The translations under genes were made by a program, and so were the position numbers. From Nitrosopumilus oxyclinae (GTDB taxonomy: Archaea; Thermoproteota; Nitrososphaeria; Nitrososphaerales; Nitrosopumilaceae), in contig NZ_CP026994.1 in the NCBI RefSeq assembly GCF_013407165.1, positions 1,020,187 to 1,084,186 of the forward strand: a stretch of DNA of 64,000 nucleotides, read 5' to 3'. A model generated the notes under the pieces. That model was not told the DNA's origin. It did not search any database and was given only the letters and a program-made list of their open reading frames with translations. Below are positions 1-64,000 of the stretch, piece by piece. The first letter of the stretch is position 1, and each line of letters begins with the position of its first letter.

Positions 1-1
1 T

Positions 2-316
2 TCAGGAGATCATTCTCAAGAAGAGATGATTAGAGAAACAAAGCACGGATTACTTGTAGGAAGACTATGGTACACATATGCAGTGAATCCAATTAGAGGA
101 GATTTTTCATGTACTGCAAGGAGTGGAATTAGAATTATTGAGAATGGAAAAATTATAGGCCCAGGAAAATCAGTCAGAATAATTCACAATCTTCCAAACA
201 TGTTGAAAAATATTTCAGCCATTGGAAATAATCAAAGAAATATTATCCAATGGGCATCACTTCCATCAATTGCTCCTTCATTAAAGGCCGAAAACATTGC
301 AGTAAATTCCATTTAG
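2..316 (+). CDS. TldE/PmbA-family protein, C-terminal part (truncated by window edge)
   Basis: The frame is open from base 2 and the residues before the first internal ATG (26) continue the same domain, so this is the 3' end of a longer gene. The visible ~104 residues contain NPIRGDFSCTARSG, IENGKI and a closing IGNN segment, the typical C-terminal beta-rich pattern of the TldD/PmbA metalloprotease superfamily. The GDFS element resembles the TldE/PmbA subunit rather than TldD. TldD and TldE normally form a heterodimeric peptidase in which only TldD carries the HExxxH metal site; a full tldD lies about 18 kb downstream at 18389. The subunit assignment rests only on the C-terminus. Confidence 0.75.
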   Translation, partial: SGDHSQEEMIRETKHGLLVGRLWYTYAVNPIRGDFSCTARSGIRIIENGKIIGPGKSVRIIHNLPNMLKNISAIGNNQRNIIQWASLPSIAPSLKAENIAVNSI

Positions 317-335
317 GCTCAAATTTAGGCACAAA

Positions 336-1319
336 TTACTTGAAAAAGGTGACTATGAGATATGCAACATAGCCAATAGATAAAGCAATACCCATTGCCC
401 TACCAATAATTCCAGTTTTCAAAGCAATCAATAAAGATAGACTGAAAATAATCATAATTGCATAATCAACATAAACATCAGCACCAACCATTACACCTCC
501 AAGTGCAGCACCAACTCCCATAATCATCAAAATATTGTAAATGTTACTTCCAATAATATTTCCAACACCAATGTCTGCATGACCTTTTCTAATTGCAATA
601 ATTGATGTGATTAATTCTGGAAGAGAAGTTCCAATTGCAATCACAGTCAAACCTATAACCTTCTCAGACAATCCAAATTCTTTAGCTAAAATCACAGCAT
701 TGTCAACAGTTAATAGCGCACCAACATACAAGAGAACCACTCCAATTGCAATTAATCCTGCAGATTTTAGATAAACATTGTTTGCACCTTGTTTGATTTC
801 TTGTTTAATTTCTTGGTTAGTTTCTTGTTTAATTTCTTGGTTAGTTTCTTCTTTGTTTTCTGCTCTTTGTTTCATTGCATCTTTAAATGTATAATAAGCA
901 AATACACCCAAACCGGCAAGTAATAAAACACCATCATATTGAGAAATTTCTCCATCAATTGAAATTAAAATTAAAAGTAATGAAACACCAAGCATGATTG
1001 GGATTTCTTTTCTTAAAATTGATTTGCTTACAGCAAGTGGAATAATTATTGCAGATAGACCAATCACCATACCAACATTTGCAATGTTACTACCTACAAT
1101 ATTTCCCAAAATAATTGCACTGTGTTCGCCAGCAGCTGCAATACTTGCTGCAAGTTCAGGAGTAGATGTACCATATGCAACTATTGTCATTCCAATTATC
1201 AAATTACTGGTACGGAATTTTCTTGCAATTGCAACACCCCCACTTACTAGCCAGTTACCACCGAAGCATAGCATAACTAAACCAACAATAGTCAGTATAG
1301 CACTTATTGCAATTTCCAC
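336..1319 (-). CDS. Calcium/sodium antiporter, CaCA family (YrbG-like)
   Basis: Integral membrane cation/H+ or Ca2+/Na+ exchanger. Two inverted-topology alpha repeats are visible: GTSTPE at residues 50-55 with GNIVGSN at 72-78, and GTSLPE at 230-235 with GNIIGSN at 253-259. The acidic residue in each GTS-PE motif is the ion-binding site in this family. About ten hydrophobic segments are present, and the length (327) is normal for prokaryotic members. The central cytoplasmic loop (about 152-181) is very hydrophilic and contains a tandem 24-bp repeat that gives alternating NQEIKQE units, which is unusual for the family. Substrate (Ca2+ versus Na+/K+) cannot be decided from sequence. The gene converges with the TldE-like gene. 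Confidence 0.88.
   Translation of the reverse strand: MEIAISAILTIVGLVMLCFGGNWLVSGGVAIARKFRTSNLIIGMTIVAYGTSTPELAASIAAAGEHSAIILGNIVGSNIANVGMVIGLSAIIIPLAVSKSILRKEIPIMLGVSLLLILISIDGEISQYDGVLLLAGLGVFAYYTFKDAMKQRAENKEETNQEIKQETNQEIKQEIKQGANNVYLKSAGLIAIGVVLLYVGALLTVDNAVILAKEFGLSEKVIGLTVIAIGTSLPELITSIIAIRKGHADIGVGNIIGSNIYNILMIMGVGAALGGVMVGADVYVDYAIMIIFSLSLLIALKTGIIGRAMGIALSIGYVAYLIVTFFK
801..848. repeat. 24-bp tandem repeat, two perfect copies, inside the CaCA antiporter loop
   Basis: Two identical 24-nt units (801-824 and 825-848) are followed and preceded by diverged partial copies. On the minus strand they encode repeated NQEIKQE-type octapeptides in the loop between the two alpha-repeat halves of the antiporter. 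The unit is a multiple of three, so copy-number change would not break the frame. Confidence 0.85.
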
Positions 1320-1484
1320 AAATTGATTTTAGATTTTGGTTGTTTAAATCAGGTGATACATCATAATTTCACAAATCAAACAATTCAAGCTAATTCCAAA
1401 TCACACAGATCTAGGCACGATCAGGTGTAAAAAAACCAGCTGGGAAGATCAACAAAGATCAAGTTAAAGACTAATAAAGTAATG

Positions 1485-1501
1485 TACCGTACTATACGGT
1501 A
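1485..1501. promoter_or_regulatory. Perfect palindrome (7-bp arms, 3-nt spacer) on the start codon of the winged-helix gene; candidate operator
   Basis: TACCGTA (1485-1491), CTA spacer, TACGGTA (1495-1501). The last base of the right arm is the A of the first ATG of the downstream gene. The gene looks leaderless, so a protein bound here would cover the transcription start and block RNA polymerase or TFB access. The encoded protein is itself a small DNA-binding-type protein, so autoregulation is the simplest reading, but that is inference. Confidence 0.6.
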
Positions 1502-1857
1502 TGATGCGAGCAAGACTAACATATGTACCACTAGAAGTGGCAGATCAATTCGAGGACTTTATCATACATAGAGATGAACAAGTTTTAGATGCAGTAAAAG
1601 CAAGAACAAAAGATTACAGCACATTATCTTTATTGAAATTGCTATACCAACTAAAAGGAAACCCTATGACATTCTCTGATTTGTATTCAAAATCAAAAAT
1701 TAGAATGAAAAAATCATTTCTAAATTATTTACACCTATGTGTAGATTATGAATTTATCAGCAAGGAAGCCGTGGGAGCAAATGTGATCTATACAATTACA
1801 GATAAGGGACGAACCATGTTACAACTCTTTATTCAAAAGAACAACTACGTGGCTTAA
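1501..1857 (+). CDS. Small winged-helix transcriptional regulator (ArnR1-like HTH)
   Basis: 118-residue soluble protein. Residues about 40-110 read as a winged helix: a helix around STLSLLKLLYQL, a recognition-like helix in FSDLYSKSKIRMKKSFLNYL, then a wing ending in YTITDKGRTML, a pattern common in archaeal ArnR1/PadR-like regulators. The N-terminal ~38 residues have no recognised domain. Start choice is between tandem ATGs at 1501 and 1504. A perfect palindrome ends on the start codon, suggesting autorepression. The next gene lies about 75 nt downstream after a T-rich stretch, so the gene is probably monocistronic. Target genes are unknown. Confidence 0.75.
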   Translation: MMRARLTYVPLEVADQFEDFIIHRDEQVLDAVKARTKDYSTLSLLKLLYQLKGNPMTFSDLYSKSKIRMKKSFLNYLHLCVDYEFISKEAVGANVIYTITDKGRTMLQLFIQKNNYVA

Positions 1858-1860
1858 TCC

Positions 1861-1877
1861 TTTATTTTTTTATTTTC
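1861..1877 (+). terminator. T-rich putative archaeal terminator
   Basis: A run of mostly T (TTTATTTTTTTATTTTC) begins 4 nt after the stop codon of the winged-helix gene. Archaeal termination commonly uses U-tracts without a strong hairpin; none is seen here. Confidence 0.4.
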
Positions 1878-1932
1878 TCATACAATCTACTTATTGACAA
1901 AGGTAATTAATCAGAACAAATCGACGTAAGCA

Positions 1933-2658
1933 GTGCAAAAAGAGTTTCCAGAAGCTGAAGTTTTTGAAAAAAAGCAAATAGAATTAAAAAGTCCAATAAT
2001 TTTTGCAGGATTTGTAGGAGCAGGTCTAGTTGGGCCTGTAGCAATTAACCATATCATCACAGAATTAAAAATGGAAGAAATTGCAGTAATGAGATCAAAA
2101 TATCTACCACCATCAACTGTATTCATGAGAGGCAGATTACGTCATCCTTTTCGATTTTATGCAAATAAGGAAGGAACTGTTTGTGCAATTATTTGTGAAA
2201 TTACACTAAGGATGCAAGGGCTATTCACACTGGTATCATCGATTTTAGATTGGGCAGAAGAAAAAGGCTCAAAAGAAATTGTAATTTTAGATGGAGTTGC
2301 AAGTACAGAGCACGATGATAAAGCATACTGTGCAGCAGAAGAAGATCTAGTAAGAACAATGGCAGATAAGGATATCAGTATGATCCCACAAGGATTCATC
2401 ACAGGAATCCCAGGAGGCATACTAAATGAGTGCCTAGTTAGAAAAATTCAGGGGCTAACCCTATTGGCAAAAGCAAACAAAGAGGCACCAGATTCAGCAG
2501 CAGCAGCAACTCTAATTGAAGCATTAAATCGATTTTATGACATGAATATAGATACAACAGAACTTCAAAAACAAAAAGACAGAATCCATTCAGAGTTTAG
2601 CGAATTATCTCAGAAATATGCAGAGCATAGAGAAGAAATATCCGGCATGTACATGTGA
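1933..2658 (+). CDS. PAC2-family protein (proteasome assembly chaperone-like)
   Basis: 241-residue protein with the PAC2 fold signature: an N-terminal strand followed by glycine-rich AGFVGAGLVGPVA (about 26-38), a central ILDGVAS element, and the late glycine/proline segment GFITGIPGGILNE followed by an 'L-A-A-ALIEALNRFYDM' helix. Archaeal PAC2/PbaA-PbaB-like proteins assist 20S proteasome alpha-ring assembly in some lineages; many family members have no proven role, so the chaperone role is inferred. A C-terminal helix with heptad-like charge is present. The start is GTG at 1933, since no ATG lies suitably upstream. purM begins 49 nt downstream on the same strand. Confidence 0.8.
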   Translation: MQKEFPEAEVFEKKQIELKSPIIFAGFVGAGLVGPVAINHIITELKMEEIAVMRSKYLPPSTVFMRGRLRHPFRFYANKEGTVCAIICEITLRMQGLFTLVSSILDWAEEKGSKEIVILDGVASTEHDDKAYCAAEEDLVRTMADKDISMIPQGFITGIPGGILNECLVRKIQGLTLLAKANKEAPDSAAAATLIEALNRFYDMNIDTTELQKQKDRIHSEFSELSQKYAEHREEISGMYM

Positions 2659-2707
2659 TCGAAACAAAGGGCAAATTCTTTTATTCACAGCAAAAGCGCA
2701 ACAAACT

Positions 2708-3730
2708 ATGGCTCTAACTTACAAAAAAGCAGGAGTAGATATTTCTAAAATTAAACAAAGTCAAAAAGCCATCGGCAAACTAATTTCATCAACTCATAAA
2801 CTTCAGAAAAAAGCAAAGATGACGCACGGGTTTGGCCATTATGCAGGAATTGTAGAAATTCCAGGTGGAAAATTATTGGCGACACATACAGACGGTGTTG
2901 GAACTAAAGTTGTAATTGCAAACATGATGAAAAAATACAACACGATAGGAATCGATTGTGTTGCAATGAACGTTAATGATATAATCTGTATTGGTGCAAC
3001 ACCAATTTCATTTGTAGATTATATTGCTGCAAACAAAAATGATGTAACAATATTCAAAAAAATTGTAGAAGGACTAGTAACAGGTGCTAAAAAATCTGCA
3101 ATGCCAATTGTCGGAGGAGAAACAGCAATTATGCCAGACGTCATCGAAGGTAATGGATTTGCATTTGATCTAGCAGGAATGGTAGTAGGATTATTGGAGA
3201 AAAAAGAGATGGTGCTTGGAAACAAAATCAAAGCAGGGGATGTGATTATCGGTGTAAATAGTTCAGGGATTCATTCAAACGGATACTCACTTGCAAGAAA
3301 AGCACTATTAACAAAATATTCAGTTAAAGACAAAGTCAAAGGAGTGGGGGTTATCGGCGATGCATTACTAAAACCAACTGAAATTTATACAAATCCAGTT
3401 CTAGAAATAAACAAAAAATGTAAAGTTAATGGATTTGCACATATTACAGGCGGGGCATTTACCAAACTATTACGTCTCAAAAATATAGGATATCAAATAG
3501 ATGCACTGCCAAAAATACCTCCAATCATGGGATTGATAGAAGAGCAAGGAGTGAAACCAGAAGAAATGTACAAAACATTCAACATGGGAGTAGGATTTTG
3601 TGTAGTTGCACCAAAGGATCAGGCAACAAAAATTAAATCAATATTCAAAAAGCATAAAATTTCAAGTCAGGAAATTGGACAGATCATTTCCAAGAAAGGT
3701 GTTTTTGTAAATTCTACAAAAATTACCTAA
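2708..3730 (+). CDS. purM: Phosphoribosylformylglycinamidine cyclo-ligase (AIR synthetase)
   Basis: Catalyses ATP-dependent closure of FGAM to AIR, step five of purine synthesis. The AIRS/PurM fold is evident: N-terminal MALTYKKAGVDI, the ATP-binding stretch around LATHTDGVGTKV (near residue 60), the VGGETA motif, a mid-protein GVNSSGIHSNGYSLAR, and FAHITGGAF followed by MGVGF in the C-terminal domain. Length from this start is 340, normal for PurM. A longer reading is open upstream to 2618, but the extra 30 residues would overlap the PAC2 gene and do not resemble PurM, so ATG 2708 is chosen. Confidence 0.95.
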   Translation: MALTYKKAGVDISKIKQSQKAIGKLISSTHKLQKKAKMTHGFGHYAGIVEIPGGKLLATHTDGVGTKVVIANMMKKYNTIGIDCVAMNVNDIICIGATPISFVDYIAANKNDVTIFKKIVEGLVTGAKKSAMPIVGGETAIMPDVIEGNGFAFDLAGMVVGLLEKKEMVLGNKIKAGDVIIGVNSSGIHSNGYSLARKALLTKYSVKDKVKGVGVIGDALLKPTEIYTNPVLEINKKCKVNGFAHITGGAFTKLLRLKNIGYQIDALPKIPPIMGLIEEQGVKPEEMYKTFNMGVGFCVVAPKDQATKIKSIFKKHKISSQEIGQIISKKGVFVNSTKIT

Positions 3731-3794
3731 GTTGAATTTAAAAGATTCAGAAATCCATCAATAGTTTTAAGTTTTAAGAAAGCCTGAAAAAAAT

Positions 3795-4013
3795 ATGGCC
3801 GTAATGGAAGTAGTTGAAAAATTAGAAGCATTAAACAAAGAACAAAAGGCAACACTAGAACAACTTCATGAACAATTTATAGATCTACAGGCAGATCCTA
3901 GATTCAAGGGATTACCAATGGACGAATTAGAGAATTTATTTTCAGCATATCTGAAAACTTGGATTAGCACTAATACCGAAATAATTGAAACATTGCTTAA
4001 AGAAGAAAAATAG
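3795..4013 (+). CDS. Conserved hypothetical small helical protein
   Basis: 72 residues, acidic and predicted all-helical; residues about 5-32 have heptad-type spacing of leucines (VEKLEALNKEQKATLEQL) consistent with a short coiled coil. There are no Cys, metal motifs or membrane segments. The ATG at 3795 sits about 65 nt after purM. I do not recognise a family. Confidence 0.6.
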   Translation: MAVMEVVEKLEALNKEQKATLEQLHEQFIDLQADPRFKGLPMDELENLFSAYLKTWISTNTEIIETLLKEEK

Positions 4014-4113
4014 ATCTTTAAAAGATCAATATAGAAAAGCATGGTTCTACAAAGATAAAGTAATTTTCAATAAAATATACCTTATATGACAGATTTTTTA
4101 AGAATATAGAGAG

Positions 4114-5364
4114 ATGGCCGAGGCTCAATTCATTGAAACAATAATTGGTGTAGGAATACTTCTGTTTGCAGCCAAATTAATGGCAGAGCTTTTCCTCAGA
4201 TTAAAACTTCCAATTGTTTTAGGTGAATTACTAGCTGGAATGATAGTAGGACCATTTGCATTAGGGGCATTTTTCGTAGTTGATGGAAGACAATTACTTC
4301 ACATCAACGATGAAATTAAAATTCTTGGAGAGATGGGTGCAATTGTAATCTTGTTTATGGCAGGGTTAGAAATGACACCAAAAGAATTTCTCAAAGGAGG
4401 AAAGGCATCATTTACAGTCGGAACATTAGGAGTGGTAGTACCATTCTTTGCAGGTCTCGCAGTATTCCAAATGTTTGGATTTGACGCATTACAATCAATG
4501 TTAATTGCAACAGCACTTACTGCAACAAGTATTGCAATATCAATTCAAGTGTTAAGTGAGTTCGGTAAAATAAAAACTCCAGAAGCTAGACTAATCATAG
4601 GGGCAGCAGTCGTAGATGATATTTTAGCAATTGCAGTATTATCAGTAGTATCATCAATTGCAGGTTCAGATGGAGGAATAGACAATATCGACATTACAGA
4701 AGTAGTAATTACAATTCTTCAAGTATTAGGATTCTTTGCAATAATGCTAATTGTAGCAGTAGTTATCATACCAAAAGTCATCACACCAAGACTATGGAAA
4801 GCAAAAGGCAGTGTGGAAGGAATTGCAACTGCGTCGTTCTTTGGGGCGGCAGCACTTGCAGGTTCAATAGGGCTATCACCTATTGTAGGAGCATTTGCAG
4901 TAGGAATGGCATTATCAACTACCAAAGTATTTGACAAAATAGAAAATTATATCGGAAAGATAGGATTAATTTTTGCACCACTCTTCTTTGCAATCATTGG
5001 TGCACAAGTAGACCTAAGGGCAGTTAATTTTGAAATTTTACTAATCAGTGGAGTTGTAATTATAGTGGCAGTTGTAACAAAATTATTCGGATGTGGATTA
5101 CCTGCAATGTTATTTTTGAAAAATAGACAACAAGGGATGAGAGTTGGAATTGGGATGATTTCAAGAGGCGAAGTAGGATTAATTGTTGCAGGAGTAGGAG
5201 TTACAGCAGGAATTCTCACATCAGAAGTATATTCCACCATCGTAATCATGGTTGCAGTTACGACAATCATCACACCAATATGGCTAAAAATGGAATACCG
5301 AAAAGAACAGAAAAGTGGAGGAGAAGGAAATTCAGAAATGAAAATAGAAGGGAATTCAAAATAA
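4114..5364 (+). CDS. Cation:proton antiporter, CPA2 (KefB/NapA-like)
   Basis: Integral membrane protein of 416 residues with about 12-13 hydrophobic segments and the Na+/H+ exchanger fold: GELLAGMIVGP (TM3 region), GAIVILFMAGLEM, TATSIAISI in the unwound helix, and the double-acidic AAVVDDILAIAVLS in which adjacent aspartates bind the ion in CPA2 members. The C-terminus ends in a short charged tail with no TrkA-N/RCK domain, so it is a transporter-only version. Expected role is pH, Na+ or K+ homeostasis; the ion is not deducible. It is a separate family from the CaCA exchanger at 336-1319. Confidence 0.9.
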   Translation: MAEAQFIETIIGVGILLFAAKLMAELFLRLKLPIVLGELLAGMIVGPFALGAFFVVDGRQLLHINDEIKILGEMGAIVILFMAGLEMTPKEFLKGGKASFTVGTLGVVVPFFAGLAVFQMFGFDALQSMLIATALTATSIAISIQVLSEFGKIKTPEARLIIGAAVVDDILAIAVLSVVSSIAGSDGGIDNIDITEVVITILQVLGFFAIMLIVAVVIIPKVITPRLWKAKGSVEGIATASFFGAAALAGSIGLSPIVGAFAVGMALSTTKVFDKIENYIGKIGLIFAPLFFAIIGAQVDLRAVNFEILLISGVVIIVAVVTKLFGCGLPAMLFLKNRQQGMRVGIGMISRGEVGLIVAGVGVTAGILTSEVYSTIVIMVAVTTIITPIWLKMEYRKEQKSGGEGNSEMKIEGNSK

Positions 5365-5403
5365 ACTACAAATATATCATGAGAAATTAAAAGAGAAAAC
5401 AAG

Positions 5404-6063
5404 TTGACTGTAAATTATGATGAATTATCAAAACAAGTATTGAAACTAGATGGTAAGATAAGATTTGCAGCAGTAGCAAACAGTAAAGGGGAATTAGTTG
5501 CAGGAGGATATAAGGAAAACATAGAAAAAATATTCGGGGAAGATGAAGCAAAAATGTCAATGCATTATGCATTACAAAAAAGAGATCTAAATACAAATTT
5601 AGCATATAAAATTGGACTTGAAAAGGCATCAATTACAGATTTTGAGAAAGTGTCAATGATTAGCATCCCAATAAATTCAAATGAATTATTTTTGATCAGA
5701 ACAGAACCAAATGTAGATCATTGTAAAATAGTAAATTTCGTTCATTCTGCATTAGATTCTAAAAGTGGGATTAAAGAAGAAATTAAAAAAATTCAGACAG
5801 AAATAGCGGAATTAAAGAAGATGGAAAAAAACAAAATTGGCAAAACCATGCAAAGAGCAAAAAAGAAAGGAGTAAAGAGAAAACCAGCTAGAAAGAGTGC
5901 AGCAAAGAAAAAGGTAGTAAAGAGAAAACCAGCTAGAAAGAGTGCAGCAAAGAAAAAGGTAGTAAAGAGAAAACCAGCTAGAAAGAGTGCAGCAAAGAAA
6001 AAGGTAGTAAAGAGAAAACCAGCTAGAAAGGCTGTTAAAAGAAATACAACTAGGCGTAAATAG
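5404..6063 (+). CDS. DUF6659-like protein with lysine/arginine-rich histone H1-like repeated C-terminus
   Basis: Starts with TTG at 5404. Residues 1-125 match the DUF6659-type thaumarchaeal domain (KIRFAAVANSKGELVAGGYKENI, then an EKVSMISIPI core), also seen at 24095. A short coiled coil follows (about 123-140). From residue 157 the protein consists of near-identical 15-residue units VKRKPARKSAAKKKV, three complete plus a partial fourth, then RNTTRRK. The tail is strongly basic and like eukaryotic and bacterial H1-type tails, so nucleic-acid binding is likely; a chromatin or ribosome role would be inference. elp3 starts 32 nt downstream. Confidence 0.75.
   Translation: MTVNYDELSKQVLKLDGKIRFAAVANSKGELVAGGYKENIEKIFGEDEAKMSMHYALQKRDLNTNLAYKIGLEKASITDFEKVSMISIPINSNELFLIRTEPNVDHCKIVNFVHSALDSKSGIKEEIKKIQTEIAELKKMEKNKIGKTMQRAKKKGVKRKPARKSAAKKKVVKRKPARKSAAKKKVVKRKPARKSAAKKKVVKRKPARKAVKRNTTRRK
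5872..6030 (+). repeat. 45-bp coding tandem repeat, 3 full copies plus a partial
   Basis: Units begin at 5872, 5917 and 5962, with a partial fourth at 6007-6030. The copies are nearly identical at the DNA level and encode VKRKPARKSAAKKKV. High copy identity suggests recent expansion or ongoing homogenisation. Confidence 0.9.
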
Positions 6064-6095
6064 ATATCAAAAATACCAAATTATTTAACGAATTT

Positions 6096-7706
6096 ATGTC
6101 CAAATTAAAAAGATCATTCATGAACAAGCTTGACCCCATCACATCCAAAGCATGTGATGAAATTACTCAGAATCTTCTAACAATTCAAGAGCCAAGCAAA
6201 AAACAAGTAAAAGAAGAAATTATAAAAATTTGCACCAAATATGCACTAAGTAGAATTCCAAAAAATTATGAAATATTATCAATGGCAAAGGAATCAGATT
6301 TCGATAAACTAAAAAAAATGTTGATTAGAAAACCAGCTAAAACAGCATCAGGCGTATCAGTAGTGGCATTAATGCCAAAACCATATGCATGCCCTCATGG
6401 AAGATGCACGTATTGTCCAGGCGGAATTGAATTTAATTCCCCAAATAGCTATACAGGAAAAGAACCATCATCATTAAATGCAATTGAAAATGAGTTTGAT
6501 CCTAAATTACAAATCACTTCAAAGATTGAAAAATTAATTGCATTTGGACACGACCCATCTAAAATGGAAGTAGTGATCGTAGGAGGGACATTTCTATTCA
6601 TGCCAAAAGATTATCAGAAAGATTTCATCAAATCATGTTATGATGCATTAAACGGGACAGATTCAAAAGATTTGGAGGAAGCAAAATCAAACAATGAACA
6701 TGCATCAATAAGAAACGTAGGATTTACAATTGAGACAAAACCAGATTACTGCAAAAAAGAACATGTGGATTTAATGTTAAGTTATGGAATCACAAGAGTT
6801 GAAATTGGAGTTCAGTCATTACAAGAAAGAGTTTACAAAATAGTAAACAGAGGACACGATTACAATGATGTGGTAGAATCATTTCAAATTTCAAAAGATG
6901 CAGGTTACAAACTAGTTGCACATATGATGCCAGGACTTCCTACAATGAAACCAGAAGAAGACATTGCGGATTTTAAAAAATTATTTTCAGACCCACAATT
7001 GCGTCCAGATATGTTGAAAATTTATCCATCACTAGTTATTGAAAATACCCCATTATACGAAGAATACAAGCAAGGGAAATACACACCATATTCAGATGAA
7101 GATATGATCAAAGTGCTAACAGAGGCTAAAAAAAATGTCCCAAAGTGGGTGAGAATTATGAGAATCCAAAGAGAAATAACTCCAGGTGAGATTATTGCAG
7201 GACCAAAATCAGGAAATTTAAGGCAAATCGTACATCAAAATCTTGCAAAACAAGGACTTTCTTGCAAATGTATCAGATGTAGAGAAGCAGGATTAACTGA
7301 CAAAAAAACAAACGGAGGAGAAATAAAACTAAACAGAATTAATTATGATTCATCCGGAGGAAAAGAAGTATTCTTGTCATATGAGGACAAAAATGAATCA
7401 ATTTATGGATTTTTGAGATTGCGAAAACCCAGCATTGATGCACATAGAGATGAAATTAATCAAGATACTTGCATAGTAAGAGAAATTCACGTTTATGGGA
7501 AATCATTGAAACTAGGTGAAAAAGAAGATGATGAAATCCAACATTCAGGTTTAGGAAAAAATTTGATGAAGGAAGCTGAAAAAATATCTAAAGAAGAATT
7601 TGATGCTAAAAAACTTCTAGTGATTAGCGCAGTAGGTACAAGAGAATATTATCAAAAACTAGGGTATTCGTTATATGGGCCATACATGTCCAAGACATTG
7701 AATTAG
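6096..7706 (+). CDS. elp3: Elp3-type tRNA uridine(34) acetyltransferase / radical SAM enzyme
   Basis: Stand-alone archaeal Elp3 that forms carboxymethyl-type modifications on wobble U34 of tRNA. The radical SAM cluster motif CPHGRCTYC holds cysteines 99, 104 and 107, which bind 4Fe-4S. VVIVGGTFLFMP, GFTIETKPDYC, TRVEIGVQSLQ and VAHMMPGLP follow as TIM-barrel landmarks. A Cys cluster (CKCIRCREAG) separates the barrel from a C-terminal GNAT domain that ends with SGLGKNLMKEAE and ISAVGTREYYQKLGY. Length 536 is normal. No Elp1/2 or Elp4-6 genes are seen, as expected for archaea. lysK follows 9 nt later, so the two tRNA-function genes probably share a transcript. Confidence 0.95.
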   Translation: MSKLKRSFMNKLDPITSKACDEITQNLLTIQEPSKKQVKEEIIKICTKYALSRIPKNYEILSMAKESDFDKLKKMLIRKPAKTASGVSVVALMPKPYACPHGRCTYCPGGIEFNSPNSYTGKEPSSLNAIENEFDPKLQITSKIEKLIAFGHDPSKMEVVIVGGTFLFMPKDYQKDFIKSCYDALNGTDSKDLEEAKSNNEHASIRNVGFTIETKPDYCKKEHVDLMLSYGITRVEIGVQSLQERVYKIVNRGHDYNDVVESFQISKDAGYKLVAHMMPGLPTMKPEEDIADFKKLFSDPQLRPDMLKIYPSLVIENTPLYEEYKQGKYTPYSDEDMIKVLTEAKKNVPKWVRIMRIQREITPGEIIAGPKSGNLRQIVHQNLAKQGLSCKCIRCREAGLTDKKTNGGEIKLNRINYDSSGGKEVFLSYEDKNESIYGFLRLRKPSIDAHRDEINQDTCIVREIHVYGKSLKLGEKEDDEIQHSGLGKNLMKEAEKISKEEFDAKKLLVISAVGTREYYQKLGYSLYGPYMSKTLN

Positions 7707-7715
7707 AGCAAAGAT

Positions 7716-9305
7716 ATGACTGAACAGGAAATTATAGGAAAAGGAACTTGGATTGACAAATTAGCTTCAGAGTTACTTGAACGAGAAAAAGAACTAGGAA
7801 GGAATACAGATCTACTCAGAGTTGAAAGTGGATTGGGAGCTTCTGGTATTCCACACATAGGAAGCTTAGGAGATGCAGTAAGAGCATACGGAGTTAAACT
7901 GGCATTAGAAAATTTAGGATACAAATCAGAATTAATTGCATATTCAGATGATCTTGATGGATTAAGAAAAATTCCTGAAGGAATGCAAGAGTTTGGATTA
8001 GAAGAACACATTGCAAAACCAGTATCATTAATTCCGGATCCCTATGGATGTCACGATTCCTACGGGATGCACATGAGCAGCATTCTACTAGAAGGATTAG
8101 ACAAAGTAGGAATAAAATATGAATTTAGAAGAGCAGTTGACACTTACAAACAAGGATTACTAAAAGATCAAATTCATACAATTCTACAAAACAGTGCAAA
8201 AATTGGAGATAAGATTTCAGAATTAGTAGGACAAGAGAAATATCAAAAATATCTACCGTATTTTCCAGTTTGTGCTAATTGTAATCGCCTCTACACTGCC
8301 GAAGCTTCAGAATACATTGCAGATGAAAAGAAGATAAAATACACTTGCCACGATACTGAAATTGGCTCAAAAATGGTCAAAGGGTGTGGCCATGTGGGGG
8401 AGGCAGATATTGGAAAAGATCTTGGTAAATTAGCTTGGAAAGTAGAATTTGCTGCAAGATGGAAAGCATTTGACATTAGATTTGAAGCATATGGGAAAGA
8501 CATCATGGATTCAGTTAAAGTAAATGATTGGGTTGCAGATGAAATTTTAGGATTTCCACATCCTCATCATGTAAAATATGAGATGTTTTTAGACAAGGGT
8601 GGAAAAAAGATTTCAAAATCTCTAGGGAATGTAATTACCGCACAGAAATGGCTAGAATTTGGCAGCCCAAAATCAATTCTATTGTTACTTTACAAGAGAA
8701 TTACAGGTGCAAGAGAATTAGGATTTGATGACATTCCAGGATTGATGAATGAGTATAATGAATTAGAAGACATCTACTTTGGACGAATCAAAGTAGATAA
8801 CCAAGCAAAGTTGATAAAAAATAAAGGATTGTATGAATATGTAAATCTCCTCAACCCGCCAAAACAATCAAGCACGCATGTTAACTATAGATTATTAATT
8901 GAATTAGCAAAAATCTTCAAAGAAAATAGAACTGAGCGAGTAATGAAAAAATTGTTAGATTATGGTGTAATTAAAAATCCAGAACCTGAAATTGAAAAAC
9001 TCATTGAACTTGCAGGAAACTATTCAAATGAATTTGATGAACAAGAAAAAACTCAGGTGGATTTAGATGATACTGCTAAAAAGGCATTAAAATTACTTGT
9101 AGAAGCATTAGAGGGCAATGAAGAATTAGAAGATATTCAAAATACAATTTATCAAATTGCAAAAGCAAATGATGTTCAACCAAAAGATTTCTTTAAAATA
9201 TTATATCAAATCATACTTGGAACCTCAAGAGGACCAAAAATAGGACCATTCATTTCAGACATTGGACGAAAGCAAGTAGCAAAAACACTTTCAGAGTATG
9301 TTTAA
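7716..9305 (+). CDS. lysK: Lysyl-tRNA synthetase, class I
   Basis: Charges tRNA-Lys. This is the archaeal class I form, not the class II LysS of most bacteria. The Rossmann signature HIGS is at residues 47-50 (GASGIPHIGS) and the KISKS loop is at about 297-302 (GGKKISKSLGN). Between them are CANC and CH...CGH elements consistent with the zinc finger of this enzyme, and a GFPHPHHVKYEMF segment. The C-terminal part is helical, as in the anticodon-binding alpha-helix cage. Length 529 is normal. It is tightly spaced with elp3 upstream and a small membrane protein 2 nt downstream. Confidence 0.95.
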   Translation: MTEQEIIGKGTWIDKLASELLEREKELGRNTDLLRVESGLGASGIPHIGSLGDAVRAYGVKLALENLGYKSELIAYSDDLDGLRKIPEGMQEFGLEEHIAKPVSLIPDPYGCHDSYGMHMSSILLEGLDKVGIKYEFRRAVDTYKQGLLKDQIHTILQNSAKIGDKISELVGQEKYQKYLPYFPVCANCNRLYTAEASEYIADEKKIKYTCHDTEIGSKMVKGCGHVGEADIGKDLGKLAWKVEFAARWKAFDIRFEAYGKDIMDSVKVNDWVADEILGFPHPHHVKYEMFLDKGGKKISKSLGNVITAQKWLEFGSPKSILLLLYKRITGARELGFDDIPGLMNEYNELEDIYFGRIKVDNQAKLIKNKGLYEYVNLLNPPKQSSTHVNYRLLIELAKIFKENRTERVMKKLLDYGVIKNPEPEIEKLIELAGNYSNEFDEQEKTQVDLDDTAKKALKLLVEALEGNEELEDIQNTIYQIAKANDVQPKDFFKILYQIILGTSRGPKIGPFISDIGRKQVAKTLSEYV

Positions 9306-9307
9306 TC

Positions 9308-9508
9308 ATGGTTCACGGAGAACATAACAGATCAAAGAACAGCGGAGGATTTGCATTAATCATACTTGGAGCATTGTTGCTATTTCTTGCACCTCAAGAA
9401 AGCACTAATGAGATGGGATTGGGACCCATTGCCTGGATTGCGGGCATTATGATTGGCAGTATTGGGTTTTACCTAAAATTTTTCAGATGGCGAGTAAAAC
9501 AAGCATAA
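9308..9508 (+). CDS. Small two-helix membrane protein
   Basis: 66 residues. A short polar N-terminus is followed by two hydrophobic segments (about 14-29, GGFALIILGALLLFLA, and about 39-58, GPIAWIAGIMIGSIGFYL), ending in a basic tail. The ATG is 2 nt after the lysK stop, so translation is probably coupled. No family is recognised. Confidence 0.65.
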   Translation: MVHGEHNRSKNSGGFALIILGALLLFLAPQESTNEMGLGPIAWIAGIMIGSIGFYLKFFRWRVKQA

Positions 9509-9544
9509 GAAAGGTTCATCTTTTGGAAAAATCAGGAATTAGAT

Positions 9545-10324
9545 ATGGGATTTTTTGGTAAAAAGAAAGTAGAAGACATTCCAGATAACAGTGCAGAAAT
9601 AACACTAAAAACTGAACTTGAAAAAGAAGTTGAAAAATTACAAAAAGAATTCAGAGAAAAACAAACAGAATTAGACGAAATTACTCAGAGAATTACTACT
9701 GTCAAGGAAGAGTACGATTCAACAGTAGGTAGTTTAATGGTAGTAAAAAAAGAACTTAATCAAAAAAAGATGGAACTGGATATCACTCAACGAGAATACA
9801 AAGAAACAAGAGAAAAAGTCAAAAAAGCAGAATTAATTAAAGATTCAAAATCAGTAGAAAAATTCAACAAGACCGAAGGAGATCATTCAAAAATAAAAGA
9901 AGAATTGAATGAATTTACAAAAAAACATGATGAAATTAAAGAACAAATAGAAAAAGAGCAAGCAACATTACATAATATTAAAAAGCAACAAGTAGAAGTT
10001 GAAAAAGAATTAGACGAGGCAAACTCTAGACTATACAATGCAAAACAAGAATTAGATAAAAAAGATACTTTCGAAGATGCCAGTATTCTCACAGCATCTG
10101 AAAAAGAATTCATTGGAATAGACAATAAAAGTCAAAAAAGTTCGGCAGGAGTTATAGAAGCTGCAAGTGTAGTAGTAGGATCATTAAAATCAAAACTCAA
10201 CACAACACTGAAAGAATTAGAAACAGTTCAATCATTATTGGAAAAAGAAAGAGCGGAACATGAAAAAACAAAGAAAGATTTAGAGAATATCAAACAAACT
10301 GCACAATCATTTGATAAATCATAG
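9545..10324 (+). CDS. Coiled-coil protein of unknown function
   Basis: 259 residues dominated by E/K/Q heptads from about 20 to 180, a long alpha-helical coiled coil, with a short basic start MGFFGKKKVE. A break around EFIGIDNKSQKSSAG precedes a second shorter coil at the C-terminus. There are no membrane segments or catalytic motifs. A structural or scaffold role is possible, but nothing in the sequence names it. Its last 6 bases overlap the end of the convergent PPOX gene. Confidence 0.7.
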   Translation: MGFFGKKKVEDIPDNSAEITLKTELEKEVEKLQKEFREKQTELDEITQRITTVKEEYDSTVGSLMVVKKELNQKKMELDITQREYKETREKVKKAELIKDSKSVEKFNKTEGDHSKIKEELNEFTKKHDEIKEQIEKEQATLHNIKKQQVEVEKELDEANSRLYNAKQELDKKDTFEDASILTASEKEFIGIDNKSQKSSAGVIEAASVVVGSLKSKLNTTLKELETVQSLLEKERAEHEKTKKDLENIKQTAQSFDKS

Positions 10325-10759
10325 AGAAGAAAAATGACTTTGCCATTTTGATTTTATTTCTTCTTCAGAAATTCCGAGATCATACAAAGGCGAAAGAACT
10401 TCAGACACACATGATACATCTACCAATACGATTGAATTAATGATACTCTTAATCCCATTTTGTCTATAATGGTTTAGAATTTCTTGATACAAATCACCAT
10501 TTTTTATCAGTCTAGCAGTTCCTTGAAACAAGTATCCCTTACGAAGAAGAGGATCAATTACATTGATCTCCACACTAGGATTGTCAATTAAATTTTTCAT
10601 GGTATCAGGAGAACGAATATCTGCAAAAGCAAGAGTTTCAGAAGACCACCCAATAATAGTACCCTTTGGTGAAATGTTGGGTTTGCCATCAGAGGAGACA
10701 GTTGCAACATATCCAAGTTTTTGTAAATTTAAAAAATCCTTAATTTCTGTAGTTATCAC
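10319..10759 (-). CDS. Pyridoxamine 5'-phosphate oxidase-like flavin-binding protein
   Basis: 146 residues with the FMN-binding split-barrel pattern of PPOX-type proteins: an opening helix, YVATVSSDGKPNISPKGT (about 17-34), a second strand pair SETLAFADIRSPDTMKNL and NPSVEINVIDPL. Such proteins bind FMN or F420 and act as small-molecule oxidoreductases or sensors; substrate is unknown. It converges with the coiled-coil gene with a 6-nt overlap of the 3' ends. Confidence 0.8.
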   Translation of the reverse strand: MITTEIKDFLNLQKLGYVATVSSDGKPNISPKGTIIGWSSETLAFADIRSPDTMKNLIDNPSVEINVIDPLLRKGYLFQGTARLIKNGDLYQEILNHYRQNGIKSIINSIVLVDVSCVSEVLSPLYDLGISEEEIKSKWQSHFSSL

Positions 10760-10797
10760 AAATAATATTTTAAAATTGAACGTATTTAGTTTTCACA

Positions 10798-10920
10798 CTA
10801 TCGCATGAATTCAGCCATCTCAATTGAAAAGAAGAAGAATCCAATTCCACCACCAATAATTGCAATCCAGGCTGCAATCTGTTTAATTTTAGACATTTGA
10901 GAAGAATTGGTTAAACTCAT
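10798..10920 (-). CDS. Small single-helix membrane protein (40 aa)
   Basis: Reading the minus strand from ATG (10918-10920) gives 40 residues with one strongly hydrophobic segment (about 16-33, AAWIAIIGGGIGFFFFSI) after a polar SKIKQ start, ending MAEFMR. It is back-to-back with a second small membrane ORF at 10965. The gene is supported by the clean hydrophobic profile and by filling a gap of nearly 400 nt between larger genes. Function is unknown. Confidence 0.5.
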   Translation of the reverse strand: MSLTNSSQMSKIKQIAAWIAIIGGGIGFFFFSIEMAEFMR

Positions 10921-10964
10921 TATTGAATCTAATTGCTTATCTCAGACAATTATAACTAGATACA

Positions 10965-11129
10965 ATGAGTGAATACTATATGGCAAGCATCAAAGATATT
11001 GGGAAATTATTTTTATTCATAGTCACAGGACTGGTTGCCATAATTGTAGGTTCATTCATGGTTAGAGGTACTATGCATATGTGGGACAAGCCAGGTGAAC
11101 TAAAAAAAGACAAAAAGAAAAAGGACTAA
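10965..11129 (+). CDS. Small single-helix membrane protein (54 aa)
   Basis: ATG at 10965. The protein has a polar start, one transmembrane helix (about 14-34, GKLFLFIVTGLVAIIVGSF) and a cytoplasmic-type basic tail that ends in alternating K/D. A TATA-like ATTATAACTA lies only just upstream, and the gap to the divergent 40-aa ORF is 44 nt. No family is recognised. Confidence 0.5.
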   Translation: MSEYYMASIKDIGKLFLFIVTGLVAIIVGSFMVRGTMHMWDKPGELKKDKKKKD

Positions 11130-11157
11130 AATGCAAGTCTATCAATAAGGTTTTGAG

Positions 11158-11457
11158 TTGTTTCAAGATTCAACAATTAGAAAATCATTAGATCAATACA
11201 TTCAAAGAAGAATTCTAGAAATTCCAACTGAGATTAAGCAAACATTTCCAGCAATCAAACAAATTTGGAAATGTAAAGACGAATCAGATTTTCTTTATGG
11301 ATATTATGTAGGAAAAATAGAGGAAGGGGCTCTACATTATTTACTTAAAGCAACTAGAGCATCTGCTGGCGGATATGTCGACACATTTGAAATACGTGGG
11401 ATAATTGAAACCCATAAGAGAGATTTACAAGAAGCAATAAAATCAGCAATCAATTAG
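11158..11457 (+). CDS. Conserved hypothetical protein
   Basis: 99-residue soluble protein starting with TTG at 11158; an in-frame stop lies just upstream. It has an N-terminal helix, then KQIWKCKDESDFLYGYYVGKIEEGAL, and a glycine-bearing RASAGGYVDTFEIRGI segment before a C-terminal helix. I do not recognise the domain. The Cys-rich ORF follows closely on the same strand. Confidence 0.6.
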   Translation: MFQDSTIRKSLDQYIQRRILEIPTEIKQTFPAIKQIWKCKDESDFLYGYYVGKIEEGALHYLLKATRASAGGYVDTFEIRGIIETHKRDLQEAIKSAIN

Positions 11458-11491
11458 TGAAGTAGAAATAGAGCCTCAATGTAGTAAGTGT

Positions 11492-11665
11492 ATGGTAGGA
11501 CCGCAAGATGGAGGGTTTGGATTTGATCAGTCTAAAAAATATACGACTGTGGATAACATTGAAGAAATTTGTGTACAATGCCAGGCAGGTCAACATAAAA
11601 AATGCCTAAAAAAATCAAAAGAACAAGAGGTTTGTGAATGCGAACATTGTATGATTTACGGATAA
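11492..11665 (+). CDS. Small cysteine-rich (putative zinc-binding) protein
   Basis: From ATG 11492 the product is 57 residues with a CVQC pair, a later Cys, and CECEHC near the C-terminus, enough ligands for a zinc or Fe-S site. In the same frame upstream of the ATG there is PQCSKC, another CxxC pair, and the frame is open back to 11441 but without ATG, GTG or TTG. The only candidate starts there are ATT codons such as 11453, which overlaps the TAG of the preceding gene. The true N-terminus is therefore uncertain and may include the extra CxxC. Confidence 0.55.
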   Translation: MVGPQDGGFGFDQSKKYTTVDNIEEICVQCQAGQHKKCLKKSKEQEVCECEHCMIYG

Positions 11666-11697
11666 CTGATTTTAAATAATAATTTATTCTAAAAAAC

Positions 11698-12030
11698 TCA
11701 AAGAGCAGATAATTTGTTTTCAAGTTCTTGAATATCTTTTTGATATGAATTAGAAACATTTTGTGCAAACTCCTTGTGTGCATTAACAATAACAGTTAAT
11801 GCCTCTCTGTATTCTGAATGTCCTTTCTTTAAGACATCACAAGATTCCAAGGTGGTAATATGACCAGTGACAGTTGCCATAGACCCTTTTTGATTGAATT
11901 TTACAATACCTCCAAAAGCTTCAATTAGCATGAATGCTGATTCTGCCTTACACTTGTAGGTCACTCTACCAGTTTCAGTGTTAAATAATTGAGTTACACC
12001 ACCTGGCTTTCTTGTCACAATAACGGTCAT
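11698..12030 (-). CDS. Conserved hypothetical protein
   Basis: 110 residues. The N-terminal half is beta-rich (MTVIVTRKPGGVTQLFNTETGRVTYK begins the first half, followed by AFGGIVKFN and ATVTGHITTLE); the C-terminal ~45 residues form an amphipathic helix (EALTVIVNAHKEFAQNV onward). No membrane segment or metal motif is seen. It lies directly downstream of ferritin on the same strand, so the two may be co-transcribed, but a link to iron is not shown by the sequence. Confidence 0.6.
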   Translation of the reverse strand: MTVIVTRKPGGVTQLFNTETGRVTYKCKAESAFMLIEAFGGIVKFNQKGSMATVTGHITTLESCDVLKKGHSEYREALTVIVNAHKEFAQNVSNSYQKDIQELENKLSAL

Positions 12031-12072
12031 GAAAGAGTTGAAAATAACGAGGTATTAATTATTTTAGAAAAT

Positions 12073-12615
12073 CTATGCTGCAGGTTCAGTTGGAGCTGCA
12101 GCTTCTGCAGCAAGGAATTTATCAATCTCATTTATTCCTAGTTTATCTCTACCAAGCAAATCAAACTTTTGTAAAATTGTTTCAAACTTTGTTTCTTCTT
12201 GTACTTGTTCATTTACAAACCACTCAAGGAAAACATATGTTGAATGATCTTTTTCTTTTTGTGCAATTTCCACCATGTTATGAATTGCTTTAGTCACTGC
12301 TTGTTCATTTTTGAGTGCAGTGTTGATCAATACTTCAAGGGATTTGTAAGAACTAGACGGAGACTTTGTTGCAGGAACTGTTGCGATGGTACCAAGTGCA
12401 TTAAGATAGCGAACAATTTTGAGCATATGCGTCCTCTCTTCATCAGACTGAGCGTAAAAGTAATCAGCTGCTCCCTGATATCCTGTGACTTCACACCAGG
12501 ATGCCATTGCAAGATAGCTGTTCGTTGCAGATGCTTCAAGAAGGATTTGATCATTTAGAGCTTTTTTCATTTTAGTAGATAGTTTCATGTCTTTCATTAA
12601 GACTTCATGAGTCAC
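12073..12615 (-). CDS. Ferritin
   Basis: Iron-storage four-helix bundle protein. The N-terminal helix ALNDQILLEASATNSYLAMA carries the first ligand Glu, DEERTHMLKI supplies the E..H ferroxidase pair, and WFVNEQVQEETKF in helix D carries further acidic and Gln ligands. The bundle is followed by an Ala/Pro/Glu tail (AAEAAAPTEPAA). Length 180 fits ftn-type ferritin. It stores iron as ferric oxide and limits oxidative stress. A DtxR/MntR-type regulator is encoded 0.5 kb away, so metal-dependent regulation is plausible but no operator was identified. Confidence 0.93.
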   Translation of the reverse strand: MTHEVLMKDMKLSTKMKKALNDQILLEASATNSYLAMASWCEVTGYQGAADYFYAQSDEERTHMLKIVRYLNALGTIATVPATKSPSSSYKSLEVLINTALKNEQAVTKAIHNMVEIAQKEKDHSTYVFLEWFVNEQVQEETKFETILQKFDLLGRDKLGINEIDKFLAAEAAAPTEPAA

Positions 12616-12639
12616 TATTAAAAAAACTTACTAAAATTC

Positions 12640-12990
12640 TCACATTACAGAATTTTTAAAATCATTAATCGTGGACATGTTATTCTTTGTCTGATGGCCA
12701 ATGTCATGAATAGTGGAACCATTGTATTTTTTGTCAAGATATCTACCAGCAACTATCATAGGTCCTCCAATGGCACAAGTCACACCAGTTGGTTCAGGTA
12801 TCCATAACATCAAAAATCCTATTTTTTGTAGTTTTTTACCTGGCGCAGGTGCTTTTTGCAAAGACCCCAATGAACGTGCAGTGTGTTTTCCATCGATTCC
12901 AGATACTTCAGAATACAGATTTGCTCTACGTTTAGCAGAATCAGAGAATTTCTTCAATTTTTCAAGACGTTCCTTTAGAGGATCAACCAT
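12640..12990 (-). CDS. Conserved hypothetical protein, basic, with one hydrophobic segment
   Basis: 116 residues. It has a charged helical N-terminus (DPLKERLEKLKKFSDSAKRR), a linker, then a moderately hydrophobic glycine-rich segment (about 57-83, IGFLMLWIPEPTGVTCAIGG) that could be a membrane anchor. It ends with a polar tail. It lies immediately upstream of ferritin on the same strand and divergent from the mntR-like gene. Function is not recognised. Confidence 0.55.
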   Translation of the reverse strand: MVDPLKERLEKLKKFSDSAKRRANLYSEVSGIDGKHTARSLGSLQKAPAPGKKLQKIGFLMLWIPEPTGVTCAIGGPMIVAGRYLDKKYNGSTIHDIGHQTKNNMSTINDFKNSVM

Positions 12991-13037
12991 TCCAATTTCG
13001 ATTTAGAAGAAATTAGTTAAGAAACAGAGATCAACTC

Positions 13038-13133
13038 ATGTCACATTCAAGTCAACAAAGAGTAGCTAAAATCAACAAAAAGACACTCAATTATACTAGA
13101 TTCCATTTAGATACAAAGATACATGAAAACTAA
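13038..13133 (+). CDS. Possible small ORF overlapping the mntR-like start (31 aa)
   Basis: ATG at 13038 opens a 31-residue basic frame that ends at TAA 13131-13133, overlapping the first 11 nt of the mntR-like gene in another frame. The arrangement would suit a leader or translationally coupled mini-protein, but no family or composition signal independently supports it. Confidence 0.25.
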   Translation: MSHSSQQRVAKINKKTLNYTRFHLDTKIHEN

Positions 13134-13587
13134 GGATTCTAAAAGACTAGATTCAATCAAAGCAGCTCATCAATTAGAAAGGAATCGTTCAAGCTCAAGA
13201 ATGGAGGATTATTTAGAAATTATTGGAGAACTTGTAGAGTTGAAAGGATATGCAACCACTTTAGATATTTCGAGATACATGAATGTTAGTGCACCAAGTG
13301 TTACCAAAATGCTTCAGAGACTAGACGAAAACGGGTTTTTAGAATATGAAAAATATCATGGAATCAATCTTACAGACAAAGGAATGCAAGTAGCAGAGGG
13401 AATAAGGCAGAAGCACGGAATACTATTGGAATTTTTTGAAATTTTAGGAGTAGGATATGAAACGGCAAACCAAGATGCAGAGGGAATTGAACACCATCTC
13501 AATCCAAAAACAATAAAACAATTAAGAAAATTTATTACTTTTCTAAAAGCAAATCCAAAAATTATTGATAATTTTAAAAATCTTTAA
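13123..13587 (+). CDS. DtxR/MntR-family metal-dependent transcriptional regulator
   Basis: 154 residues. After an N-terminal extension of about 25 residues the MntR pattern begins: RMEDYLEIIGELVE, a helix-turn-helix TTLDISRYMNVSAPSVTKMLQRL, a wing GFLEYEKYHGINLTDKG, and a dimerisation region with RQKHGILLEFFEILG and DAEGIEHHLN, whose Glu/His residues match the metal-binding set of MntR-type proteins. It lacks the SH3-like domain of DtxR. Ferritin and two unknown genes are divergent, so it may sense Mn or Fe for this block. The 3' end overlaps the convergent PIN-ATPase gene by 14 nt. An ATG nearer MEDYLE is an alternative start. Confidence 0.88.
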   Translation: MKTKDSKRLDSIKAAHQLERNRSSSRMEDYLEIIGELVELKGYATTLDISRYMNVSAPSVTKMLQRLDENGFLEYEKYHGINLTDKGMQVAEGIRQKHGILLEFFEILGVGYETANQDAEGIEHHLNPKTIKQLRKFITFLKANPKIIDNFKNL

Positions 13588-15394
13588 GATATAGTTTAAT
13601 ATCGTTTTGTGAAGATGAAAAATCCATCAATGTTCTTGCAACATCTGAACGTTTAGGGATTTTAATCTGTCCTTTTTTTCCAATTCTAACCGAGGCTATG
13701 AATTTTTCATTAGCATAGATATCAGCATGCATTGAAGTAAAATCTCTATTCACAGTAAGTAGAATCGCAGTTTTTGATTCAGAAAAACTAAATGGTAAAT
13801 CATTAGAGGTTAGCGATAAATCATCAGATGATTTTTCAACAACATCAATGTGGACTTTGAGCAATTTTTCAATTTCATTAATGTTTGAGCCTCCCCTTCC
13901 AATAATGGATGCAATATTTCGTTCATCGACCATAACTTTAACTCGATTATCAGATAGAATTTCAACCTCAACATTTGGGTCATATCGTCTAAAAGTTTCC
14001 TTAATTTTATCCTCAGCGAGTTTTTCTATTCCAATTTTATCTACTTTTTTTCCAACGGGAACTATAACATTCTCTTCACCAAAGGTGTAAATCTCATGTT
14101 CTAGAACATCATTCTCAAAATTTCTAATTTCAATTACAGGTCTAGCCAAATCAGATTCAGTCATACCCGTTGGAACTTTGACTTTTAATTCTAAATCATA
14201 TACCATTTGAATTCCACCGTCTTTAACAAAAACTACAGTGTCCAAAACATTTGGAATAATCCCCAATTCAATTTTCCCAATGAAACGTTGAATTGCATCT
14301 AATGGGGAATTTGCATGAACAACACCAACCATTCCAACTCCTGTTAATCTTAAATCAGCAAAGGTAACAAAATCTTCTTTTCGTCGAACTTCATCAAAAA
14401 TTGTATAATCAGGTCTAACTAAAAGTAAAATATCAGCAGAATTATCAAAACTTCCATCAAGTTTACTGTATTGAGTTACTCCTGAATCAACTTGTAAATC
14501 TCGTGGAGACTCAAATGTTTTTACAATCTTTCCCTGTTTATAATAAAAATTTGCTAGTCCGGATGCAAGGGTACTTTTTCCAGAACCAGGAGCACCTGAA
14601 ATAACAATACCTTCTGCACTATCTGAGAATCTTTCCATTAATTTATCAGAAATAGAATAATCATCAAGAGATAATTTTACAATTGGATGAACTATTGTAA
14701 TTTCAAAAGATTCTGAAAAAGGAGGATGAGTAATTGCAATTCTATAATCCTCATGTTGAACAACAGATGCACCTGTTTTTGATATCTCCAGAGTAGTAGA
14801 ATCAGAGATATTCACAATATCCAAAATTTGGGCTGAAATCATTTCTAAATATTCCTTAGATAGAAGTTCATCGTTTAACTTTGTTAATACAAAGGCACCG
14901 GGCTTTCCTTTTTTTGCCAGAGGGTATTGATTTTCTTTTAGATGAATGCTCATGGTTTCAGAATCAAAATATTTTAAAAATTCTAAGGTTTCATTTTTAA
15001 TTCTAGATTTTAAAAATACTGTTTCAACATCTCCTGCTTGTGCAACCAAGTGTTGTACATGATCAGAAGTATACAATATTGCATTATTTTGTTTAGCCAT
15101 ATCTACAATCAGAGAATCAATTCGTCCACTACCAGCAAGCTTCACATCATCTGAAGAAGGATGAGTTCCACCTACAATAATATTTAATCCATAACTTCCA
15201 GATAATGATTTTAGCTTTCGTATTTTCTCAAGACCTATGAACCCCTGTTCTTTTTTCTTGGATGCTTGAGATTGTAATTCATCAAACACAGCTTGAGGGA
15301 TAATGATTTCAAAATTCCTAATACTTCCAGATTCAATTTGAGATACAAGTTGACCATTGATAATCACACTAGTATCAGCTACAATTTTTGACAA
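13574..15394 (-). CDS. PIN-domain / PilT-type ATPase / KH-domain protein
   Basis: 606 residues with three domains. Residues 1-~140 form a PIN nuclease-like domain (IVADTSVIING, with further acidic residues in RIDSLIVDMA). An additional middle region leads to a VirB11/PilT-type ATPase with Walker A GAPGSGKST at about 266-274, a Walker B-like DYTIFDEVRR and VGVVHANSP. A KH domain follows with the RNA-binding loop IIGRGGSN at about 495-502. This PIN-ATPase-KH architecture is typical of archaea. It suggests an RNA-linked ATPase or nuclease, not a pilus motor; the physiological substrate is unknown. Confidence 0.9.
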   Translation of the reverse strand: MSKIVADTSVIINGQLVSQIESGSIRNFEIIIPQAVFDELQSQASKKKEQGFIGLEKIRKLKSLSGSYGLNIIVGGTHPSSDDVKLAGSGRIDSLIVDMAKQNNAILYTSDHVQHLVAQAGDVETVFLKSRIKNETLEFLKYFDSETMSIHLKENQYPLAKKGKPGAFVLTKLNDELLSKEYLEMISAQILDIVNISDSTTLEISKTGASVVQHEDYRIAITHPPFSESFEITIVHPIVKLSLDDYSISDKLMERFSDSAEGIVISGAPGSGKSTLASGLANFYYKQGKIVKTFESPRDLQVDSGVTQYSKLDGSFDNSADILLLVRPDYTIFDEVRRKEDFVTFADLRLTGVGMVGVVHANSPLDAIQRFIGKIELGIIPNVLDTVVFVKDGGIQMVYDLELKVKVPTGMTESDLARPVIEIRNFENDVLEHEIYTFGEENVIVPVGKKVDKIGIEKLAEDKIKETFRRYDPNVEVEILSDNRVKVMVDERNIASIIGRGGSNINEIEKLLKVHIDVVEKSSDDLSLTSNDLPFSFSESKTAILLTVNRDFTSMHADIYANEKFIASVRIGKKGQIKIPKRSDVARTLMDFSSSQNDIKLYLKDF

Positions 15395-15439
15395 TTTTTA
15401 GATCAATTCCTTAGATAACTAATACCCTAATTTACTTTC

Positions 15440-15796
15440 TCAAATTAAAGACTTGATTGATTCTAAAACACCATTAAAATCAAAGGGTTTTGATATGTAT
15501 GAAGATGCACCGGATTCTAAGCATTGTTGAATAACTTTTTGATCATCACTTGCAGTTATCAGAATAATTTTTGCGTTAGGATCATATGCAATTATTTCTT
15601 TTACAACAGTAAATCCATCTTTCCGCGGCATGGCCAAATCTAACAATAGAATTTGAGGATTATATTTCTGATAAAGATCAACTGCTTCAGCGCCATCTGT
15701 TGCCTCACCAACAATTTCATGTTCACCAATTGATAAAATATCCTTTAAAACAAGTCGAATTGCATCTGAATCATCTGCAATCAAAATTTTAGCCAT
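15440..15796 (-). CDS. CheY-like single-domain response regulator
   Basis: 118-residue receiver domain with no output domain. The acidic pair D8-D9, phospho-acceptor D53 (LLLDLAMP), switch T81 and K103 (ISKPFD) are all present, so it should be phosphorylatable. It lies downstream of an Hpt protein on the same strand, and a sensor kinase is divergently transcribed just beyond, so it is probably the receiver of a local phosphorelay. No chemotaxis genes are nearby. Confidence 0.92.
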   Translation of the reverse strand: MAKILIADDSDAIRLVLKDILSIGEHEIVGEATDGAEAVDLYQKYNPQILLLDLAMPRKDGFTVVKEIIAYDPNAKIILITASDDQKVIQQCLESGASSYISKPFDFNGVLESIKSLI

Positions 15797-15846
15797 TTGT
15801 TTTCATTAAAACTCCACATTAAAAAACTAGATTATTCAAATTTTGA

Positions 15847-16191
15847 CTAGAGTTGTCTAATTCGCTCATCAATTTGACTAAAATCATAATCAATTTCATT
15901 CATGGATTTTTTCATATGAGGAATAGAATCAAGAATCAAATCAAAAACTCCTTCAATTTGCTGACCATCAATAATTTTCTTAAAAAGATCATCTAATGAA
16001 GCAGATAAATCACCAAGAGGTTCTTTACCCATCATGGGTGCTAGACCTTTAATTTTATGAGTATGTTTTTGAAATTTTGAAGCGTTTTGAAATACATCAG
16101 CATCATTAACGCATAATTTTAAAATATTTTCAATGGAATTAATGTCATCAGTCACTTCTTGGGTTGCAACTGCAATAAATTCATCAGACAT
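15847..16191 (-). CDS. Histidine phosphotransfer (Hpt) domain protein
   Basis: 114-residue helical protein with the Hpt/CheA-P1 signature HKIKGLAPMMG, phospho-acceptor H45 followed by K48-G49. Later ESL-type contacts read as GDLSASLDDLFKK. It has no catalytic domain, so it would shuttle phosphate between a kinase and the CheY-like protein encoded 50 nt downstream. The gene is divergent from the sensor kinase at 16241 with a 49-nt gap that must hold both promoters. Confidence 0.85.
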   Translation of the reverse strand: MSDEFIAVATQEVTDDINSIENILKLCVNDADVFQNASKFQKHTHKIKGLAPMMGKEPLGDLSASLDDLFKKIIDGQQIEGVFDLILDSIPHMKKSMNEIDYDFSQIDERIRQL

Positions 16192-16240
16192 TATGTATCA
16201 TTAAATTAAATTCACCCTTTATTTTTATAGTGTACGATGG

Positions 16241-18139
16241 GTGATTTTTGATATGAAAATAGTTAGTAAGGCATATGTTTTGATAGCTATTCTCATCGCT
16301 GCTGCAGTTTTTAATTTATTTCTACTATATCAAGAAGATAATTCAGATACATCTCAATCATATTCCATTATAGGTGCAGGAGATGTAAAAGTAAAAGCTG
16401 AATCAATTTCAAGTTTAGCTACATCAGTTGCAAACGGAGTATTAGAAGACAAAGAAAAACTAGAAAAAGAAATTACAGAAGTTCAATTAACATTATCAAC
16501 CATTAGAAACGGAGGAGAATTCAAAGGTCACAAATTAGAAATAATTCCAACATCACTCATTACAGATTATAATGAAGTTCTATCATCATGGGAATCTTAC
16601 AAATCTAAAGCATTGATAGTGGAAAAAACATCAGTATTTGATATGGAAGCTACAAATGCCATGAACTATGTATTACAGAAAAATCAAGAGCTAGTACTTG
16701 TAACAGACAAGTTAAGTAAAGATCTAGATAAATTAGATAGAGATTATAATCCACATAAACTAATTGCAAAAGAATTAGCTGAATGTGCAAAAATAATAGG
16801 ACAGCAAAGTCTTCTCATTTCTATAGGAGAAGGAGAGAATGCTCAAGAAATTCTAAAAGAAAAGAATTTACAATTTGAGATAGGGTTAAGAAAACTGATG
16901 CAATTATCTACATCAGATTTAGATGTAGAAAAAGTTGGTATGACTCATGAAGAATTAATACCAATTCCAAGAGAAAATTCAGAAGCACTAAGAGATTTAG
17001 ATCCATTATGGGAAGCAATTAAAGTAAAAATTGAGACATTACAAGAAAGGGCTTTGTTATCACCAGAATTCAATTTAGCAAAAAATGAAATGGCGGTGGA
17101 AAAAAATATTTTGTTTGAAAAAATAGATATGCTTCTCAATTCGTGGAATGAAGAATTAAGTTCTCAAGGTTCAGAGGGACAAATTATCATTCAAATTCTC
17201 TTAGGAGTAGATATCGGGGTATTCTTCTTAGTTTTGTTTATCATTAGGCAATCTCTATCACCTCTAGATACAATATCTAAAGCAATATCCAAAGTAAAAG
17301 AAGGAGTATATGGTGAAAAAATAGAATATTCAGGTTCAGATGAAGTGGGACAACTTGTTGCAAACTTCAACATGATGTCAAATACGATTAAAGAAAAAGA
17401 AGAGGAAGCTAAAAAAACAGATATTGCAAAAGATGAATTTCTTGCGATGATCACACACGAATTAAAAACACCACTAGTTCCAATTCAAGGATACGCAGAT
17501 ATTTTGCTTAATGAACACTTAGGAAAACTAACAGATAAACAAAAAGAACGAATTAGTATCATTAAATCAAGTTCTGAAGCATTGTTATCAATTATTTCAG
17601 ATTTGCTGGATGTACAAAAATTAGATTTAGGACAATTACGAATGACAAAACAAAAATCAGATATTAAAAATACAATCACTAAAGCAATTGAAACTTTGCA
17701 ACCAGAAGCAGATCCCAAAAATATTAAAATTACATATAATGCTGAAAGTTTGATTATCAATCACGATCCAGAAAGAATTGGACAGGTAATCACAAATCTA
17801 ATTAAAAACAGCATCATTGCAATTGAGCCAAATCCAGGGAAGATTGATGTAACTTTACAAGATCATCCTAATGAAATAGAAATTTTTGTTAAGGATAATG
17901 GGGTAGGAATTCCAGAAGAAAAACAAAAAGATCTTTTCAAAAAATTCTATCAAGTAGATGCATCACTTACAAGAGAAAAAGGAGGGAGTGGGTTAGGATT
18001 AGCAATCTGTAAAGGAATCATAGATAATCATCTAGGTAAAATCAGGGTTCAAAGCATACCTAATCAAGGGGCAACATTCTCATTTACAATTCCAAAAGAA
18101 GAAGCAGTTAACACCAAAACTCCTTTAAAATCTGCTTAA
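16241..18139 (+). CDS. Membrane sensor histidine kinase (HAMP-HisKA-HATPase)
   Basis: 632 residues. An N-terminal transmembrane helix (about 7-28) and a second at about 310-332 (IIIQILLGVDIGVFFLVLFI) enclose a ~280-residue helical extracytoplasmic sensor region of unknown ligand. A HAMP linker follows (LSPLDTISKAISKVKEG), then HisKA with phospho-accepting H406 (MITHELKTPLVP), N box NLIKNSI, G1 DNGVGIP, F box and G2 GGSGLGLAIC. All catalytic motifs look intact. The start is GTG 16241 or ATG 16253. It faces the Hpt and CheY genes and probably feeds them. Its kinase core is close to that at 22280-23524. Confidence 0.92.
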   Translation: MIFDMKIVSKAYVLIAILIAAAVFNLFLLYQEDNSDTSQSYSIIGAGDVKVKAESISSLATSVANGVLEDKEKLEKEITEVQLTLSTIRNGGEFKGHKLEIIPTSLITDYNEVLSSWESYKSKALIVEKTSVFDMEATNAMNYVLQKNQELVLVTDKLSKDLDKLDRDYNPHKLIAKELAECAKIIGQQSLLISIGEGENAQEILKEKNLQFEIGLRKLMQLSTSDLDVEKVGMTHEELIPIPRENSEALRDLDPLWEAIKVKIETLQERALLSPEFNLAKNEMAVEKNILFEKIDMLLNSWNEELSSQGSEGQIIIQILLGVDIGVFFLVLFIIRQSLSPLDTISKAISKVKEGVYGEKIEYSGSDEVGQLVANFNMMSNTIKEKEEEAKKTDIAKDEFLAMITHELKTPLVPIQGYADILLNEHLGKLTDKQKERISIIKSSSEALLSIISDLLDVQKLDLGQLRMTKQKSDIKNTITKAIETLQPEADPKNIKITYNAESLIINHDPERIGQVITNLIKNSIIAIEPNPGKIDVTLQDHPNEIEIFVKDNGVGIPEEKQKDLFKKFYQVDASLTREKGGSGLGLAICKGIIDNHLGKIRVQSIPNQGATFSFTIPKEEAVNTKTPLKSA

Positions 18140-18207
18140 AGAAAACAAACTTTCAGAACTAAAATCCCTCACACTCTTAACAAAATGGATATTTTTGAAT
18201 ATAGAAT

Positions 18208-18348
18208 ATGGAGCAACAACATGAGAAAAATAAGGAATTTTATGAAAATTGTACCAAATATTTTGAATTTTTACGCAAAAAATCTAGTACAGATTATGAT
18301 TTCGAAGATGAGTATTATTTTACCATGCCTGCAATATCAAGCCATTAG
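18208..18348 (+). CDS. Possible small acidic protein (46 aa)
   Basis: ATG 18208 opens a 46-residue frame rich in E, K, Y and F (EFYENCTKYFEFLRKK, DYDFEDEYYF), ending at TAG 18346-18348. It fills most of the 250-nt gap between the sensor kinase and tldD. The composition is gene-like, but no family is recognised. Confidence 0.4.
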   Translation: MEQQHEKNKEFYENCTKYFEFLRKKSSTDYDFEDEYYFTMPAISSH

Positions 18349-18388
18349 ATAACAGAAGATTTACGAACCATGCAGAATGTCATAAAGC

Positions 18389-19801
18389 ATGGATGTAAAA
18401 TTGCAAGATTTTGCTGATAAAGCAGTCAAGTATGCAGAACAGTCAGGGGTTCAATATTGTGATGCTAGAGCAGAACAACAAGAACGAAAGTCAGCACTGA
18501 TAGAAAAAAATTCAGTAGAATATGTGAGAACAAATGATGATAGAGGAATAGGCATTAGAACTATCAAAGATAACGTATGGAATTTTTGTTCAATTACAAA
18601 TCCAAAAACATTTGAGCAAATCAAAGATGCAATAGATAATTCATTAAAAAGTAGTAAGAGCAATAATAGAAATAAAATAAAACTTTATCCTAATCTTGCA
18701 AATAAATCTAAAGTCAATTATTTGGTAATTAAAAAACCTGAATTAGAAGATATAATAAAAATTGGATTAGAGGCAGACAAAACTATTTCAGAAATTCCAA
18801 AAATTATAAAATCTATCGTAAATCCATGGTTTACAATTAATTCAAAATATTTTGTAAATACTGAAGGTTCAGAAATTTTACAGAATTTTACAGACACTGT
18901 TATTGACATGATTGCAACAGCCCATAATTCAGGAATAACTCAATCAGTTAACATTACAGAAGGGGGAAGGGGGGGACTAGAGCAATTAACAAATAAAAAT
19001 AAAATACAAAAAAGTGCAAAAGAAATTGCAGTAAAAGCATCACAACTAACACTTGCAAAACCAGTAAAAGAAGAAAATTCAACAGTGGTAATGAATCCAG
19101 ATTTTGTATCATTACTTACACATGAAATATTAGGACATCCGTCAGAGGCAGATAGAGTATTAGGAAAAGAGATGGCATGGGCAGGCGGAGCATGGTGGAA
19201 AAACAAACTAGGAGAAAAAATTGGTTCCGAGAATCTCAACGTATTTGATGATCCAACAATGAAAGAAAGTTTAGGATGGTATCAATTTGATGACGAAGGG
19301 ATTGAAACTAAGAAAACAACTCTAGTTGAAAATGGAGTTTTAAAAAATCACATGCAAAATAGGGAAACATCTATGGATTTTGATTCTATACCAACAGGAA
19401 ATATGAGGGCAACAAACTATCGATTTATTCCTTTGATACGAATGGCATGTACATGTATCGGTAACGGAGATAGAGACGTAAATGAAATTATCAAAGAAGT
19501 CAAACACGGATACTTAATCTCAAATATGAAAATCCCCTCAATAGATATGAAACGATATAATTGGAGCATATCATGTCAGTATGCTCAGCGAATTGAAAAT
19601 GGGGAAATTACTAATTTGTTAAGGGACGTCATTGTCATGGGGACAGCGCCAAAATTCTTCGAATCAATTGATGCATGTGGGAACGATTTCACTGTAAGAC
19701 CAATAACTAATTGCGGTAAAGGAGATCCAATGCAGTCAATGATCATGGGGAACGGAGGACCAACAATAAGAGGAAATGCCACAGTAAAGAGTGTAAATTA
19801 A
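18389..19801 (+). CDS. tldD: TldD-family metalloprotease
   Basis: 470 residues. The zinc-type motif HEILGH is at 245-250, the catalytic site of TldD, followed by the SEAD element. The C-terminal region has ENGVLKNHMQNRETS, MRATNYRFIPL and a final GNGGPTIRG, all family landmarks. With TldE it forms a heterodimeric peptidase that degrades unfolded peptides and matures some RiPPs in bacteria; the archaeal substrate is unknown. A TldE-like C-terminus is at the start of this window. The DNA glycosylase gene starts 3 nt after the stop. Confidence 0.92.
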   Translation: MDVKLQDFADKAVKYAEQSGVQYCDARAEQQERKSALIEKNSVEYVRTNDDRGIGIRTIKDNVWNFCSITNPKTFEQIKDAIDNSLKSSKSNNRNKIKLYPNLANKSKVNYLVIKKPELEDIIKIGLEADKTISEIPKIIKSIVNPWFTINSKYFVNTEGSEILQNFTDTVIDMIATAHNSGITQSVNITEGGRGGLEQLTNKNKIQKSAKEIAVKASQLTLAKPVKEENSTVVMNPDFVSLLTHEILGHPSEADRVLGKEMAWAGGAWWKNKLGEKIGSENLNVFDDPTMKESLGWYQFDDEGIETKKTTLVENGVLKNHMQNRETSMDFDSIPTGNMRATNYRFIPLIRMACTCIGNGDRDVNEIIKEVKHGYLISNMKIPSIDMKRYNWSISCQYAQRIENGEITNLLRDVIVMGTAPKFFESIDACGNDFTVRPITNCGKGDPMQSMIMGNGGPTIRGNATVKSVN

Positions 19802-19804
19802 AAA

Positions 19805-20398
19805 ATGAATCAAAAACTAGAGATTATTAAACAAAACGTCATCAAATGTACAAAGTGTAATCTTTCTAAAACAAGAACTAATTCAGTACCAGGTAAAGGG
19901 AATTTTCATTCAAATGTAATTTTTGTAGGAGAAGCACCTGGAAAAAATGAAGATAAAAATGGCGAGCCATTTATCGGTATTGCAGGTAAAAAACTTTCAA
20001 TAGCTCTAGAAGAAGCAGGGATATCAAGAGAAGAAGTATACATTACAAACATTGTAAAATGTAGACCTCCAAAAAACAGAGTTCCAACCACAATTGAAAG
20101 GGAAACATGTAAAGATTATCTAAAACAAGAAATTGCAATCATTAAACCAAAAATAATTTGCATATTAGGAAATACTGCATTTAATTCCATATTAGGGGGT
20201 TCAGAAATAACAAAATTTAGAGGAAAACTAGTTAGAAAAGAAGAACAATTGTATTTTTTGACAATTCATCCAGCAGCAACCATTTACAATCAAGAACTAA
20301 TCACAGTGTTGAAAAAAGATATTGTAAAATTATTTAATTTAATCACAGAGTTAAAAAACAATAAAAAAGTGAAAATTGATATTGACTATACTCCCTAG
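19805..20398 (+). CDS. udg: Uracil-DNA glycosylase, family 4 (4Fe-4S)
   Basis: Removes uracil from DNA in base excision repair. Four cysteines placed for a 4Fe-4S cluster are C15, C18, C86 and C102. The family-4 active-site motif GEAPGKNED is at 42-50, the uracil-contacting G-PF-G element follows (GEPFIG), VKCRPP is present, and motif 2 is IHPAA near the C-terminus. Length 197 is normal. The start is 3 nt after tldD, and the end overlaps the alkyl-base glycosylase gene by 23 nt, so tldD, udg and the next gene probably form an operon. Confidence 0.95.
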   Translation: MNQKLEIIKQNVIKCTKCNLSKTRTNSVPGKGNFHSNVIFVGEAPGKNEDKNGEPFIGIAGKKLSIALEEAGISREEVYITNIVKCRPPKNRVPTTIERETCKDYLKQEIAIIKPKIICILGNTAFNSILGGSEITKFRGKLVRKEEQLYFLTIHPAATIYNQELITVLKKDIVKLFNLITELKNNKKVKIDIDYTP

Positions 20399-20939
20399 AG
20401 AATTTTATTCAAAAGACACAGTTACGGTTGCAAAAAATCTCTTAGGAAAAAAAATAATTAGAAAAATAGGACGTAGTGAAGTATCAGGAATCATTACTGA
20501 AACAGAAGCATATAGACATAATGATGATCCAGCAAGCCATGCATTTAAAAAAATTACAGATAGAAACAAGATAATGTTTGGGGAGGGGGGTTTTGCCTAT
20601 GTTTATTTTACATATGGAATGTATTTTTGTTTCAATGTAGTAGCAAAAAATCCTAAGAAAGCAGCTGGAGCAGTTCTCATTCGTGCAATTGAGCCTGAAA
20701 AAGGAATCAAAGTAATGCAAAAAAATCGAGGAATTCAAAATTTAAAAAACCTCACTGATGGACCAGCAAAATTAGCACAAGCATTAGATATCACCAAAGA
20801 ACATTATGGGATAGATTTAACAAAAAAATCTAAACTCTACATAACTGAAGGAATAAAGTCAAAAAAAATAATTACATCACAAAGAATAGGAATAACAAAA
20901 GCAGTAGATAAAATGTGGAATTTTAAAATTAAAATTTAA
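20376..20939 (+). CDS. mpg: 3-methyladenine DNA glycosylase (AAG/MPG family)
   Basis: Excises alkylated and deaminated purines. Family landmarks are LPREFYSKDTVTVAKNLLGK at the start, ITETEAYRHNDDPASHA with the catalytic-type Glu, FGEGGFAYVYFTYGMYFCFN, VLIRAIEP, LTDGPAKLAQAL and ITSQRIGI. Length 187 fits the compact prokaryotic form. It starts with TTG at 20376 (or TTG 20382) inside the end of udg, so translational coupling is likely. Its last 4 nt overlap the end of the convergent DedA-like gene. Confidence 0.94.
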   Translation: MILTILPREFYSKDTVTVAKNLLGKKIIRKIGRSEVSGIITETEAYRHNDDPASHAFKKITDRNKIMFGEGGFAYVYFTYGMYFCFNVVAKNPKKAAGAVLIRAIEPEKGIKVMQKNRGIQNLKNLTDGPAKLAQALDITKEHYGIDLTKKSKLYITEGIKSKKIITSQRIGITKAVDKMWNFKIKI

Positions 20940-21571
20940 TCTTCTTTGTTATTTTCATCCAAAGTCCAAGGAGCAAACTTTCCAAGAATCCTAGCCCAAT
21001 CTAATCTCAATAGCAATACAATAACGGCAGTCATCATCACTCCAAAAATTATAATTCCAATGTATATCGGAGTTGCATCATCTATATTTTCAAGGAAAGG
21101 TTCAACTAAAGACAATCCTAAATGGTGTGAAATGAAGACAATTGAATAACTTAGAACTATTTTTCCAGTAAGAGTTGCAATAAAAAATCTTCTAGGATTA
21201 TATTTTGCCAATCCTAGTGGAACATATACTAGATCATCTGGAATCGGAGTGGCAGCTGCAAAGAATGCAGCACCTGCACCATATCTTTTGATCAATCTCT
21301 CAAATGGACGCATCCTCTTTCTAGTTTTTTCATTGATAATTCTTCGACCACCATAACTAACATAGAAAATAATTTGTTTTGCAACAGTAGCAGTTACTGC
21401 AGATACTAATGCCAAAATATGTAGATCATATTGATTACCCACAGACATAGTAGCTAAAAGTAAAAATCCAGGCAATGGGACAAAAGGAACAAGAGAACCA
21501 AAGAAATTAACTAAAGCTAGAAGAGAATAACCGACATCAGGCGCAAACGGAAAGATGTCAGTAAAATCCAC
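20936..21571 (-). CDS. DedA/VTT-domain (SNARE-associated) membrane protein
   Basis: 211 residues with about five hydrophobic segments. The VTT/DedA core is seen in GSLVPFVPLPGFLLLATM, an AKQIIFYVSYGGRR segment, the acidic-proline TPIPDDLVYVPLGLAKY and the RRFFIATLTGKIVLSY helix. These proteins act in membrane lipid flipping or proton-dependent transport; the role in archaea is unproven. The start is GTG at 21569-21571. Confidence 0.8.
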   Translation of the reverse strand: MDFTDIFPFAPDVGYSLLALVNFFGSLVPFVPLPGFLLLATMSVGNQYDLHILALVSAVTATVAKQIIFYVSYGGRRIINEKTRKRMRPFERLIKRYGAGAAFFAAATPIPDDLVYVPLGLAKYNPRRFFIATLTGKIVLSYSIVFISHHLGLSLVEPFLENIDDATPIYIGIIIFGVMMTAVIVLLLRLDWARILGKFAPWTLDENNKED

Positions 21572-21656
21572 AAATCAAACTAATTTTAGACGTTATTTAA
21601 TGAAAACGGAGTCATTCCCATATTGAGTTTGAATAATCTTCACATCATTCAAAGAA

Positions 21657-21673
21657 TTACGGATTACCCGTAA
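21657..21673. promoter_or_regulatory. Short inverted repeat (6-bp arms) upstream of the DedA-like gene
   Basis: TTACGG (21657-21662), five-base loop, CCGTAA (21668-21673). It lies 86 nt before the GTG start of the minus-strand DedA-like gene, in the otherwise featureless gap 21572-21785. It could be an operator or a hairpin, or chance. Confidence 0.3.
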
Positions 21674-21785
21674 ACCACTCATGCCTCAGTAATTGTAAGG
21701 ATCACCTTATGGCAAATCAAACTAGATAATTCAAAATAATACCGAATCCCCACATATAGGATTTTTTTGTTTTATTAAAAACAAC

Positions 21786-22280
21786 TTATTGTAAATTTAA
21801 TCCAGATAGAATATTATGTCTTGCAATAATCAAATGGTTTTTTTGTTTTTCAGATAAATTTTGTTGTTGTAAAAGCATATCAATGTGAACAATTAGAGGA
21901 GTAAGTGGTAAATCAGTTTCAGAATTAGACAATTTAGAAATAAAAGAAAGTTGTTTTGAATACTCCTTTCCTAATTCTTCTAAAAGTATTTTCTTTTGCA
22001 TTAATTCTTTATTTTTAAAAGCAGTTTCTTCTTCAAAACTTTTAATTTGATTTAATACTAATTCATTCATTTCATTTGATAAAATTTCTAATTGAGATTT
22101 TTCTCTATATGTAAAATCATGTCCTTTTTCTACAACCTGCTTAACATTTACTTCTCCATATACATTAGTCATATCAAGAAATTGGTGTGTGCGAATTCCA
22201 TTAAGACGTTTTTGATTAGCAACTACATTATCTGAAAATTGTTTACTAAGGTCTTCAATTGATTCATAATCATTATTCAT
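21786..22280 (-). CDS. Coiled-coil protein with a degenerate HisKA-like (DHp) C-terminus lacking the phospho-histidine
   Basis: 164 residues, almost entirely helical. The last ~50 residues (LSFISKL..LPLTPLIVHIDMLL.. LSEKQKNHLIIARHNILSGL) align by eye with the DHp helices of the neighbouring kinase (EFASMITHELKTPLTPIRGYCEML.. LTPEQLDCIETID). The acceptor His is replaced by Asn or Ser, and no ATPase domain follows. It could be a dimerising pseudo-kinase, an adaptor or a kinase inhibitor; this is inference. Its ATG overlaps the stop of the upstream kinase by one base (TAATG), so the two are translationally coupled. Confidence 0.7.
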   Translation of the reverse strand: MNNDYESIEDLSKQFSDNVVANQKRLNGIRTHQFLDMTNVYGEVNVKQVVEKGHDFTYREKSQLEILSNEMNELVLNQIKSFEEETAFKNKELMQKKILLEELGKEYSKQLSFISKLSNSETDLPLTPLIVHIDMLLQQQNLSEKQKNHLIIARHNILSGLNLQ

Positions 22281-23524
22281 TATTTACGTTCTCCAAACTT
22301 GTCAATATTTTTAGTAGATTTGTTCAATTGTTTTACCTCACTGGTAACAGGTAAATCTTTTGAGAGGCTAAAATAAAACGTAGTTCCTTTACCATGATCA
22401 CTATCAAACCATATTTTACCACCAAGACCCTCAACCATTCCCTTACAAATGACTAAGCCTAAACCACTGCCGCCATGTTTACGAGTTTGGGCAGTATCTA
22501 CCTGATAGAATTTTTTAAAAATATTTGATTGTTTATCTTTAGGTATTCCCAATCCATTATCCCTTACATAAAAAATTTGATCATCCCCAGATGATTTGAA
22601 TCCAAGTTCAATCACACCACTGTTTTCAGGTACAAAATCAATGGCATTTCTAACTAAATTATAAAAAATTTGTCGCAGTCTTTGCTCATCAGTAAATAAT
22701 ATGCATTCAGTCAATCGTGAAACGATAAGCTGGATATTTTTGCTATCTACCAGTGGTTGAATGTTTTTAGTTAATTCAGAGATAAAAGAACTAATTTCAA
22801 CTTCAGATTTATTAAAAACAATATGTCCCATATCTAATTTTTGAGCATCTAAAATATCGCCAATTAAGTTTTCTAGATGAAATGCGTTTGAATCAATTGT
22901 TTCAATACAATCTAATTGTTCAGGAGTTAACTTTCCTAAATCGTTATCTTTTAACATTTCACAATATCCCCGAATTGGAGTTAACGGGGTTTTAAGTTCA
23001 TGGGTTATCATTGAGGCAAATTCATCTTTTAAAACATCAGTTTTTTTAAGTTCATTTAATTTTAATTCTAATTCTTTTTGATAGAAATCTTTAATTTTAT
23101 TATTTGCAATAAAATATTCTTGAAAAGTTTGGAAAGATTGTGTTAAATCAGATACTTCATCGTGGCCTTTAATTTTAATTATAGAATCATATTTTCCTCC
23201 ATTAAATTCCTTGAATGCATTTTTCAATTCTAAAATTGGAGTCTGTATTCCTTTAGCAACTAAATGTGAAAAAACTATTATCAATATAGAAGTAGAAATC
23301 ATAATCATTGAAAAAAAGAAAATATCTGAATAAAGATTCTCTAAAACTTCTTCCTCTTCTAAACTAGCAATTTCATTATTTAAAAAAAGCATACCAAAAA
23401 TAAAAGTAGGTATTAATGATAAGAGTAACATTGGAACTAAGATTTTATTTTGAATACTATTAGCAATAAAATTATTATTGAAGTTGGATTTTTGTTTCAT
23501 ATTTTTCACCGATAGATTATCCAT
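22280..23524 (-). CDS. Membrane sensor histidine kinase (HAMP-HisKA-HATPase)
   Basis: 414 residues. TM1 about 28-48 and TM2 about 68-90 leave only a ~20-residue outer loop, so no extracellular sensor domain exists and the signal is probably sensed in the membrane or cytoplasm. The HAMP region is about 91-145; phospho-acceptor H175 lies in MITHELKTPLTP. The N box NLVRNAID, G1 DNGLGIP and G2 GGSGLGLVIC are intact. A response regulator gene lies 20 nt upstream on the same strand and the pseudo-DHp gene is coupled downstream, forming a three-gene signalling operon. Confidence 0.92.
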   Translation of the reverse strand: MDNLSVKNMKQKSNFNNNFIANSIQNKILVPMLLLSLIPTFIFGMLFLNNEIASLEEEEVLENLYSDIFFFSMIMISTSILIIVFSHLVAKGIQTPILELKNAFKEFNGGKYDSIIKIKGHDEVSDLTQSFQTFQEYFIANNKIKDFYQKELELKLNELKKTDVLKDEFASMITHELKTPLTPIRGYCEMLKDNDLGKLTPEQLDCIETIDSNAFHLENLIGDILDAQKLDMGHIVFNKSEVEISSFISELTKNIQPLVDSKNIQLIVSRLTECILFTDEQRLRQIFYNLVRNAIDFVPENSGVIELGFKSSGDDQIFYVRDNGLGIPKDKQSNIFKKFYQVDTAQTRKHGGSGLGLVICKGMVEGLGGKIWFDSDHGKGTTFYFSLSKDLPVTSEVKQLNKSTKNIDKFGERK

Positions 23525-23544
23525 AGCAATAAAAAATTAAATTG

Positions 23545-23901
23545 TTAATTAGACATAACCTGGAGTAATTCACTTAATTGTACTGGTTTTTTTAGAAAGG
23601 TGGTTACTCCTTGTTTTTTTGTAATATTTTCAATATCAACGTTCGAAATTGATGAAGCAGTGAGAATTATTATTTTATTATTTTTTAATAGATCTTCTTT
23701 TTCCAAGGATTTAATCACATCCAATCCTCCAAATTCAGGCATTGCCATATCTAAAATCACATAATCAAAAGATTGATTTTTTATCATATTTAGAGCATTT
23801 TGGCCAGTGTTAGAAATTGCACACTCATATCCCTTTAATGAAAGATATTTTGAAAACATTTCAGTGATATCGACATTATCATCAACTATCAGTATTTTCA
23901 T
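23545..23901 (-). CDS. CheY-like response regulator
   Basis: Single receiver domain of 118 residues from the ATG at 23901: acidic pair D7-D8, phospho-acceptor D51 (VILDMAMP), T81 and K105 (FLKKPV). An upstream in-frame ATG (23949) would add 16 residues before the canonical MKILIVDDN start and is less likely. It is first in the operon with the kinase at 22280. There is no DNA-binding output domain, so the downstream partner is unknown. Confidence 0.92.
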   Translation of the reverse strand: MKILIVDDNVDITEMFSKYLSLKGYECAISNTGQNALNMIKNQSFDYVILDMAMPEFGGLDVIKSLEKEDLLKNNKIIILTASSISNVDIENITKKQGVTTFLKKPVQLSELLQVMSN

Positions 23902-24094
23902 ATGATGTGTTAATTTGTAACCGCTTGTAATAGATAGTATGTAACACAACTGACGAACACAAGATATTATGTATAATCATAAAGTATGAGGTATGGCTAA
24001 ACGGTCATATTTTATAGTCTAGAAGAGATTTTTTGGATATAATTAATGACAGAATACTTCGATAATGATTAAAATATCATCTTTTTACACAACA

Positions 24095-24475
24095 ATGCAG
24101 ATGTCAAAAAAAGACTTTGAGAAAATTTGCGATACAATTGCCACAATTAGCCCATTTATCAGATTTGTAGGAGTCATCGGAGAGAGTGGAAATCTTCTAG
24201 CATACAAGAGAAGACCAGATTTGTTACCGCTGTTAAATGAAAAGAACACACAGTATCAATTTTCACATATTGCAATAAAGACGGATTTGGAAGGATTTTT
24301 TGACAAGAATTTAGGGGAGATTGAATTTGTCTGGGAAGAAAGGAAGAAAGTACAGACAATTTCATTTGCAATTAAAAAATCAAGAGTTTGGATTTCAATT
24401 GACAAAAAAGTCATTAGATCAGAGATGCTCAGAATCATAGACTCTTGCCTACCCATTGTAAAAAAATATTCTTAA
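24095..24475 (+). CDS. DUF6659-like protein (small sensor/roadblock-type fold suspected)
   Basis: 126 residues from ATG 24095 (ATG 24065 and 24101 are alternatives). It shares the plan of the N-terminal domain at 5404-6063: an initial helix, IRFVGVIGESGNLLAYKRRP, a long helical middle with GEIEFVWEERKKVQTISFAI and a strand-helix end. The repeated 'VGVI...GNL-A' hairpin resembles profilin/roadblock-like folds. There is no basic tail here. These genes are abundant in thaumarchaea; function is unknown. A zinc-finger mini-gene follows 4 nt later. Confidence 0.7.
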   Translation: MQMSKKDFEKICDTIATISPFIRFVGVIGESGNLLAYKRRPDLLPLLNEKNTQYQFSHIAIKTDLEGFFDKNLGEIEFVWEERKKVQTISFAIKKSRVWISIDKKVIRSEMLRIIDSCLPIVKKYS

Positions 24476-24479
24476 AACT

Positions 24480-24575
24480 TTGAAATGTCCTTATTGTGAA
24501 ATAGACTTAGATTCACTTTGTATGACTGATGGATTAAAGCACATACTAGAACATAAAAAAGAAATACAAAATTAA
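24480..24575 (+). CDS. Possible 31-aa C2H2-type zinc-finger mini-protein
   Basis: TTG at 24480, 4 nt after the DUF6659 stop, opens a 31-residue frame with CPYC near the start and HILEH near the end, a C2H2 arrangement with a spacer of about 14 residues. It is a complete zinc finger with almost nothing else. The spacing suggests co-transcription with the DUF6659 gene. Confidence 0.5.
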   Translation: MKCPYCEIDLDSLCMTDGLKHILEHKKEIQN

Positions 24576-24600
24576 AATATTTGAATAATTTTTAAAAAAT

Positions 24601-24894
24601 ATGGATGAATCAGATGAAGTTCAAGAGTTAATTGATGAAATTAATTTTAGAAAATCAAATTCCAAAAATTATGAAGAAATGAAAGCTATAGAAATCAGTA
24701 AAGAGTTAAGAGCAATTATGAAGTTTGAGCAAGAGTCATTTAAAAAAATTGAAGAGTTTGAAAAAACTCAAAAAAACCAAGATTTAGTCCAATATGCTAA
24801 AATGATTAGCAGAAATACGACTGGAAGAGAAATTGCTAAATTGCAAGAAACATACTTGAAAAAAATCGACGAGGAATTTCTGAATAAAAAATAA
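24601..24894 (+). CDS. Conserved hypothetical helical protein
   Basis: 97 residues, highly charged (E, K) and predicted to be helical through most of its length (EEMKAIEISKELRAIMKFE onward), with no Cys or membrane segment. It is in line with the two small genes upstream (25-nt gap). No family is recognised; it could also be an adaptor for the adjacent signalling proteins, but nothing proves it. Confidence 0.55.
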   Translation: MDESDEVQELIDEINFRKSNSKNYEEMKAIEISKELRAIMKFEQESFKKIEEFEKTQKNQDLVQYAKMISRNTTGREIAKLQETYLKKIDEEFLNKK

Positions 24895-24896
24895 AC

Positions 24897-25835
24897 CTAT
24901 TTTTCATCTTCATATAACCAGCACCGGACATAACCAGTTTCAGTTTTAAATTTAGGAGGGAGTTCTTTGCATTTGTCTATAGCTAAGGGACATCTTTCAA
25001 TGAATCTACATTGAGTTGGTGCGTCAAGTAAACTTGGAGGCGTTCCTTTGATGTATTTTGGAGTGTTTCCTTTCAAAGTAGGAATGGATTCTAAAAGTCC
25101 CTGAGTGTAGGGATGTTTTGGATTCTTGTAAATTTGTTCTGATGAACCAAATTCCACCATTTGTCCTCCATACATAATACCGATTTTATCAGAAATTTCA
25201 GACAGAACCGCCAAATCATGCGTAATTAACATAAAAGACATGCCTTCTTTTTTTAGAGATTTTAATAAATTTATGATTTGAGCTTGTATTAAAACATCCA
25301 ATGCAGTTGTAGGTTCATCGGCAATTACAAATTTTGGTTTGAGTAATAGCGACATTGCAATGATAACTCTTTGTTTCATCCCACCACTTAGTTCATGCGG
25401 ATATTTTTTTAGAACACTTTCATCGAGAGATACAGAATTCATTGCATCAGAAATTAATTTCTTTGAATCGCCATCAAATGAATGCTCTTTTAAAATCTCA
25501 ACGAATTGTTCATTAACTGTAAATACAGGATCCAAAGAATTCATGGCACCCTGAAAAACCATGGAGATTTTCTTCCACCTATATTCATCATCAAATTTTG
25601 ATTCTGTCATATCTAAAATAGAAACTCCATCAAAGAGGATTTTTCCTTCAGCAGTTCCACCTGAAAGCATTCGAATTAATGACAAACCCAATGTACTTTT
25701 TCCACATGCACTCTCACCTGCAATTCCCATAGATTCACCGTCATTCAATTCAAAATCTACATCATCTACAGCATAAACAGGTCCTTTAGATGATGAATAT
25801 TTTGAGGATAATCCATTAACTGTTAAAAATGTCAT
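24897..25835 (-). CDS. Oligopeptide/dipeptide-type ABC transporter ATP-binding protein (DppD/OppD-like)
   Basis: 312 residues. Walker A GESACGKST is at 40-48; the Q loop is in MVFQGAMNSLDP; the ABC signature is LSGGMKQR; Walker B runs into VIADEPTTALD; the H loop is in LITHDLAVL. The C-terminal oligo/dipeptide extension with several Cys (RCPLAIDKCKELPP) is typical of DppD/OppD. No permease, substrate-binding protein or second ATPase gene is adjacent, so partners must be encoded elsewhere, or the system may extend beyond what this neighbourhood shows. Confidence 0.88.
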   Translation of the reverse strand: MTFLTVNGLSSKYSSSKGPVYAVDDVDFELNDGESMGIAGESACGKSTLGLSLIRMLSGGTAEGKILFDGVSILDMTESKFDDEYRWKKISMVFQGAMNSLDPVFTVNEQFVEILKEHSFDGDSKKLISDAMNSVSLDESVLKKYPHELSGGMKQRVIIAMSLLLKPKFVIADEPTTALDVLIQAQIINLLKSLKKEGMSFMLITHDLAVLSEISDKIGIMYGGQMVEFGSSEQIYKNPKHPYTQGLLESIPTLKGNTPKYIKGTPPSLLDAPTQCRFIERCPLAIDKCKELPPKFKTETGYVRCWLYEDEK

Positions 25836-25917
25836 CGTTCTCTTAGATCCAAACTAGAATTTTTGTTTTGCACTAAGGGATATAAACAACATTATTAGAA
25901 TTAAAAAGTCGATTTAA

Positions 25918-26430
25918 ATGAAATTACCTATTTGTGGCTTTGATGCAAAAAATTCTATTCTTTGTCCTCAATGTGAAAGTAAGATTGAATCAGGACAGTT
26001 AACAAAAGCTGATGTAGAAGCATCGATGAATCTTGCAAAAATTGCAAAATCAAATAAAGAAATTGAAAATTTTACACTATATTCATGCAAGGAATTTGAT
26101 GGGAATTTTGTATTGTCTCTTGCAAAAAATGACATTATGTTGATTAGACAGAGTCGGACATTATATCGAACACTACAAGACCAATTCAAAGGCAAAATTT
26201 GGCTTGTAGAAGCCGATGAAACAGACAAACGTTTCATCGAAGATTTGTTCTTTCCCACCAAAATCCTATCAATTAATGCAGTTTGGGCACCTGGCGGCGT
26301 TCAAAAAACAAAAGCAGTTGTTTCAGGGAAATGGACTCCAAAATTTCCCATAGACACTGAAAAAGTGGTGCAGATAGTTAGGAATGCCCGAAACCTTGAC
26401 ATTGAGATAGAATTTGAGGATAAAAGATAG
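25918..26430 (+). CDS. Conserved archaeal zinc-ribbon protein of unknown function, upstream of aspS
   Basis: 170 residues. Cysteines in ICGF and CPQC (residues 6, 16, 19 region) form a partial N-terminal zinc ribbon. The rest is an alpha/beta domain with SLAKNDIMLIRQSRT, KIWLVEADETDKRFIEDLFFP and a C-terminal strand-helix. The layout suggests an RNA-binding or translation-linked factor because it is 2 nt upstream of aspS in one operon, but I do not recognise the family with certainty. Confidence 0.6.
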   Translation: MKLPICGFDAKNSILCPQCESKIESGQLTKADVEASMNLAKIAKSNKEIENFTLYSCKEFDGNFVLSLAKNDIMLIRQSRTLYRTLQDQFKGKIWLVEADETDKRFIEDLFFPTKILSINAVWAPGGVQKTKAVVSGKWTPKFPIDTEKVVQIVRNARNLDIEIEFEDKR

Positions 26431-26432
26431 AC

Positions 26433-27719
26433 ATGGTATTTGTAAAAACTCATGATATTTCTGAACTAAACCAAGAATTGATTGGAAAAGAAGTAGTGTT
26501 AGGAGGATGGATTGAGGATCTTAGAAAATTAGGAAAAATGTCATTTATTACTCTTCGAGATGTCTCAGGAATATCTCAAGTTATAGTAAAAGGAGAACTC
26601 AATGATAATCTAGGGGAGATCAACCGTCAAAGTGTTGTCAGCATTAGAGGGATTGTTCAAGAAACCAAAGCTCGGGATTTTGCATTTGAGGTCAAGGCAG
26701 ACGAAATAGAAGTTTTAGGAAAAGCAATTCATCCATTACCAATTGATCCAATTGGTCGACTAGAAAGTAATATCGATACAAGACTAAATCACAGAGCATT
26801 AGATATGCGAAATCAAAAAACAGCTTCAATTTTTAAATTACGACATCATGTATTACAATCTTTAAGAAAAACTCTAGCTGATAAAAAATTTATTGAAATC
26901 ACAACTCCAAAAATAATTGGGAGTGCAAGTGAGGGGGGTGCAGACTTATTTTCATTAGACTACTTTGGTAAAACAGCATATCTTGCTCAGAGCCCACAAT
27001 TATACAAAGAACAAATGACAATTGGTTTAGAGAGAGTGTTTGAGATTTCAAATTTTTACAGAGCAGAAAATTCTCATACTGGAAGGCATTTGACAGAATT
27101 TACCAGTATAGACATTGAAGCTGCATTTATGGACTATGAGGATGTCATGAATGTTTTAGAATCTCTAGTAGTATCAGTTTACAAAGATATCTCAGAAAAT
27201 TGTAAAACTGAACAAGAAAGTATTGAGCATGCAATAGAAATTCCTTCAGTACCATTTGAGAGAATAACATACACTCAATGTGTGGATGAATTGAAAAAAG
27301 CAGGGGAAAAAGTAGAATTTGGAGATGATTTACTTGATTCGCATCTTAGAATTATTGGACAAAACCATCCAGGATTTTTCTTCTTAACTGACTGGCCAAT
27401 GAAATTAAAACCATTTTACATTAGAGAGAAGGACGAGGATGCAACACTTTCACGTTCTTTTGATTTACAATACGGATTTTTAGAATTATCTTCAGGAGGA
27501 ACTAGACTACACAATCCAGAAATGCTCAAAGAGAGACTAAAAGAACAAGGATTAGATCCGAACCAATTTGCAGACCATCTTAAAACATTTGATTGGGGAA
27601 TGCCACCGCACTCAGGTTGGGGAATGGGATTAGATAGATTGATGACTACACTTATTGGTATTGACAATGTTCGTGAAGTAGTTTTGTATCCACGTGACCC
27701 AGATAGGCTTAGCCCATAG
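26433..27719 (+). CDS. aspS: Aspartyl-tRNA synthetase (archaeal/eukaryal class IIb)
   Basis: 428 residues. An N-terminal OB-fold anticodon-binding domain (VVLGGWIEDLRKLGKMSFI) is followed by the class II core: motif 1 region ITTPKIIGSASEGGADLF, YLAQSPQLYKEQMT, motif 2 FYRAENSHTGRHLTEFT and motif 3 GWGMGLDRLMTTL, ending YPRDPDRLSP. It lacks the bacterial GAD insertion, so it is archaeal-type. Whether it also charges tRNA-Asn depends on specificity residues I cannot judge reliably; absence or presence of GatCAB and AsnRS elsewhere would decide it. It is co-directional with the zinc-ribbon genes on either side. Confidence 0.95.
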   Translation: MVFVKTHDISELNQELIGKEVVLGGWIEDLRKLGKMSFITLRDVSGISQVIVKGELNDNLGEINRQSVVSIRGIVQETKARDFAFEVKADEIEVLGKAIHPLPIDPIGRLESNIDTRLNHRALDMRNQKTASIFKLRHHVLQSLRKTLADKKFIEITTPKIIGSASEGGADLFSLDYFGKTAYLAQSPQLYKEQMTIGLERVFEISNFYRAENSHTGRHLTEFTSIDIEAAFMDYEDVMNVLESLVVSVYKDISENCKTEQESIEHAIEIPSVPFERITYTQCVDELKKAGEKVEFGDDLLDSHLRIIGQNHPGFFFLTDWPMKLKPFYIREKDEDATLSRSFDLQYGFLELSSGGTRLHNPEMLKERLKEQGLDPNQFADHLKTFDWGMPPHSGWGMGLDRLMTTLIGIDNVREVVLYPRDPDRLSP

Positions 27720-27734
27720 AGGAATATAGAAAAT

Positions 27735-27968
27735 ATGACATTATTCTGTAAACAATGCAATGAAAGAAGATTACCAATAGTATTTGCAAAAGACAAACCA
27801 CCATTATGGTTATGTGGAAAATGTGAAAATTTTGCAGATGGGGTTGATGTAATAATTAGAGAAATAACTAAAGAAGAAAAAGAAGACATAAAGAAAAAAT
27901 TAGATGATTTTGAAAATAATACGTCATTAAATGGCGAGAAATTAAAAAGAAGAAAAGGCGTTAATTGA
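27735..27968 (+). CDS. Small zinc-ribbon protein
   Basis: 77 residues with CKQC at 5-8 and CGKC at about 27-30, a four-Cys zinc ribbon, followed by a charged helix and basic C-terminus (KLKRRKGVN). It starts 15 nt after aspS. Role is unknown; nucleic-acid or protein contact via the ribbon is plausible. Confidence 0.65.
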   Translation: MTLFCKQCNERRLPIVFAKDKPPLWLCGKCENFADGVDVIIREITKEEKEDIKKKLDDFENNTSLNGEKLKRRKGVN

Positions 27969-27970
27969 TC

Positions 27971-28225
27971 ATGATTGATCAAAAAGATGCAAAAAAAGTG
28001 GTAGAAGTAATTGGAAACAATTTGATTGGAGTATCACATGATTCTAGTAGTTTTGCTAAATTACCAGATTCATTTTGGGGGTATTTTGCAAGAGGACATG
28101 ACACTAAAGGGACATTCGGAGTCATTGTAACTTATTCTGAAGAAGGTAAAGATGTGGATGAGTTGATAAAAATGTATGAAGAATGGGCTGCAAAAAACAA
28201 AACAAAGTCAGAAGAATCTACTTAG
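27971..28225 (+). CDS. Conserved hypothetical protein
   Basis: About 84 residues from ATG 27971; TTG 27965, overlapping the preceding stop, is the alternative. It has an alpha-beta pattern with VVEVIGNNLIGVSHDSSS, WGYFARGHD and a GTFGVIVTYS strand, then a charged C-terminal helix. It is apparently co-transcribed with the zinc-ribbon gene and aspS. The 3' end overlaps a minus-strand zinc-ribbon mini-gene by 8 nt. No family is recognised. Confidence 0.6.
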   Translation: MIDQKDAKKVVEVIGNNLIGVSHDSSSFAKLPDSFWGYFARGHDTKGTFGVIVTYSEEGKDVDELIKMYEEWAAKNKTKSEEST

Positions 28226-28349
28226 TTTCTTTGAGTAGTTTACGATATCCTGCACATTCTTTACAAATTGGTTTTCCTTTATATTTTGGATTTCCATCAG
28301 TAATTTTTAAGGTCCCAGGAACAATTTTACAAATACAACAATCGGCCAT
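28218..28349 (-). CDS. Small zinc-ribbon protein (43 aa)
   Basis: Minus-strand ATG at 28347-28349 gives 43 residues: CCIC near the N-terminus and CKEC near the C-terminus, with GNPKYKGKP between, a compact four-Cys zinc ribbon. It overlaps the end of the convergent gene by 8 nt. The tight Cys spacing and basic composition support a real gene. Confidence 0.6.
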   Translation of the reverse strand: MADCCICKIVPGTLKITDGNPKYKGKPICKECAGYRKLLKETK

Positions 28350-28495
28350 AGATTTTCTTAAAAAATGTGATTAATAAAAATTGGTAATTTTCTACAGATT
28401 CAATTTAAAGAAAAATCAGGCTCAAAAGACCGCATACTAAAGAATCAAATTTTTTACACTTTTTTTATCTTTAACAAAAAAATCTAGGAATTTTT

Positions 28496-28579
28496 ATGAA
28501 TTCAAACTATGAGGCATTTTTGTGGATAATACAAAATCAGAAAAAAATTCACGAAGAATACATTCAGAGAATATCATAG
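28496..28579 (+). CDS. Possible 27-aa ORF in the 28350-28762 gap
   Basis: ATG 28496 to TAG 28577-28579 gives an aromatic/polar 27-residue peptide. It is not otherwise supported. The surrounding 28350-28618 holds A/T tracts and no other recognisable feature. Confidence 0.2.
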   Translation: MNSNYEAFLWIIQNQKKIHEEYIQRIS

Positions 28580-28618
28580 GCAGGTTCAATTATCACTAGA
28601 AGGAAATTAGGATCATGG

Positions 28619-28626
28619 TTAAATAT
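28619..28626 (+). promoter_or_regulatory. Archaeal TATA box (TTAAATAT) for the candidate RNA
   Basis: TTAAATAT matches the archaeal box A consensus. Its centre is about 25 nt before base 28648, the first base of the proposed closing stem, which is the normal archaeal distance from box A to the transcription start. Confidence 0.5.
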
Positions 28627-28647
28627 CATTTTGACGTAATAGATATG

Positions 28648-28745
28648 ACGAGAAACCATTGTTCTGCGTCGTAGAACGATAGGTCTGGAAAACACATCAT
28701 GTTAGGAATACGTCCTTGATTTAACGTGTTTTCCATGTATCTCGT
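28648..28745 (+). ncRNA. Candidate structured RNA, three-way junction, about 98 nt
   Basis: Complementary segments can fold together: a closing stem ACGAGA (28648-28653) with TCTCGT (28740-28745); hairpin A, GTTCT (28661-28665) with AGAAC (28673-28677); and long hairpin B, TGGAAAACAC (28686-28695) with GTGTTTTCCA (28726-28735), which contains ATCA/TGAT and AGGA/TCCT inner pairs. A TATA box is positioned for a start at the first stem base, and a T-rich stretch follows the last stem (TTGTTTT). It lacks 5S rRNA, tRNA and SRP hallmarks I know. Strand is inferred from the promoter. Confidence 0.55.
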
Positions 28746-28762
28746 TGTTTTAAAAATACCCT

Positions 28763-29776
28763 TTAAAGATTATCAGTAATTTGTTTTGTAAATTCACTAG
28801 TACTCTTGTCACCACCAATATCTTTAGTCTTAACGCCAGTTTTTACTAAATTAAAAATAGTAGATTCTAATTTTTGACCAACCTCAATACATTTGGAATC
28901 ATTGTGTTTGTTACCTAACCAATCAAGCATCATCTTCATGGATAACAAGAAAGATGAAGGATTTGCGATGTTTTGGCCTGCAATATCAAATGCTGCACCA
29001 TGAACGGGTTCAAACAAAGCAAAATTATCTCCAATGTTAGCAGCTGGGGCCATACCTAATCCACCAACTACCTGTGAGGATTCATCAGATAAAATATCTC
29101 CAAACAAATTAGTAGTAACTACAACATCAAACTGTTCTGGTTGACGAATTAAATTCATAGCACATGCGTCAACATACATCTCTTCAAATGTAATATCAGG
29201 ATAATCCTTGGAAACATCAGCACATGCCTTTGCAAACATACCATCCGTAATTCGCATCACATTTGATTTATGAACACATGTTACTTTTCGCATAGAGTCA
29301 CGTTGTTTAGCAGTTTCAAAAGCATATTTTGCAATTCTTTTCGAAGCTGCTTCAGAAATTATTCTAAGTGCAACAGATGAATCACCTAGACTGAATTCCT
29401 TACCAATGTAAAGATCCTCAGTATTTTCTCGAACTATCACCATATCAATATCATCACGTAATGCAGGCATGTGTGGGTATGATTTTGCAGGTCGAATATT
29501 GGCATACAAATCAAGCATTCTCCTCAACACCACAATCACATCAGCAGCACTTTCACCTACGGGTGCTTTCATGCATGCATCAGACTGTTTTATCGATTCA
29601 ACTGTTTCATCAGGAAGTGCTTTTCCGGTTTCGGATAGAGCCTGGTCACCAGCAGATAATGTTGTAATTTCAAATTTCAAATCAAGCTTATCATGAATTG
29701 TATTTAAAACAGAAATTGCAGATTCTGATAGTTCAGGACCAATCCCATCACCAGTAATTAACGAAATATTGTACAT
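28763..29776 (-). CDS. leuB: 3-isopropylmalate dehydrogenase (isocitrate/isopropylmalate dehydrogenase family)
   Basis: Beta-decarboxylating dehydrogenase; opening ISLITGDGIGPEL, then the VIVRENTEDLYIG substrate loop, VTCVHKSNVM with catalytic-type Lys, DACAMNLIRQPEQFDVVVTTNLFGDILSDE and the C-terminal GAAFDIAGQNIANPSS. The start is taken at ATG 29776 because MYNISLITG is the usual opening; five more residues are possible from 29791. The same family includes isocitrate and homoisocitrate dehydrogenases, so leuB is chosen mainly because leuA, ilvN and ilvB lie on the same strand within 4 kb. A kinase gene separates it from leuA. Confidence 0.8.
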   Translation of the reverse strand: MYNISLITGDGIGPELSESAISVLNTIHDKLDLKFEITTLSAGDQALSETGKALPDETVESIKQSDACMKAPVGESAADVIVVLRRMLDLYANIRPAKSYPHMPALRDDIDMVIVRENTEDLYIGKEFSLGDSSVALRIISEAASKRIAKYAFETAKQRDSMRKVTCVHKSNVMRITDGMFAKACADVSKDYPDITFEEMYVDACAMNLIRQPEQFDVVVTTNLFGDILSDESSQVVGGLGMAPAANIGDNFALFEPVHGAAFDIAGQNIANPSSFLLSMKMMLDWLGNKHNDSKCIEVGQKLESTIFNLVKTGVKTKDIGGDKSTSEFTKQITDNL

Positions 29777-29848
29777 GAAATAATTCAACACATGTTAATT
29801 TTAAATCATTAGTTTTCCTGCACAATCAAGATAATGCAATTAATTCAA

Positions 29849-31567
29849 CTAAGTTTCATCTTTTTTGATATCTTTGAGCATTTTTTTCAATACAACCCCA
29901 GCATCAACCACATTATCATCATCAGACGCCAAAGTTTTTGGTAAAGAGATAGTAAACGTGGTAGGATTGTTGTGTACAGAGATTGTTCCTCGATGTTGTT
30001 CTATAATATTTCGACAAATTCCTAAACCTAATCCAGTTCCAGAAGATTTAGTAGTGAATAATGGATCAAAAATTCGAGAAATTTTATCTTTAGGAATACC
30101 AGGTCCAGAATCAACTATAGAGATAAATGCATTTTTAGAATCAGATTCAATAGAAATCGTAATTGTTCCATTATTTTCTATTGATTGTATAGAATTTGTA
30201 ATTAAATTTGAAAAAACAGATTTCATCTTACTGGAATCACAATTCAGAGTCATTTTATTTTCAGGTAATTTGATTTGAATATCTTTTGGTACATCAATAT
30301 TGGAAACTACAGTTTCAAGTAGAAAGTTAATGGAAGTTTTTTCTTTATGGAGTTTTGAATTTTTTGCAAATTCTAAAACATCATCAATTATAGAAAATAT
30401 AGAATCAATTGAATCATCAATTCGTTTTGTATAATTTTTTGTTTTTTCATCCAGGTCAGGTCCCAAATTCATTTTCAATAATTCAAGGCTACTTTTAATC
30501 ACAGTAAGAGGATTTTTCAAATCATGAGACATTCGTGAAGCCATTGTTCCAATCGTGGTAATTTTTTCACTATTTGCTGCCTCTTGAGTCAATTTTATAT
30601 TTGTAGCAAAAATTCTAAACATGTAAAATAACAATAAACTCATTGCAATTCCAACTACAGGGATAAAAATTTGAACTAATGCTTCCACCAGATTAAGAGG
30701 CACACTATTTCCAGCATATGAAAATACCCAATCCCTATTATTTATGGAGACAAATATCTCAGTTGAAAAATCATCATCAAAAGTAGTGTCATGTAATTCT
30801 TGTGAATCAAAAAATAAATTTTCATCTGAAACAGAAGTATCATATATTTTTAATTTTATATTATCAAATAAGTGGCCATCCACTGTTCCAAGAATAAAAT
30901 CATTTATTCTAAATACGGCATATACCATACCAGTTAAAGTATCTGAGGAGTTTGCTTCGTTTGAATAAATTGGAGTCAGCATCAAGAACCCATACTGAAT
31001 ATCATCATCAATTTCTTGAACCAAAATTATTTTTCCAGTAATCGTAGTATCTCCAGTTTTTTTGAGAAGATTTACTGCATCCTGCCGAATTTGCTCAGAG
31101 TAAATATCAAAACCAATGGCCTTTTCGTTACGAATATCCAAAGGAGCTACAAACAACACAGGATAATATTCACTCCTATCCCCCTGAGGTAAAATTTGAT
31201 AGTTAACAAATCCATAGTCAACCATTTTGGCAATTAGTTTATCACGATTTTCATGAAGAGTGTGTTCAACATATCCAACTCCTTGAAGTCCAGGAAATCG
31301 TGTAGGAAGATTTTGTGAATCAATAAAGGTATTCCATTCAGATAATTCAACCTCATTTGAAGCAGCGTAAAGACCCTTTGCTCCAACTAGCACTTGCCCA
31401 TATTGTTTTAGTTCATCAGTAATTAATAATGTCAAAAAATCAGTATCTTTAAGAAAATTTTGTTTTTGAGAATTTTGTTCTTCCAAAGAATAACTGATCC
31501 AAATCATAGAGGTGAAAAGTAGAGAAGCAACTAGAATCACCCATGATAAACTTAATAATTTTTCCAT
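29849..31567 (-). CDS. CHASE-domain membrane sensor histidine kinase
   Basis: 572 residues. TM1 is about 7-27 and TM2 about 290-312. The extracytoplasmic loop contains a CHASE domain (VGAKGLYAASNEVELSEW, RFPGLQGVGYVEH), a fold that binds small ligands such as cytokinins or amides in other organisms. There is no HAMP. HisKA has H348 in RMSHDLKNPLTVIKSS, a variant typical of NtrB-like kinases, and the ATPase boxes NLITNSIQ, DSGPGIP and GTGLGLGIC are intact. It sits alone between leuB and leuA with no adjacent response regulator, so its partner is elsewhere. Confidence 0.9.
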   Translation of the reverse strand: MEKLLSLSWVILVASLLFTSMIWISYSLEEQNSQKQNFLKDTDFLTLLITDELKQYGQVLVGAKGLYAASNEVELSEWNTFIDSQNLPTRFPGLQGVGYVEHTLHENRDKLIAKMVDYGFVNYQILPQGDRSEYYPVLFVAPLDIRNEKAIGFDIYSEQIRQDAVNLLKKTGDTTITGKIILVQEIDDDIQYGFLMLTPIYSNEANSSDTLTGMVYAVFRINDFILGTVDGHLFDNIKLKIYDTSVSDENLFFDSQELHDTTFDDDFSTEIFVSINNRDWVFSYAGNSVPLNLVEALVQIFIPVVGIAMSLLLFYMFRIFATNIKLTQEAANSEKITTIGTMASRMSHDLKNPLTVIKSSLELLKMNLGPDLDEKTKNYTKRIDDSIDSIFSIIDDVLEFAKNSKLHKEKTSINFLLETVVSNIDVPKDIQIKLPENKMTLNCDSSKMKSVFSNLITNSIQSIENNGTITISIESDSKNAFISIVDSGPGIPKDKISRIFDPLFTTKSSGTGLGLGICRNIIEQHRGTISVHNNPTTFTISLPKTLASDDDNVVDAGVVLKKMLKDIKKDET

Positions 31568-31632
31568 AACTTATTTTTTAAAACTTAAAGGAATTATAAT
31601 TATCCAGTATCACATAAATTAAAAATTTCATA

Positions 31633-33150
31633 TTAGTTGACCTGTTTCTCACTAAGCATTTTTTTAAGCATAATTCTATTGATTGCATCAATTACTGCCT
31701 TTACAGAAGTTGTTACAATATCTTCACCAACAGATTTTGCCGAAACCTTGTTTCCTAAAGGATCCTCAACTTTTACTGTAACTTCACATAAAGCGCCAGA
31801 ACCACCTGAAATGGATGCCAATCCATAATCTTTAATTCTAATCTCAGAAATCTTACCTGTGATTTTTTGAATTGCATTTAATGCTGCATCAACTGGACCG
31901 ACGCCGTAATCAGTTCCAATATGGTCTTGACCATTAATATTTAATTTTACAAACGCATAAGGCATTGTTCCAATTCCAGTAGAAACTGAAAAGCCAGTTA
32001 ATTGTACAATTCTTTTGAGTTCTTTTTCACCTAAAACATCACTTGCCATAGATAACAACTCTACATCAGTAACTTGTTTTCCTTGATCACCAAGTATTTT
32101 GACTTTTTCTAAGATTTGTTTTGCTTGTTCTTCAGTTGGCGTAACACCATACTCTTTCAACATGGCATTCATTCCATGGACTCCTGCATGTTTTCCAACC
32201 TTAAGCCATCTTTTTCTTCCCACTAATTCAGGACTGATAGGTTCGTAAGTGAGAGGATTACTCAATACACCGTGAGTGTGAATACCAGACTCGTGGCCAA
32301 AGGCATTGGCCCCAACTATTGCTTTGTTTGGCTGTACAATAATTCCCACAGTCTTTGAGATAAATCTAGAAGTTTCATAGATTAATTCAGATTTAATATT
32401 AGTTTCGTAATTTTGTTTATGAGGTAAGCATTTGAGTGCCATGGAAAGTTCTTCCAATGATGCGTTTCCAGCTCGCTCTCCAATTCCATTTATTGTTACA
32501 TGAGCACATGAAGCTCCTGCATGAATTCCAGCCAAAGAGTTTGCAACTGCTAATCCAAAATCATTATGACAGTGAACACTTACTGGAAGTTTTGTAGCTT
32601 CAATAGTATCTCTAGTGATCTCAGCCATATATTCAGGAGTAGAATAACCTACAGTATCAGGAATGTTAACACGATCAGCTCCTGCTTTTGCAACATCACC
32701 GAAAACTTTTTTCAAAAATTCACGGTCTGTTCTTGATGCATCTTCAGCTGAAAACTCTACTTGTAATCCACGTGACTTGCCATACTCTACTGCCTCAATT
32801 GCTTTTTCAAGTGCTTGATCTCGAGTCATTTGGAGCTTGTGTTCCAAATGAATATCGGAAGTTGCAATGAATGTATGAATATAATTTAATCCAGCATCAA
32901 CTGCAGCATCAATATCTTTTTTGATTGTCCTAGTCAATCCAGCAATTTCACAAGACAAGCCTTCAGAAGTAATCATTTTGACTGCTTTTAATTCACCATC
33001 AGAAATTACTGGAAATCCTGCTTCAATTGCATCAACTCCTAATTCATCAAGTTTTTTTGCAATTGCTAATTTTTGTTCTGGAGATAATGATACACCAAGT
33101 GTTTGTTCACCATCACGTAATGTAGTATCAAAAATTCTAACATTTACCAT
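31633..33150 (-). CDS. leuA: 2-isopropylmalate synthase (LeuA family)
   Basis: 505 residues. The HMGL-like TIM barrel opens with IFDTTLRDGEQTLGVSLS, and carries GLTRTIKKDI, HTFIATSDIH, FSAEDASRTDREFL, VNIPDTVGYSTP, VHCHNDFGLAVANS and the AFGHESGIHTHGVL linker. A C-terminal LeuA allosteric dimer domain follows (ISGGSGALCEVTVKV), implying feedback inhibition. Citramalate synthase (CimA) is a close relative, and the two cannot be safely separated by eye; LeuA is preferred with ilvBN and leuB adjacent. Its ATG overlaps the last base of ilvN. Confidence 0.88.
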   Translation of the reverse strand: MVNVRIFDTTLRDGEQTLGVSLSPEQKLAIAKKLDELGVDAIEAGFPVISDGELKAVKMITSEGLSCEIAGLTRTIKKDIDAAVDAGLNYIHTFIATSDIHLEHKLQMTRDQALEKAIEAVEYGKSRGLQVEFSAEDASRTDREFLKKVFGDVAKAGADRVNIPDTVGYSTPEYMAEITRDTIEATKLPVSVHCHNDFGLAVANSLAGIHAGASCAHVTINGIGERAGNASLEELSMALKCLPHKQNYETNIKSELIYETSRFISKTVGIIVQPNKAIVGANAFGHESGIHTHGVLSNPLTYEPISPELVGRKRWLKVGKHAGVHGMNAMLKEYGVTPTEEQAKQILEKVKILGDQGKQVTDVELLSMASDVLGEKELKRIVQLTGFSVSTGIGTMPYAFVKLNINGQDHIGTDYGVGPVDAALNAIQKITGKISEIRIKDYGLASISGGSGALCEVTVKVEDPLGNKVSAKSVGEDIVTTSVKAVIDAINRIMLKKMLSEKQVN

Positions 33151-33638
33151 TAAGCGCCACTTCTCTGCAATGCAGCAACACCAGTTCGTGCAACATCAAG
33201 TATTCCAAATGGCCTTGCTAATTCCTCAAATGCTTTAATTTGATCAGGCGTAGCAGTCAATTCAACCATCATAGAATCCTTTTTAACATCATGGACTTTG
33301 CCACCATATGCATTTGCTAATTTGTTAACTTCCATACTATCATTAGCATTACTGAGTTTTATCTTAAAAATACTAAGTTCTCGAAATACAGTTTTGTGCT
33401 CATCTAAATGCTCAACTTTTACAGTATCAATCATTTTATCGAGTTGTTTTACTATCTGTTCGATTCGTTTTTCATCCCCATATGTCGTGATAGTCATTTT
33501 AGAGTAATCAGGATTTTCAGTAGTTCCTACTGAAATACTATCAATGTTGAAATTTCTTGCTCTAAAAAGATGCGTTATCTTGAATAAAATTCCAGGTTTA
33601 TTTTCAACTAAAATAGAAAGAATTGCCCACATCATCAA
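33150..33638 (-). CDS. ilvN: Acetolactate synthase small (regulatory) subunit
   Basis: 162 residues: an ACT domain opens with ILSILVENKPGILFKITHLFRARNFNIDSISVG, the classic IlvH/IlvN pattern that binds valine for feedback inhibition, then ITTYGDEKRIEQIVKQLDK and a second ACT-like half. Three ATG codons are stacked at the start (33638, 33635, 33632). It lies 4 nt after ilvB and abuts leuA, a tight operon. Confidence 0.93.
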   Translation of the reverse strand: MMMWAILSILVENKPGILFKITHLFRARNFNIDSISVGTTENPDYSKMTITTYGDEKRIEQIVKQLDKMIDTVKVEHLDEHKTVFRELSIFKIKLSNANDSMEVNKLANAYGGKVHDVKKDSMMVELTATPDQIKAFEELARPFGILDVARTGVAALQRSGA

Positions 33639-33642
33639 TCAC

Positions 33643-35340
33643 CTAAGAGGGTAAGATCATATCCGATAACGAAGTTCCAGGAGCTACAAATGGCAACACA
33701 TCTTCTTCAGGATCAATTGGAATGTCAATTACTGTTGCAACATCACTGCTTAATGCGTTTTTGATGGCTTTATCGAGTTCATCCATTGACTGTGCACGAA
33801 TACCTTGTGCACCATAAGACTCTGCTAATTTAACATAATCAGGACAACTGTGTTGTTCTACACCAGTCATTCTTCTATCATAGAAAGTTCTCTGCCATTG
33901 AGCTACCATTCCCAATGAAGAGTTGTTTAAGAGAAATACAATTACAGGAATATCTTCCAAAACGGCTGTTGCAAGAGAGTTTTCTGTCATACTAAAGCTT
34001 CCATCTCCTGCAATGTCAACAACTGGTACATCTGGTTTTGCAACTTTTGCACCAATAGCTGCTGGAAATCCCCAACCCATAGTACCAAGTCCAGTTGAAC
34101 TAAAGAAAGTGCCAGGTTGAATCACATCATAAAATAATGATGCCCACATTTGATGTTGTCCTACCTCAGTAGTTACAATGGATTCTTTTGGCAATAATTC
34201 ACGAAGTTTACGTAAAATTTTAGCAGCGCCCATTTCACCTGGGTGAATTTTTAAATTTTCTTTCCAATAGGCTTTAGTTTCTTTAACATGTTTTACCCAA
34301 GGCGATTCATCAGTTTTTTTAATTGCCTTTTGTAAAAGTAACTTTACCATAACTCTGAGATTTACCTTTACATCTCCAACAACTGCAATCTGAGCATTTT
34401 GATTCTTGCCAATTTCAGCAGGATCAACATCCATGTGAATAATTTTTAATCGTTTTTCAAAGGCCTCAAAAGTTCCAACAGATCTATCTGAAAATCTAGT
34501 TCCAATAGCTAAAACACAATCAGCTTCTGCCATCATTTTATTAGCTTCTGCATGTCCATGCATTCCAATTGGACCTAATGACAACGGATGAGTTTCAGGA
34601 AATGCACCTTTTCCTTTGAATGTTGAAACTACAGGAAGCATTAGAGTTTCTGCAACAGCTTGTAATTCTGCAAATGCAGATGAAATAATTGCTCCACCTC
34701 CAGCTAAGATAATTGGTTTTTCAGCATGAAGTAACATGTCGATTGCTCTCTCAACATTAACAATATCAGGATCAGCCCACGGATGATATCCTTGAATTTT
34801 AAATTCATCTGGAAATTCCATAGGAGATTCATTAGTTTGAACATCTTTTGGAATATCAATTAATACAGGTCCAGGTCTTCCAGTTTCTGCAATGAAAAAT
34901 CCTTTCTTAACAACTTCTGGAATTTCTGAAGCAGTTCTTGGTTGAAATGCATATTTTACAACAGGATTTGCCATTCCAATAATATCACTTTCTTGAAATG
35001 CATCTCTACCGATCATGTTAACCGCTACCTGTCCAGTTACTGCAATCATCGGAGCAGAATCTGCTTGTGCAGTTGCAATGCCAGTCAAAATGTTAGTTGC
35101 ACCAGGACCAGAAGTTGCAAAGCATACACCAGGTTTTCTGCTGACTCTTCCAAAACCATCAGCCATATGAGCAGCTGACTGCTCATGTCTTACCAAAATA
35201 TGTCGAATATTACATCGGTTAAATTCATCATACATTGGAAGATTTGCACCTCCAGGCAATCCAAATACTTGTTTAACGCCTTCTTTTTCCATAGCCGTCA
35301 TCAAGGCCTTTGCACCTGTCATAGTTTCCATTTTATTCAT
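33643..35340 (-). CDS. ilvB: Acetolactate synthase large (catalytic) subunit
   Basis: ThDP enzyme that makes acetolactate or acetohydroxybutyrate, first common step of valine, leucine and isoleucine synthesis. FGLPGGANLPMYDEF is followed by the catalytic Glu in RHEQSAAHMADGFGR, the GPGATNILTGIATA stretch, and FAD-linked middle domain GTRFSDRSVGTF. The ThDP motif begins GDGSFSMTENSLATA and ends in LNNSSLGMV. Length 565 is normal. First gene of an ilvB-ilvN-leuA operon; the 223-nt divergent gap upstream holds its promoter, but I see no specific operator. Confidence 0.95.
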   Translation of the reverse strand: MNKMETMTGAKALMTAMEKEGVKQVFGLPGGANLPMYDEFNRCNIRHILVRHEQSAAHMADGFGRVSRKPGVCFATSGPGATNILTGIATAQADSAPMIAVTGQVAVNMIGRDAFQESDIIGMANPVVKYAFQPRTASEIPEVVKKGFFIAETGRPGPVLIDIPKDVQTNESPMEFPDEFKIQGYHPWADPDIVNVERAIDMLLHAEKPIILAGGGAIISSAFAELQAVAETLMLPVVSTFKGKGAFPETHPLSLGPIGMHGHAEANKMMAEADCVLAIGTRFSDRSVGTFEAFEKRLKIIHMDVDPAEIGKNQNAQIAVVGDVKVNLRVMVKLLLQKAIKKTDESPWVKHVKETKAYWKENLKIHPGEMGAAKILRKLRELLPKESIVTTEVGQHQMWASLFYDVIQPGTFFSSTGLGTMGWGFPAAIGAKVAKPDVPVVDIAGDGSFSMTENSLATAVLEDIPVIVFLLNNSSLGMVAQWQRTFYDRRMTGVEQHSCPDYVKLAESYGAQGIRAQSMDELDKAIKNALSSDVATVIDIPIDPEEDVLPFVAPGTSLSDMILPS

Positions 35341-35563
35341 TTAATTTCTCTCCATAATTTTAAGCTAGTAAATTTTAGACACACTATAGTAGAACAACAA
35401 AAAGCAAATCATCACCAAATATTTTAGCTAATTTTGTGTTCATTGAAATCATAAAAACAATCAATTGATAATTAATAAAGATTATCTGAAAAATAATCAT
35501 GAATTCACTCCATATCATACAGAAGACTTAAACTGATATTTTCTGCATTCGAAATGGACTATT

Positions 35564-35968
35564 TTGAGCGATAATGAAGAAATAATCAACATCATAGAGA
35601 CATTATTTCAATCAGGAATCAGCAAAGATCTTTCAAAACTCAGAGATATTCATCTAAATGATTCTAAATTTTCTAGTTTCAGTGATTTACCACCATATGA
35701 TCTCAAAGACTATCAAACAACAATTGAACTTGAAGAATTAAGATTTATCAGTATATCAGACTACTCCTATGAAATTAAAAATCCAAAAATTAGCTTGTTT
35801 GGAGACACAGCAGTGGTTGCTTTAGAATTAATTCAAAAAGGAATGCTAGTAGATAACAAAGCATACACAGGTGAACACATGGTAATCAATGGACGTGCAA
35901 CATTTGTTTTAGTAAAACAACCAACATGGAAAATAGCACATATTCATTTATCAAAGATTGAAGGTTAA
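35564..35968 (+). CDS. SnoaL/NTF2-like domain protein
   Basis: 134 residues with the cystatin-like NTF2/SnoaL pattern: helical start EEIINIIETLFQSGISKDLSKL, then beta strands ISLFGDTAVVALEL, a turn GEHMVINGRATFVLVKQ and WKIAHIHLSKI. Such proteins act as small-ligand enzymes or accessory binding domains. It starts with TTG at 35564. It is divergent from ilvB and its 3' end is 4 nt from the LsrF-like gene. Confidence 0.75.
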   Translation: MSDNEEIINIIETLFQSGISKDLSKLRDIHLNDSKFSSFSDLPPYDLKDYQTTIELEELRFISISDYSYEIKNPKISLFGDTAVVALELIQKGMLVDNKAYTGEHMVINGRATFVLVKQPTWKIAHIHLSKIEG

Positions 35969-35971
35969 TTT

Positions 35972-37054
35972 TTATTTTCTAGTAACATCAGGTTTGTTTT
36001 GATTAGGTTTGTTTGATTTGTTTTGATTAGGTTTGTTTGATTTGTTTTGATTAGGTTTGTTTGATTTGTTTTGATTAGGTTTGTTTGATTTGTTTTGATT
36101 AGGTTTGTTTGATTTGTTTTGATTAGGTTTGTTTGATTTGTTTTGATTAGGTTTGTTTGATTTGTTTTGATTAGGTTTGTTTGATTTGTTTTGATTAGGT
36201 TTGTTTGATTTGTTTTGATTAGGTTTGTTTGATTTGTTTTGATTAGGTTTGTTTGATTTGTTTTTAGGTTCTTCACTAACTAATTTTTGATATAATTTGA
36301 AAGCTTGATCAACATTTTGATTATTATGTACAATTGCTCTAACGGCTTTAATCATTGAAACAGGATGCTCAGATTGCCAAATGTTTCTACCCATATCAAC
36401 ACCTACTGCACCGCCTTTAATTGCATTAAATGTTAATTGTAAGGCATCGCGTTCAGGAATTTTTTTTCCACCGGCCACAATTATTGGGACAGGGCATGAT
36501 TGGACTACTTTTTCAAAATTATCACAATAGTATGTTTTAACAATATGAGCACCTTGTTCAGCTGCAACTCGACATGCTAATGAAAGATATCTAGCATCTT
36601 TACCTAGTTCTTTTCCAACTGCAGTTACTGCTAAAACAGGCAATCCATATTTTTCTGCCTCATTAACTAATTTTCCAAGATTGACAATAGTTTGATATTC
36701 ATATTTTGAACCAACAAAGATAGACATTGCAAGGGCACTAGCGTTTAGCCTAATTGCATCTTCAATGCTGACAGTGATGTCTTCTTGAGATAAATCCTCA
36801 CCTATGATACTAGAACCACCAGAGACTCTCAAGACCATAGGAGTGTCAGTGGTTGCAGAAACAGAAGATCTTTGAACTCCTCTTGTAACCATTAATGAAT
36901 CACAATATTTCAAAAGAGGAGCAATCACTTTTTTTGGATTTTCAAGTTTTTCAGTTGGACCAAGGAAATACCCATGATCCACTGCTAACATTAATGCACG
37001 ATTATTTTGTGGTTTAATTATACGAGAAATTCTATTTTGCAATCCCCAATTCAT
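35972..37054 (-). CDS. LsrF/DeoC-type class I aldolase or 3-hydroxy-5-phosphonooxypentane-2,4-dione thiolase-like, with repeat-built C-terminus
   Basis: The catalytic domain (1-~262) is the LsrF/archaeal FBA-I TIM barrel: LMLAVDHGYFLGPTE, VTRGVQRSS, GAHIVKTYYCDNFEKVV with the Schiff-base Lys, VIAGGKK-like IIVAGGKKIPERDA and VGVDMGRNIWQSEHP. LsrF acts on phosphorylated AI-2; archaeal relatives include FBP aldolase and ADH synthase, so the substrate is uncertain. Residues about 264-351 are eleven identical KSNKPNQN octapeptides, followed by KPDVTRK. This tail is not part of any family member I know. The nearby alcohol dehydrogenase gene could share a pathway. Confidence 0.85.
   Translation of the reverse strand: MNWGLQNRISRIIKPQNNRALMLAVDHGYFLGPTEKLENPKKVIAPLLKYCDSLMVTRGVQRSSVSATTDTPMVLRVSGGSSIIGEDLSQEDITVSIEDAIRLNASALAMSIFVGSKYEYQTIVNLGKLVNEAEKYGLPVLAVTAVGKELGKDARYLSLACRVAAEQGAHIVKTYYCDNFEKVVQSCPVPIIVAGGKKIPERDALQLTFNAIKGGAVGVDMGRNIWQSEHPVSMIKAVRAIVHNNQNVDQAFKLYQKLVSEEPKNKSNKPNQNKSNKPNQNKSNKPNQNKSNKPNQNKSNKPNQNKSNKPNQNKSNKPNQNKSNKPNQNKSNKPNQNKSNKPNQNKSNKPNQNKPDVTRK
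36001..36264. repeat. 24-bp perfect tandem repeat, 11 copies, inside the LsrF-like gene
   Basis: Eleven identical 24-nt units start at 36001 and end at 36264 (units at 36001, 36025, ... 36241). On the minus strand each encodes KSNKPNQN. Two flanking partial copies differ by point changes. The complete identity of 264 bp implies recent expansion or active homogenisation by slippage or recombination; the 24-bp length keeps the reading frame. Confidence 0.97.
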
Positions 37055-37099
37055 ATTTCTTCGATTTTGAAAGAATGAAAATCCCTTCTTAAGCCTTTC

Positions 37100-38128
37100 T
37101 TATTTTGTAATAATTATCTTCATTGCATTCTCACCAGTTCGAGCATGATCAAATGCTTTTTGAGAATCAGAAATAGAATAAGTATGAGTGATTAATTGCT
37201 TAACATCAATTTGAGAGGATTCAATAAGATCTAATGCTTCCTTGGTATCAGAATCAGATGCAGCATAACTGGTTACCAAAGTTATTTCCTTAGAATAAAT
37301 TTTGTTCATATCTAAATCCAATTTTGCACCTTTTGATGGAACCCCAAACATCATTACAGTACCACCTTTTCTAGTCATATCAATAGCGTCATCTAATGCT
37401 TTGAGACTACTAGTAGCAACAATTGCCACATCAACTCCTTGCCCATCAGTATTATCCAAAATCTTTTGTTTGCGATTTTCATCCATAGAAGAAATAGAAT
37501 GGGTAATGTTGAATTTTTTTGCAAAATCTAATCTAAAATTATTTACATCAAAACAGAAAATTTTTGAGAATTTTTTAGCATGTGCCAACATTACATGCAT
37601 CATTCCAGTTGGACCAACTCCAAAAATTGCAGTAGAATCACCTTCGCGATATGCAAATTTAGACCATGCCCTTACACAACATGCCAAAGGTTCAATCATT
37701 GCAGCTTCTTCATAACTTAGAGAATCAGAAATTTTTAAAACTCCACCATGTGAAACATTCCATGCAGGAACTACATATTCTTCAGATAATCCACATGGAG
37801 AAAGATTAGTTTCAGAATATTTTTTGCACATTGTTTCATTCCCATGGTTACAATAATGACAATCATAGCACGGAACATGGTGATGTGTAAAAACTCTATC
37901 ACCTTTTTTGAATTCAGTCACATCAGATCCAACATCTAATATTATTCCAGATGGTTCATGTCCTAATCGCATAGAAGGTTGTCCATATTGTCCAAAAACT
38001 TTTTCCAAATCAGACCCACAAATACCACAAGCTTGCATCTGTACTAGTATATCGCCAGAAGTTAACTTAGGTTTCTCTACATCATCAACAGAAACTACAG
38101 ATGCTTCTTTAACAGATGCACTTTTCAT
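37100..38128 (-). CDS. Zinc-dependent alcohol/polyol dehydrogenase (MDR family)
   Basis: 342 residues. The catalytic Zn site has CGICGSD near residues 34-40 and LGHEPSG; the structural Zn loop has CYDCHYCNHGNETMC with the four ligating Cys. A Rossmann NAD(P) site reads AIFGVGPTGMMHVMLA and ends near FDVNNFRLDFAKKF. The pattern fits sorbitol/threonine dehydrogenase-type enzymes; the substrate cannot be named. It is upstream of the LsrF-like gene on the same strand (45-nt gap) and may feed the same sugar or phosphosugar. Confidence 0.85.
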   Translation of the reverse strand: MKSASVKEASVVSVDDVEKPKLTSGDILVQMQACGICGSDLEKVFGQYGQPSMRLGHEPSGIILDVGSDVTEFKKGDRVFTHHHVPCYDCHYCNHGNETMCKKYSETNLSPCGLSEEYVVPAWNVSHGGVLKISDSLSYEEAAMIEPLACCVRAWSKFAYREGDSTAIFGVGPTGMMHVMLAHAKKFSKIFCFDVNNFRLDFAKKFNITHSISSMDENRKQKILDNTDGQGVDVAIVATSSLKALDDAIDMTRKGGTVMMFGVPSKGAKLDLDMNKIYSKEITLVTSYAASDSDTKEALDLIESSQIDVKQLITHTYSISDSQKAFDHARTGENAMKIIITK

Positions 38129-38160
38129 GGTAAAACATTAGAAATTTGATTATAAGAAGA

Positions 38161-38454
38161 TTATACACCAAGAATCTTTTTCAACATTACTCTGTAATCA
38201 ATTTCAGTTTTTTCACTTCCAGTTGCAGGTAATGCAAATACCAAAGTAGATTTTTCTGCCCGTAATGCAGTTAACTCATCACTGATAGATTCTGTAATAT
38301 CATCACTAACCAAAACAAGTCCCACATCAGAGTCATCAGTGAGCGTCTTAATTTCTTCAAGGGCATTTTGAGGATTTTCAGAAATTTTTCCTGGAATTCC
38401 AGCTAATTGAAAACTAGTTACAAATGATTTGCTGCCAACAGTGAAGATTTTCAC
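38161..38454 (-). CDS. atpF: A/V-type ATP synthase subunit F
   Basis: 97 residues: MKIFTVGSKSFVTSFQLAGI opens the fold, VGLVLVSDDITESI forms the Rossmann-like core strand and helix, and the C-terminal helix begins YRVMLKKILGV. Subunit F is the rotor-associated regulatory subunit of the archaeal A1AO ATP synthase. No other ATPase subunit gene is in this window, so this subunit is encoded away from the main cluster, or the rest lies outside. Confidence 0.9.
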   Translation of the reverse strand: MKIFTVGSKSFVTSFQLAGIPGKISENPQNALEEIKTLTDDSDVGLVLVSDDITESISDELTALRAEKSTLVFALPATGSEKTEIDYRVMLKKILGV

Positions 38455-38541
38455 AGTTGTGAATTTTGTACGTTCTAATTTAACCCTTTTTGGGACAGTC
38501 AGATCAGGAAGGTTGATTTAGTTTAAAAAATCAGTCAAATC

Positions 38542-38841
38542 ATGGCAGGAATTGACACTCAAAAAGATGTCTATTTGTTCCTACACGGAAAAATGGATCT
38601 TAAAGAAAAAGCAACAAACGCATTGACTGCAAAAGGATTTGTAGCAGATAAAGTCATCATGGCCTTACCAACTAAAATAGGAAAAGTTGGGGATTACATG
38701 GCAATGTTATGGATGCCTCCAAACCCAGATCACATCAAGATTCAACAAATCACCAAAGTTGAAGAAGTAGAACCAGAAGGAATGGTTGGTCTTTGGAAAG
38801 GAGTATCAAAAGACGATATCGACACTATACCATTAGAGTAG
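38542..38841 (+). CDS. Conserved hypothetical protein
   Basis: 99 residues. Alpha/beta pattern: DVYLFLHGKMDLKEKATNALTAKGF, then IMALPTKIGKVGDYMAML, and an acidic C-terminus. A divergent position to atpF across an 87-nt gap is the only context. I do not recognise a family. Confidence 0.6.
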   Translation: MAGIDTQKDVYLFLHGKMDLKEKATNALTAKGFVADKVIMALPTKIGKVGDYMAMLWMPPNPDHIKIQQITKVEEVEPEGMVGLWKGVSKDDIDTIPLE

Positions 38842-38843
38842 GT

Positions 38844-39095
38844 TCAGCTGAATCCAGCACCAAACTCATTACCTTTTTCTAAAACATCACTAGAATCAGA
38901 ATTTTTTAATTTTCTATAAAGTAATGTCTCATAAACCATCTTTAAGGCACTTTCATCATCAAGATCACAGTCGTCCTTGATCTGATTTTTGTATTTTTCT
39001 AATTTTGCAACATCCTGCTCATCAGGTGAAATATCATCATGAACCATAAGATTTGCAATTTTTTCTATTTCAGAATTTTGTTGGTCTTCATCCAT
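38844..39095 (-). CDS. Conserved hypothetical acidic protein
   Basis: 83 residues, strongly acidic (many D/E), helical in the middle (EQDVAKLEKYKNQIKDD, SALKMVYETLLYRKL), no Cys. It is in tandem with the SWIM protein (upstream, 38-nt gap) and its end is 3 nt from the convergent gene at 38842. Function is unknown. Confidence 0.55.
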   Translation of the reverse strand: MDEDQQNSEIEKIANLMVHDDISPDEQDVAKLEKYKNQIKDDCDLDDESALKMVYETLLYRKLKNSDSSDVLEKGNEFGAGFS

Positions 39096-39133
39096 AATAT
39101 TATGAATAATTTCTAGTTATTAACAGGTTCGAA

Positions 39134-39436
39134 TTATAAATCAGAAATCAATCCTCTAAGAAAATCAAAAAATTCATCATCAGAAAAAATTATTTCTTCA
39201 ACTTTATTTTCATTCCTAGCTAATTGTGCAGATTCAAGATGATAGCAAGTCAGTTTCCCATTTAATTTACCAAAATAGAAACCAGGACAAGAACAATAAT
39301 TACAATCAGGATCAATCCAATGTTCTTCGCCTTTTCCAACTACAGACCAAATTTTACGCTGTGTGGGCTCAAAGATATGTAATTTTACTCGTTTTTCAGA
39401 AACTAAAGACTGAACACGATCCAAATCTTTACTCAT
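39134..39436 (-). CDS. SWIM zinc-finger protein
   Basis: 100 residues. The SWIM motif CxC-x(n)-CxH is present as CSC (residues about 48-50) and CYH (about 64-66) with FYFGKLNGKLT between. Small archaeal SWIM proteins have been linked to RadA-family recombination factors, like the SWS1-SWSAP1 pair of animals. The next divergent gene is a metallophosphoesterase of a family often near DNA helicases, which adds weak support for a repair role. Confidence 0.8.
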   Translation of the reverse strand: MSKDLDRVQSLVSEKRVKLHIFEPTQRKIWSVVGKGEEHWIDPDCNYCSCPGFYFGKLNGKLTCYHLESAQLARNENKVEEIIFSDDEFFDFLRGLISDL

Positions 39437-39467
39437 AAGGGTTTAATCACATATCTTCAGTATAACT

Positions 39468-40220
39468 TTGATGTTACAAACAAGAATCATTCCATCAAAA
39501 CCTGTACTAATTTTAGAAGGTGAAAAAAAGAATCTCATAGTTACAGACATCCATATTGGGTTTGAAAGTAATATGGCATCAAATGAAATTTTCATCGGTA
39601 AAAATTCAACAATCAATGAGTCTATTCAAGAATTATCAGATATTATAGATTCAGAAAAACCAGATTCAGTAATTATGTTAGGGGACATTAAATCAAGTAT
39701 CAAAAGCATATCTAGAAATGAATGGGATGAAGTTCCTTTGTTTTTTAAAAAGATTAGAGAAAAATGTGATGTGATATTAATTCCTGGAAATCATGATGCA
39801 AATATTCAGAGACTAGTTCCAGACAACATCACAATGATTAGTTCAACAGGAATGGTTGAAGAAAATATTTTGCTGACACATGGCCACACATTACCTTCAG
39901 AAAACTTTTCACATGTGGATAAAATCATCATGGGACACCTCCATCCTGTATTTTTTCAAGAAGACTCCATAATCAATGGTCAAAGAGTATGGGTATCAAT
40001 TAAAACAGATAAAGAAAATATTTTTCCAAATAAATCAGGTGAAATTGAAATAACAATTGTACCATCATTTAACAAATATTTTTACGCAACTCACAGAAAA
40101 CAATATAAAAAATCCATCTCCCCAATAATTAATAAAATTAATGAAATATCTAAAGCAAAAATAATTACTCTAGATGGAACAATTATTGGAAATGAATCAA
40201 ATATCAACCAAGTAATTTAA
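39468..40220 (+). CDS. Calcineurin-like metallophosphoesterase (archaeal TIGR00024-type)
   Basis: 250 residues. Metal-binding motifs are in order: TDIHIGFES (D-x-H), MLGDIKS (GD), IPGNHDAN (GNHD), and LTHGHTLP (HGH), with a final MGHLHPVFF. This set defines a dimetal phosphoesterase. The archaeal subfamily is frequently encoded beside Lhr-type helicases, suggesting nucleic-acid or nucleotide processing, but no helicase is adjacent here. The ATG is 31 nt from the divergent SWIM gene, so promoters overlap. Confidence 0.88.
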   Translation: MMLQTRIIPSKPVLILEGEKKNLIVTDIHIGFESNMASNEIFIGKNSTINESIQELSDIIDSEKPDSVIMLGDIKSSIKSISRNEWDEVPLFFKKIREKCDVILIPGNHDANIQRLVPDNITMISSTGMVEENILLTHGHTLPSENFSHVDKIIMGHLHPVFFQEDSIINGQRVWVSIKTDKENIFPNKSGEIEITIVPSFNKYFYATHRKQYKKSISPIINKINEISKAKIITLDGTIIGNESNINQVI

Positions 40221-40673
40221 TCAAATAATTTTCGTTGCCAATGTTCCCTTCATTGCACAGTTAGGACAACGTTGAGATTTTGCCCAATTTTTAACAGTTT
40301 CAGAATATAAAACTCGAATTTTGTATGAATAGCCACAGTTTTGGCATTGAACTTCTGATGAATAACTACTTTTATTCCAATCATCATTAGGATCACGAGT
40401 AAATTTAGAAATTAAGTCACGTCCTTTTTCAGAAATACGATATAATGTCAGATCATGGAAGCCAGGTTTGTCATCAAAAGGAATTCTTTGAACTAAACCG
40501 TTTTCATCTAAAAAAACCAAAATATCTTTGAGTTTAAATTCTGCAATCTTTATTTTTACAAAATTTATCTTCACATTATTTTTTAGATGAATAAAACGAA
40601 TTCCATCAGAATTAAATTTTTCAATTTTACTTAGAACTTCATCAAGTTCATCATCAGAAAATTTTTTTGCCAT
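40221..40673 (-). CDS. Winged-helix and zinc-ribbon protein of unknown function
   Basis: 150 residues. The first ~85 form a winged-helix-like fold (AEFKLKDILVFLDENGLVQRIP, YRISEKGRDLI). A C-terminal zinc ribbon has CQNCGYSYKIR and CPNC (four Cys). The combination suggests a transcription or DNA-binding role. Its stop codon abuts the end of the phosphoesterase gene. No named family is recognised. Confidence 0.65.
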   Translation of the reverse strand: MAKKFSDDELDEVLSKIEKFNSDGIRFIHLKNNVKINFVKIKIAEFKLKDILVFLDENGLVQRIPFDDKPGFHDLTLYRISEKGRDLISKFTRDPNDDWNKSSYSSEVQCQNCGYSYKIRVLYSETVKNWAKSQRCPNCAMKGTLATKII

Positions 40674-40711
40674 GTCATTTTATAGAATACTTGCGTTTAT
40701 GTTTTTTATAA

Positions 40712-43700
40712 TTACTCATACTTGTCATAAGGTTCAATTGGATCTTTTGTTGTTTTGTTTGTTCTTAACCATTCCAATGTTTTTACAAAAGAATCTGCCA
40801 ATTCAATAGTAGTCAAGACAGGTATACCCAATTCAAGTGATTTTCGTCTTATTTGATATTCATCATCAAGCATTCCCACATATTTTTCCAAAGTAGATGT
40901 ACTTGGAATATTAATAATAAAATCAATTTTTCGTTCATATAATAAATCAGAGATATTTGGTTTTCGTTCAGGTTCTGAAATTTTATGAACAATTTCAATC
41001 TGACCAATTTTCTCTTCAAAGAATTCTGCAGTGTGTTCTGTTGCCAAGATTTTAAATCCTAATTGTTTTAATTTAGCAATTGTTGGAACTAGTTTTTCTT
41101 TATTTTGTGCACCACCTACAGTAACAAGAGCAGAACCTTTGTCTGGGAGATTATAACCAACAGAGGTCAATCCTTTAGATAATGCATCATAGAAACTATT
41201 TCCAAAACATGCAGCTTCTCCAGTAGATTGCATTTCAACACCTAATGCAATATCAGCTCCCTCTAATTGCATGAAAGAGAATTGTGGGACCTTTATTCCA
41301 TAGTTTTGGATTTTTTGCCATTTATTTTCAGGGATTTTAGGTAGAGGTTTATCCAAAATAGCCTTAGCAGCAAGCGAAATTAAGTTTGTTTTGACCAATT
41401 TAGATACAAAAGGCATTGAACGTGATGCACGAATGTTTAGTTCTATTACATAGACATGATCGTCGTGAATTAAAAATTGTAAATTAAATGGTCCTTTAAC
41501 ATTAAAGGTTAAAGCAATTTTTTTCGAATATTCATTAATTGTTTCAATAGTTTTGTTACTTAGACGCCAAGGAGGAATCACCATCATTGCATCACCAGAA
41601 TGAACGCCAGCACTATCAATATGTTCAACTATTGAACCAATTACAACTTCTTTTCCATTACTTATTCCATCTACATCAACTTCAAGAGAGTTCAACATGA
41701 ATTTGGATATGACTACAGGATGATCAGGGGATACATCAGTGGCTTCCTTGACATATGTTTTTAGTTCTTCTTGAGACCAAACAACTTTCATTGCAGCACC
41801 AGACAAAACATATGAAGGTCTAACAATTACAGGGAATTCGACTTCTTGAGCAAAAGATTTTGCTTCATTAAGATTTGAAAATGCTTGCCATCGTGGTTGT
41901 TGAATGTGCAGTTTATCGAGTTCAGCGCTAAATTTAGAACGGTCTTCTGCCCTATCAACATCTTCTGCACTAGTACCCATAATATTTACTCCATGTTGTG
42001 CAAGGCCAAGAGTCAAGTTGTTTGCAGTTTGACCTCCAACACAAGTAATGATTCCCTTTGGATGTTCAAATTCAGTAATATCTAAAATTCGTTCCTGAGT
42101 TAATTCTTCAAAGTATAATCTTGTACAAATATCATAATCAGTCGATACTGTTTCAGGGTTACAGTTTACCACTGAGACACTTTTTTCACCATTTTCTTGA
42201 AGACCCCAAACCATGTTAACAGTACCCCAATCAAATTCAACACTACTTCCTATTCTGTAAGGGCCTGCACCAAGCACAATTATTCCCTTTTCATCCTGTG
42301 GAATTACTATGTCATTGGAGTGACCACCATATGTCAAATACAAATAATTTGTAACTGCAGGCCACTCTGCTGCAAGTGTATCAATTTGTTTAACCGAAGG
42401 AATTACGCCTAAGTTCTTTCTCAAATCACGAATTTCATCAGGAGTTTTGTCTTTTGCACGTGCAATCTGTTTATCTGAAAAACCAGATTTTTTTGCTTCC
42501 CACATTAAAGATTCATCAAGTTCAGAATCTTTTAGTTTCTCTTCAATATTCACAATATTTTTAATTTTTTCTATAAACCAAGGATCAACTGTAGATAATT
42601 TGTAAATTCGTTCTACAGTAATTCCCATCTTCAATGCAATTGCAACATGATATAGGACTTGATCATCATGATGAGATAATTTGTATTCAATTTCTTCTTC
42701 AGTATATTTAGTTCCATTCGTACGATTCAAAACTAATCCATCATTTCCAATGTCTAGCATTCGAATTGCTTTCTGGAATGATTCCTCAAAAGTTCTACCA
42801 ATTGCCATTACCTCTCCAACAGATTTCATTGTAGGACCAAGTCGTCTATTTACAAGTTCAAATTTATCAAAATCCCACCTAGGATGTTTGCATACAATGT
42901 AATCAAGGGACGGTTCAAAACAAGCAGTAGTGTTTTTGGTAATTCTATTTACCAACTCAGATAAATTATAACCCAGACCAATTTTTGCAGACATGTATGC
43001 TAACGGATATCCAGTTGCTTTACTTGCCAATGCAGATGAACGAGAAAGTCTAGGGTTGATTTCAATTGCAACATATTTAGCAGAATCAGGATCTAAAGCA
43101 TATTGAATATTACATTCACCAACTATACCAACATGTTTTGTTGCACGAAGAGCAGCTGAACGTAACATATGATATTCATGATTATCAATTGTTTGTGATG
43201 GTGCAACAACAATATTATCACCAGTATGTGCTTTCATAGAAAGAACATTCTCCATATTACAAACAATTACATTATTTCCATCATAATCTTGCATTACCTC
43301 ATATTCAATTTGCTTCCAATGGCCAATGTATTCTTCAACTAGTACTTGTTTGACCAGACTAGCTTTGAGACCTCGTTCAACAATTTCATGCAATTCAATT
43401 TCATTATAGGCAACACCGCCACCCCTTCCTCCGAGAGTGTATGCAACTCGAATTATCACAGGATAGACAAGTTCTTCAGCTGCTTTTTTAGCATCTTCAA
43501 AATTATTGACAGTTTTGCTTTTCAATACAGGGACATTGCATTCATTCATAGAATCTTTGAAAAGCTGCCTATCTTCGGTTTTTTGAATGCCTGCAATCTG
43601 AGTTCCAAGTACATTAACACCATATTTTTTCAAAATTCCAGATTCATTAAGATTCACTCCACAGTTTAGTGCAGTTTGTCCTCCATATGCCAACATAACT

Positions 43701-43954
43701 CCATCAGGTCTTTCTTTTTCGATAATGGATTCCACATACTCGGCATTAACTGGAAGAAGATACACTTGATCTGCAAATCTAGTATCAGTTTGTATAGTTG
43801 CAACATTAGGATTAATTAAGACACTGTTAATTCCATCTTCATGTATTGCTTTAAGACATTGACTTCCAGAATAATCAAATTCTCCAGCTTCACCAATTTT
43901 AATTGCACCACTTCCCAGTACAAGGATTTTCTTTAAGGATTCATTTTTAGGCAA
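40712..43954 (-). CDS. carB: Carbamoyl-phosphate synthase, large subunit
   Basis: 1080 residues, the normal length. Two ATP-grasp halves: the N-terminal begins LVLGSGAIKIGEAGEFDYSGSQ and the C-terminal begins GIIVLGAGPYRIGSSVEFDW, the hallmark duplication of CarB, with TLGGRGGGVAYN and VLSGAAMKVVW in the respective ATP loops. The C-terminal MGS-like domain (from about 940) contains FKILATEHTAEFF and would bind allosteric effectors. It makes carbamoyl phosphate for arginine and pyrimidines with CarA, whose gene ends 4 nt upstream. Confidence 0.97.
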   Translation of the reverse strand: MPKNESLKKILVLGSGAIKIGEAGEFDYSGSQCLKAIHEDGINSVLINPNVATIQTDTRFADQVYLLPVNAEYVESIIEKERPDGVMLAYGGQTALNCGVNLNESGILKKYGVNVLGTQIAGIQKTEDRQLFKDSMNECNVPVLKSKTVNNFEDAKKAAEELVYPVIIRVAYTLGGRGGGVAYNEIELHEIVERGLKASLVKQVLVEEYIGHWKQIEYEVMQDYDGNNVIVCNMENVLSMKAHTGDNIVVAPSQTIDNHEYHMLRSAALRATKHVGIVGECNIQYALDPDSAKYVAIEINPRLSRSSALASKATGYPLAYMSAKIGLGYNLSELVNRITKNTTACFEPSLDYIVCKHPRWDFDKFELVNRRLGPTMKSVGEVMAIGRTFEESFQKAIRMLDIGNDGLVLNRTNGTKYTEEEIEYKLSHHDDQVLYHVAIALKMGITVERIYKLSTVDPWFIEKIKNIVNIEEKLKDSELDESLMWEAKKSGFSDKQIARAKDKTPDEIRDLRKNLGVIPSVKQIDTLAAEWPAVTNYLYLTYGGHSNDIVIPQDEKGIIVLGAGPYRIGSSVEFDWGTVNMVWGLQENGEKSVSVVNCNPETVSTDYDICTRLYFEELTQERILDITEFEHPKGIITCVGGQTANNLTLGLAQHGVNIMGTSAEDVDRAEDRSKFSAELDKLHIQQPRWQAFSNLNEAKSFAQEVEFPVIVRPSYVLSGAAMKVVWSQEELKTYVKEATDVSPDHPVVISKFMLNSLEVDVDGISNGKEVVIGSIVEHIDSAGVHSGDAMMVIPPWRLSNKTIETINEYSKKIALTFNVKGPFNLQFLIHDDHVYVIELNIRASRSMPFVSKLVKTNLISLAAKAILDKPLPKIPENKWQKIQNYGIKVPQFSFMQLEGADIALGVEMQSTGEAACFGNSFYDALSKGLTSVGYNLPDKGSALVTVGGAQNKEKLVPTIAKLKQLGFKILATEHTAEFFEEKIGQIEIVHKISEPERKPNISDLLYERKIDFIINIPSTSTLEKYVGMLDDEYQIRRKSLELGIPVLTTIELADSFVKTLEWLRTNKTTKDPIEPYDKYE

Positions 43955-43958
43955 TAAT

Positions 43959-45098
43959 TTATTTCTCCATTAGTTTTTTGAGTTCTTCAAAGACAAATTT
44001 ACAATCAAAAGGACCAGGAGCAGCTTCGGGATGAAACTGTACTGCAATACAACTTTGTTTTTTATGTTTTATTCCTTCAACTGTCTTATCATCTGCATTA
44101 GTAAACCATAATTTAAAGTCAGATTTTTCAATAGATTCAGGAGTTATTCCATATCCATGGTTCTGACTTGTAACATAGACTTGATTATTTTCTAAATTAA
44201 CACAAGGTTTGTTTTGTCCTCTGTGTCCATACTTTAGTTTGTAAGTTTCTGTATTTCCTGCAATGCCAATAATTTGTGCACCTAAACAAATACCCAATGT
44301 AGGAATATTATTTTCAATTAATTTTTTTGCAGTGTCTATAGTATCAGGACATTTTTGTGGGTCACCAGGACCACTACTAAGTACAACACCTTTAGGGTTA
44401 TACGACATGACATTTTCATATGAAGTATTCCATGGAACTAAGATTGCTTTGTAACCAAGTTCACGAACATTTCTTAAAATAGCATTTTTTGCACCGGTGT
44501 CAATTACAACTACAGATTTTTCTTCATCGCCGTAAATTTGTTCTTCTTTTGTAGATACCACATCCATGAATTGTTCAGAATCATAATGTTTTGTAGATTC
44601 TAGTTGTTTTTTAACAGATTCAACATCAATCTCAGTGTCAGACACAACTAATGCTGCCATCATCACTCCACCTGTTCGAAGTTTTTTTGTTAATTCACGA
44701 GTATCAATTCCAGAAATTCCAGGTACTTTTTCATTGTTCATCCATTCATCCAAAGTCATAGAAAGATTCCAATGACTTGCAGTCAAAGATAATTCATGAA
44801 CTACCAACCCACGAATTTGTATTTGATCAGATTCAAAGAATTTTGAAATTCCATCTTTATCAACAATTGATGGATCGGGAACGCCATAATTTCCAACCAA
44901 AGGATAAGTCAAAGTGAGAATTTGACCATTATACGATGGATCAGTTAAAGCCTCAGTGTAGCCAACCATTCCAGTATTGAAAACAATTTCTCCAAAAACA
45001 GTTGTAGAATAACCAAAACCGTGACCATCAAGAACAGTACCATCATCAAAGATCAGTTTTCCAAACTTGTTTGCGTGGTTTGATTTCTTTGTAGTAAT
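43959..45098 (-). CDS. carA: Carbamoyl-phosphate synthase, small (glutaminase) subunit, with non-canonical start
   Basis: Class I glutamine amidotransferase fused to the CarA N-domain: the nucleophile is in TLGICLGAQIIG, with His/Glu in AVQFHPEAAPGP. The first ATG in frame (44969, MVGYTEALTDPSY) starts inside the conserved N-terminal domain. The frame continues 43 codons upstream with excellent CarA sequence (FGKLIFDDGTVLDGHGFG, FGEIVFNTG) but contains no ATG, GTG or TTG before a TAA. An ATT at 45096-45098 preceded by GAGGGT is the best start candidate, giving 379 residues, the usual length. A sequencing error is the alternative. Confidence 0.85.
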   Translation of the reverse strand: MTTKKSNHANKFGKLIFDDGTVLDGHGFGYSTTVFGEIVFNTGMVGYTEALTDPSYNGQILTLTYPLVGNYGVPDPSIVDKDGISKFFESDQIQIRGLVVHELSLTASHWNLSMTLDEWMNNEKVPGISGIDTRELTKKLRTGGVMMAALVVSDTEIDVESVKKQLESTKHYDSEQFMDVVSTKEEQIYGDEEKSVVVIDTGAKNAILRNVRELGYKAILVPWNTSYENVMSYNPKGVVLSSGPGDPQKCPDTIDTAKKLIENNIPTLGICLGAQIIGIAGNTETYKLKYGHRGQNKPCVNLENNQVYVTSQNHGYGITPESIEKSDFKLWFTNADDKTVEGIKHKKQSCIAVQFHPEAAPGPFDCKFVFEELKKLMEK

Positions 45099-45188
45099 TG
45101 TGACCCTCGTAAAGTCCGAGTTATTATGAATTTAAGTTTTATGCGTAAATGAAATTCAAAAAACTGATCGCAAAATAAGAATAATCAA

Positions 45189-46382
45189 TCAGAGGGCTTG
45201 GAACTCTTCGCTCCATTTGTGATAAGCGCGAATCATATCAATAGAAACACTAGGTTTTCTTCTAGCCATTATATTTTTGAAATCAGCAGTTGTTAGATCT
45301 CTTGGTTGGATAGGAGTTTCACCTTCAACTGGTTCATGGTAATCAGGAGCATCGAAAATTTCATGAACTGTCTTAATTTGTGCGGCTTGACAGACATCTT
45401 TAATGTCACTTGCACTATATCCATCAAATAGTTTTGCCAATTCAGTATTGTTTACATTGATATGTTTACTCAACGGAGCAGTATATTGTTCAAATAGATT
45501 TTCTCTTGCTGCTTGAGTAGGTAATGACACATAGATTCTTTTTTGGAATCTTCTAAGGAAAGGCCAATCAAGACTCCATGGTTTATTGGTTGCACCAATC
45601 ACATACAACATCAAATCTTTACCTTTTCCATTAACTCCATCCATTTCAGTTAAGAATTGATTTTTAGTTCTTACTTCTCCACCGACTTCACTACTTCTAG
45701 AGCCTAACAAAGAATCTACTTCATCTACAAATAAAATAACAGGCTTTCCTTCTTTTTCAGCATATTGTCTTGCCATAGCAAATAGTTTTGAAACATTCTT
45801 TTCTGCTTCACCAAGCCATTTACTCATCATAGATGATGCATCCACATTAATGAAATAACCATCCATTTCATTTGCAGTTGCTGCTGCAAGCATTGTTTTT
45901 CCTGTACCTGGTGGACCATAAAGTAACATTCCTTTTGGCCATCCAAGAGGAAACAAATCAGGTCTTTTAGTAGGATAAACTATAGATTCACGTAATGCAC
46001 TTTTAGCATCATCTAAACCAATTACTTGATCCCAAGTAACATCAGGTTTTTCTTTCATAACTAATTCTTCAAAATCATTTTCATTTTCTTGTCTCTGAAC
46101 AGATTTCTTTTGATCTGAATCAGAAGCTTTTGGATCAACTGCTGGTTCAACACCATGAGATTGCTGTAAAGCTTGAATTCTTCCATGGTAAGAGTTACAT
46201 CGTTCTTTGTAAATTTGATTTAGTTTACTAGTAGGATAAAGTTGTAATAATTTTACCAAAGCATCTATTGCATGCTGATAATGTGTGATTGCCATTCCAC
46301 GAGCACCTTGAGAATCAAATTTGATGGCTTCAGAAGCATATTTGCTTGCTGTGTTTTCTAATTCTTGGGGGGCTAAACTCAT
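45189..46382 (-). CDS. cdvC: CdvC, Vps4-like AAA ATPase
   Basis: 397 residues. N-terminal MIT-like helices (about 8-75, ENTASKYASEAIKFDSQGA) are followed by a linker and the AAA domain: Walker A GPPGTGKT at 156-163, Walker B ILFVDEVDSLLG, sensor 1 IGATNKPWSL, arginine finger FLRRFQKR, and a Vps4-type C-terminal helix. CdvC remodels ESCRT-III (CdvB) polymers in archaeal cell division. Two helical genes immediately upstream look like its partners (see 46392 and 46879), one with ESCRT-III features. Confidence 0.93.
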   Translation of the reverse strand: MSLAPQELENTASKYASEAIKFDSQGARGMAITHYQHAIDALVKLLQLYPTSKLNQIYKERCNSYHGRIQALQQSHGVEPAVDPKASDSDQKKSVQRQENENDFEELVMKEKPDVTWDQVIGLDDAKSALRESIVYPTKRPDLFPLGWPKGMLLYGPPGTGKTMLAAATANEMDGYFINVDASSMMSKWLGEAEKNVSKLFAMARQYAEKEGKPVILFVDEVDSLLGSRSSEVGGEVRTKNQFLTEMDGVNGKGKDLMLYVIGATNKPWSLDWPFLRRFQKRIYVSLPTQAARENLFEQYTAPLSKHINVNNTELAKLFDGYSASDIKDVCQAAQIKTVHEIFDAPDYHEPVEGETPIQPRDLTTADFKNIMARRKPSVSIDMIRAYHKWSEEFQAL

Positions 46383-46391
46383 TCTAATTAC

Positions 46392-46877
46392 CTACGCAGT
46401 TTCCTCTCGAGAATTTTGTTGGTATTCTACTGTGTTAATCTCTGTCACAAAATTGGTTAAATTAATTGCACTTGTTTCATGTTCATTATAGTCAGGACCA
46501 TCAAGGTATTTTTTTTTAAAATCAGACTTGTCTGAGATATTGACATGCATGTCTTTGACTTTGTTAATAGAATCCTCAGCAGAGAGTATCAATTCAGAAA
46601 CCTCACCATCCAAATCTTCAAGGGAGCCGGCAGTTTCATCAATTATCGAGGCGAAATGCTTTAGAATTGAGCGCATTTCTTTCTTATCTGCATATTTACA
46701 CATCATAAAATTGGCAATTCCAACAATTTTATCCAGATCTTGTAGTTCCTCCAAGGTAAGTTTATCAATTTTTGAATCCTCTGAAGGTTTTACTTCAGAT
46801 AGTTTTTTGTCAATTATTGAGGAAATAGATTTTATTCGTTCTAGGTCTTTTGAAAAATCTCGTTTTTGATTTAGCAT
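46392..46877 (-). CDS. Helical ESCRT-III-like protein candidate, upstream of cdvC
   Basis: 161 residues, almost all helix. The central region (about 65-110, EMRSILKHFASIIDETAGS then EVSELILSAEDSINKVKDM) has the spacing of helices 3-4 in Snf7-type proteins. The C-terminus is polar with no clear proline-rich MIM2 motif. Its ATG lies 1 nt beyond the TGA of the upstream gene, and cdvC starts 9 nt downstream, so the three genes form one unit. The ESCRT-III call is weaker than that for 46879-47487. Confidence 0.55.
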   Translation of the reverse strand: MLNQKRDFSKDLERIKSISSIIDKKLSEVKPSEDSKIDKLTLEELQDLDKIVGIANFMMCKYADKKEMRSILKHFASIIDETAGSLEDLDGEVSELILSAEDSINKVKDMHVNISDKSDFKKKYLDGPDYNEHETSAINLTNFVTEINTVEYQQNSREETA

Positions 46878-46878
46878 A

Positions 46879-47487
46879 TCAGGTGTTGCATAATTTCAAA
46901 AAATCAAGATTAGGGTACTGCTTACTTAATTTAGAGTCCACCATCAATTTTACTTCATTAAGTTTAGACGAAGATTCATAATTGGATTGACTAAAATCAA
47001 ATCTAGCAGTTGTTAAAGCAGCAGAATCTATGACGATACTACCTAAATGAACTGAGATTTCAGATAGTTTTTGACTACAATTTGGGATTAATTCAAAAAG
47101 TTGTGCACTAACAATTCTAATCATAGGGATTGTAGAGGGTAAAATTTCAGGTATGCTACTTATGTTTGAAATTCTCCCCATGTTCTTTTGTACAGAAAGT
47201 AATATCTCTAAAGAGAATGTTACAAGATGTTCTAGTTTTAATGCAACAGTATGAAGTTTATCAGATTCATCAAAATCATGAATTAAACCTTGATTTGCTT
47301 TTTTTATTTGAATTTGTTTATCATTAAGAACATCAATTACATCATTGAGTATATTTATAGAATATTTTAATCGTGGAACCAGAGTTACAGAATGAGAGAT
47401 GTTTTCAATTTCTATTGAATTAATACTGCATTTTACCAACATACCGACTAACAATTCTAAATTTTGTATTTGAGGACGATGTATCAA
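46879..47487 (-). CDS. ESCRT-III-like (CdvB paralogue) protein
   Basis: 202 residues of mainly alpha helix. The middle reads like the Snf7/CdvB core: YSINILNDVIDVLNDKQIQI resembles the first helical hairpin, then KLHTVALKLEHLVTFSLEIL, MGRISNISSIPEILPSTIPMI and LIPNCSQKLSEISVHLGSI, the last two being typical of archaeal CdvB. N-terminal ~20 residues are variable. No MIM2-type proline motif is evident at the C-terminus. It is the first gene of the operon with cdvC. A filament-forming membrane-remodelling role is inferred from this and the neighbouring ATPase. Confidence 0.7.
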   Translation of the reverse strand: MIHRPQIQNLELLVGMLVKCSINSIEIENISHSVTLVPRLKYSINILNDVIDVLNDKQIQIKKANQGLIHDFDESDKLHTVALKLEHLVTFSLEILLSVQKNMGRISNISSIPEILPSTIPMIRIVSAQLFELIPNCSQKLSEISVHLGSIVIDSAALTTARFDFSQSNYESSSKLNEVKLMVDSKLSKQYPNLDFLKLCNT

Positions 47488-47601
47488 ATATTTTAGTAAC
47501 CACAGTTACACCTATCAACAGATACAATTTTGATTTTTTTTGAGTATTTGTGTAAAGGAATTTAGCTCTCAATTTTACCTAATAACAAATCAAAGAAAAC
47601 C

Positions 47602-48762
47602 ATGGTAAATGAGCACGTTTTAACAGTCAGTCTAGAAGAATTTGGATTAAGTAAATACGAAGCACAGGCATATGTGGCATTAATAGCAAAGGGCACTATT
47701 TCAGCAGGAGATCTTGCATATTATTCAGAGATTCCAAGAACAAAAATCTACCCAACATTATTGAAATTAGAAAATAAAAAACTAGTCATCATTTCAAAAA
47801 GTAAACCAATTATGTGTACAGCAATTGCTCCAGAAGATGCTTTTGATGGAATAATTCATGAGCAGATCAATAAGGTAAACGCCATGAATGCTTTGATTTC
47901 TAATTTAAAGAAAGCAAGTGAAGAAAGTAGAAAGACTCGAGGCTCTGAAGAAAAAAGATATTTTCATTTAAGTGCAAATAACGTCTTATCACAACTACAA
48001 ACTATGATTGAAGGTTCAAAATCATCAATCAAAATCATGACTGACCAATGGGGTTTTGGATTATTAGCTGAATGTAAAGAACAGTTGTTATCAGTATTAC
48101 GAAGAAATTTAGATGTGAAAGTTCTAGTAGCACCATCTCAAATTTGTTCTGAATCGTTTAGAGTAATTCCAGACGGAGTAGAAATCAGAGCATCAGACAT
48201 TACACAAAACTGCTTTATTTTTGATGAAACAGAATTGCTAATGGTAGATAATAGCAATGGTAAAGGGGCAATATTTTCATCTACAGACATTTTGGGAATA
48301 AACCAAGAAAAAATATTTTCCAATATTTGGAAAAACGCAATTAAGACAAAAGCATTAGGAGATATGACAAAAACTGAAGCACAAGAGATTTACAAAATTA
48401 TTAAAATCGTCAATGAAATAGGTTTACCATATTTACTAAATTCTACAATGGTATCTAAAAAACCAGAAGCAGATATGGTTAAACTTTTGGAGAAGAACGG
48501 AGTTTCTTTAAAATCAAAAACACTAGATGACGTGATTGAGATTATTGATGCAATAATGCAAATCACATGTTCAGGCCATGTTAATTTTGAGGCAAATACC
48601 AAAAACATTACAATAGAATCAAAATTAAACAGTGGACATTCATTACCATGGGTGTCAATTTTAGATGGATGTCTTCAAAAACAAGGGTACAAAACAAGAA
48701 CAATCTATCAAAATAATTCAAGCAAAGGCGAAAAAGTCCATATTAAAATAACAAAAAATTAA
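47602..48762 (+). CDS. TrmB-family transcriptional regulator
   Basis: 386 residues. The N-terminal HTH is diagnostic: LEEFGLSKYEAQAYVALIAKG followed by ISAGDLAYYSEIPRTKIYPTLLKLENKKLV, exactly the TrmB pattern. A coiled linker and a phospholipase-D-like effector-binding domain follow (YFHLSANNVLSQLQTM, IKIMTDQWGFGLL, DVKVLVAPSQ). A further ~110-residue C-terminal domain (from about 270) is of unknown type. TrmB proteins usually sense sugars in heterotrophs, but their ligand in autotrophic thaumarchaea is unknown. It is divergent from the cdv-type operon, with a 114-nt gap. Confidence 0.88.
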   Translation: MVNEHVLTVSLEEFGLSKYEAQAYVALIAKGTISAGDLAYYSEIPRTKIYPTLLKLENKKLVIISKSKPIMCTAIAPEDAFDGIIHEQINKVNAMNALISNLKKASEESRKTRGSEEKRYFHLSANNVLSQLQTMIEGSKSSIKIMTDQWGFGLLAECKEQLLSVLRRNLDVKVLVAPSQICSESFRVIPDGVEIRASDITQNCFIFDETELLMVDNSNGKGAIFSSTDILGINQEKIFSNIWKNAIKTKALGDMTKTEAQEIYKIIKIVNEIGLPYLLNSTMVSKKPEADMVKLLEKNGVSLKSKTLDDVIEIIDAIMQITCSGHVNFEANTKNITIESKLNSGHSLPWVSILDGCLQKQGYKTRTIYQNNSSKGEKVHIKITKN

Positions 48763-48766
48763 AAAA

Positions 48767-48925
48767 CTATTCTAATAGTTTTGAATTAGTGTTTAATTTT
48801 TTTTGAGACTCTTTATAGGCAATATATGAGATAAATTCCGAAGTGCTTTGAAAAGGAGCATTACCTAGAAGGTTTTTCTCAATAAATGCAGAAACAGTAT
48901 TTGCTAGTTTTTCACTATCAATCAT
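48767..48925 (-). CDS. Small hypothetical protein (52 aa)
   Basis: Minus-strand ATG 48925. It has an N-terminal helix SEKLANTVSAFIEKNLLG and a polar C-terminus with FISYIAYKESQKKL, which resembles the dimerisation helix of small ribbon-helix-helix proteins but is not clear enough to name. It starts inside the end of the next upstream ORF (8-nt overlap), so the pair is likely translated together. Together they fill the 417-nt gap between trmB and 49180. Confidence 0.5.
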   Translation of the reverse strand: MIDSEKLANTVSAFIEKNLLGNAPFQSTSEFISYIAYKESQKKLNTNSKLLE

Positions 48926-49055
48926 CTTTGTATTCTTGCTTAATTAGTTCAATAGTCTTAGAATCAAATTTTGCAAAGCATTTATTCAATTCTTCCTCAT
49001 CTAATTCTTCGTCATGATACAGCATTACAATAATGAATTTGAGACCAACATTCAT
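48918..49055 (-). CDS. Small hypothetical protein (45 aa)
   Basis: Minus-strand ATG 49055. The 45 residues begin with hydrophobic MNVGLKFIIVML followed by a very acidic helix (DEELDEEELNKCF) and a basic end. It overlaps the downstream 52-aa ORF by 8 nt. The short hydrophobic start might be a beta strand or a weak anchor. Function is unknown. Confidence 0.5.
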   Translation of the reverse strand: MNVGLKFIIVMLYHDEELDEEELNKCFAKFDSKTIELIKQEYKDD

Positions 49056-49179
49056 TACAATAGTAGGTAAGAAAGATGTACAAAATACTCAGTTTTCATA
49101 CCATGTTATAATCAGCAGGCTCCATTGGAGTCAAAATTTTAGTCATCACCAATAAATAATTCAATTAAAGAGTAAGGCC

Positions 49180-49785
49180 ATGCAAATGGTTTCAATTGAA
49201 TATATTTTAGAATGCATGAATGATGAAAAAAATTATCTGGGAGACTTGTGGCAAACTTGCCTAAATAACAAAAAAAGATTCAAAAAAAGCAAGCTAAAAG
49301 AAATTTTAAAAAAAATGGAACTGTTAGGTCACATTAAAAAACACGGCTACAAAGATGATGCATATTATGTAAAACATTATCATTATTCATTTGAAGAGCA
49401 TATTGGTTTTATCAACAACAATATTTTTACATATGAATCTAAAATAAATTCTGCAATTAAAAATTTAGAAAATAAAAAAATATTTTTGGACATATCAAAA
49501 GATCTTAGTGCGTATAAATTTAGTAAATATACAAAATCAGACTATGAATCATTACTAATTAGTATGACAAGTATGTTTGAATTAGCATCATCAATACTGT
49601 GGACTAAAGAAAATAGTGAAGATAAAGAATTAAAAAAAGAAATAACAAAATGCTTTAAACAAATTAATGAATTTATGGATGAAATAAATCGCAGATTACT
49701 TGAAGGGAGAAAAACTCAAGAACGAATAGTATTACAACGAGAATTTACAGGTAAAATTCCAAAAGCAGGATATCTAAAAATATAA
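49180..49785 (+). CDS. Hypothetical protein with winged-helix-like N-terminus
   Basis: 201 residues, Lys/Asn-rich. The first ~65 residues (YILECMNDEKNYLGDLWQTC, SKLKEILKKMELLGHIKKHG) have winged-helix spacing. The remainder is helical (KINSAIKNLENKK, a middle with LLISMTSMFELA, and KCFKQINEFMDEI), with a basic tail. It may be a DNA-binding regulator; no named family is recognised. The 178-nt gap that follows has no evident gene. Confidence 0.6.
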   Translation: MQMVSIEYILECMNDEKNYLGDLWQTCLNNKKRFKKSKLKEILKKMELLGHIKKHGYKDDAYYVKHYHYSFEEHIGFINNNIFTYESKINSAIKNLENKKIFLDISKDLSAYKFSKYTKSDYESLLISMTSMFELASSILWTKENSEDKELKKEITKCFKQINEFMDEINRRLLEGRKTQERIVLQREFTGKIPKAGYLKI

Positions 49786-49963
49786 AAATAATTTTCAAGT
49801 GTCACCAGAGACATTTACTAGATCCTCATCATAAAACGCCCCTAGTGACAATTAATAGGAAATTTTTCACATATACAAAATCTTCTAATTATTTTCAATG
49901 TAGAGAACATACATTTGGTAAATTCAAAATACTAAAATCAGACCCAAATTAAGCATCATAATC

Positions 49964-50419
49964 ATGATTGAAGAAAAACTTGAATCCATAGGAGTTAAAC
50001 TTCCAAATCCACCTACTCCCGCAGGATCATATGTCCCAGTCATACGTACAGGTAATTTGTTATTTATCTCAGGTCAAATTCCAATGGAAGATGGAAAAGT
50101 AATTTTTACAGGAAAAGTTTCAGATAACAATTTAGTGACTGCCCAAAAATCTGCCCGAATGTGTGCAATTAACATACTTGCTCAAATTAAAAGAGAAATT
50201 GGAAGTCTAGACAAAGTTACAAGAATTGTGAAACTTTCAGGATTTGTAAATTCTATGCCAGAGTTTACACAACATCCCAAAGTCATCAATCCTGCATCAG
50301 ATTTACTCTTTGAGATATTTGGAGAAAAAGGAAAACATGCAAGAGTTGCAGTTGGAGTAGCTTGTCTGCCATTGGATTCAATGACTGAAATAGATGCAAT
50401 TGTAGAATTTGCAGAATAG
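49964..50419 (+). CDS. ridA: RidA/YjgF-family enamine/imine deaminase
   Basis: 151 residues. The RidA pattern is clear: LESIGVKLPNPPTPAGSYVPVIRTGNLLFISGQIP, then a helix AARMCAINILAQIK-like, and C-terminal HARVAVGVACLPLDSMTEIDAIVEF with the conserved Arg-Ala-x-Val and final Glu. The protein deaminates reactive 2-aminoacrylate-type intermediates and protects PLP enzymes, including those in branched-chain synthesis. Slightly longer than typical (~130) owing to an N-terminal extension. Confidence 0.9.
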   Translation: MIEEKLESIGVKLPNPPTPAGSYVPVIRTGNLLFISGQIPMEDGKVIFTGKVSDNNLVTAQKSARMCAINILAQIKREIGSLDKVTRIVKLSGFVNSMPEFTQHPKVINPASDLLFEIFGEKGKHARVAVGVACLPLDSMTEIDAIVEFAE

Positions 50420-50537
50420 CCTAACAGACAGATGAAGAAAGTTCTAAAAAAGAATAGAGAAAATAAAATTCAAAGTTAAGAAGATTACTATACCTTCATA
50501 GAAACAATTCATATACAGTTGTGATTTAGTGATAAAA

Positions 50538-51356
50538 ATGCTAAAGATTTCATTATTTATGTTAATCATAATTTCAATGGCATCTAGCTCAGCATTTGCA
50601 GAGCCAACTTTAGAAGTAAAAGTATCATCTGAACAAATCAATGCATTAGATTCAATTTGGATTTCAGGTAAAATAACAGATGTATCTGAATTCAAACCCG
50701 TAAAACTCCGAATTATAGGTCCTGACGGGGCACTTGTTTTTGCCCCACAGTTAGCAATTGGAGATAATGGAGAATTTAAAAAATTATTAAATCATCCAAT
50801 TCCAAGTTTCAAGGCTGGAACATATTTGATTACAGCAAGTCATGAAGATTCAGAAGTAACAGCATCCACTCAATTTACAGTTATAGCCCAAGCAATACCA
50901 AGAAATGAAATTCCAAATACAACTCAAGAGAAAACAATAGAGAGAAAAGTACCGATGGCAACAAATGGAATCACATTGATTGCGGATGCAGTAAACGGCT
51001 CAGATGTAATTGCAATAACTGGAAATACAAGTTTGAGAGGCTCAGATATCACATTAATTGTTAATTCCCCTATGGGGAATCTAATGACTATAGCACAAGT
51101 AACCCCAGGAATTAACGGAAATTTTGAAGTGGAGATTAAGACAGGAGGTCCAATGTGGAAAGAAGACGGCATGTATACAATTACTGCAAATCAAGGTACA
51201 TCATCAGAGATTAAAAAATCAATTCAAGTTGAAATCAAAGACGGAGTAGTAGTACCTGAATTTGGAGTCATAGCTTCACTTGTTTTAGCAATATCAATTA
51301 TCTCCATAATCATAGTATCATCAAAATCAAAACTTGCTATACCAACTAGATTTTAA
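50538..51356 (+). CDS. PEFG-CTERM surface protein
   Basis: 272 residues. A cleavable signal peptide (MLKISLFMLIIISMASSSAFA) is followed by two Ig-like/beta-sandwich repeats (about 25-115 and 140-240, each with a LTVKSP-like SGK/GPDG... and IGDNGEFKK turn). The C-terminus carries PEFG, a hydrophobic stretch GVIASLVLAISIISIIIV and a short basic tail, the PEFG-CTERM sorting signal described in ammonia-oxidising archaea and linked to archaeosortase-type processing. So it is probably a cell-surface or S-layer-associated protein. GTG 50529 is an alternative start. Confidence 0.85.
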   Translation: MLKISLFMLIIISMASSSAFAEPTLEVKVSSEQINALDSIWISGKITDVSEFKPVKLRIIGPDGALVFAPQLAIGDNGEFKKLLNHPIPSFKAGTYLITASHEDSEVTASTQFTVIAQAIPRNEIPNTTQEKTIERKVPMATNGITLIADAVNGSDVIAITGNTSLRGSDITLIVNSPMGNLMTIAQVTPGINGNFEVEIKTGGPMWKEDGMYTITANQGTSSEIKKSIQVEIKDGVVVPEFGVIASLVLAISIISIIIVSSKSKLAIPTRF

Positions 51357-51379
51357 TTCCACATACAAACACAAAGAAT

Positions 51380-51748
51380 ATGTTTAGTTTAGACGACATA
51401 AAATCAGAAAAATATATTTCACTTGAAACTTATCGAAAAAACAATCAACCAGTAAAAACCCCTGTTTGGTTTGTAATTAAAGATAATTTGATTTATGTTG
51501 TAACTAGAGAACAAACAGGTAAAGTAAAACGGCTTAAAAATAATTTACAAGTAAAATTTGCATTGTGTTCAATGAGGGGTAAAATTACAGGAGAATGGAT
51601 TTCAGGCACTGCAAAAATATTATCTGAACTGGAAACTAAAGAAGCAGTAAAGATGAGAGATAAAAAATACGGATTCATGGCAAAGGTTGCAAAATTTGCT
51701 AGTAAAAGTAAAGGAAAATTTTTTGCTTTTACAATATCGCAATCATAA
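51380..51748 (+). CDS. PPOX-class F420/FMN-dependent oxidoreductase-like protein
   Basis: 122 residues with the split-barrel opening KYISLETYRKNNQPVKTPVWFVIKDN, GLIYVVT-like LIYVVTREQTGKVKRLKNN and GEWISGTAKIL, which matches the short Rv2061-type PPOX group that uses F420 or FMN. It is distinct from the PPOX-like protein at 10319. It follows the PEFG gene by 23 nt on the same strand; the substrate is unknown. Confidence 0.82.
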   Translation: MFSLDDIKSEKYISLETYRKNNQPVKTPVWFVIKDNLIYVVTREQTGKVKRLKNNLQVKFALCSMRGKITGEWISGTAKILSELETKEAVKMRDKKYGFMAKVAKFASKSKGKFFAFTISQS

Positions 51749-51788
51749 ATTCCAATCCATTTCAGATATCATTTAGATTAAAAGTGAA

Positions 51789-52271
51789 TCAAACAATTTT
51801 TTGTAATTTTAGTTCTTGTTTTAATTTGTAAGCAGTCAATCCTGCAAATCCAAAGATTATGATCAATCCCAGATAAGATAAAACTTGACTATATTCTATC
51901 AGAACAGCAGATACACCAGTTCCTACAATACCTGGAAGTAAAGACAATGCATAGAGCCACCAACCACAACAACCAAGAGGAACCAAAGAAAAAAATGAGA
52001 AAAAAGAGGTAGCAGCAGTACTTCCAGTATTTCCACTAAACGTTTTTTTCTTTACATCTAGTTTACAACCCAATGTCTTACTTTTCTCTGAAAGGAATAT
52101 TTGTAATCCAATTCCAATCCCCATTCCAATTATCACTATTGAATTTAGTTGAAATGCAGCACTAATTGCATCTTGAGGCTCCAATGCAGGAGTTGTAATT
52201 ACAACTACAGAAAGATACACTGTAATTGTAATCATACCTGCAAGTATTGCCTTTCTAAGAGGTTTCATCAT
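51789..52271 (-). CDS. Hypothetical integral membrane protein (4 helices)
   Basis: 160 residues with about four hydrophobic segments (10-28, 43-60, 92-116 including LGCCGWWLYALSLLPGIVGTG, and 130-147). A Cys-Cys pair sits in the third helix region. Its start overlaps the stop of the DUF3179 gene (ATG/TGA overlap, 4 nt), so the two are translated together and probably act at the membrane in the same process. Confidence 0.65.
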   Translation of the reverse strand: MMKPLRKAILAGMITITVYLSVVVITTPALEPQDAISAAFQLNSIVIIGMGIGIGLQIFLSEKSKTLGCKLDVKKKTFSGNTGSTAATSFFSFFSLVPLGCCGWWLYALSLLPGIVGTGVSAVLIEYSQVLSYLGLIIIFGFAGLTAYKLKQELKLQKIV

Positions 52272-53389
52272 GCACCATCATAAACTAGAGTTTGAGGATG
52301 AAATGCAACCCATTCAAACCAAAATCCAGGCTCAATTGGCATTCGTTTTAACTGCATTCCAATATTCTCACCAGATATAGATAATCCATCATAGTTCCAC
52401 TCAGAATTTGTTTGCATGTCTATAATTTTTCCATCATCATACACAAAGTCTAATGTATTTCCATTTACAGTTCTCTCAAATGCACGAGAATTTTCAGAAA
52501 ACAATGAAACCAGCATTATAGGGGCATCACCAATAAAATCATTAATCAAAATTTTAGATTCAATGTCATTTTGTTTGTAAGCTTTGTAAATATTATCTTG
52601 ATTAAATCCAATGATTATTTCTTTTGGATTTAATCGATCATCTCTATGTTCTACTGGGAACATTATTCGCGGTTCGGTGTAATAGTTTCCATAAGGATCA
52701 GTAGAATACGAACGAATGTAACCAGTATCAGTAGTCAATACCAAAGTATCAGGATGAAGTTTCTTCCAATCACCCCAAGTAATTACATCAAATGGAATTA
52801 GATTTAATTTGTATCCTGTTAATTCACCCTTTACTGCAATTCCAAGAGCTTGACTCCAATAGGATTCAGTAAATCGATCATACATTAACAAATTACTGTT
52901 GTATAACTTTCCAGAAGTTCCAAATTCCACTTCTTGTCCATTAATAATTCTCTCAAAAACCTGATTAGTGTAGCATAAAGGACAGTACGTAACAGATACT
53001 GGAACATCACCAACTCTATCATTAACAATTTCATGCCAAACTAAGATGAAAATAGGATAAGCTTTCACTTCTCCGTTAATTTCCAATCCAATTACAGTGT
53101 CAGAGTCAGACATAAAATCAGAATTTCGAATCTCTGCAAATACAGGATCGTCAATTGACGGAATTCCATCTTTTGGTGGTCCGCCCCCCTTTATCTTATC
53201 AAGTGGAATACTATGCTTTACCCCATTTGTCTCCATAATCATCATGGAATCAGGCTCAGAAATGAGTTCAGAGGCAGACTCCATAGAAGTAAAATCAACA
53301 ACATTGTCTGAATCAGATAAAAACAATATAGAGAATATTACAATTGCAACTCCAAATACAATGACGGGTACAAGTATCTTTAGATTCAA
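52268..53389 (-). CDS. DUF3179-domain membrane-anchored protein
   Basis: 373 residues. A TM anchor is at about 5-24, then a large extracytoplasmic domain with DUF3179 features: KGGGPPKDGIPSIDDP, VIGLEINGEVKAYP, HEIVNDRVGDVPVSVTYCPLCYT, FGTSGKLYNSNLLMYDR. The CPLC Cys pair and its Thr-Tyr neighbours are conserved in the family and could bind a metal or thiol. Function of DUF3179 is unknown. It is coupled to the membrane protein downstream and divergent from the DoxX gene. Confidence 0.88.
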   Translation of the reverse strand: MNLKILVPVIVFGVAIVIFSILFLSDSDNVVDFTSMESASELISEPDSMMIMETNGVKHSIPLDKIKGGGPPKDGIPSIDDPVFAEIRNSDFMSDSDTVIGLEINGEVKAYPIFILVWHEIVNDRVGDVPVSVTYCPLCYTNQVFERIINGQEVEFGTSGKLYNSNLLMYDRFTESYWSQALGIAVKGELTGYKLNLIPFDVITWGDWKKLHPDTLVLTTDTGYIRSYSTDPYGNYYTEPRIMFPVEHRDDRLNPKEIIIGFNQDNIYKAYKQNDIESKILINDFIGDAPIMLVSLFSENSRAFERTVNGNTLDFVYDDGKIIDMQTNSEWNYDGLSISGENIGMQLKRMPIEPGFWFEWVAFHPQTLVYDGA

Positions 53390-53485
53390 TGTAGAATAGA
53401 TTTGATTTGCAAATTATTAAAAAATTCTTCCAATTTGATTTTAATTTGGATAAACCCTTTTAATCAATTTCTAAATCGTTTATCC

Positions 53486-53908
53486 ATGAATACAAAGGCA
53501 AATCTAAAAGAAAATGTATTACACGACATCACTCATTGGGGAATTAGAGCATCAATCGGCGTCATATTCATAGTTCATAGTTTGAAAAAATTTGATCCTA
53601 GTTGGCAAGAATGGCTAATGAGTATTGGAATTCCACCAGAAATGCAATTACCAATTGCTTTAGCAGAATTTATTGGCGGTATTTTACTAATTGTTGGAGT
53701 ACTCACAAGAGTCACAGGTTCTATATTTGCCATAATTTTACTTGGTGCAATATTTCACATTAGATGGGAGAATGGATTTTTTGTTTCTCAAGGAGGATGG
53801 GAATGGGATCTTGTAATGTTAGCAGCAGTTCTCACAATCATCGTGGCAGGACCTGGAAGAATATCAATTTCACATCTAGTGAAAAAAATCCCTAGAATCT
53901 TACAGTAA
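53486..53908 (+). CDS. DoxX-family membrane protein
   Basis: 140 residues from ATG 53486; the frame is open to 53402, but the upstream part lacks DoxX features. Four transmembrane segments include IRASIGVIFIVHSLKKFDP and LPIALAEFIGGILLIVGVLTR (the DoxX signature), and a final LVMLAAVLTIIVAG. DoxX/DoxD-type proteins are linked to thiosulfate:quinone and other membrane redox reactions. It is divergent from the DUF3179 gene. Confidence 0.82.
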   Translation: MNTKANLKENVLHDITHWGIRASIGVIFIVHSLKKFDPSWQEWLMSIGIPPEMQLPIALAEFIGGILLIVGVLTRVTGSIFAIILLGAIFHIRWENGFFVSQGGWEWDLVMLAAVLTIIVAGPGRISISHLVKKIPRILQ

Positions 53909-55090
53909 TTATTTTATTTTTTTATTTAATTCTGTAATGAATTTCTTTATTTTTGGTTTTGGGACAACTGCACCACATGCTTTGTCATGTCCACCACCAG
54001 AACCACCAAGACTAGTTGCCAAAAGATTAACAATTTTACCCAAGTGAACTTTACAATTCTTTGAACCTCTTACAGATACTGCATAAATCCCATGGTCTAC
54101 ACGTTCCTTGTATGCCACACCCACATTTTTACCAGATAGACCCATTACAAAATTAACTGCTCCACTTGCGCCAGAATCTAAAATTTCCATATGTCCTAGA
54201 TTACTCATTGTTTTTAATCCAACTTTTACTTTGGCAATCATTTGAGATAATTTTTCTACTTGAATTTGTGCAAATTCATAAGTATTTGGAATATCATGTG
54301 GGAATTTAGAGTCTGCCAATTCCTCAACTAAGTATTGCAGATAATCAGGTTCTCTTTGACGTCCCACAATATTGTAAGTCATCACTGTTGCACTAATCAA
54401 TGCAAATTGTCGGTCATAGATTTGAAGTAATTTTGAACCAAGTGGTCTAGATTCCATATAATCTGTGATTGCAGCACATGCTGCAACAAAGGATGCATGA
54501 TCATTGAGTTTGGATTTGAAAGCAGTATAAGTTAGAACTGCAGTGCATTCATTGATATCATGAATTACCTTTACTTTGATTTTGTTTAATGCTTTTACAA
54601 CATTAGGATCAATATCATGATGATCAATGTATGTAACTGAAACTTTATTTTTTCTCAATCTTGTTAAAATGTCAATAAATTCATCTTGTGTTTTTTTACT
54701 TAATCCTAAATCACAAATAAATAATGACTTTAATTTTTCATCTAAAACAACTTGGTTTAATGCTTCCATTTGACCAGGATAATCAACTAATATTGCATCT
54801 CCGCCAAATGCTTGACGAATTAATGCTGCAGAACTAATACCATCACAATCTTCCTTATGGGAAATACAAATTACTTTAGTACGCTTAGATGAACTTGTTT
54901 TTTTAGCTGCTGTTTTTTTAGTTACTTTTTTAGCTGCTGTTTTTTTAGTTACTTTTTTAGCTGCTGTTTTTTTAGTTACTTTTTTAGCTGCTGTTTTTTT
55001 AGTTACTTTTTTAGCTGCTGTTTTTTTAGTTACTTTTTTAGCTGCTGTTTTTTTAGTTTTAGAGGATACCAATACAGATTCGAAAATCAC
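53909..55090 (-). CDS. DHH-family phosphoesterase with lysine-rich repeated N-terminus
   Basis: 393 residues. After a short start, residues 11-72 are KKTAAKKVT nonapeptides (five complete plus one partial), a basic tail. The DHH domain follows: HKEDCDGISSAALIRQ (DCDG at 81-84 in place of the more usual DHDG), ICDLGLS, YIDHHDID near 152, and the DHHA1-type end GGSGGGHDKACGAV. Archaeal homologues act as nanoRNase/oligoribonuclease or RecJ-like nucleases; the substrate here is open. The Lys-rich tail may tether it to nucleic acid. DoxX converges immediately upstream of the stop. Confidence 0.88.
   Translation of the reverse strand: MIFESVLVSSKTKKTAAKKVTKKTAAKKVTKKTAAKKVTKKTAAKKVTKKTAAKKVTKKTAAKKTSSSKRTKVICISHKEDCDGISSAALIRQAFGGDAILVDYPGQMEALNQVVLDEKLKSLFICDLGLSKKTQDEFIDILTRLRKNKVSVTYIDHHDIDPNVVKALNKIKVKVIHDINECTAVLTYTAFKSKLNDHASFVAACAAITDYMESRPLGSKLLQIYDRQFALISATVMTYNIVGRQREPDYLQYLVEELADSKFPHDIPNTYEFAQIQVEKLSQMIAKVKVGLKTMSNLGHMEILDSGASGAVNFVMGLSGKNVGVAYKERVDHGIYAVSVRGSKNCKVHLGKIVNLLATSLGGSGGGHDKACGAVVPKPKIKKFITELNKKIK
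54901..55060. repeat. 27-bp coding tandem repeat, 5 copies plus a partial, in the DHH gene
   Basis: 27-nt units start at 54901, 54928, 54955, 54982 and 55009 and are essentially identical; a partial sixth lies at 55036-55060. On the minus strand each encodes KKTAAKKVT. Multiples of three keep the frame. Confidence 0.92.
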
Positions 55091-55119
55091 AAACCCTCAT
55101 TTAAATGAAGAATGTAAAA

Positions 55120-55335
55120 TTAGGATTTTCTAAAAGGCTTTTTGATACTTTGATTTACCAACGAACTTGAATCAAGATATACATCATATAGCGATAGACC
55201 CTCCATCTGGGTTTGATTATCAATTTCTTGAATTTTTTTAAGTTCTTCAGATGATGCATTTAGTACCAAGTCATCTAATTTTTTCAAATGTTCTCGCTCT
55301 TTAGGAGTCATCAAGTTTTGATTAAAAATAATCAT
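55120..55335 (-). CDS. Conserved hypothetical protein
   Basis: 71 residues with a helix-rich charged middle (PKEREHLKKLDDLVLNASSEELKKIQEID) and a basic end (KKPFRKS). It sits 29 nt upstream of the DHH gene on the same strand. No family is recognised; the sequence resembles that at 56595 only in size. Confidence 0.5.
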   Translation of the reverse strand: MIIFNQNLMTPKEREHLKKLDDLVLNASSEELKKIQEIDNQTQMEGLSLYDVYLDSSSLVNQSIKKPFRKS

Positions 55336-55428
55336 TTATGACCAAAAGTTGCCATATTAGACTAATTACTAAACTTCGGAGACATGATTTTAGAGAAAAT
55401 ATAATAAAAGATTCTCAATAGGCACATC

Positions 55429-56592
55429 ATGGAGACAAAAAATATCGGTCTACGTGGAATTGAAGTTGCAGATACCAGAATTTCAAACATAGACGGTGAG
55501 AAAGGAAAACTCATTTATCGAGGATTTGATATTTTAGATCTTACAAAAAATTCAACGTTTGAAGAAACATCCTATCTCCTACTTTATGACAAATTACCAA
55601 CACAAAATCAATTAGATGAATTTAATGCAAAATTAATCGATGCAAGATACATTCCAAAACAGATGCAAAAAAACATGGGCAATTGGAGAAAAGATGCAGA
55701 TCCAATGGATATGCTTCAGGCATTCGTATCTGCACTTGCAGGTTATTATGATGAAGAATTTTCAAACAAAGATGCCAGTTACGATAAAGCAATTAACCTC
55801 ATTGCCAAAGTCCCAACAATTGTTGCTAGTTGGCACAGAATAAGAAACGGATTAGAACCAGTCGAACCGGATTCATCACTTAGTCATGCTGCAAATTTTC
55901 TATACATGATGTTTGGAGAAAAACCAGACCCTGAAGTTGAAAAAATATTTGATGTGTGTTTAATTCTTCATGCTGATCATACATTCAATGCATCTACTTT
56001 TACAGCCAGACAAGTTGCATCAACAAGAGCACACATGTATTCAGCATCAAGTGCTGCAATTGGAGCATTAAGTGGAGAACTACATGGAGGAGCAAATACA
56101 GAAGTAATGAAAATGCTCTTAGAAATTGGAGAATTAGATAAAGTTGAAGGATGGATTAAAGAAAAAATCAAAGCAGGGGATAGAATTATGGGAATGGGAC
56201 ATGCAGTATACAAAACTTATGATCCAAGAGCACAAGTGTTAAAAGAACTTTCTAGAAAATTGGCAGAAAAAACCAAAGAACCATGGTTTGACATTACAGA
56301 AAAAGTAGAAACTACAACTATTGCTGAAATGAAATCCCAAAAAGATAGAGATATCTATCCAAATGTAGACCTATACAGTGCATCATTATACTACATGTTA
56401 AAAATTCCAATGGATCTTAACACCCCAATCTTTGCCATCTCAAGAGTTGTAGGATGGGCCGCACATATCATTGAAGAAAAATTTGCAGAAGCTGCACCTA
56501 AACCAGCTTTGTATAGACCAAAGGCGACATATGTTGGAAAATATTGCGGACCGCAAGGTTGCGAATATCAAACATTAGACTTAAGAAAATAA
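55429..56592 (+). CDS. gltA: Citrate synthase
   Basis: 387 residues, the normal size for archaeal-type citrate synthase. Active-site signatures are HADHTFNASTFTARQ with the first His, LHGGANTEVMKML, and GMGHAVYKTYDPRAQ with the second His; the final Asp/Arg lie in the PNVDLYSASLYY region. Opening residues IEVADTRISNIDGEKGKLIYRGFDI are typical. It condenses acetyl-CoA and oxaloacetate, used for glutamate and biosynthesis via the incomplete or oxidative TCA cycle. The 2-methylcitrate synthase subfamily is close, so that reading is not excluded. Confidence 0.95.
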   Translation: METKNIGLRGIEVADTRISNIDGEKGKLIYRGFDILDLTKNSTFEETSYLLLYDKLPTQNQLDEFNAKLIDARYIPKQMQKNMGNWRKDADPMDMLQAFVSALAGYYDEEFSNKDASYDKAINLIAKVPTIVASWHRIRNGLEPVEPDSSLSHAANFLYMMFGEKPDPEVEKIFDVCLILHADHTFNASTFTARQVASTRAHMYSASSAAIGALSGELHGGANTEVMKMLLEIGELDKVEGWIKEKIKAGDRIMGMGHAVYKTYDPRAQVLKELSRKLAEKTKEPWFDITEKVETTTIAEMKSQKDRDIYPNVDLYSASLYYMLKIPMDLNTPIFAISRVVGWAAHIIEEKFAEAAPKPALYRPKATYVGKYCGPQGCEYQTLDLRK

Positions 56593-56594
56593 AT

Positions 56595-56855
56595 TTAATT
56601 TCTTGTGCTTAACCAATCTTTAGCTTTTGAATTGACATCATGTTTGTACAACACTTCAAAAACCATATCATAAAATGTAATACCTTTTTTCTGAGCCTGA
56701 TCATCAAGCCACTTGATTCCATCTGCTAATTCAGGATCATATTCTGAAAATTCAACCAATTCATCGACCATTTTCGAGAAGAAGGCGTGAGATTCAAGCA
56801 TATGTACACCTTTCAATCTATGATCATAAGTGGGGGATTCAAAATATATTAACAA
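56595..56855 (-). CDS. Conserved hypothetical protein
   Basis: Up to 86 residues; a better start may be the ATG at 56801 (MLESHAFF), giving 68. Helical and acidic (MVDELVEFSEYDPELADGIKWLDD), without Cys or membrane segments. It ends 3 nt from the citrate synthase stop. Not recognised. Confidence 0.5.
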   Translation of the reverse strand: MLIYFESPTYDHRLKGVHMLESHAFFSKMVDELVEFSEYDPELADGIKWLDDQAQKKGITFYDMVFEVLYKHDVNSKAKDWLSTRN

Positions 56856-56877
56856 AAGACCCCTTTTTGGTTGACAA

Positions 56878-57288
56878 TTGGACCATGTTTTTTATTCAGA
56901 TGGGAATGTAAAGAAAATTTCCTGGATAATTCAAACAAATGATTCAATTATTGAACAAAGTAGAGAACATGCACAAATATACAAAAATAAAATTTCAGAA
57001 CTACAATCAAAATATGTAGCATTACATATCGGATTATTTTGGGGGATTGGAGTATTCATATTAAAAAATAATGATATTATCAAAATAAAGTTAGATGAAA
57101 AAACAATGTTTGATCAGATAAATACAGACTTGAAAATAGAAGATGAATTTATTGTAAATCGAATTAAATTTATCAAACAATTAACCATACAAAGAAAGTT
57201 AAAAATTAAATTTGAATTGATTCAACAAAAAGACAACTTGGCAAATAAAATACTAGAAGCAAAAGAGCTTAAGACCAAAAACGAATAG
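56878..57288 (+). CDS. Hypothetical protein
   Basis: 136 residues starting with TTG 56878. The N-terminal part has HVFYSDGNVKKISW, then EHAQIYKNKI and the fairly hydrophobic VALHIGLFWGIGVFILKN at about 41-58, which may be a buried strand-helix rather than a membrane span. The C-terminal half is helical and charged. I do not recognise a family. Confidence 0.5.
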   Translation: MDHVFYSDGNVKKISWIIQTNDSIIEQSREHAQIYKNKISELQSKYVALHIGLFWGIGVFILKNNDIIKIKLDEKTMFDQINTDLKIEDEFIVNRIKFIKQLTIQRKLKIKFELIQQKDNLANKILEAKELKTKNE

Positions 57289-57366
57289 TTGTTTGGTGAG
57301 AGCTCAATCGCAGTTTGTGATTATACTTAGCACTAGTCTGATAAAAGAAAGATTTGTTCACTAACA

Positions 57367-57510
57367 TTGACAACACCTCATCTTCAATTAGAGCGATCTT
57401 ATGGAATTTACAATTGTTTAGCAACTATCTTGAAAATATTTCAAAAAGAGGTTGTAGAAAAAACTTTAAAAAAACAAAATTCTGAAAATGAACTAATTTT
57501 GAAAAAATAA
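57367..57510 (+). CDS. Possible small basic protein (47 aa)
   Basis: TTG 57367 opens a 47-residue frame, LERSYGIYNCLATILKIFQKEV followed by a Lys/Glu tail, ending at TAA 57508-57510. It occupies most of the 281-nt gap before the blue copper gene. No ATG start or family is available, so support is weak. Confidence 0.3.
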   Translation: MTTPHLQLERSYGIYNCLATILKIFQKEVVEKTLKKQNSENELILKK

Positions 57511-57589
57511 CACATCAGGCTAAATTATAAAAATAAACGTGAGAAAGACGATTAGATTTATTTAGTATATGCTAAACCATGGATCAATT

Positions 57590-58189
57590 ATGGCAGGTAT
57601 AGACAAAGCAGCAATAGTTTTCTCAATTGCAATTGCACTAGTAGGTGTAGGAATTGCAGTTGCAGGAGATGCAGCTTATAATGCTCCAACATACACTGCT
57701 CCAGCAGTTACAAAAGAAGTATCAGAACCAAAAACTCAAACTGAGTCATTTGGTGCAGATATCGCTCAGAAAGTAAAAACTGGAGATGATATGATGGAAA
57801 AAACAGTGAAACTGGAAGATAAAGTGAAAATGGAAGAAAAACCAATAGCTAAAGAAGAAAAACCAGTAGCTAAAGCACCAACAGGACCTAAAACACATTC
57901 TGTTGATATTCCATCAGGTACTTCAGTTCCAGGATGTGAAACAAGTAATGCATGTTACACACCAGCAGATATCAAAATCAAAGCTGGCGACACAGTAAAA
58001 TGGATTAATGTTGACACAGCAGCTCACACTGTAACTGGTGGCAGTCCAGCTAATGGCCCATCTGGCGTATTTGATAGCAGTTTAGTAATGGCAAATGCAG
58101 AATATGCATTTACATTTGATAAAGCAGGCAGCTACAAGTACTTCTGTATGGTACATCCATGGATGGTCGGCAGCGTTTCAGTTAGCTAA
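57590..58189 (+). CDS. Membrane-anchored blue copper (plastocyanin/halocyanin-like) protein
   Basis: 199 residues from ATG 57590. An N-terminal TM anchor (AAIVFSIAIALVGVGIAVA) and a Glu/Lys/Pro-rich spacer with short repeats (KPIAKEEKPVAKAP) precede a cupredoxin domain. Type-1 copper ligands are visible: His in AAHTV, then Cys, His and Met in YFCMVHPWM. Such anchored plastocyanins are abundant in ammonia-oxidising archaea and carry electrons in the quinol oxidation chain. ATG 57569 (seven residues earlier) is an alternative. A T-rich stretch follows the stop. Confidence 0.93.
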   Translation: MAGIDKAAIVFSIAIALVGVGIAVAGDAAYNAPTYTAPAVTKEVSEPKTQTESFGADIAQKVKTGDDMMEKTVKLEDKVKMEEKPIAKEEKPVAKAPTGPKTHSVDIPSGTSVPGCETSNACYTPADIKIKAGDTVKWINVDTAAHTVTGGSPANGPSGVFDSSLVMANAEYAFTFDKAGSYKYFCMVHPWMVGSVSVS

Positions 58190-58190
58190 C

Positions 58191-58212
58191 AAAAAACTTT
58201 TTTCCTTTTTTC
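58191..58212 (+). terminator. T-rich terminator after the blue copper gene
   Basis: Immediately after TAA there is an A6-C-T6 element followed by CCTTTTTT, a strong U-tract on the plus strand. It also forms the last few codons of uvrC on the opposite strand, with which the gene converges. Confidence 0.45.
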
Positions 58213-59799
58213 TTATTTTATTTGATTTTTCCTTATTGATCTATTATATGCCACTCCAAATCTATGCGTTTCATCTCTAGCATATTGTAAAATTTTCAAA
58301 GATGATTTGTATTTTGGAATGATAATTGGATTTTTGTTTTTAGGAACATAGATTTCTTCATTTTCTTTTGCCAAAGAAATACAAGGTAAATCTAAACCAA
58401 GAGATTGTAATGACTTTAATGCAGAACTAAGCTGACCTTTACCACCATCAATTACTATCAAGTCAGGAAGTTCAGAGTTTTCTTCTAGCAATCTATAATA
58501 TCGTCTCGTGATAATTTCACCAATCATTGCAAAATCATCTCGCCCAGTCACTGTTTTAATTTTGAATTTTCGATATCCAGATTTATTTGGAATCCCGCCA
58601 ACAAACCTAGCCATTGACCCCACAGCAAAATCTTCTCCATGATTTGAAATGTCAAAACATTCAATGATATTTGGAATGACAGGGAGGCTAAGAAGTTCTT
58701 TTAATTCCACCAATCCAGGATCTCCCCCTTTAGATAGAATTAATTTAATATTTTTTAAAATTAGATTAATGATGTCTTTTTTCTTACCTTTTGTAGGGCA
58801 TAAAATTTGAACTTTAAGTCCTGATTGTTCAGAGAGCAATAATTCTAACAATTTTTTGTTATTAGGTAATTCACTAACCAAAATAAATTTTGGAATTTTA
58901 TGTGTAGAATAATATTGATATAAGAAATTTGAAAATGAATTATCCCCAACTAAATCAAAAAAGAACTTGTCACTATCTCTAATCACACCGTTGATCATTC
59001 TAAAATTCATAACAGTTGCAGATTGTTCTTGGATACCTATTCCAAAATATTCTTCATCAGAATTTTCAACATATTCCATTTTTTGTTTAGTTTGAAGACT
59101 ACCAAGCCTAATCAGGGTATCACGAATGTCTTTTGCACGTTCAAATTGTTGCGATTCTGCAGCATGTTGCATTTCTTCTTTTAATTTTTTTGTAAAAATC
59201 TTAGTCTTGTTTTTTCCTTTCAGCACATCTTGTAATGCATTTACATGTTTTTGATATCGTTCTTGAGCATCTTTAAATTCACATGGCCCCTCACAATTCC
59301 CCAGATGATATTCTAAACAAACTTTTTTTGGAAGTGTTTTACAAATTCTAATTTGGAATGCTTTCCTCAAAGTACCAATAGTAAGTAATTTTGAACTGCC
59401 TTGTGTAAAAGGACCAAAAGTTTTCCCCTTACCTAGAAATTTCCCATCTCTAGTCCTCCTTGAAACTAATAACCTAGGAAATTTTTCATCAGATATTCTA
59501 AGATACGTGTATCGTTGTTGATCTTTTAATTCAATGTTAAATCTAGGCCGATACTTTTTGATCATATTTGATTCTAAAAGAAATGCTTCACTTTCATTAT
59601 CAGTTAAAACAAATTCAATAGATGAAATATTTTCAACAAGTTTTTGTGTTTTATAATTTTGATTTTTGTTAAAATAAGATCTCACCCTATTTTTCAAATT
59701 TTTGGCTTTTCCAATATAGATAATCTGGCCGTCAGAATCTTTCATTAAATAAATTCCAGGATCAGTTGGAATGTTAATTTTAGAAATATCAAAGGTCAT
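58213..59799 (-). CDS. uvrC: UvrC, excinuclease ABC subunit C (lacking the C-terminal HhH domain)
   Basis: 528 residues. The GIY-YIG nuclease domain is clear (PGIYLMKDSDGQIIYIGKAK), followed by a Cys-bearing segment (CKTLPKKVCLEYHLGNCEGPC), the UVR motif region (AESQQFERAKDIRDTL) and the RNase H-like second nuclease domain (IIECFDISNHGEDFAVGSM, LIVIDGGKGQLSSAL, RDETHRFGV). Bacterial UvrC continues with a helix-hairpin-helix (HhH)2 domain of ~60 residues; this one stops soon after RNase H-like, so the tail is missing. ATG overlaps the uvrA stop by 4 nt. Confidence 0.94.
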   Translation of the reverse strand: MTFDISKINIPTDPGIYLMKDSDGQIIYIGKAKNLKNRVRSYFNKNQNYKTQKLVENISSIEFVLTDNESEAFLLESNMIKKYRPRFNIELKDQQRYTYLRISDEKFPRLLVSRRTRDGKFLGKGKTFGPFTQGSSKLLTIGTLRKAFQIRICKTLPKKVCLEYHLGNCEGPCEFKDAQERYQKHVNALQDVLKGKNKTKIFTKKLKEEMQHAAESQQFERAKDIRDTLIRLGSLQTKQKMEYVENSDEEYFGIGIQEQSATVMNFRMINGVIRDSDKFFFDLVGDNSFSNFLYQYYSTHKIPKFILVSELPNNKKLLELLLSEQSGLKVQILCPTKGKKKDIINLILKNIKLILSKGGDPGLVELKELLSLPVIPNIIECFDISNHGEDFAVGSMARFVGGIPNKSGYRKFKIKTVTGRDDFAMIGEIITRRYYRLLEENSELPDLIVIDGGKGQLSSALKSLQSLGLDLPCISLAKENEEIYVPKNKNPIIIPKYKSSLKILQYARDETHRFGVAYNRSIRKNQIK

Positions 59800-62615
59800 T
59801 TTTTTAACAATTTTTTCAAATACTTTCCAGTATAACTTCCAGGTGCTTTTGCAATATCTTTTGGAGTGCCAACTGCAACTACTTTTCCACCTTCATCTCC
59901 ACCCTCAGGTCCAAGATCAATTAACCAATCAGAATTTTTGATTACATCCATGTTATGTTCAATTACAACCACAGTGTTTCCCAAGTTTACTAGACGATTA
60001 AGAACATCTAATAATTTTTGAACATCTGCAAAATGCAGACCGGTTGTAGGCTCATCTAAAATGTATAATGTTTTCCCAGTACCTCGTTTAGATAATTCAG
60101 ATGCAAGTTTTACTCTTTGAGCTTCACCTCCAGATAATGTAGTTGATGATTGTCCTAGTTTGATATACCCTAAACCTACATCATATACAGTTTGTAATTT
60201 TCGTTGAATTGCAGGGATGTTCTCAAAGAAATTCAATGCCTCGTATACAGTCATATCTAAAATGTCAGAAATATTTTTTCCCTTGTACAATACAGATAAA
60301 GTTTCAGTATTGTATCTTTTTCCTTTACATTCATCACACTTTACATAAACATCAGATAAAAACTGCATTTCAATTTGCTTAACACCATCACCATCACATG
60401 CAAAACATCGTCCATCAGCTACATTAAATGAGAATTGACCTGGTGCATATCCACGTTCTTTTGATAATGCAGTATTTGCATAAAGTTCTCTGATAGGTGT
60501 AAAAGCTCCAATGTATGTTGCAGGGTTTGAACGTGGTGTTCTACCAATCGGAGATTGATCAATTGCAATTACTTTATCAATATTTTCTATACCTGTAATA
60601 TCTTTGTGCATTCCTGGTCGAATATTAGATTTGGAAAAATAATTTTGTAATGTTTTTAATAAAATATCATTAATCAAAGTGGATTTTCCAGAACCAGAAA
60701 CACCAGTTACAGAAACAAATAATCCCAAAGGAATTTCAATATTAATTTCTTTTAAATTATTTTCAGATGCTTTACTAATCAATAGAGAACCTGAACGATT
60801 ACGAATTTTATCATCTAAATTAATCAACGAATTATCTTTCAAATATTTGCCAGTTACAGATTTGTTATCTTTAAGAATTTGATTGACTGTTCCTTCAAAA
60901 ACTACATGTCCACCATGCACACCAGCCCCGGGACCTAAATCTATCATCCAGTCTGAATTTCGTATAACTTCTTCGTCATGCTCTACTACTATGACAGTAT
61001 TTCCTAGATTTCGTAGCTTATTTAGCGTTTTAATGAGTCGGGTGTTATCTCGTTGATGTAATCCAATAGTAGGTTCATCTAAAACATACAAAACTCCAGT
61101 TAAATTAGAACCAATTTGCGTGGCCAATCTAATTCTTTGTGATTCTCCACCAGACAGAGTAGAACTTAATCTATTTAATGTAAGATAATTTAATCCAACA
61201 TTCATTAAAAATTCTAGACGTTCTTTAATTTCTTTTAGGACATCTCTTGCAATGTATTGTTCATTTGTTGTTAATTTTAATGATGAAAAAAAATCATAGC
61301 AATGATCAATTGACATATCACATACATCCATTATTCCTTTTTCATTAATATTAACTGCAAGTGATTCTGGTTTTAGTTTTTTACCATTACATGTGGTACA
61401 TGGAGTATCTCTCATGAATTGTTTTAGCCATTCTCTTTTTGATTCAGAATCAGTTTCCATAAATGAACGCTGTAAATTATTTAAAACACCTTCAAAGGCA
61501 TTAGTTGATTGCCAAGATGAATCTCCAGACTTTGAATGATATGTAAAATCAATTAAATCATCAGTTCCATGTAAAATAATTTGAAGATGTTTTGGTTTGA
61601 TCTTATCAAAAGGAGTCATCAAATCAAACCCAAATTTTTTTCCTACCGCTCTTAGTGCTTGGCGTCTAAATGCAGAAAATCTACCACTCCATGGAACAAT
61701 TGCCCCATCCAAAATAGATTTTGTTTTATCAGGCACCACTAAATCTGCATCAAACTCCATCTTTACTCCCAAACCATTACATGTTTTACACATTCCAAAA
61801 GGAGAATTAAATGAAAAAGAACGAGGTTCTAAATCACCGACAGTTAATCCACAATATGGACATGCATTATTTTGAGAGAAAATCTTCTCAGATTTATCTG
61901 TGGCAATCATCACATCTCCTTTTGATGCTTTGATTGCAGTTTGTATTGCCTCAAAAAGTCTAGAGCGCTCTGATTTTTCAGTTGTAATTCTATCAACTAC
62001 AATCTCAATATTGTGCCATTTCTGCCTATCAAGAGGGGGAATGTCATTATCTAGGCTCAAAATCTCGCCATTAAGTCGTATTCTAGAATAGCCATCTTTT
62101 TTGATTTGTTCAAATAATTTCTCATACGTACCCTTTTTTCTTTGAACCATAGGAGCCAAAACAAGTATTTTTTTTCCCGAGAAATCTTTGAGTACTGAAT
62201 CACAAATTCTTTCAATAGATTGTGTTGAGACTTTGCGTCCACAATTAGTACAGTAGGGGATTCCAATTCTTGCAAACAATAATCTCATGTAATCATAAAT
62301 TTCAGTAGTAGTTCCAACAGTAGAACGTGGGTTTTTGCTTGTAGTTTTTTGTTGTATAGAAATTGCAGGAGATAAACCCTCAATAGAATCGACATCAGGT
62401 TTATCCATCATCTCTAAAAATTGACGAGCATATGAAGAAAGAGATTCCACATATCTTCTCTGACCCTCAGCATAGATGGTATCAAATGCCAATGTAGATT
62501 TTCCAGAACCAGACAATCCACTAATTACAACTAATTTATTTTTTGGAATATCAACATCTAAATTTTTCAGATTATGGTGTCGAGCTCCACGAATTTTTAA
62601 TTTATTTTCTACCAT
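59796..62615 (-). CDS. uvrA: UvrA, excinuclease ABC subunit A
   Basis: 939 residues from ATG 62615; a TTG 62627 would add four. Two ABC ATPase halves: Walker [10 protein letters not shown] near the N-terminus and VSGSGKST in the second half; signatures LSGGESQR and LSGGEAQR; zinc modules CTNC, CPYC.. CKTC and CFACDGDG...[14 protein letters not shown] and TTGLHFADV are UvrA-specific. It scans DNA for bulky lesions with UvrB. The start overlaps uvrB by 14 nt, so uvrB-uvrA-uvrC is a single translationally coupled unit of bacterial type. Confidence 0.97.
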
Positions 62616-64000
62616 TTTTAAATTCAATCTCCTTCTCTAGTCTTTTTATTCTATCTCTGCATTCAATTGCACGTTCAAAATCTAATTCTTCAGAATATTT
62701 TTTCATTTGTGCATCCAAATCTATAACTTCAGTAGTAAGATCATGTGTTGATTTGAGTTTAGAATCATCTAATGCAACTTCTTGATCTGGGACTGACTTG
62801 ATAATTGTTTTAGGAGTAATATTATGATCTTTATTGTATTGTATTTGTTTTTCTCTACGACGTGTAGTTTCATCCATTGCATTTTTCATAGATTTGGTGG
62901 TATTATCAGCATACATGATGACAGTTCCATTTACATTTCTTGCAGCTCTACCACAGGTCTGAATTAAACTTGTAAAATTCCTCAAAAATCCTTCCTTGTC
63001 AGCATCCAAAATTGCAACTAGAGAAACTTCGGGAATATCCAGACCCTCACGTAAAAGATTAATCCCCACAAGTACATCAAACTCCCCTAATCGTAATTGC
63101 CTGATTATCTCAGTTCTCTGTAATCCTTCTATCTCTGAATGCATGTATCTCACCCTAACCTGTTTTTTTGATAGATATTCAGCCAAATCCTCAGCCATAC
63201 GTTTAGTCAAAGTAGTGACTAAAACCCTCTCAGATTTAGCAGTCCTTTTGTTAATTTCTCGAATTAAATCATCCATCTGGTCTTTGCTAGGCCTAATCTC
63301 TACTTGAGGATCAAGTAACCCAGTAGGCCTCACTAGTTGCTCTGCAATGTGAGATGAAATTTTTTTCTCATAATCAGAAGGAGTAGCTGAAACAAAAATG
63401 GTATTTTGTATGTATTCTTCAAATTCTTCAAATTTTAGTGGTCGATTATCAAATGCACTAGGTAATCTAAACCCATATGTGATCAATTCATTTTTCCTAG
63501 AATGATCACCCTTGAACATCCCATGAAGTTGAGGTAACGTGACATGAGATTCATCAATTACCAAAAGATAATCATCGCCGAAAAAATCCATTAAACAAAA
63601 TGCTTTTTCTCCAGCTTTTCGTCCATCAAAATGTCTAGAGTAATTTTCAATTCCAGAGCAATACCCTAACTCTTCAATCATCTCTAAATCATATTTTGTT
63701 CTCATCTCAAGTCTTTGTTTCTCTAATTCGTTTAATTCAGGTAATCGTTGTTTTAATTCAGTTCTAATAGATTTGACAGCCTTTTTACGAACATCTTTTG
63801 CAATAAGATAATGTTTTGCAGGATAAATTTTCATTTGGTTAACTTTCTTTTTTTCTTTCAAGGAAACATGATCTAATAAAGCAATTTTTTCTATTTCATC
63901 CCCAAACATAGAGATTCTAACTAAATCTTCAGAGTATGCAGGAGTTACATCTATTGTATCACCTTTAACTCTAAAATTTCCAGGAGCTACTTCAGTATCA
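62602..64000 (-). CDS. uvrB: UvrB, excinuclease ABC subunit B (5' part beyond the window)
   Basis: The frame is open to base 64000 with UvrB sequence before the first internal ATG ([20 protein letters not shown]), so the gene is cut by the window edge and the N-terminal helicase motifs and Walker A are missing. Seen are the beta-hairpin-following region, [96 protein letters not shown] split over helicase motifs IV-V, and motif [13 protein letters not shown]-terminal UVR motif ([19 protein letters not shown]) binds UvrC. Confidence 0.95.

Follow-up and report, generated by a model that had tools for sequence, protein, structure and literature searches.

A conserved three-way-junction small RNA gene in Nitrosopumilus and its relatives, with a candidate antisense seed

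Introduction

What is encoded in the A+T-rich gap between a zinc-ribbon-like reading frame and leuB in Nitrosopumilus oxyclinae? The gap lies in a 64,000-nucleotide stretch of contig NZ_CP026994.1 (the window), to which coordinates refer unless stated otherwise. An earlier note on this DNA had proposed an undescribed structured RNA with its own promoter. The analysis described here points to a structured RNA gene of about 105 nt (28646-28751, plus strand) placed between two ordinary genes. That a conserved structured RNA lies there is very highly probable, and it would presumably be transcribed as an RNA of about 105 nt; on comparison of the sequences, it is near certain that the locus is a standalone small noncoding RNA gene with its own conserved promoter. 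What such an RNA may do is a question of far more even balance. The features of the locus are as follows.

28218-28349, minus strand: neighbouring 43-aa zinc-ribbon-like reading frame, divergent from the RNA (from the list of open reading frames; without a Pfam match)
28611-28626, plus strand: predicted promoter, consisting of a BRE-like GATCAT (28611-28616) and the TATA box TTAAATAT (28619-28626), kept in nearly all 34 homologous loci and in other genera
28633-28638, plus strand: GACGTA, a possible proximal promoter element between the TATA box and the RNA start, conserved in the 34-locus alignment
28646-28751, plus strand: small RNA gene, about 105 nt, recognised from fold z-score, covariation and covariance model matches; predicted start 28647-28649, probable end in the T-rich run
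28647-28653, plus strand: 5' strand of the closing stem P1, pairing with 28740-28746 (99.4% of cells paired; 3 independent double changes)
28655-28684, plus strand: P2 hairpin of 13 pairs (92.3% of cells paired; 13 independent double changes)
28665-28674, plus strand: P2 tip TGCGTMGTAG, within P2, with a 3-nt loop at 28668-28670; nearly invariant
28686-28735, plus strand: P3 arm, with a 10-bp stem 28686-28695/28726-28735 (86% of cells paired; 6 independent double changes)
28697-28704, plus strand: loop motif TCATGTTA (RNA form UCAUGUUA), the proposed antisense seed, invariant in 72 of 72 aligned sequences, having been part of the pattern used to collect sequences, and invariant also across the 34 blastn-derived loci
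28704-28716, plus strand: P4, a small and weak apical hairpin AGG/CCT, 28704-28706/28714-28716 (75.7% of cells paired; 0 independent double changes)
28740-28746, plus strand: 3' strand of P1, on the same basis as its 5' strand
28745-28751, plus strand: T-rich tail TTGTTTT, presumed archaeal terminator, present in most homologues
28763-29776, minus strand: neighbouring leuB-type isopropylmalate/isocitrate dehydrogenase, convergent with the RNA (Pfam PF00180, E 1e-100)

Fold, strand and promoter

The segment 28647-28747 has a fold energy of -37.3 kcal/mol, against -20.4 +/- 3.3 for 200 dinucleotide shuffles (z = -5.1), none of which folded as low, which makes chance hairpins unlikely; the whole 144-nt interval first singled out gives z = -3.8. 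Because the reverse complement of the same segment folds equally well (z = -5.4), the strand was assigned from the promoter and the T-rich tail and not from the energy.

The closed three-way junction that had been proposed was borne out, with P1, P2 and P3 all covarying. Its closing stem (ACGAGA/TCTCGT, 28648-28653/28740-28745) was found as described and is lengthened by a G-U pair, 28647/28746. The first hairpin exists, though not with the extent given to it (28661-28677), the true arm being 28655-28667/28671-28684 with 13 pairs and a bulged A at 28681. In the second, the perfect 10-bp stem held, whereas the inner pairs are weak (76% of cells pair) and, with 0 double changes counted on the tree, P4 is therefore undemonstrated.

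The TATA box lies about 26 nt upstream of 28647-28649, which agrees with the claim that it is placed for a start at the stem, and both it and GATCAT are kept in homologues. This predicted BRE/TATA pair accompanies the RNA at the right spacing to unrelated loci, as would be expected of an own promoter and of the independent transcription unit of a trans-acting sRNA. The T-rich run expected after the last stem is likewise present, and a bacterial-type terminator scan found nothing. A regulon sharing the promoter was rejected, the RNA's own site being the only one within 3 mismatches in the genome.

Covariation

In a MAFFT alignment that took no account of the structure, the predicted pairing holds in 90.4% of cells, compared with 40-56% for slid controls, and the covariation score is 0.220 against 0.064-0.129. 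Since the shuffles of the covariation tool ignore relatedness, compensatory changes were also counted on a tree, which yielded 22 double changes distributed over the stems as listed above; the counts are approximate because the tree rests on a 120-column alignment. Slid pairings gave 0-5 such changes, and 200 random re-pairings a mean of 2.6 and a maximum of 8. A G-C to A-U double change in P1, for example, is carried by 15 of the 72 sequences and arose in 3 independent events. The covariation that the earlier note had proposed to look for in relatives is thus strong, and the fold is conserved across genera. Stem sequences diverge among homologues while the P2 tip UGCGUMGUAG and the loop UCAUGUUA stay fixed. 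The pattern of substitutions indicates that selection acts on the three-way-junction fold, and a conserved, covarying structure of this kind is what would be looked for in a trans-acting antisense sRNA.

Distribution and genomic context

Against 60 related genomes, blastn recovered the element from the majority of Nitrosopumilus genomes, with a second copy in several, and further Nitrosopumilus, Nitrosarchaeum and Nitrosotenuis records came from scanning the genomes of named species with a sequence pattern. Of 300 genomes from the class, 71 gave a match to a covariance model built from 72 sequences, with E-values as low as 1e-24 in relatives; all 71 lie in five genera of the organism's own family (one genus by a weak match only), with usually 1 and at most 4 copies per RNA-bearing genome. 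The model found no homologues outside the Nitrosopumilaceae among the 300 genomes, in a scan whose negatives are approximate, its filters being strict; when 39 negative genomes were rescanned less strictly, 0 full-length homologues and six weak matches emerged, some of the latter plausible variants. The 25 non-thaumarchaeal pattern matches yielded 0 that score with the covariance model. The distribution, judged from the 300-genome scan and the relaxed rescan together, is therefore patchy, and complete Nitrosopumilus genomes without the RNA include G096, G124 and G009. In N. maritimus SCM1 a single copy lies at 630613-630722, minus strand, of the 1,645,259-bp chromosome.

Several diverged loci were observed alongside the family. 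Weak model matches at L355:1501-1604, L356:1501-1604 (minus) and L357:1501-1584 (plus) resemble variant three-way-junction RNAs with a similar closing stem (ACGAGGAA/TTCCTCGT or AACAAG/CTTGTT), lack the invariant loop motifs, and are possibly sister families with other loops; the L357 variant retains a GATCA/TTAAATA promoter. At L171:1501-1604 (genome G023) stands an apparently decaying copy in which the promoter and TCATGTTA are retained and the closing stem and P2 are damaged. Two diverged copies lie on the same strand about 2 kb apart at L058:1887-1994 and 3905-4013.

Across 79 RNA copies the neighbours vary (the AspRS/leuB region, a methyltransferase region, a helicase region and others). 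The earlier note had the RNA running toward the leuB 3' end, and the convergent position is correct, with 11 bp between the RNA interval and the leuB stop codon on the opposite strand; the direction is nevertheless incidental, since most homologues adjoin other genes, and the tie to leuB falls. The spread of the RNA over many unrelated sites, with as many as 4 copies in one genome, favours action in trans. A small-protein family with a member encoded at window 27965-28225 accounts for twenty of the neighbour proteins, located on one side of the RNA or the other, so that this region recurs near the RNA. The window gene encodes an 86-aa (or shorter) protein without a Pfam match, and its family lies beside about a quarter of RNA copies, upstream or downstream of the RNA depending on the lineage; the first L058 copy also adjoins a member.

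Relation to known RNAs

The earlier note had recognised no matching RNA family, and the comparison of the window and nine relatives with 4227 Rfam models agrees: no family reached its curated gathering threshold (Rfam 15) at the window locus or in the relatives, the best chance match over the RNA scoring 15.5 bits where 70 would be required. The RNA is a new family of a known general kind, the small intergenic RNA. Archaeal trans-acting intergenic sRNAs include sRNA162 and sRNA154 of Methanosarcina and those of haloarchaea, which share with the present RNA an own promoter, a stable fold, exposed loops and a proposed pairing with mRNAs near the translation start. The RNA at 28646-28751 differs from them in its closed three-way junction, its two invariant motifs and its restriction to the Nitrosopumilaceae, and no match in sequence or structure was found.

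Yfr103 of picocyanobacteria is similar in having diverging paralogues per genome, a conserved structure and targets that are unknown or partly known, but it is bacterial, about 300 nt long and unrelated in sequence (PMC5069720). Tan1 of marine group II Euryarchaeota, compared here by description, is likewise a structured marine archaeal ncRNA of unknown function and is abundant, but measures 229 nt and belongs to another phylum (PMC5069720). For N. limnia, one paper mentions a 'conserved noncoding RNA with 93% identity to N. maritimus' without specifying it further (PMC3043068), which is too little detail to equate it with the RNA at 28646-28751. No publication describing this RNA was found in the open-access literature, most subscription papers lying outside the reach of the search; nor, within the open-access literature, was a paper describing a regulatory small RNA in ammonia-oxidising archaea.

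Proposed mode of action and its rivals

The reading favoured here, at about even odds (0.5), is that of a trans-acting small RNA with UCAUGUUA as its antisense seed. The RNA would be transcribed as a stable species of about 105 nt acting in trans, P1 and the junction would protect its ends and hold P2 and P3, and P3 would expose UCAUGUUA for pairing with mRNAs. Most simply, the motif would cover the AUG start codon and so block initiation, its complement UAACAUGA containing a start codon, and the invariant P2 tip might serve as the binding site of a partner protein. In predicted folds UCAUGUUA is partly to mostly unpaired, with a mean unpaired probability falling from 0.79 in its 5' part to 0.38 at its 3' end.

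The main rival to antisense action, possible though rather doubtful, is a structured RNA acting through protein binding, as a scaffold, sponge or 6S-like regulator with the P2 tip and UCAUGUUA as contact sites and without an mRNA target. The invariance of UCAUGUUA fits this equally well, as does the presence of two invariant motifs within an otherwise diverging fold; the seed complement TAACATGA also shows no genome-wide excess in the organism's own genome (75 sites, where the reversed pattern has 80), and multi-copy RNAs that titrate proteins are known. Yet the 79 copies adjoin no conserved partner gene, and the P2 tip is mostly paired, with a loop of only 3 nt. A mobile or selfish noncoding element, small and dispersed by transposition or by viruses, of which the RNA would be a by-product, could account for the patchy presence, the several copies per genome and the varied sites, but is unlikely: phage and plasmid records gave no RNA match, the 11 pattern matches among viral contigs included 0 that score with the covariance model and are not homologues, a linked integrase was not noticed among the neighbours, and compensatory changes within an intact promoter-RNA-tail unit argue for selection on the RNA itself.

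Still less can be said for a guide RNA of the H/ACA or C/D type directing RNA modification, which is very improbable. The P3 stem, internal loop and upper stem superficially resemble an H/ACA pocket, but inspection by eye of the window RNA and the alignment revealed neither an ACA box 3' of P3 nor C (RUGAUGA) or D (CUGA) boxes, and the right-hand side of the loop, variable both in sequence and in length, is not guide-like. No Rfam family matches either, and the seed-complement loci of the genome include no rRNA match and five tRNA matches, none overlapping a site. That the RNA lies close to the stop codon of the oppositely oriented leuB might suggest a cis element of that gene, an antisense or 3' UTR structure; most homologues, however, stand beside other genes with the promoter conserved, and cis action on leuB, rejected by this synteny, is exceedingly improbable. 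Practically discounted is the reading of chance hairpins or a short protein-coding gene. The gap is A+T-rich and a 19-codon frame runs from 28614 in N. oxyclinae, a frame that the earlier note had named as a possible explanation of the sequence; against this stand the fold z-score and the covariation, and the frame's ATG recurs in 2 of 34 homologues. Whichever frame is taken, at most 12 of the 72 sequences keep it open across the RNA, and length differences among the sequences are not restricted to multiples of 3.

Candidate targets

Should the RNA act by antisense pairing, the best single target candidate would be slaA, the main S-layer gene, through its short-leader mRNA. It is one of five genes of the genome with a likely start codon in TAACATGA, the others being an Lrp-type, a phosphatase and a cupredoxin-type gene and L249; site conservation was compared for slaA, the Lrp-type gene and the phosphatase. 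The identity of slaA is supported by a match to PDB 8c8k, and the primary S-layer protein of N. maritimus is Nmar_1547 (PMC11153153). Its mRNA probably starts a few bases before the AUG, with a TATA box about 30 nt upstream. Among RNA-bearing genomes examined, 32 of 32 keep TAACATGA at the slaA start codon (UAACAUGA in the mRNA), whereas in those without detected RNA the site is intact in 30 of 43 and lost in 13 (Fisher p = 0.0004, uncorrected for phylogeny, which confounds the comparison). Because 30 of the 43 RNA-free genomes retain it, slaA must keep the site for other reasons too. The predicted UCAUGUUA:slaA duplex comprises 8 bp (-8.1 kcal/mol), and among 213 start regions compared for pairing, a set in which the site is over-represented, slaA comes 4th. 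A second complementarity, UACGUCCU with AGGACGUA, was given less weight because its order does not allow a single duplex and Nitrosotenuis-type RNAs lack it.

The three other named genes were rejected as conserved targets: the site is lost in close relatives for both the Lrp-type gene and the phosphatase, and the cupredoxin-type gene occurs in 1 of 36 relatives searched.

The first 45 or so coding nucleotides of slaA, with AATAAC before the start, are conserved nearly base for base, synonymous positions included. This conservation spans the Nitrosopumilaceae, including genera without the RNA (L253, at C1:1381136 minus in the organism's own genome; homologues L254-L266 and L285-L353).

Given the retained site in RNA-free genomes, the wider conservation of slaA and a duplex of 8 bp, slaA is regarded as a lead, with the antisense reading left at the odds given above; as a target of the RNA it is weak, at roughly one in six. 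A bolder proposal, tentative and fairly unlikely, would make the RNA a regulator dedicated to post-transcriptional control of the S-layer, which is the ammonium-concentrating coat of marine ammonia oxidisers; UCAUGUUA would mask the almost leaderless slaA start and lineage-specific paralogues would tune slaA or other targets. Ammonia-oxidising archaea count among the ocean's most abundant cells (PMC11153153), and an RNA regulating the S-layer or another abundant gene would, if real, provide a first handle on post-transcriptional control in them; a covariation-backed family with a copy at a known coordinate in N. maritimus can be checked in existing RNA-seq data. As a last observation, the second S-layer paralogue of N. 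maritimus (L402; G098 C1:1101400-1101900) starts with AATAACATGTACAACG, which keeps 7 of the 8 bases of the seed complement.
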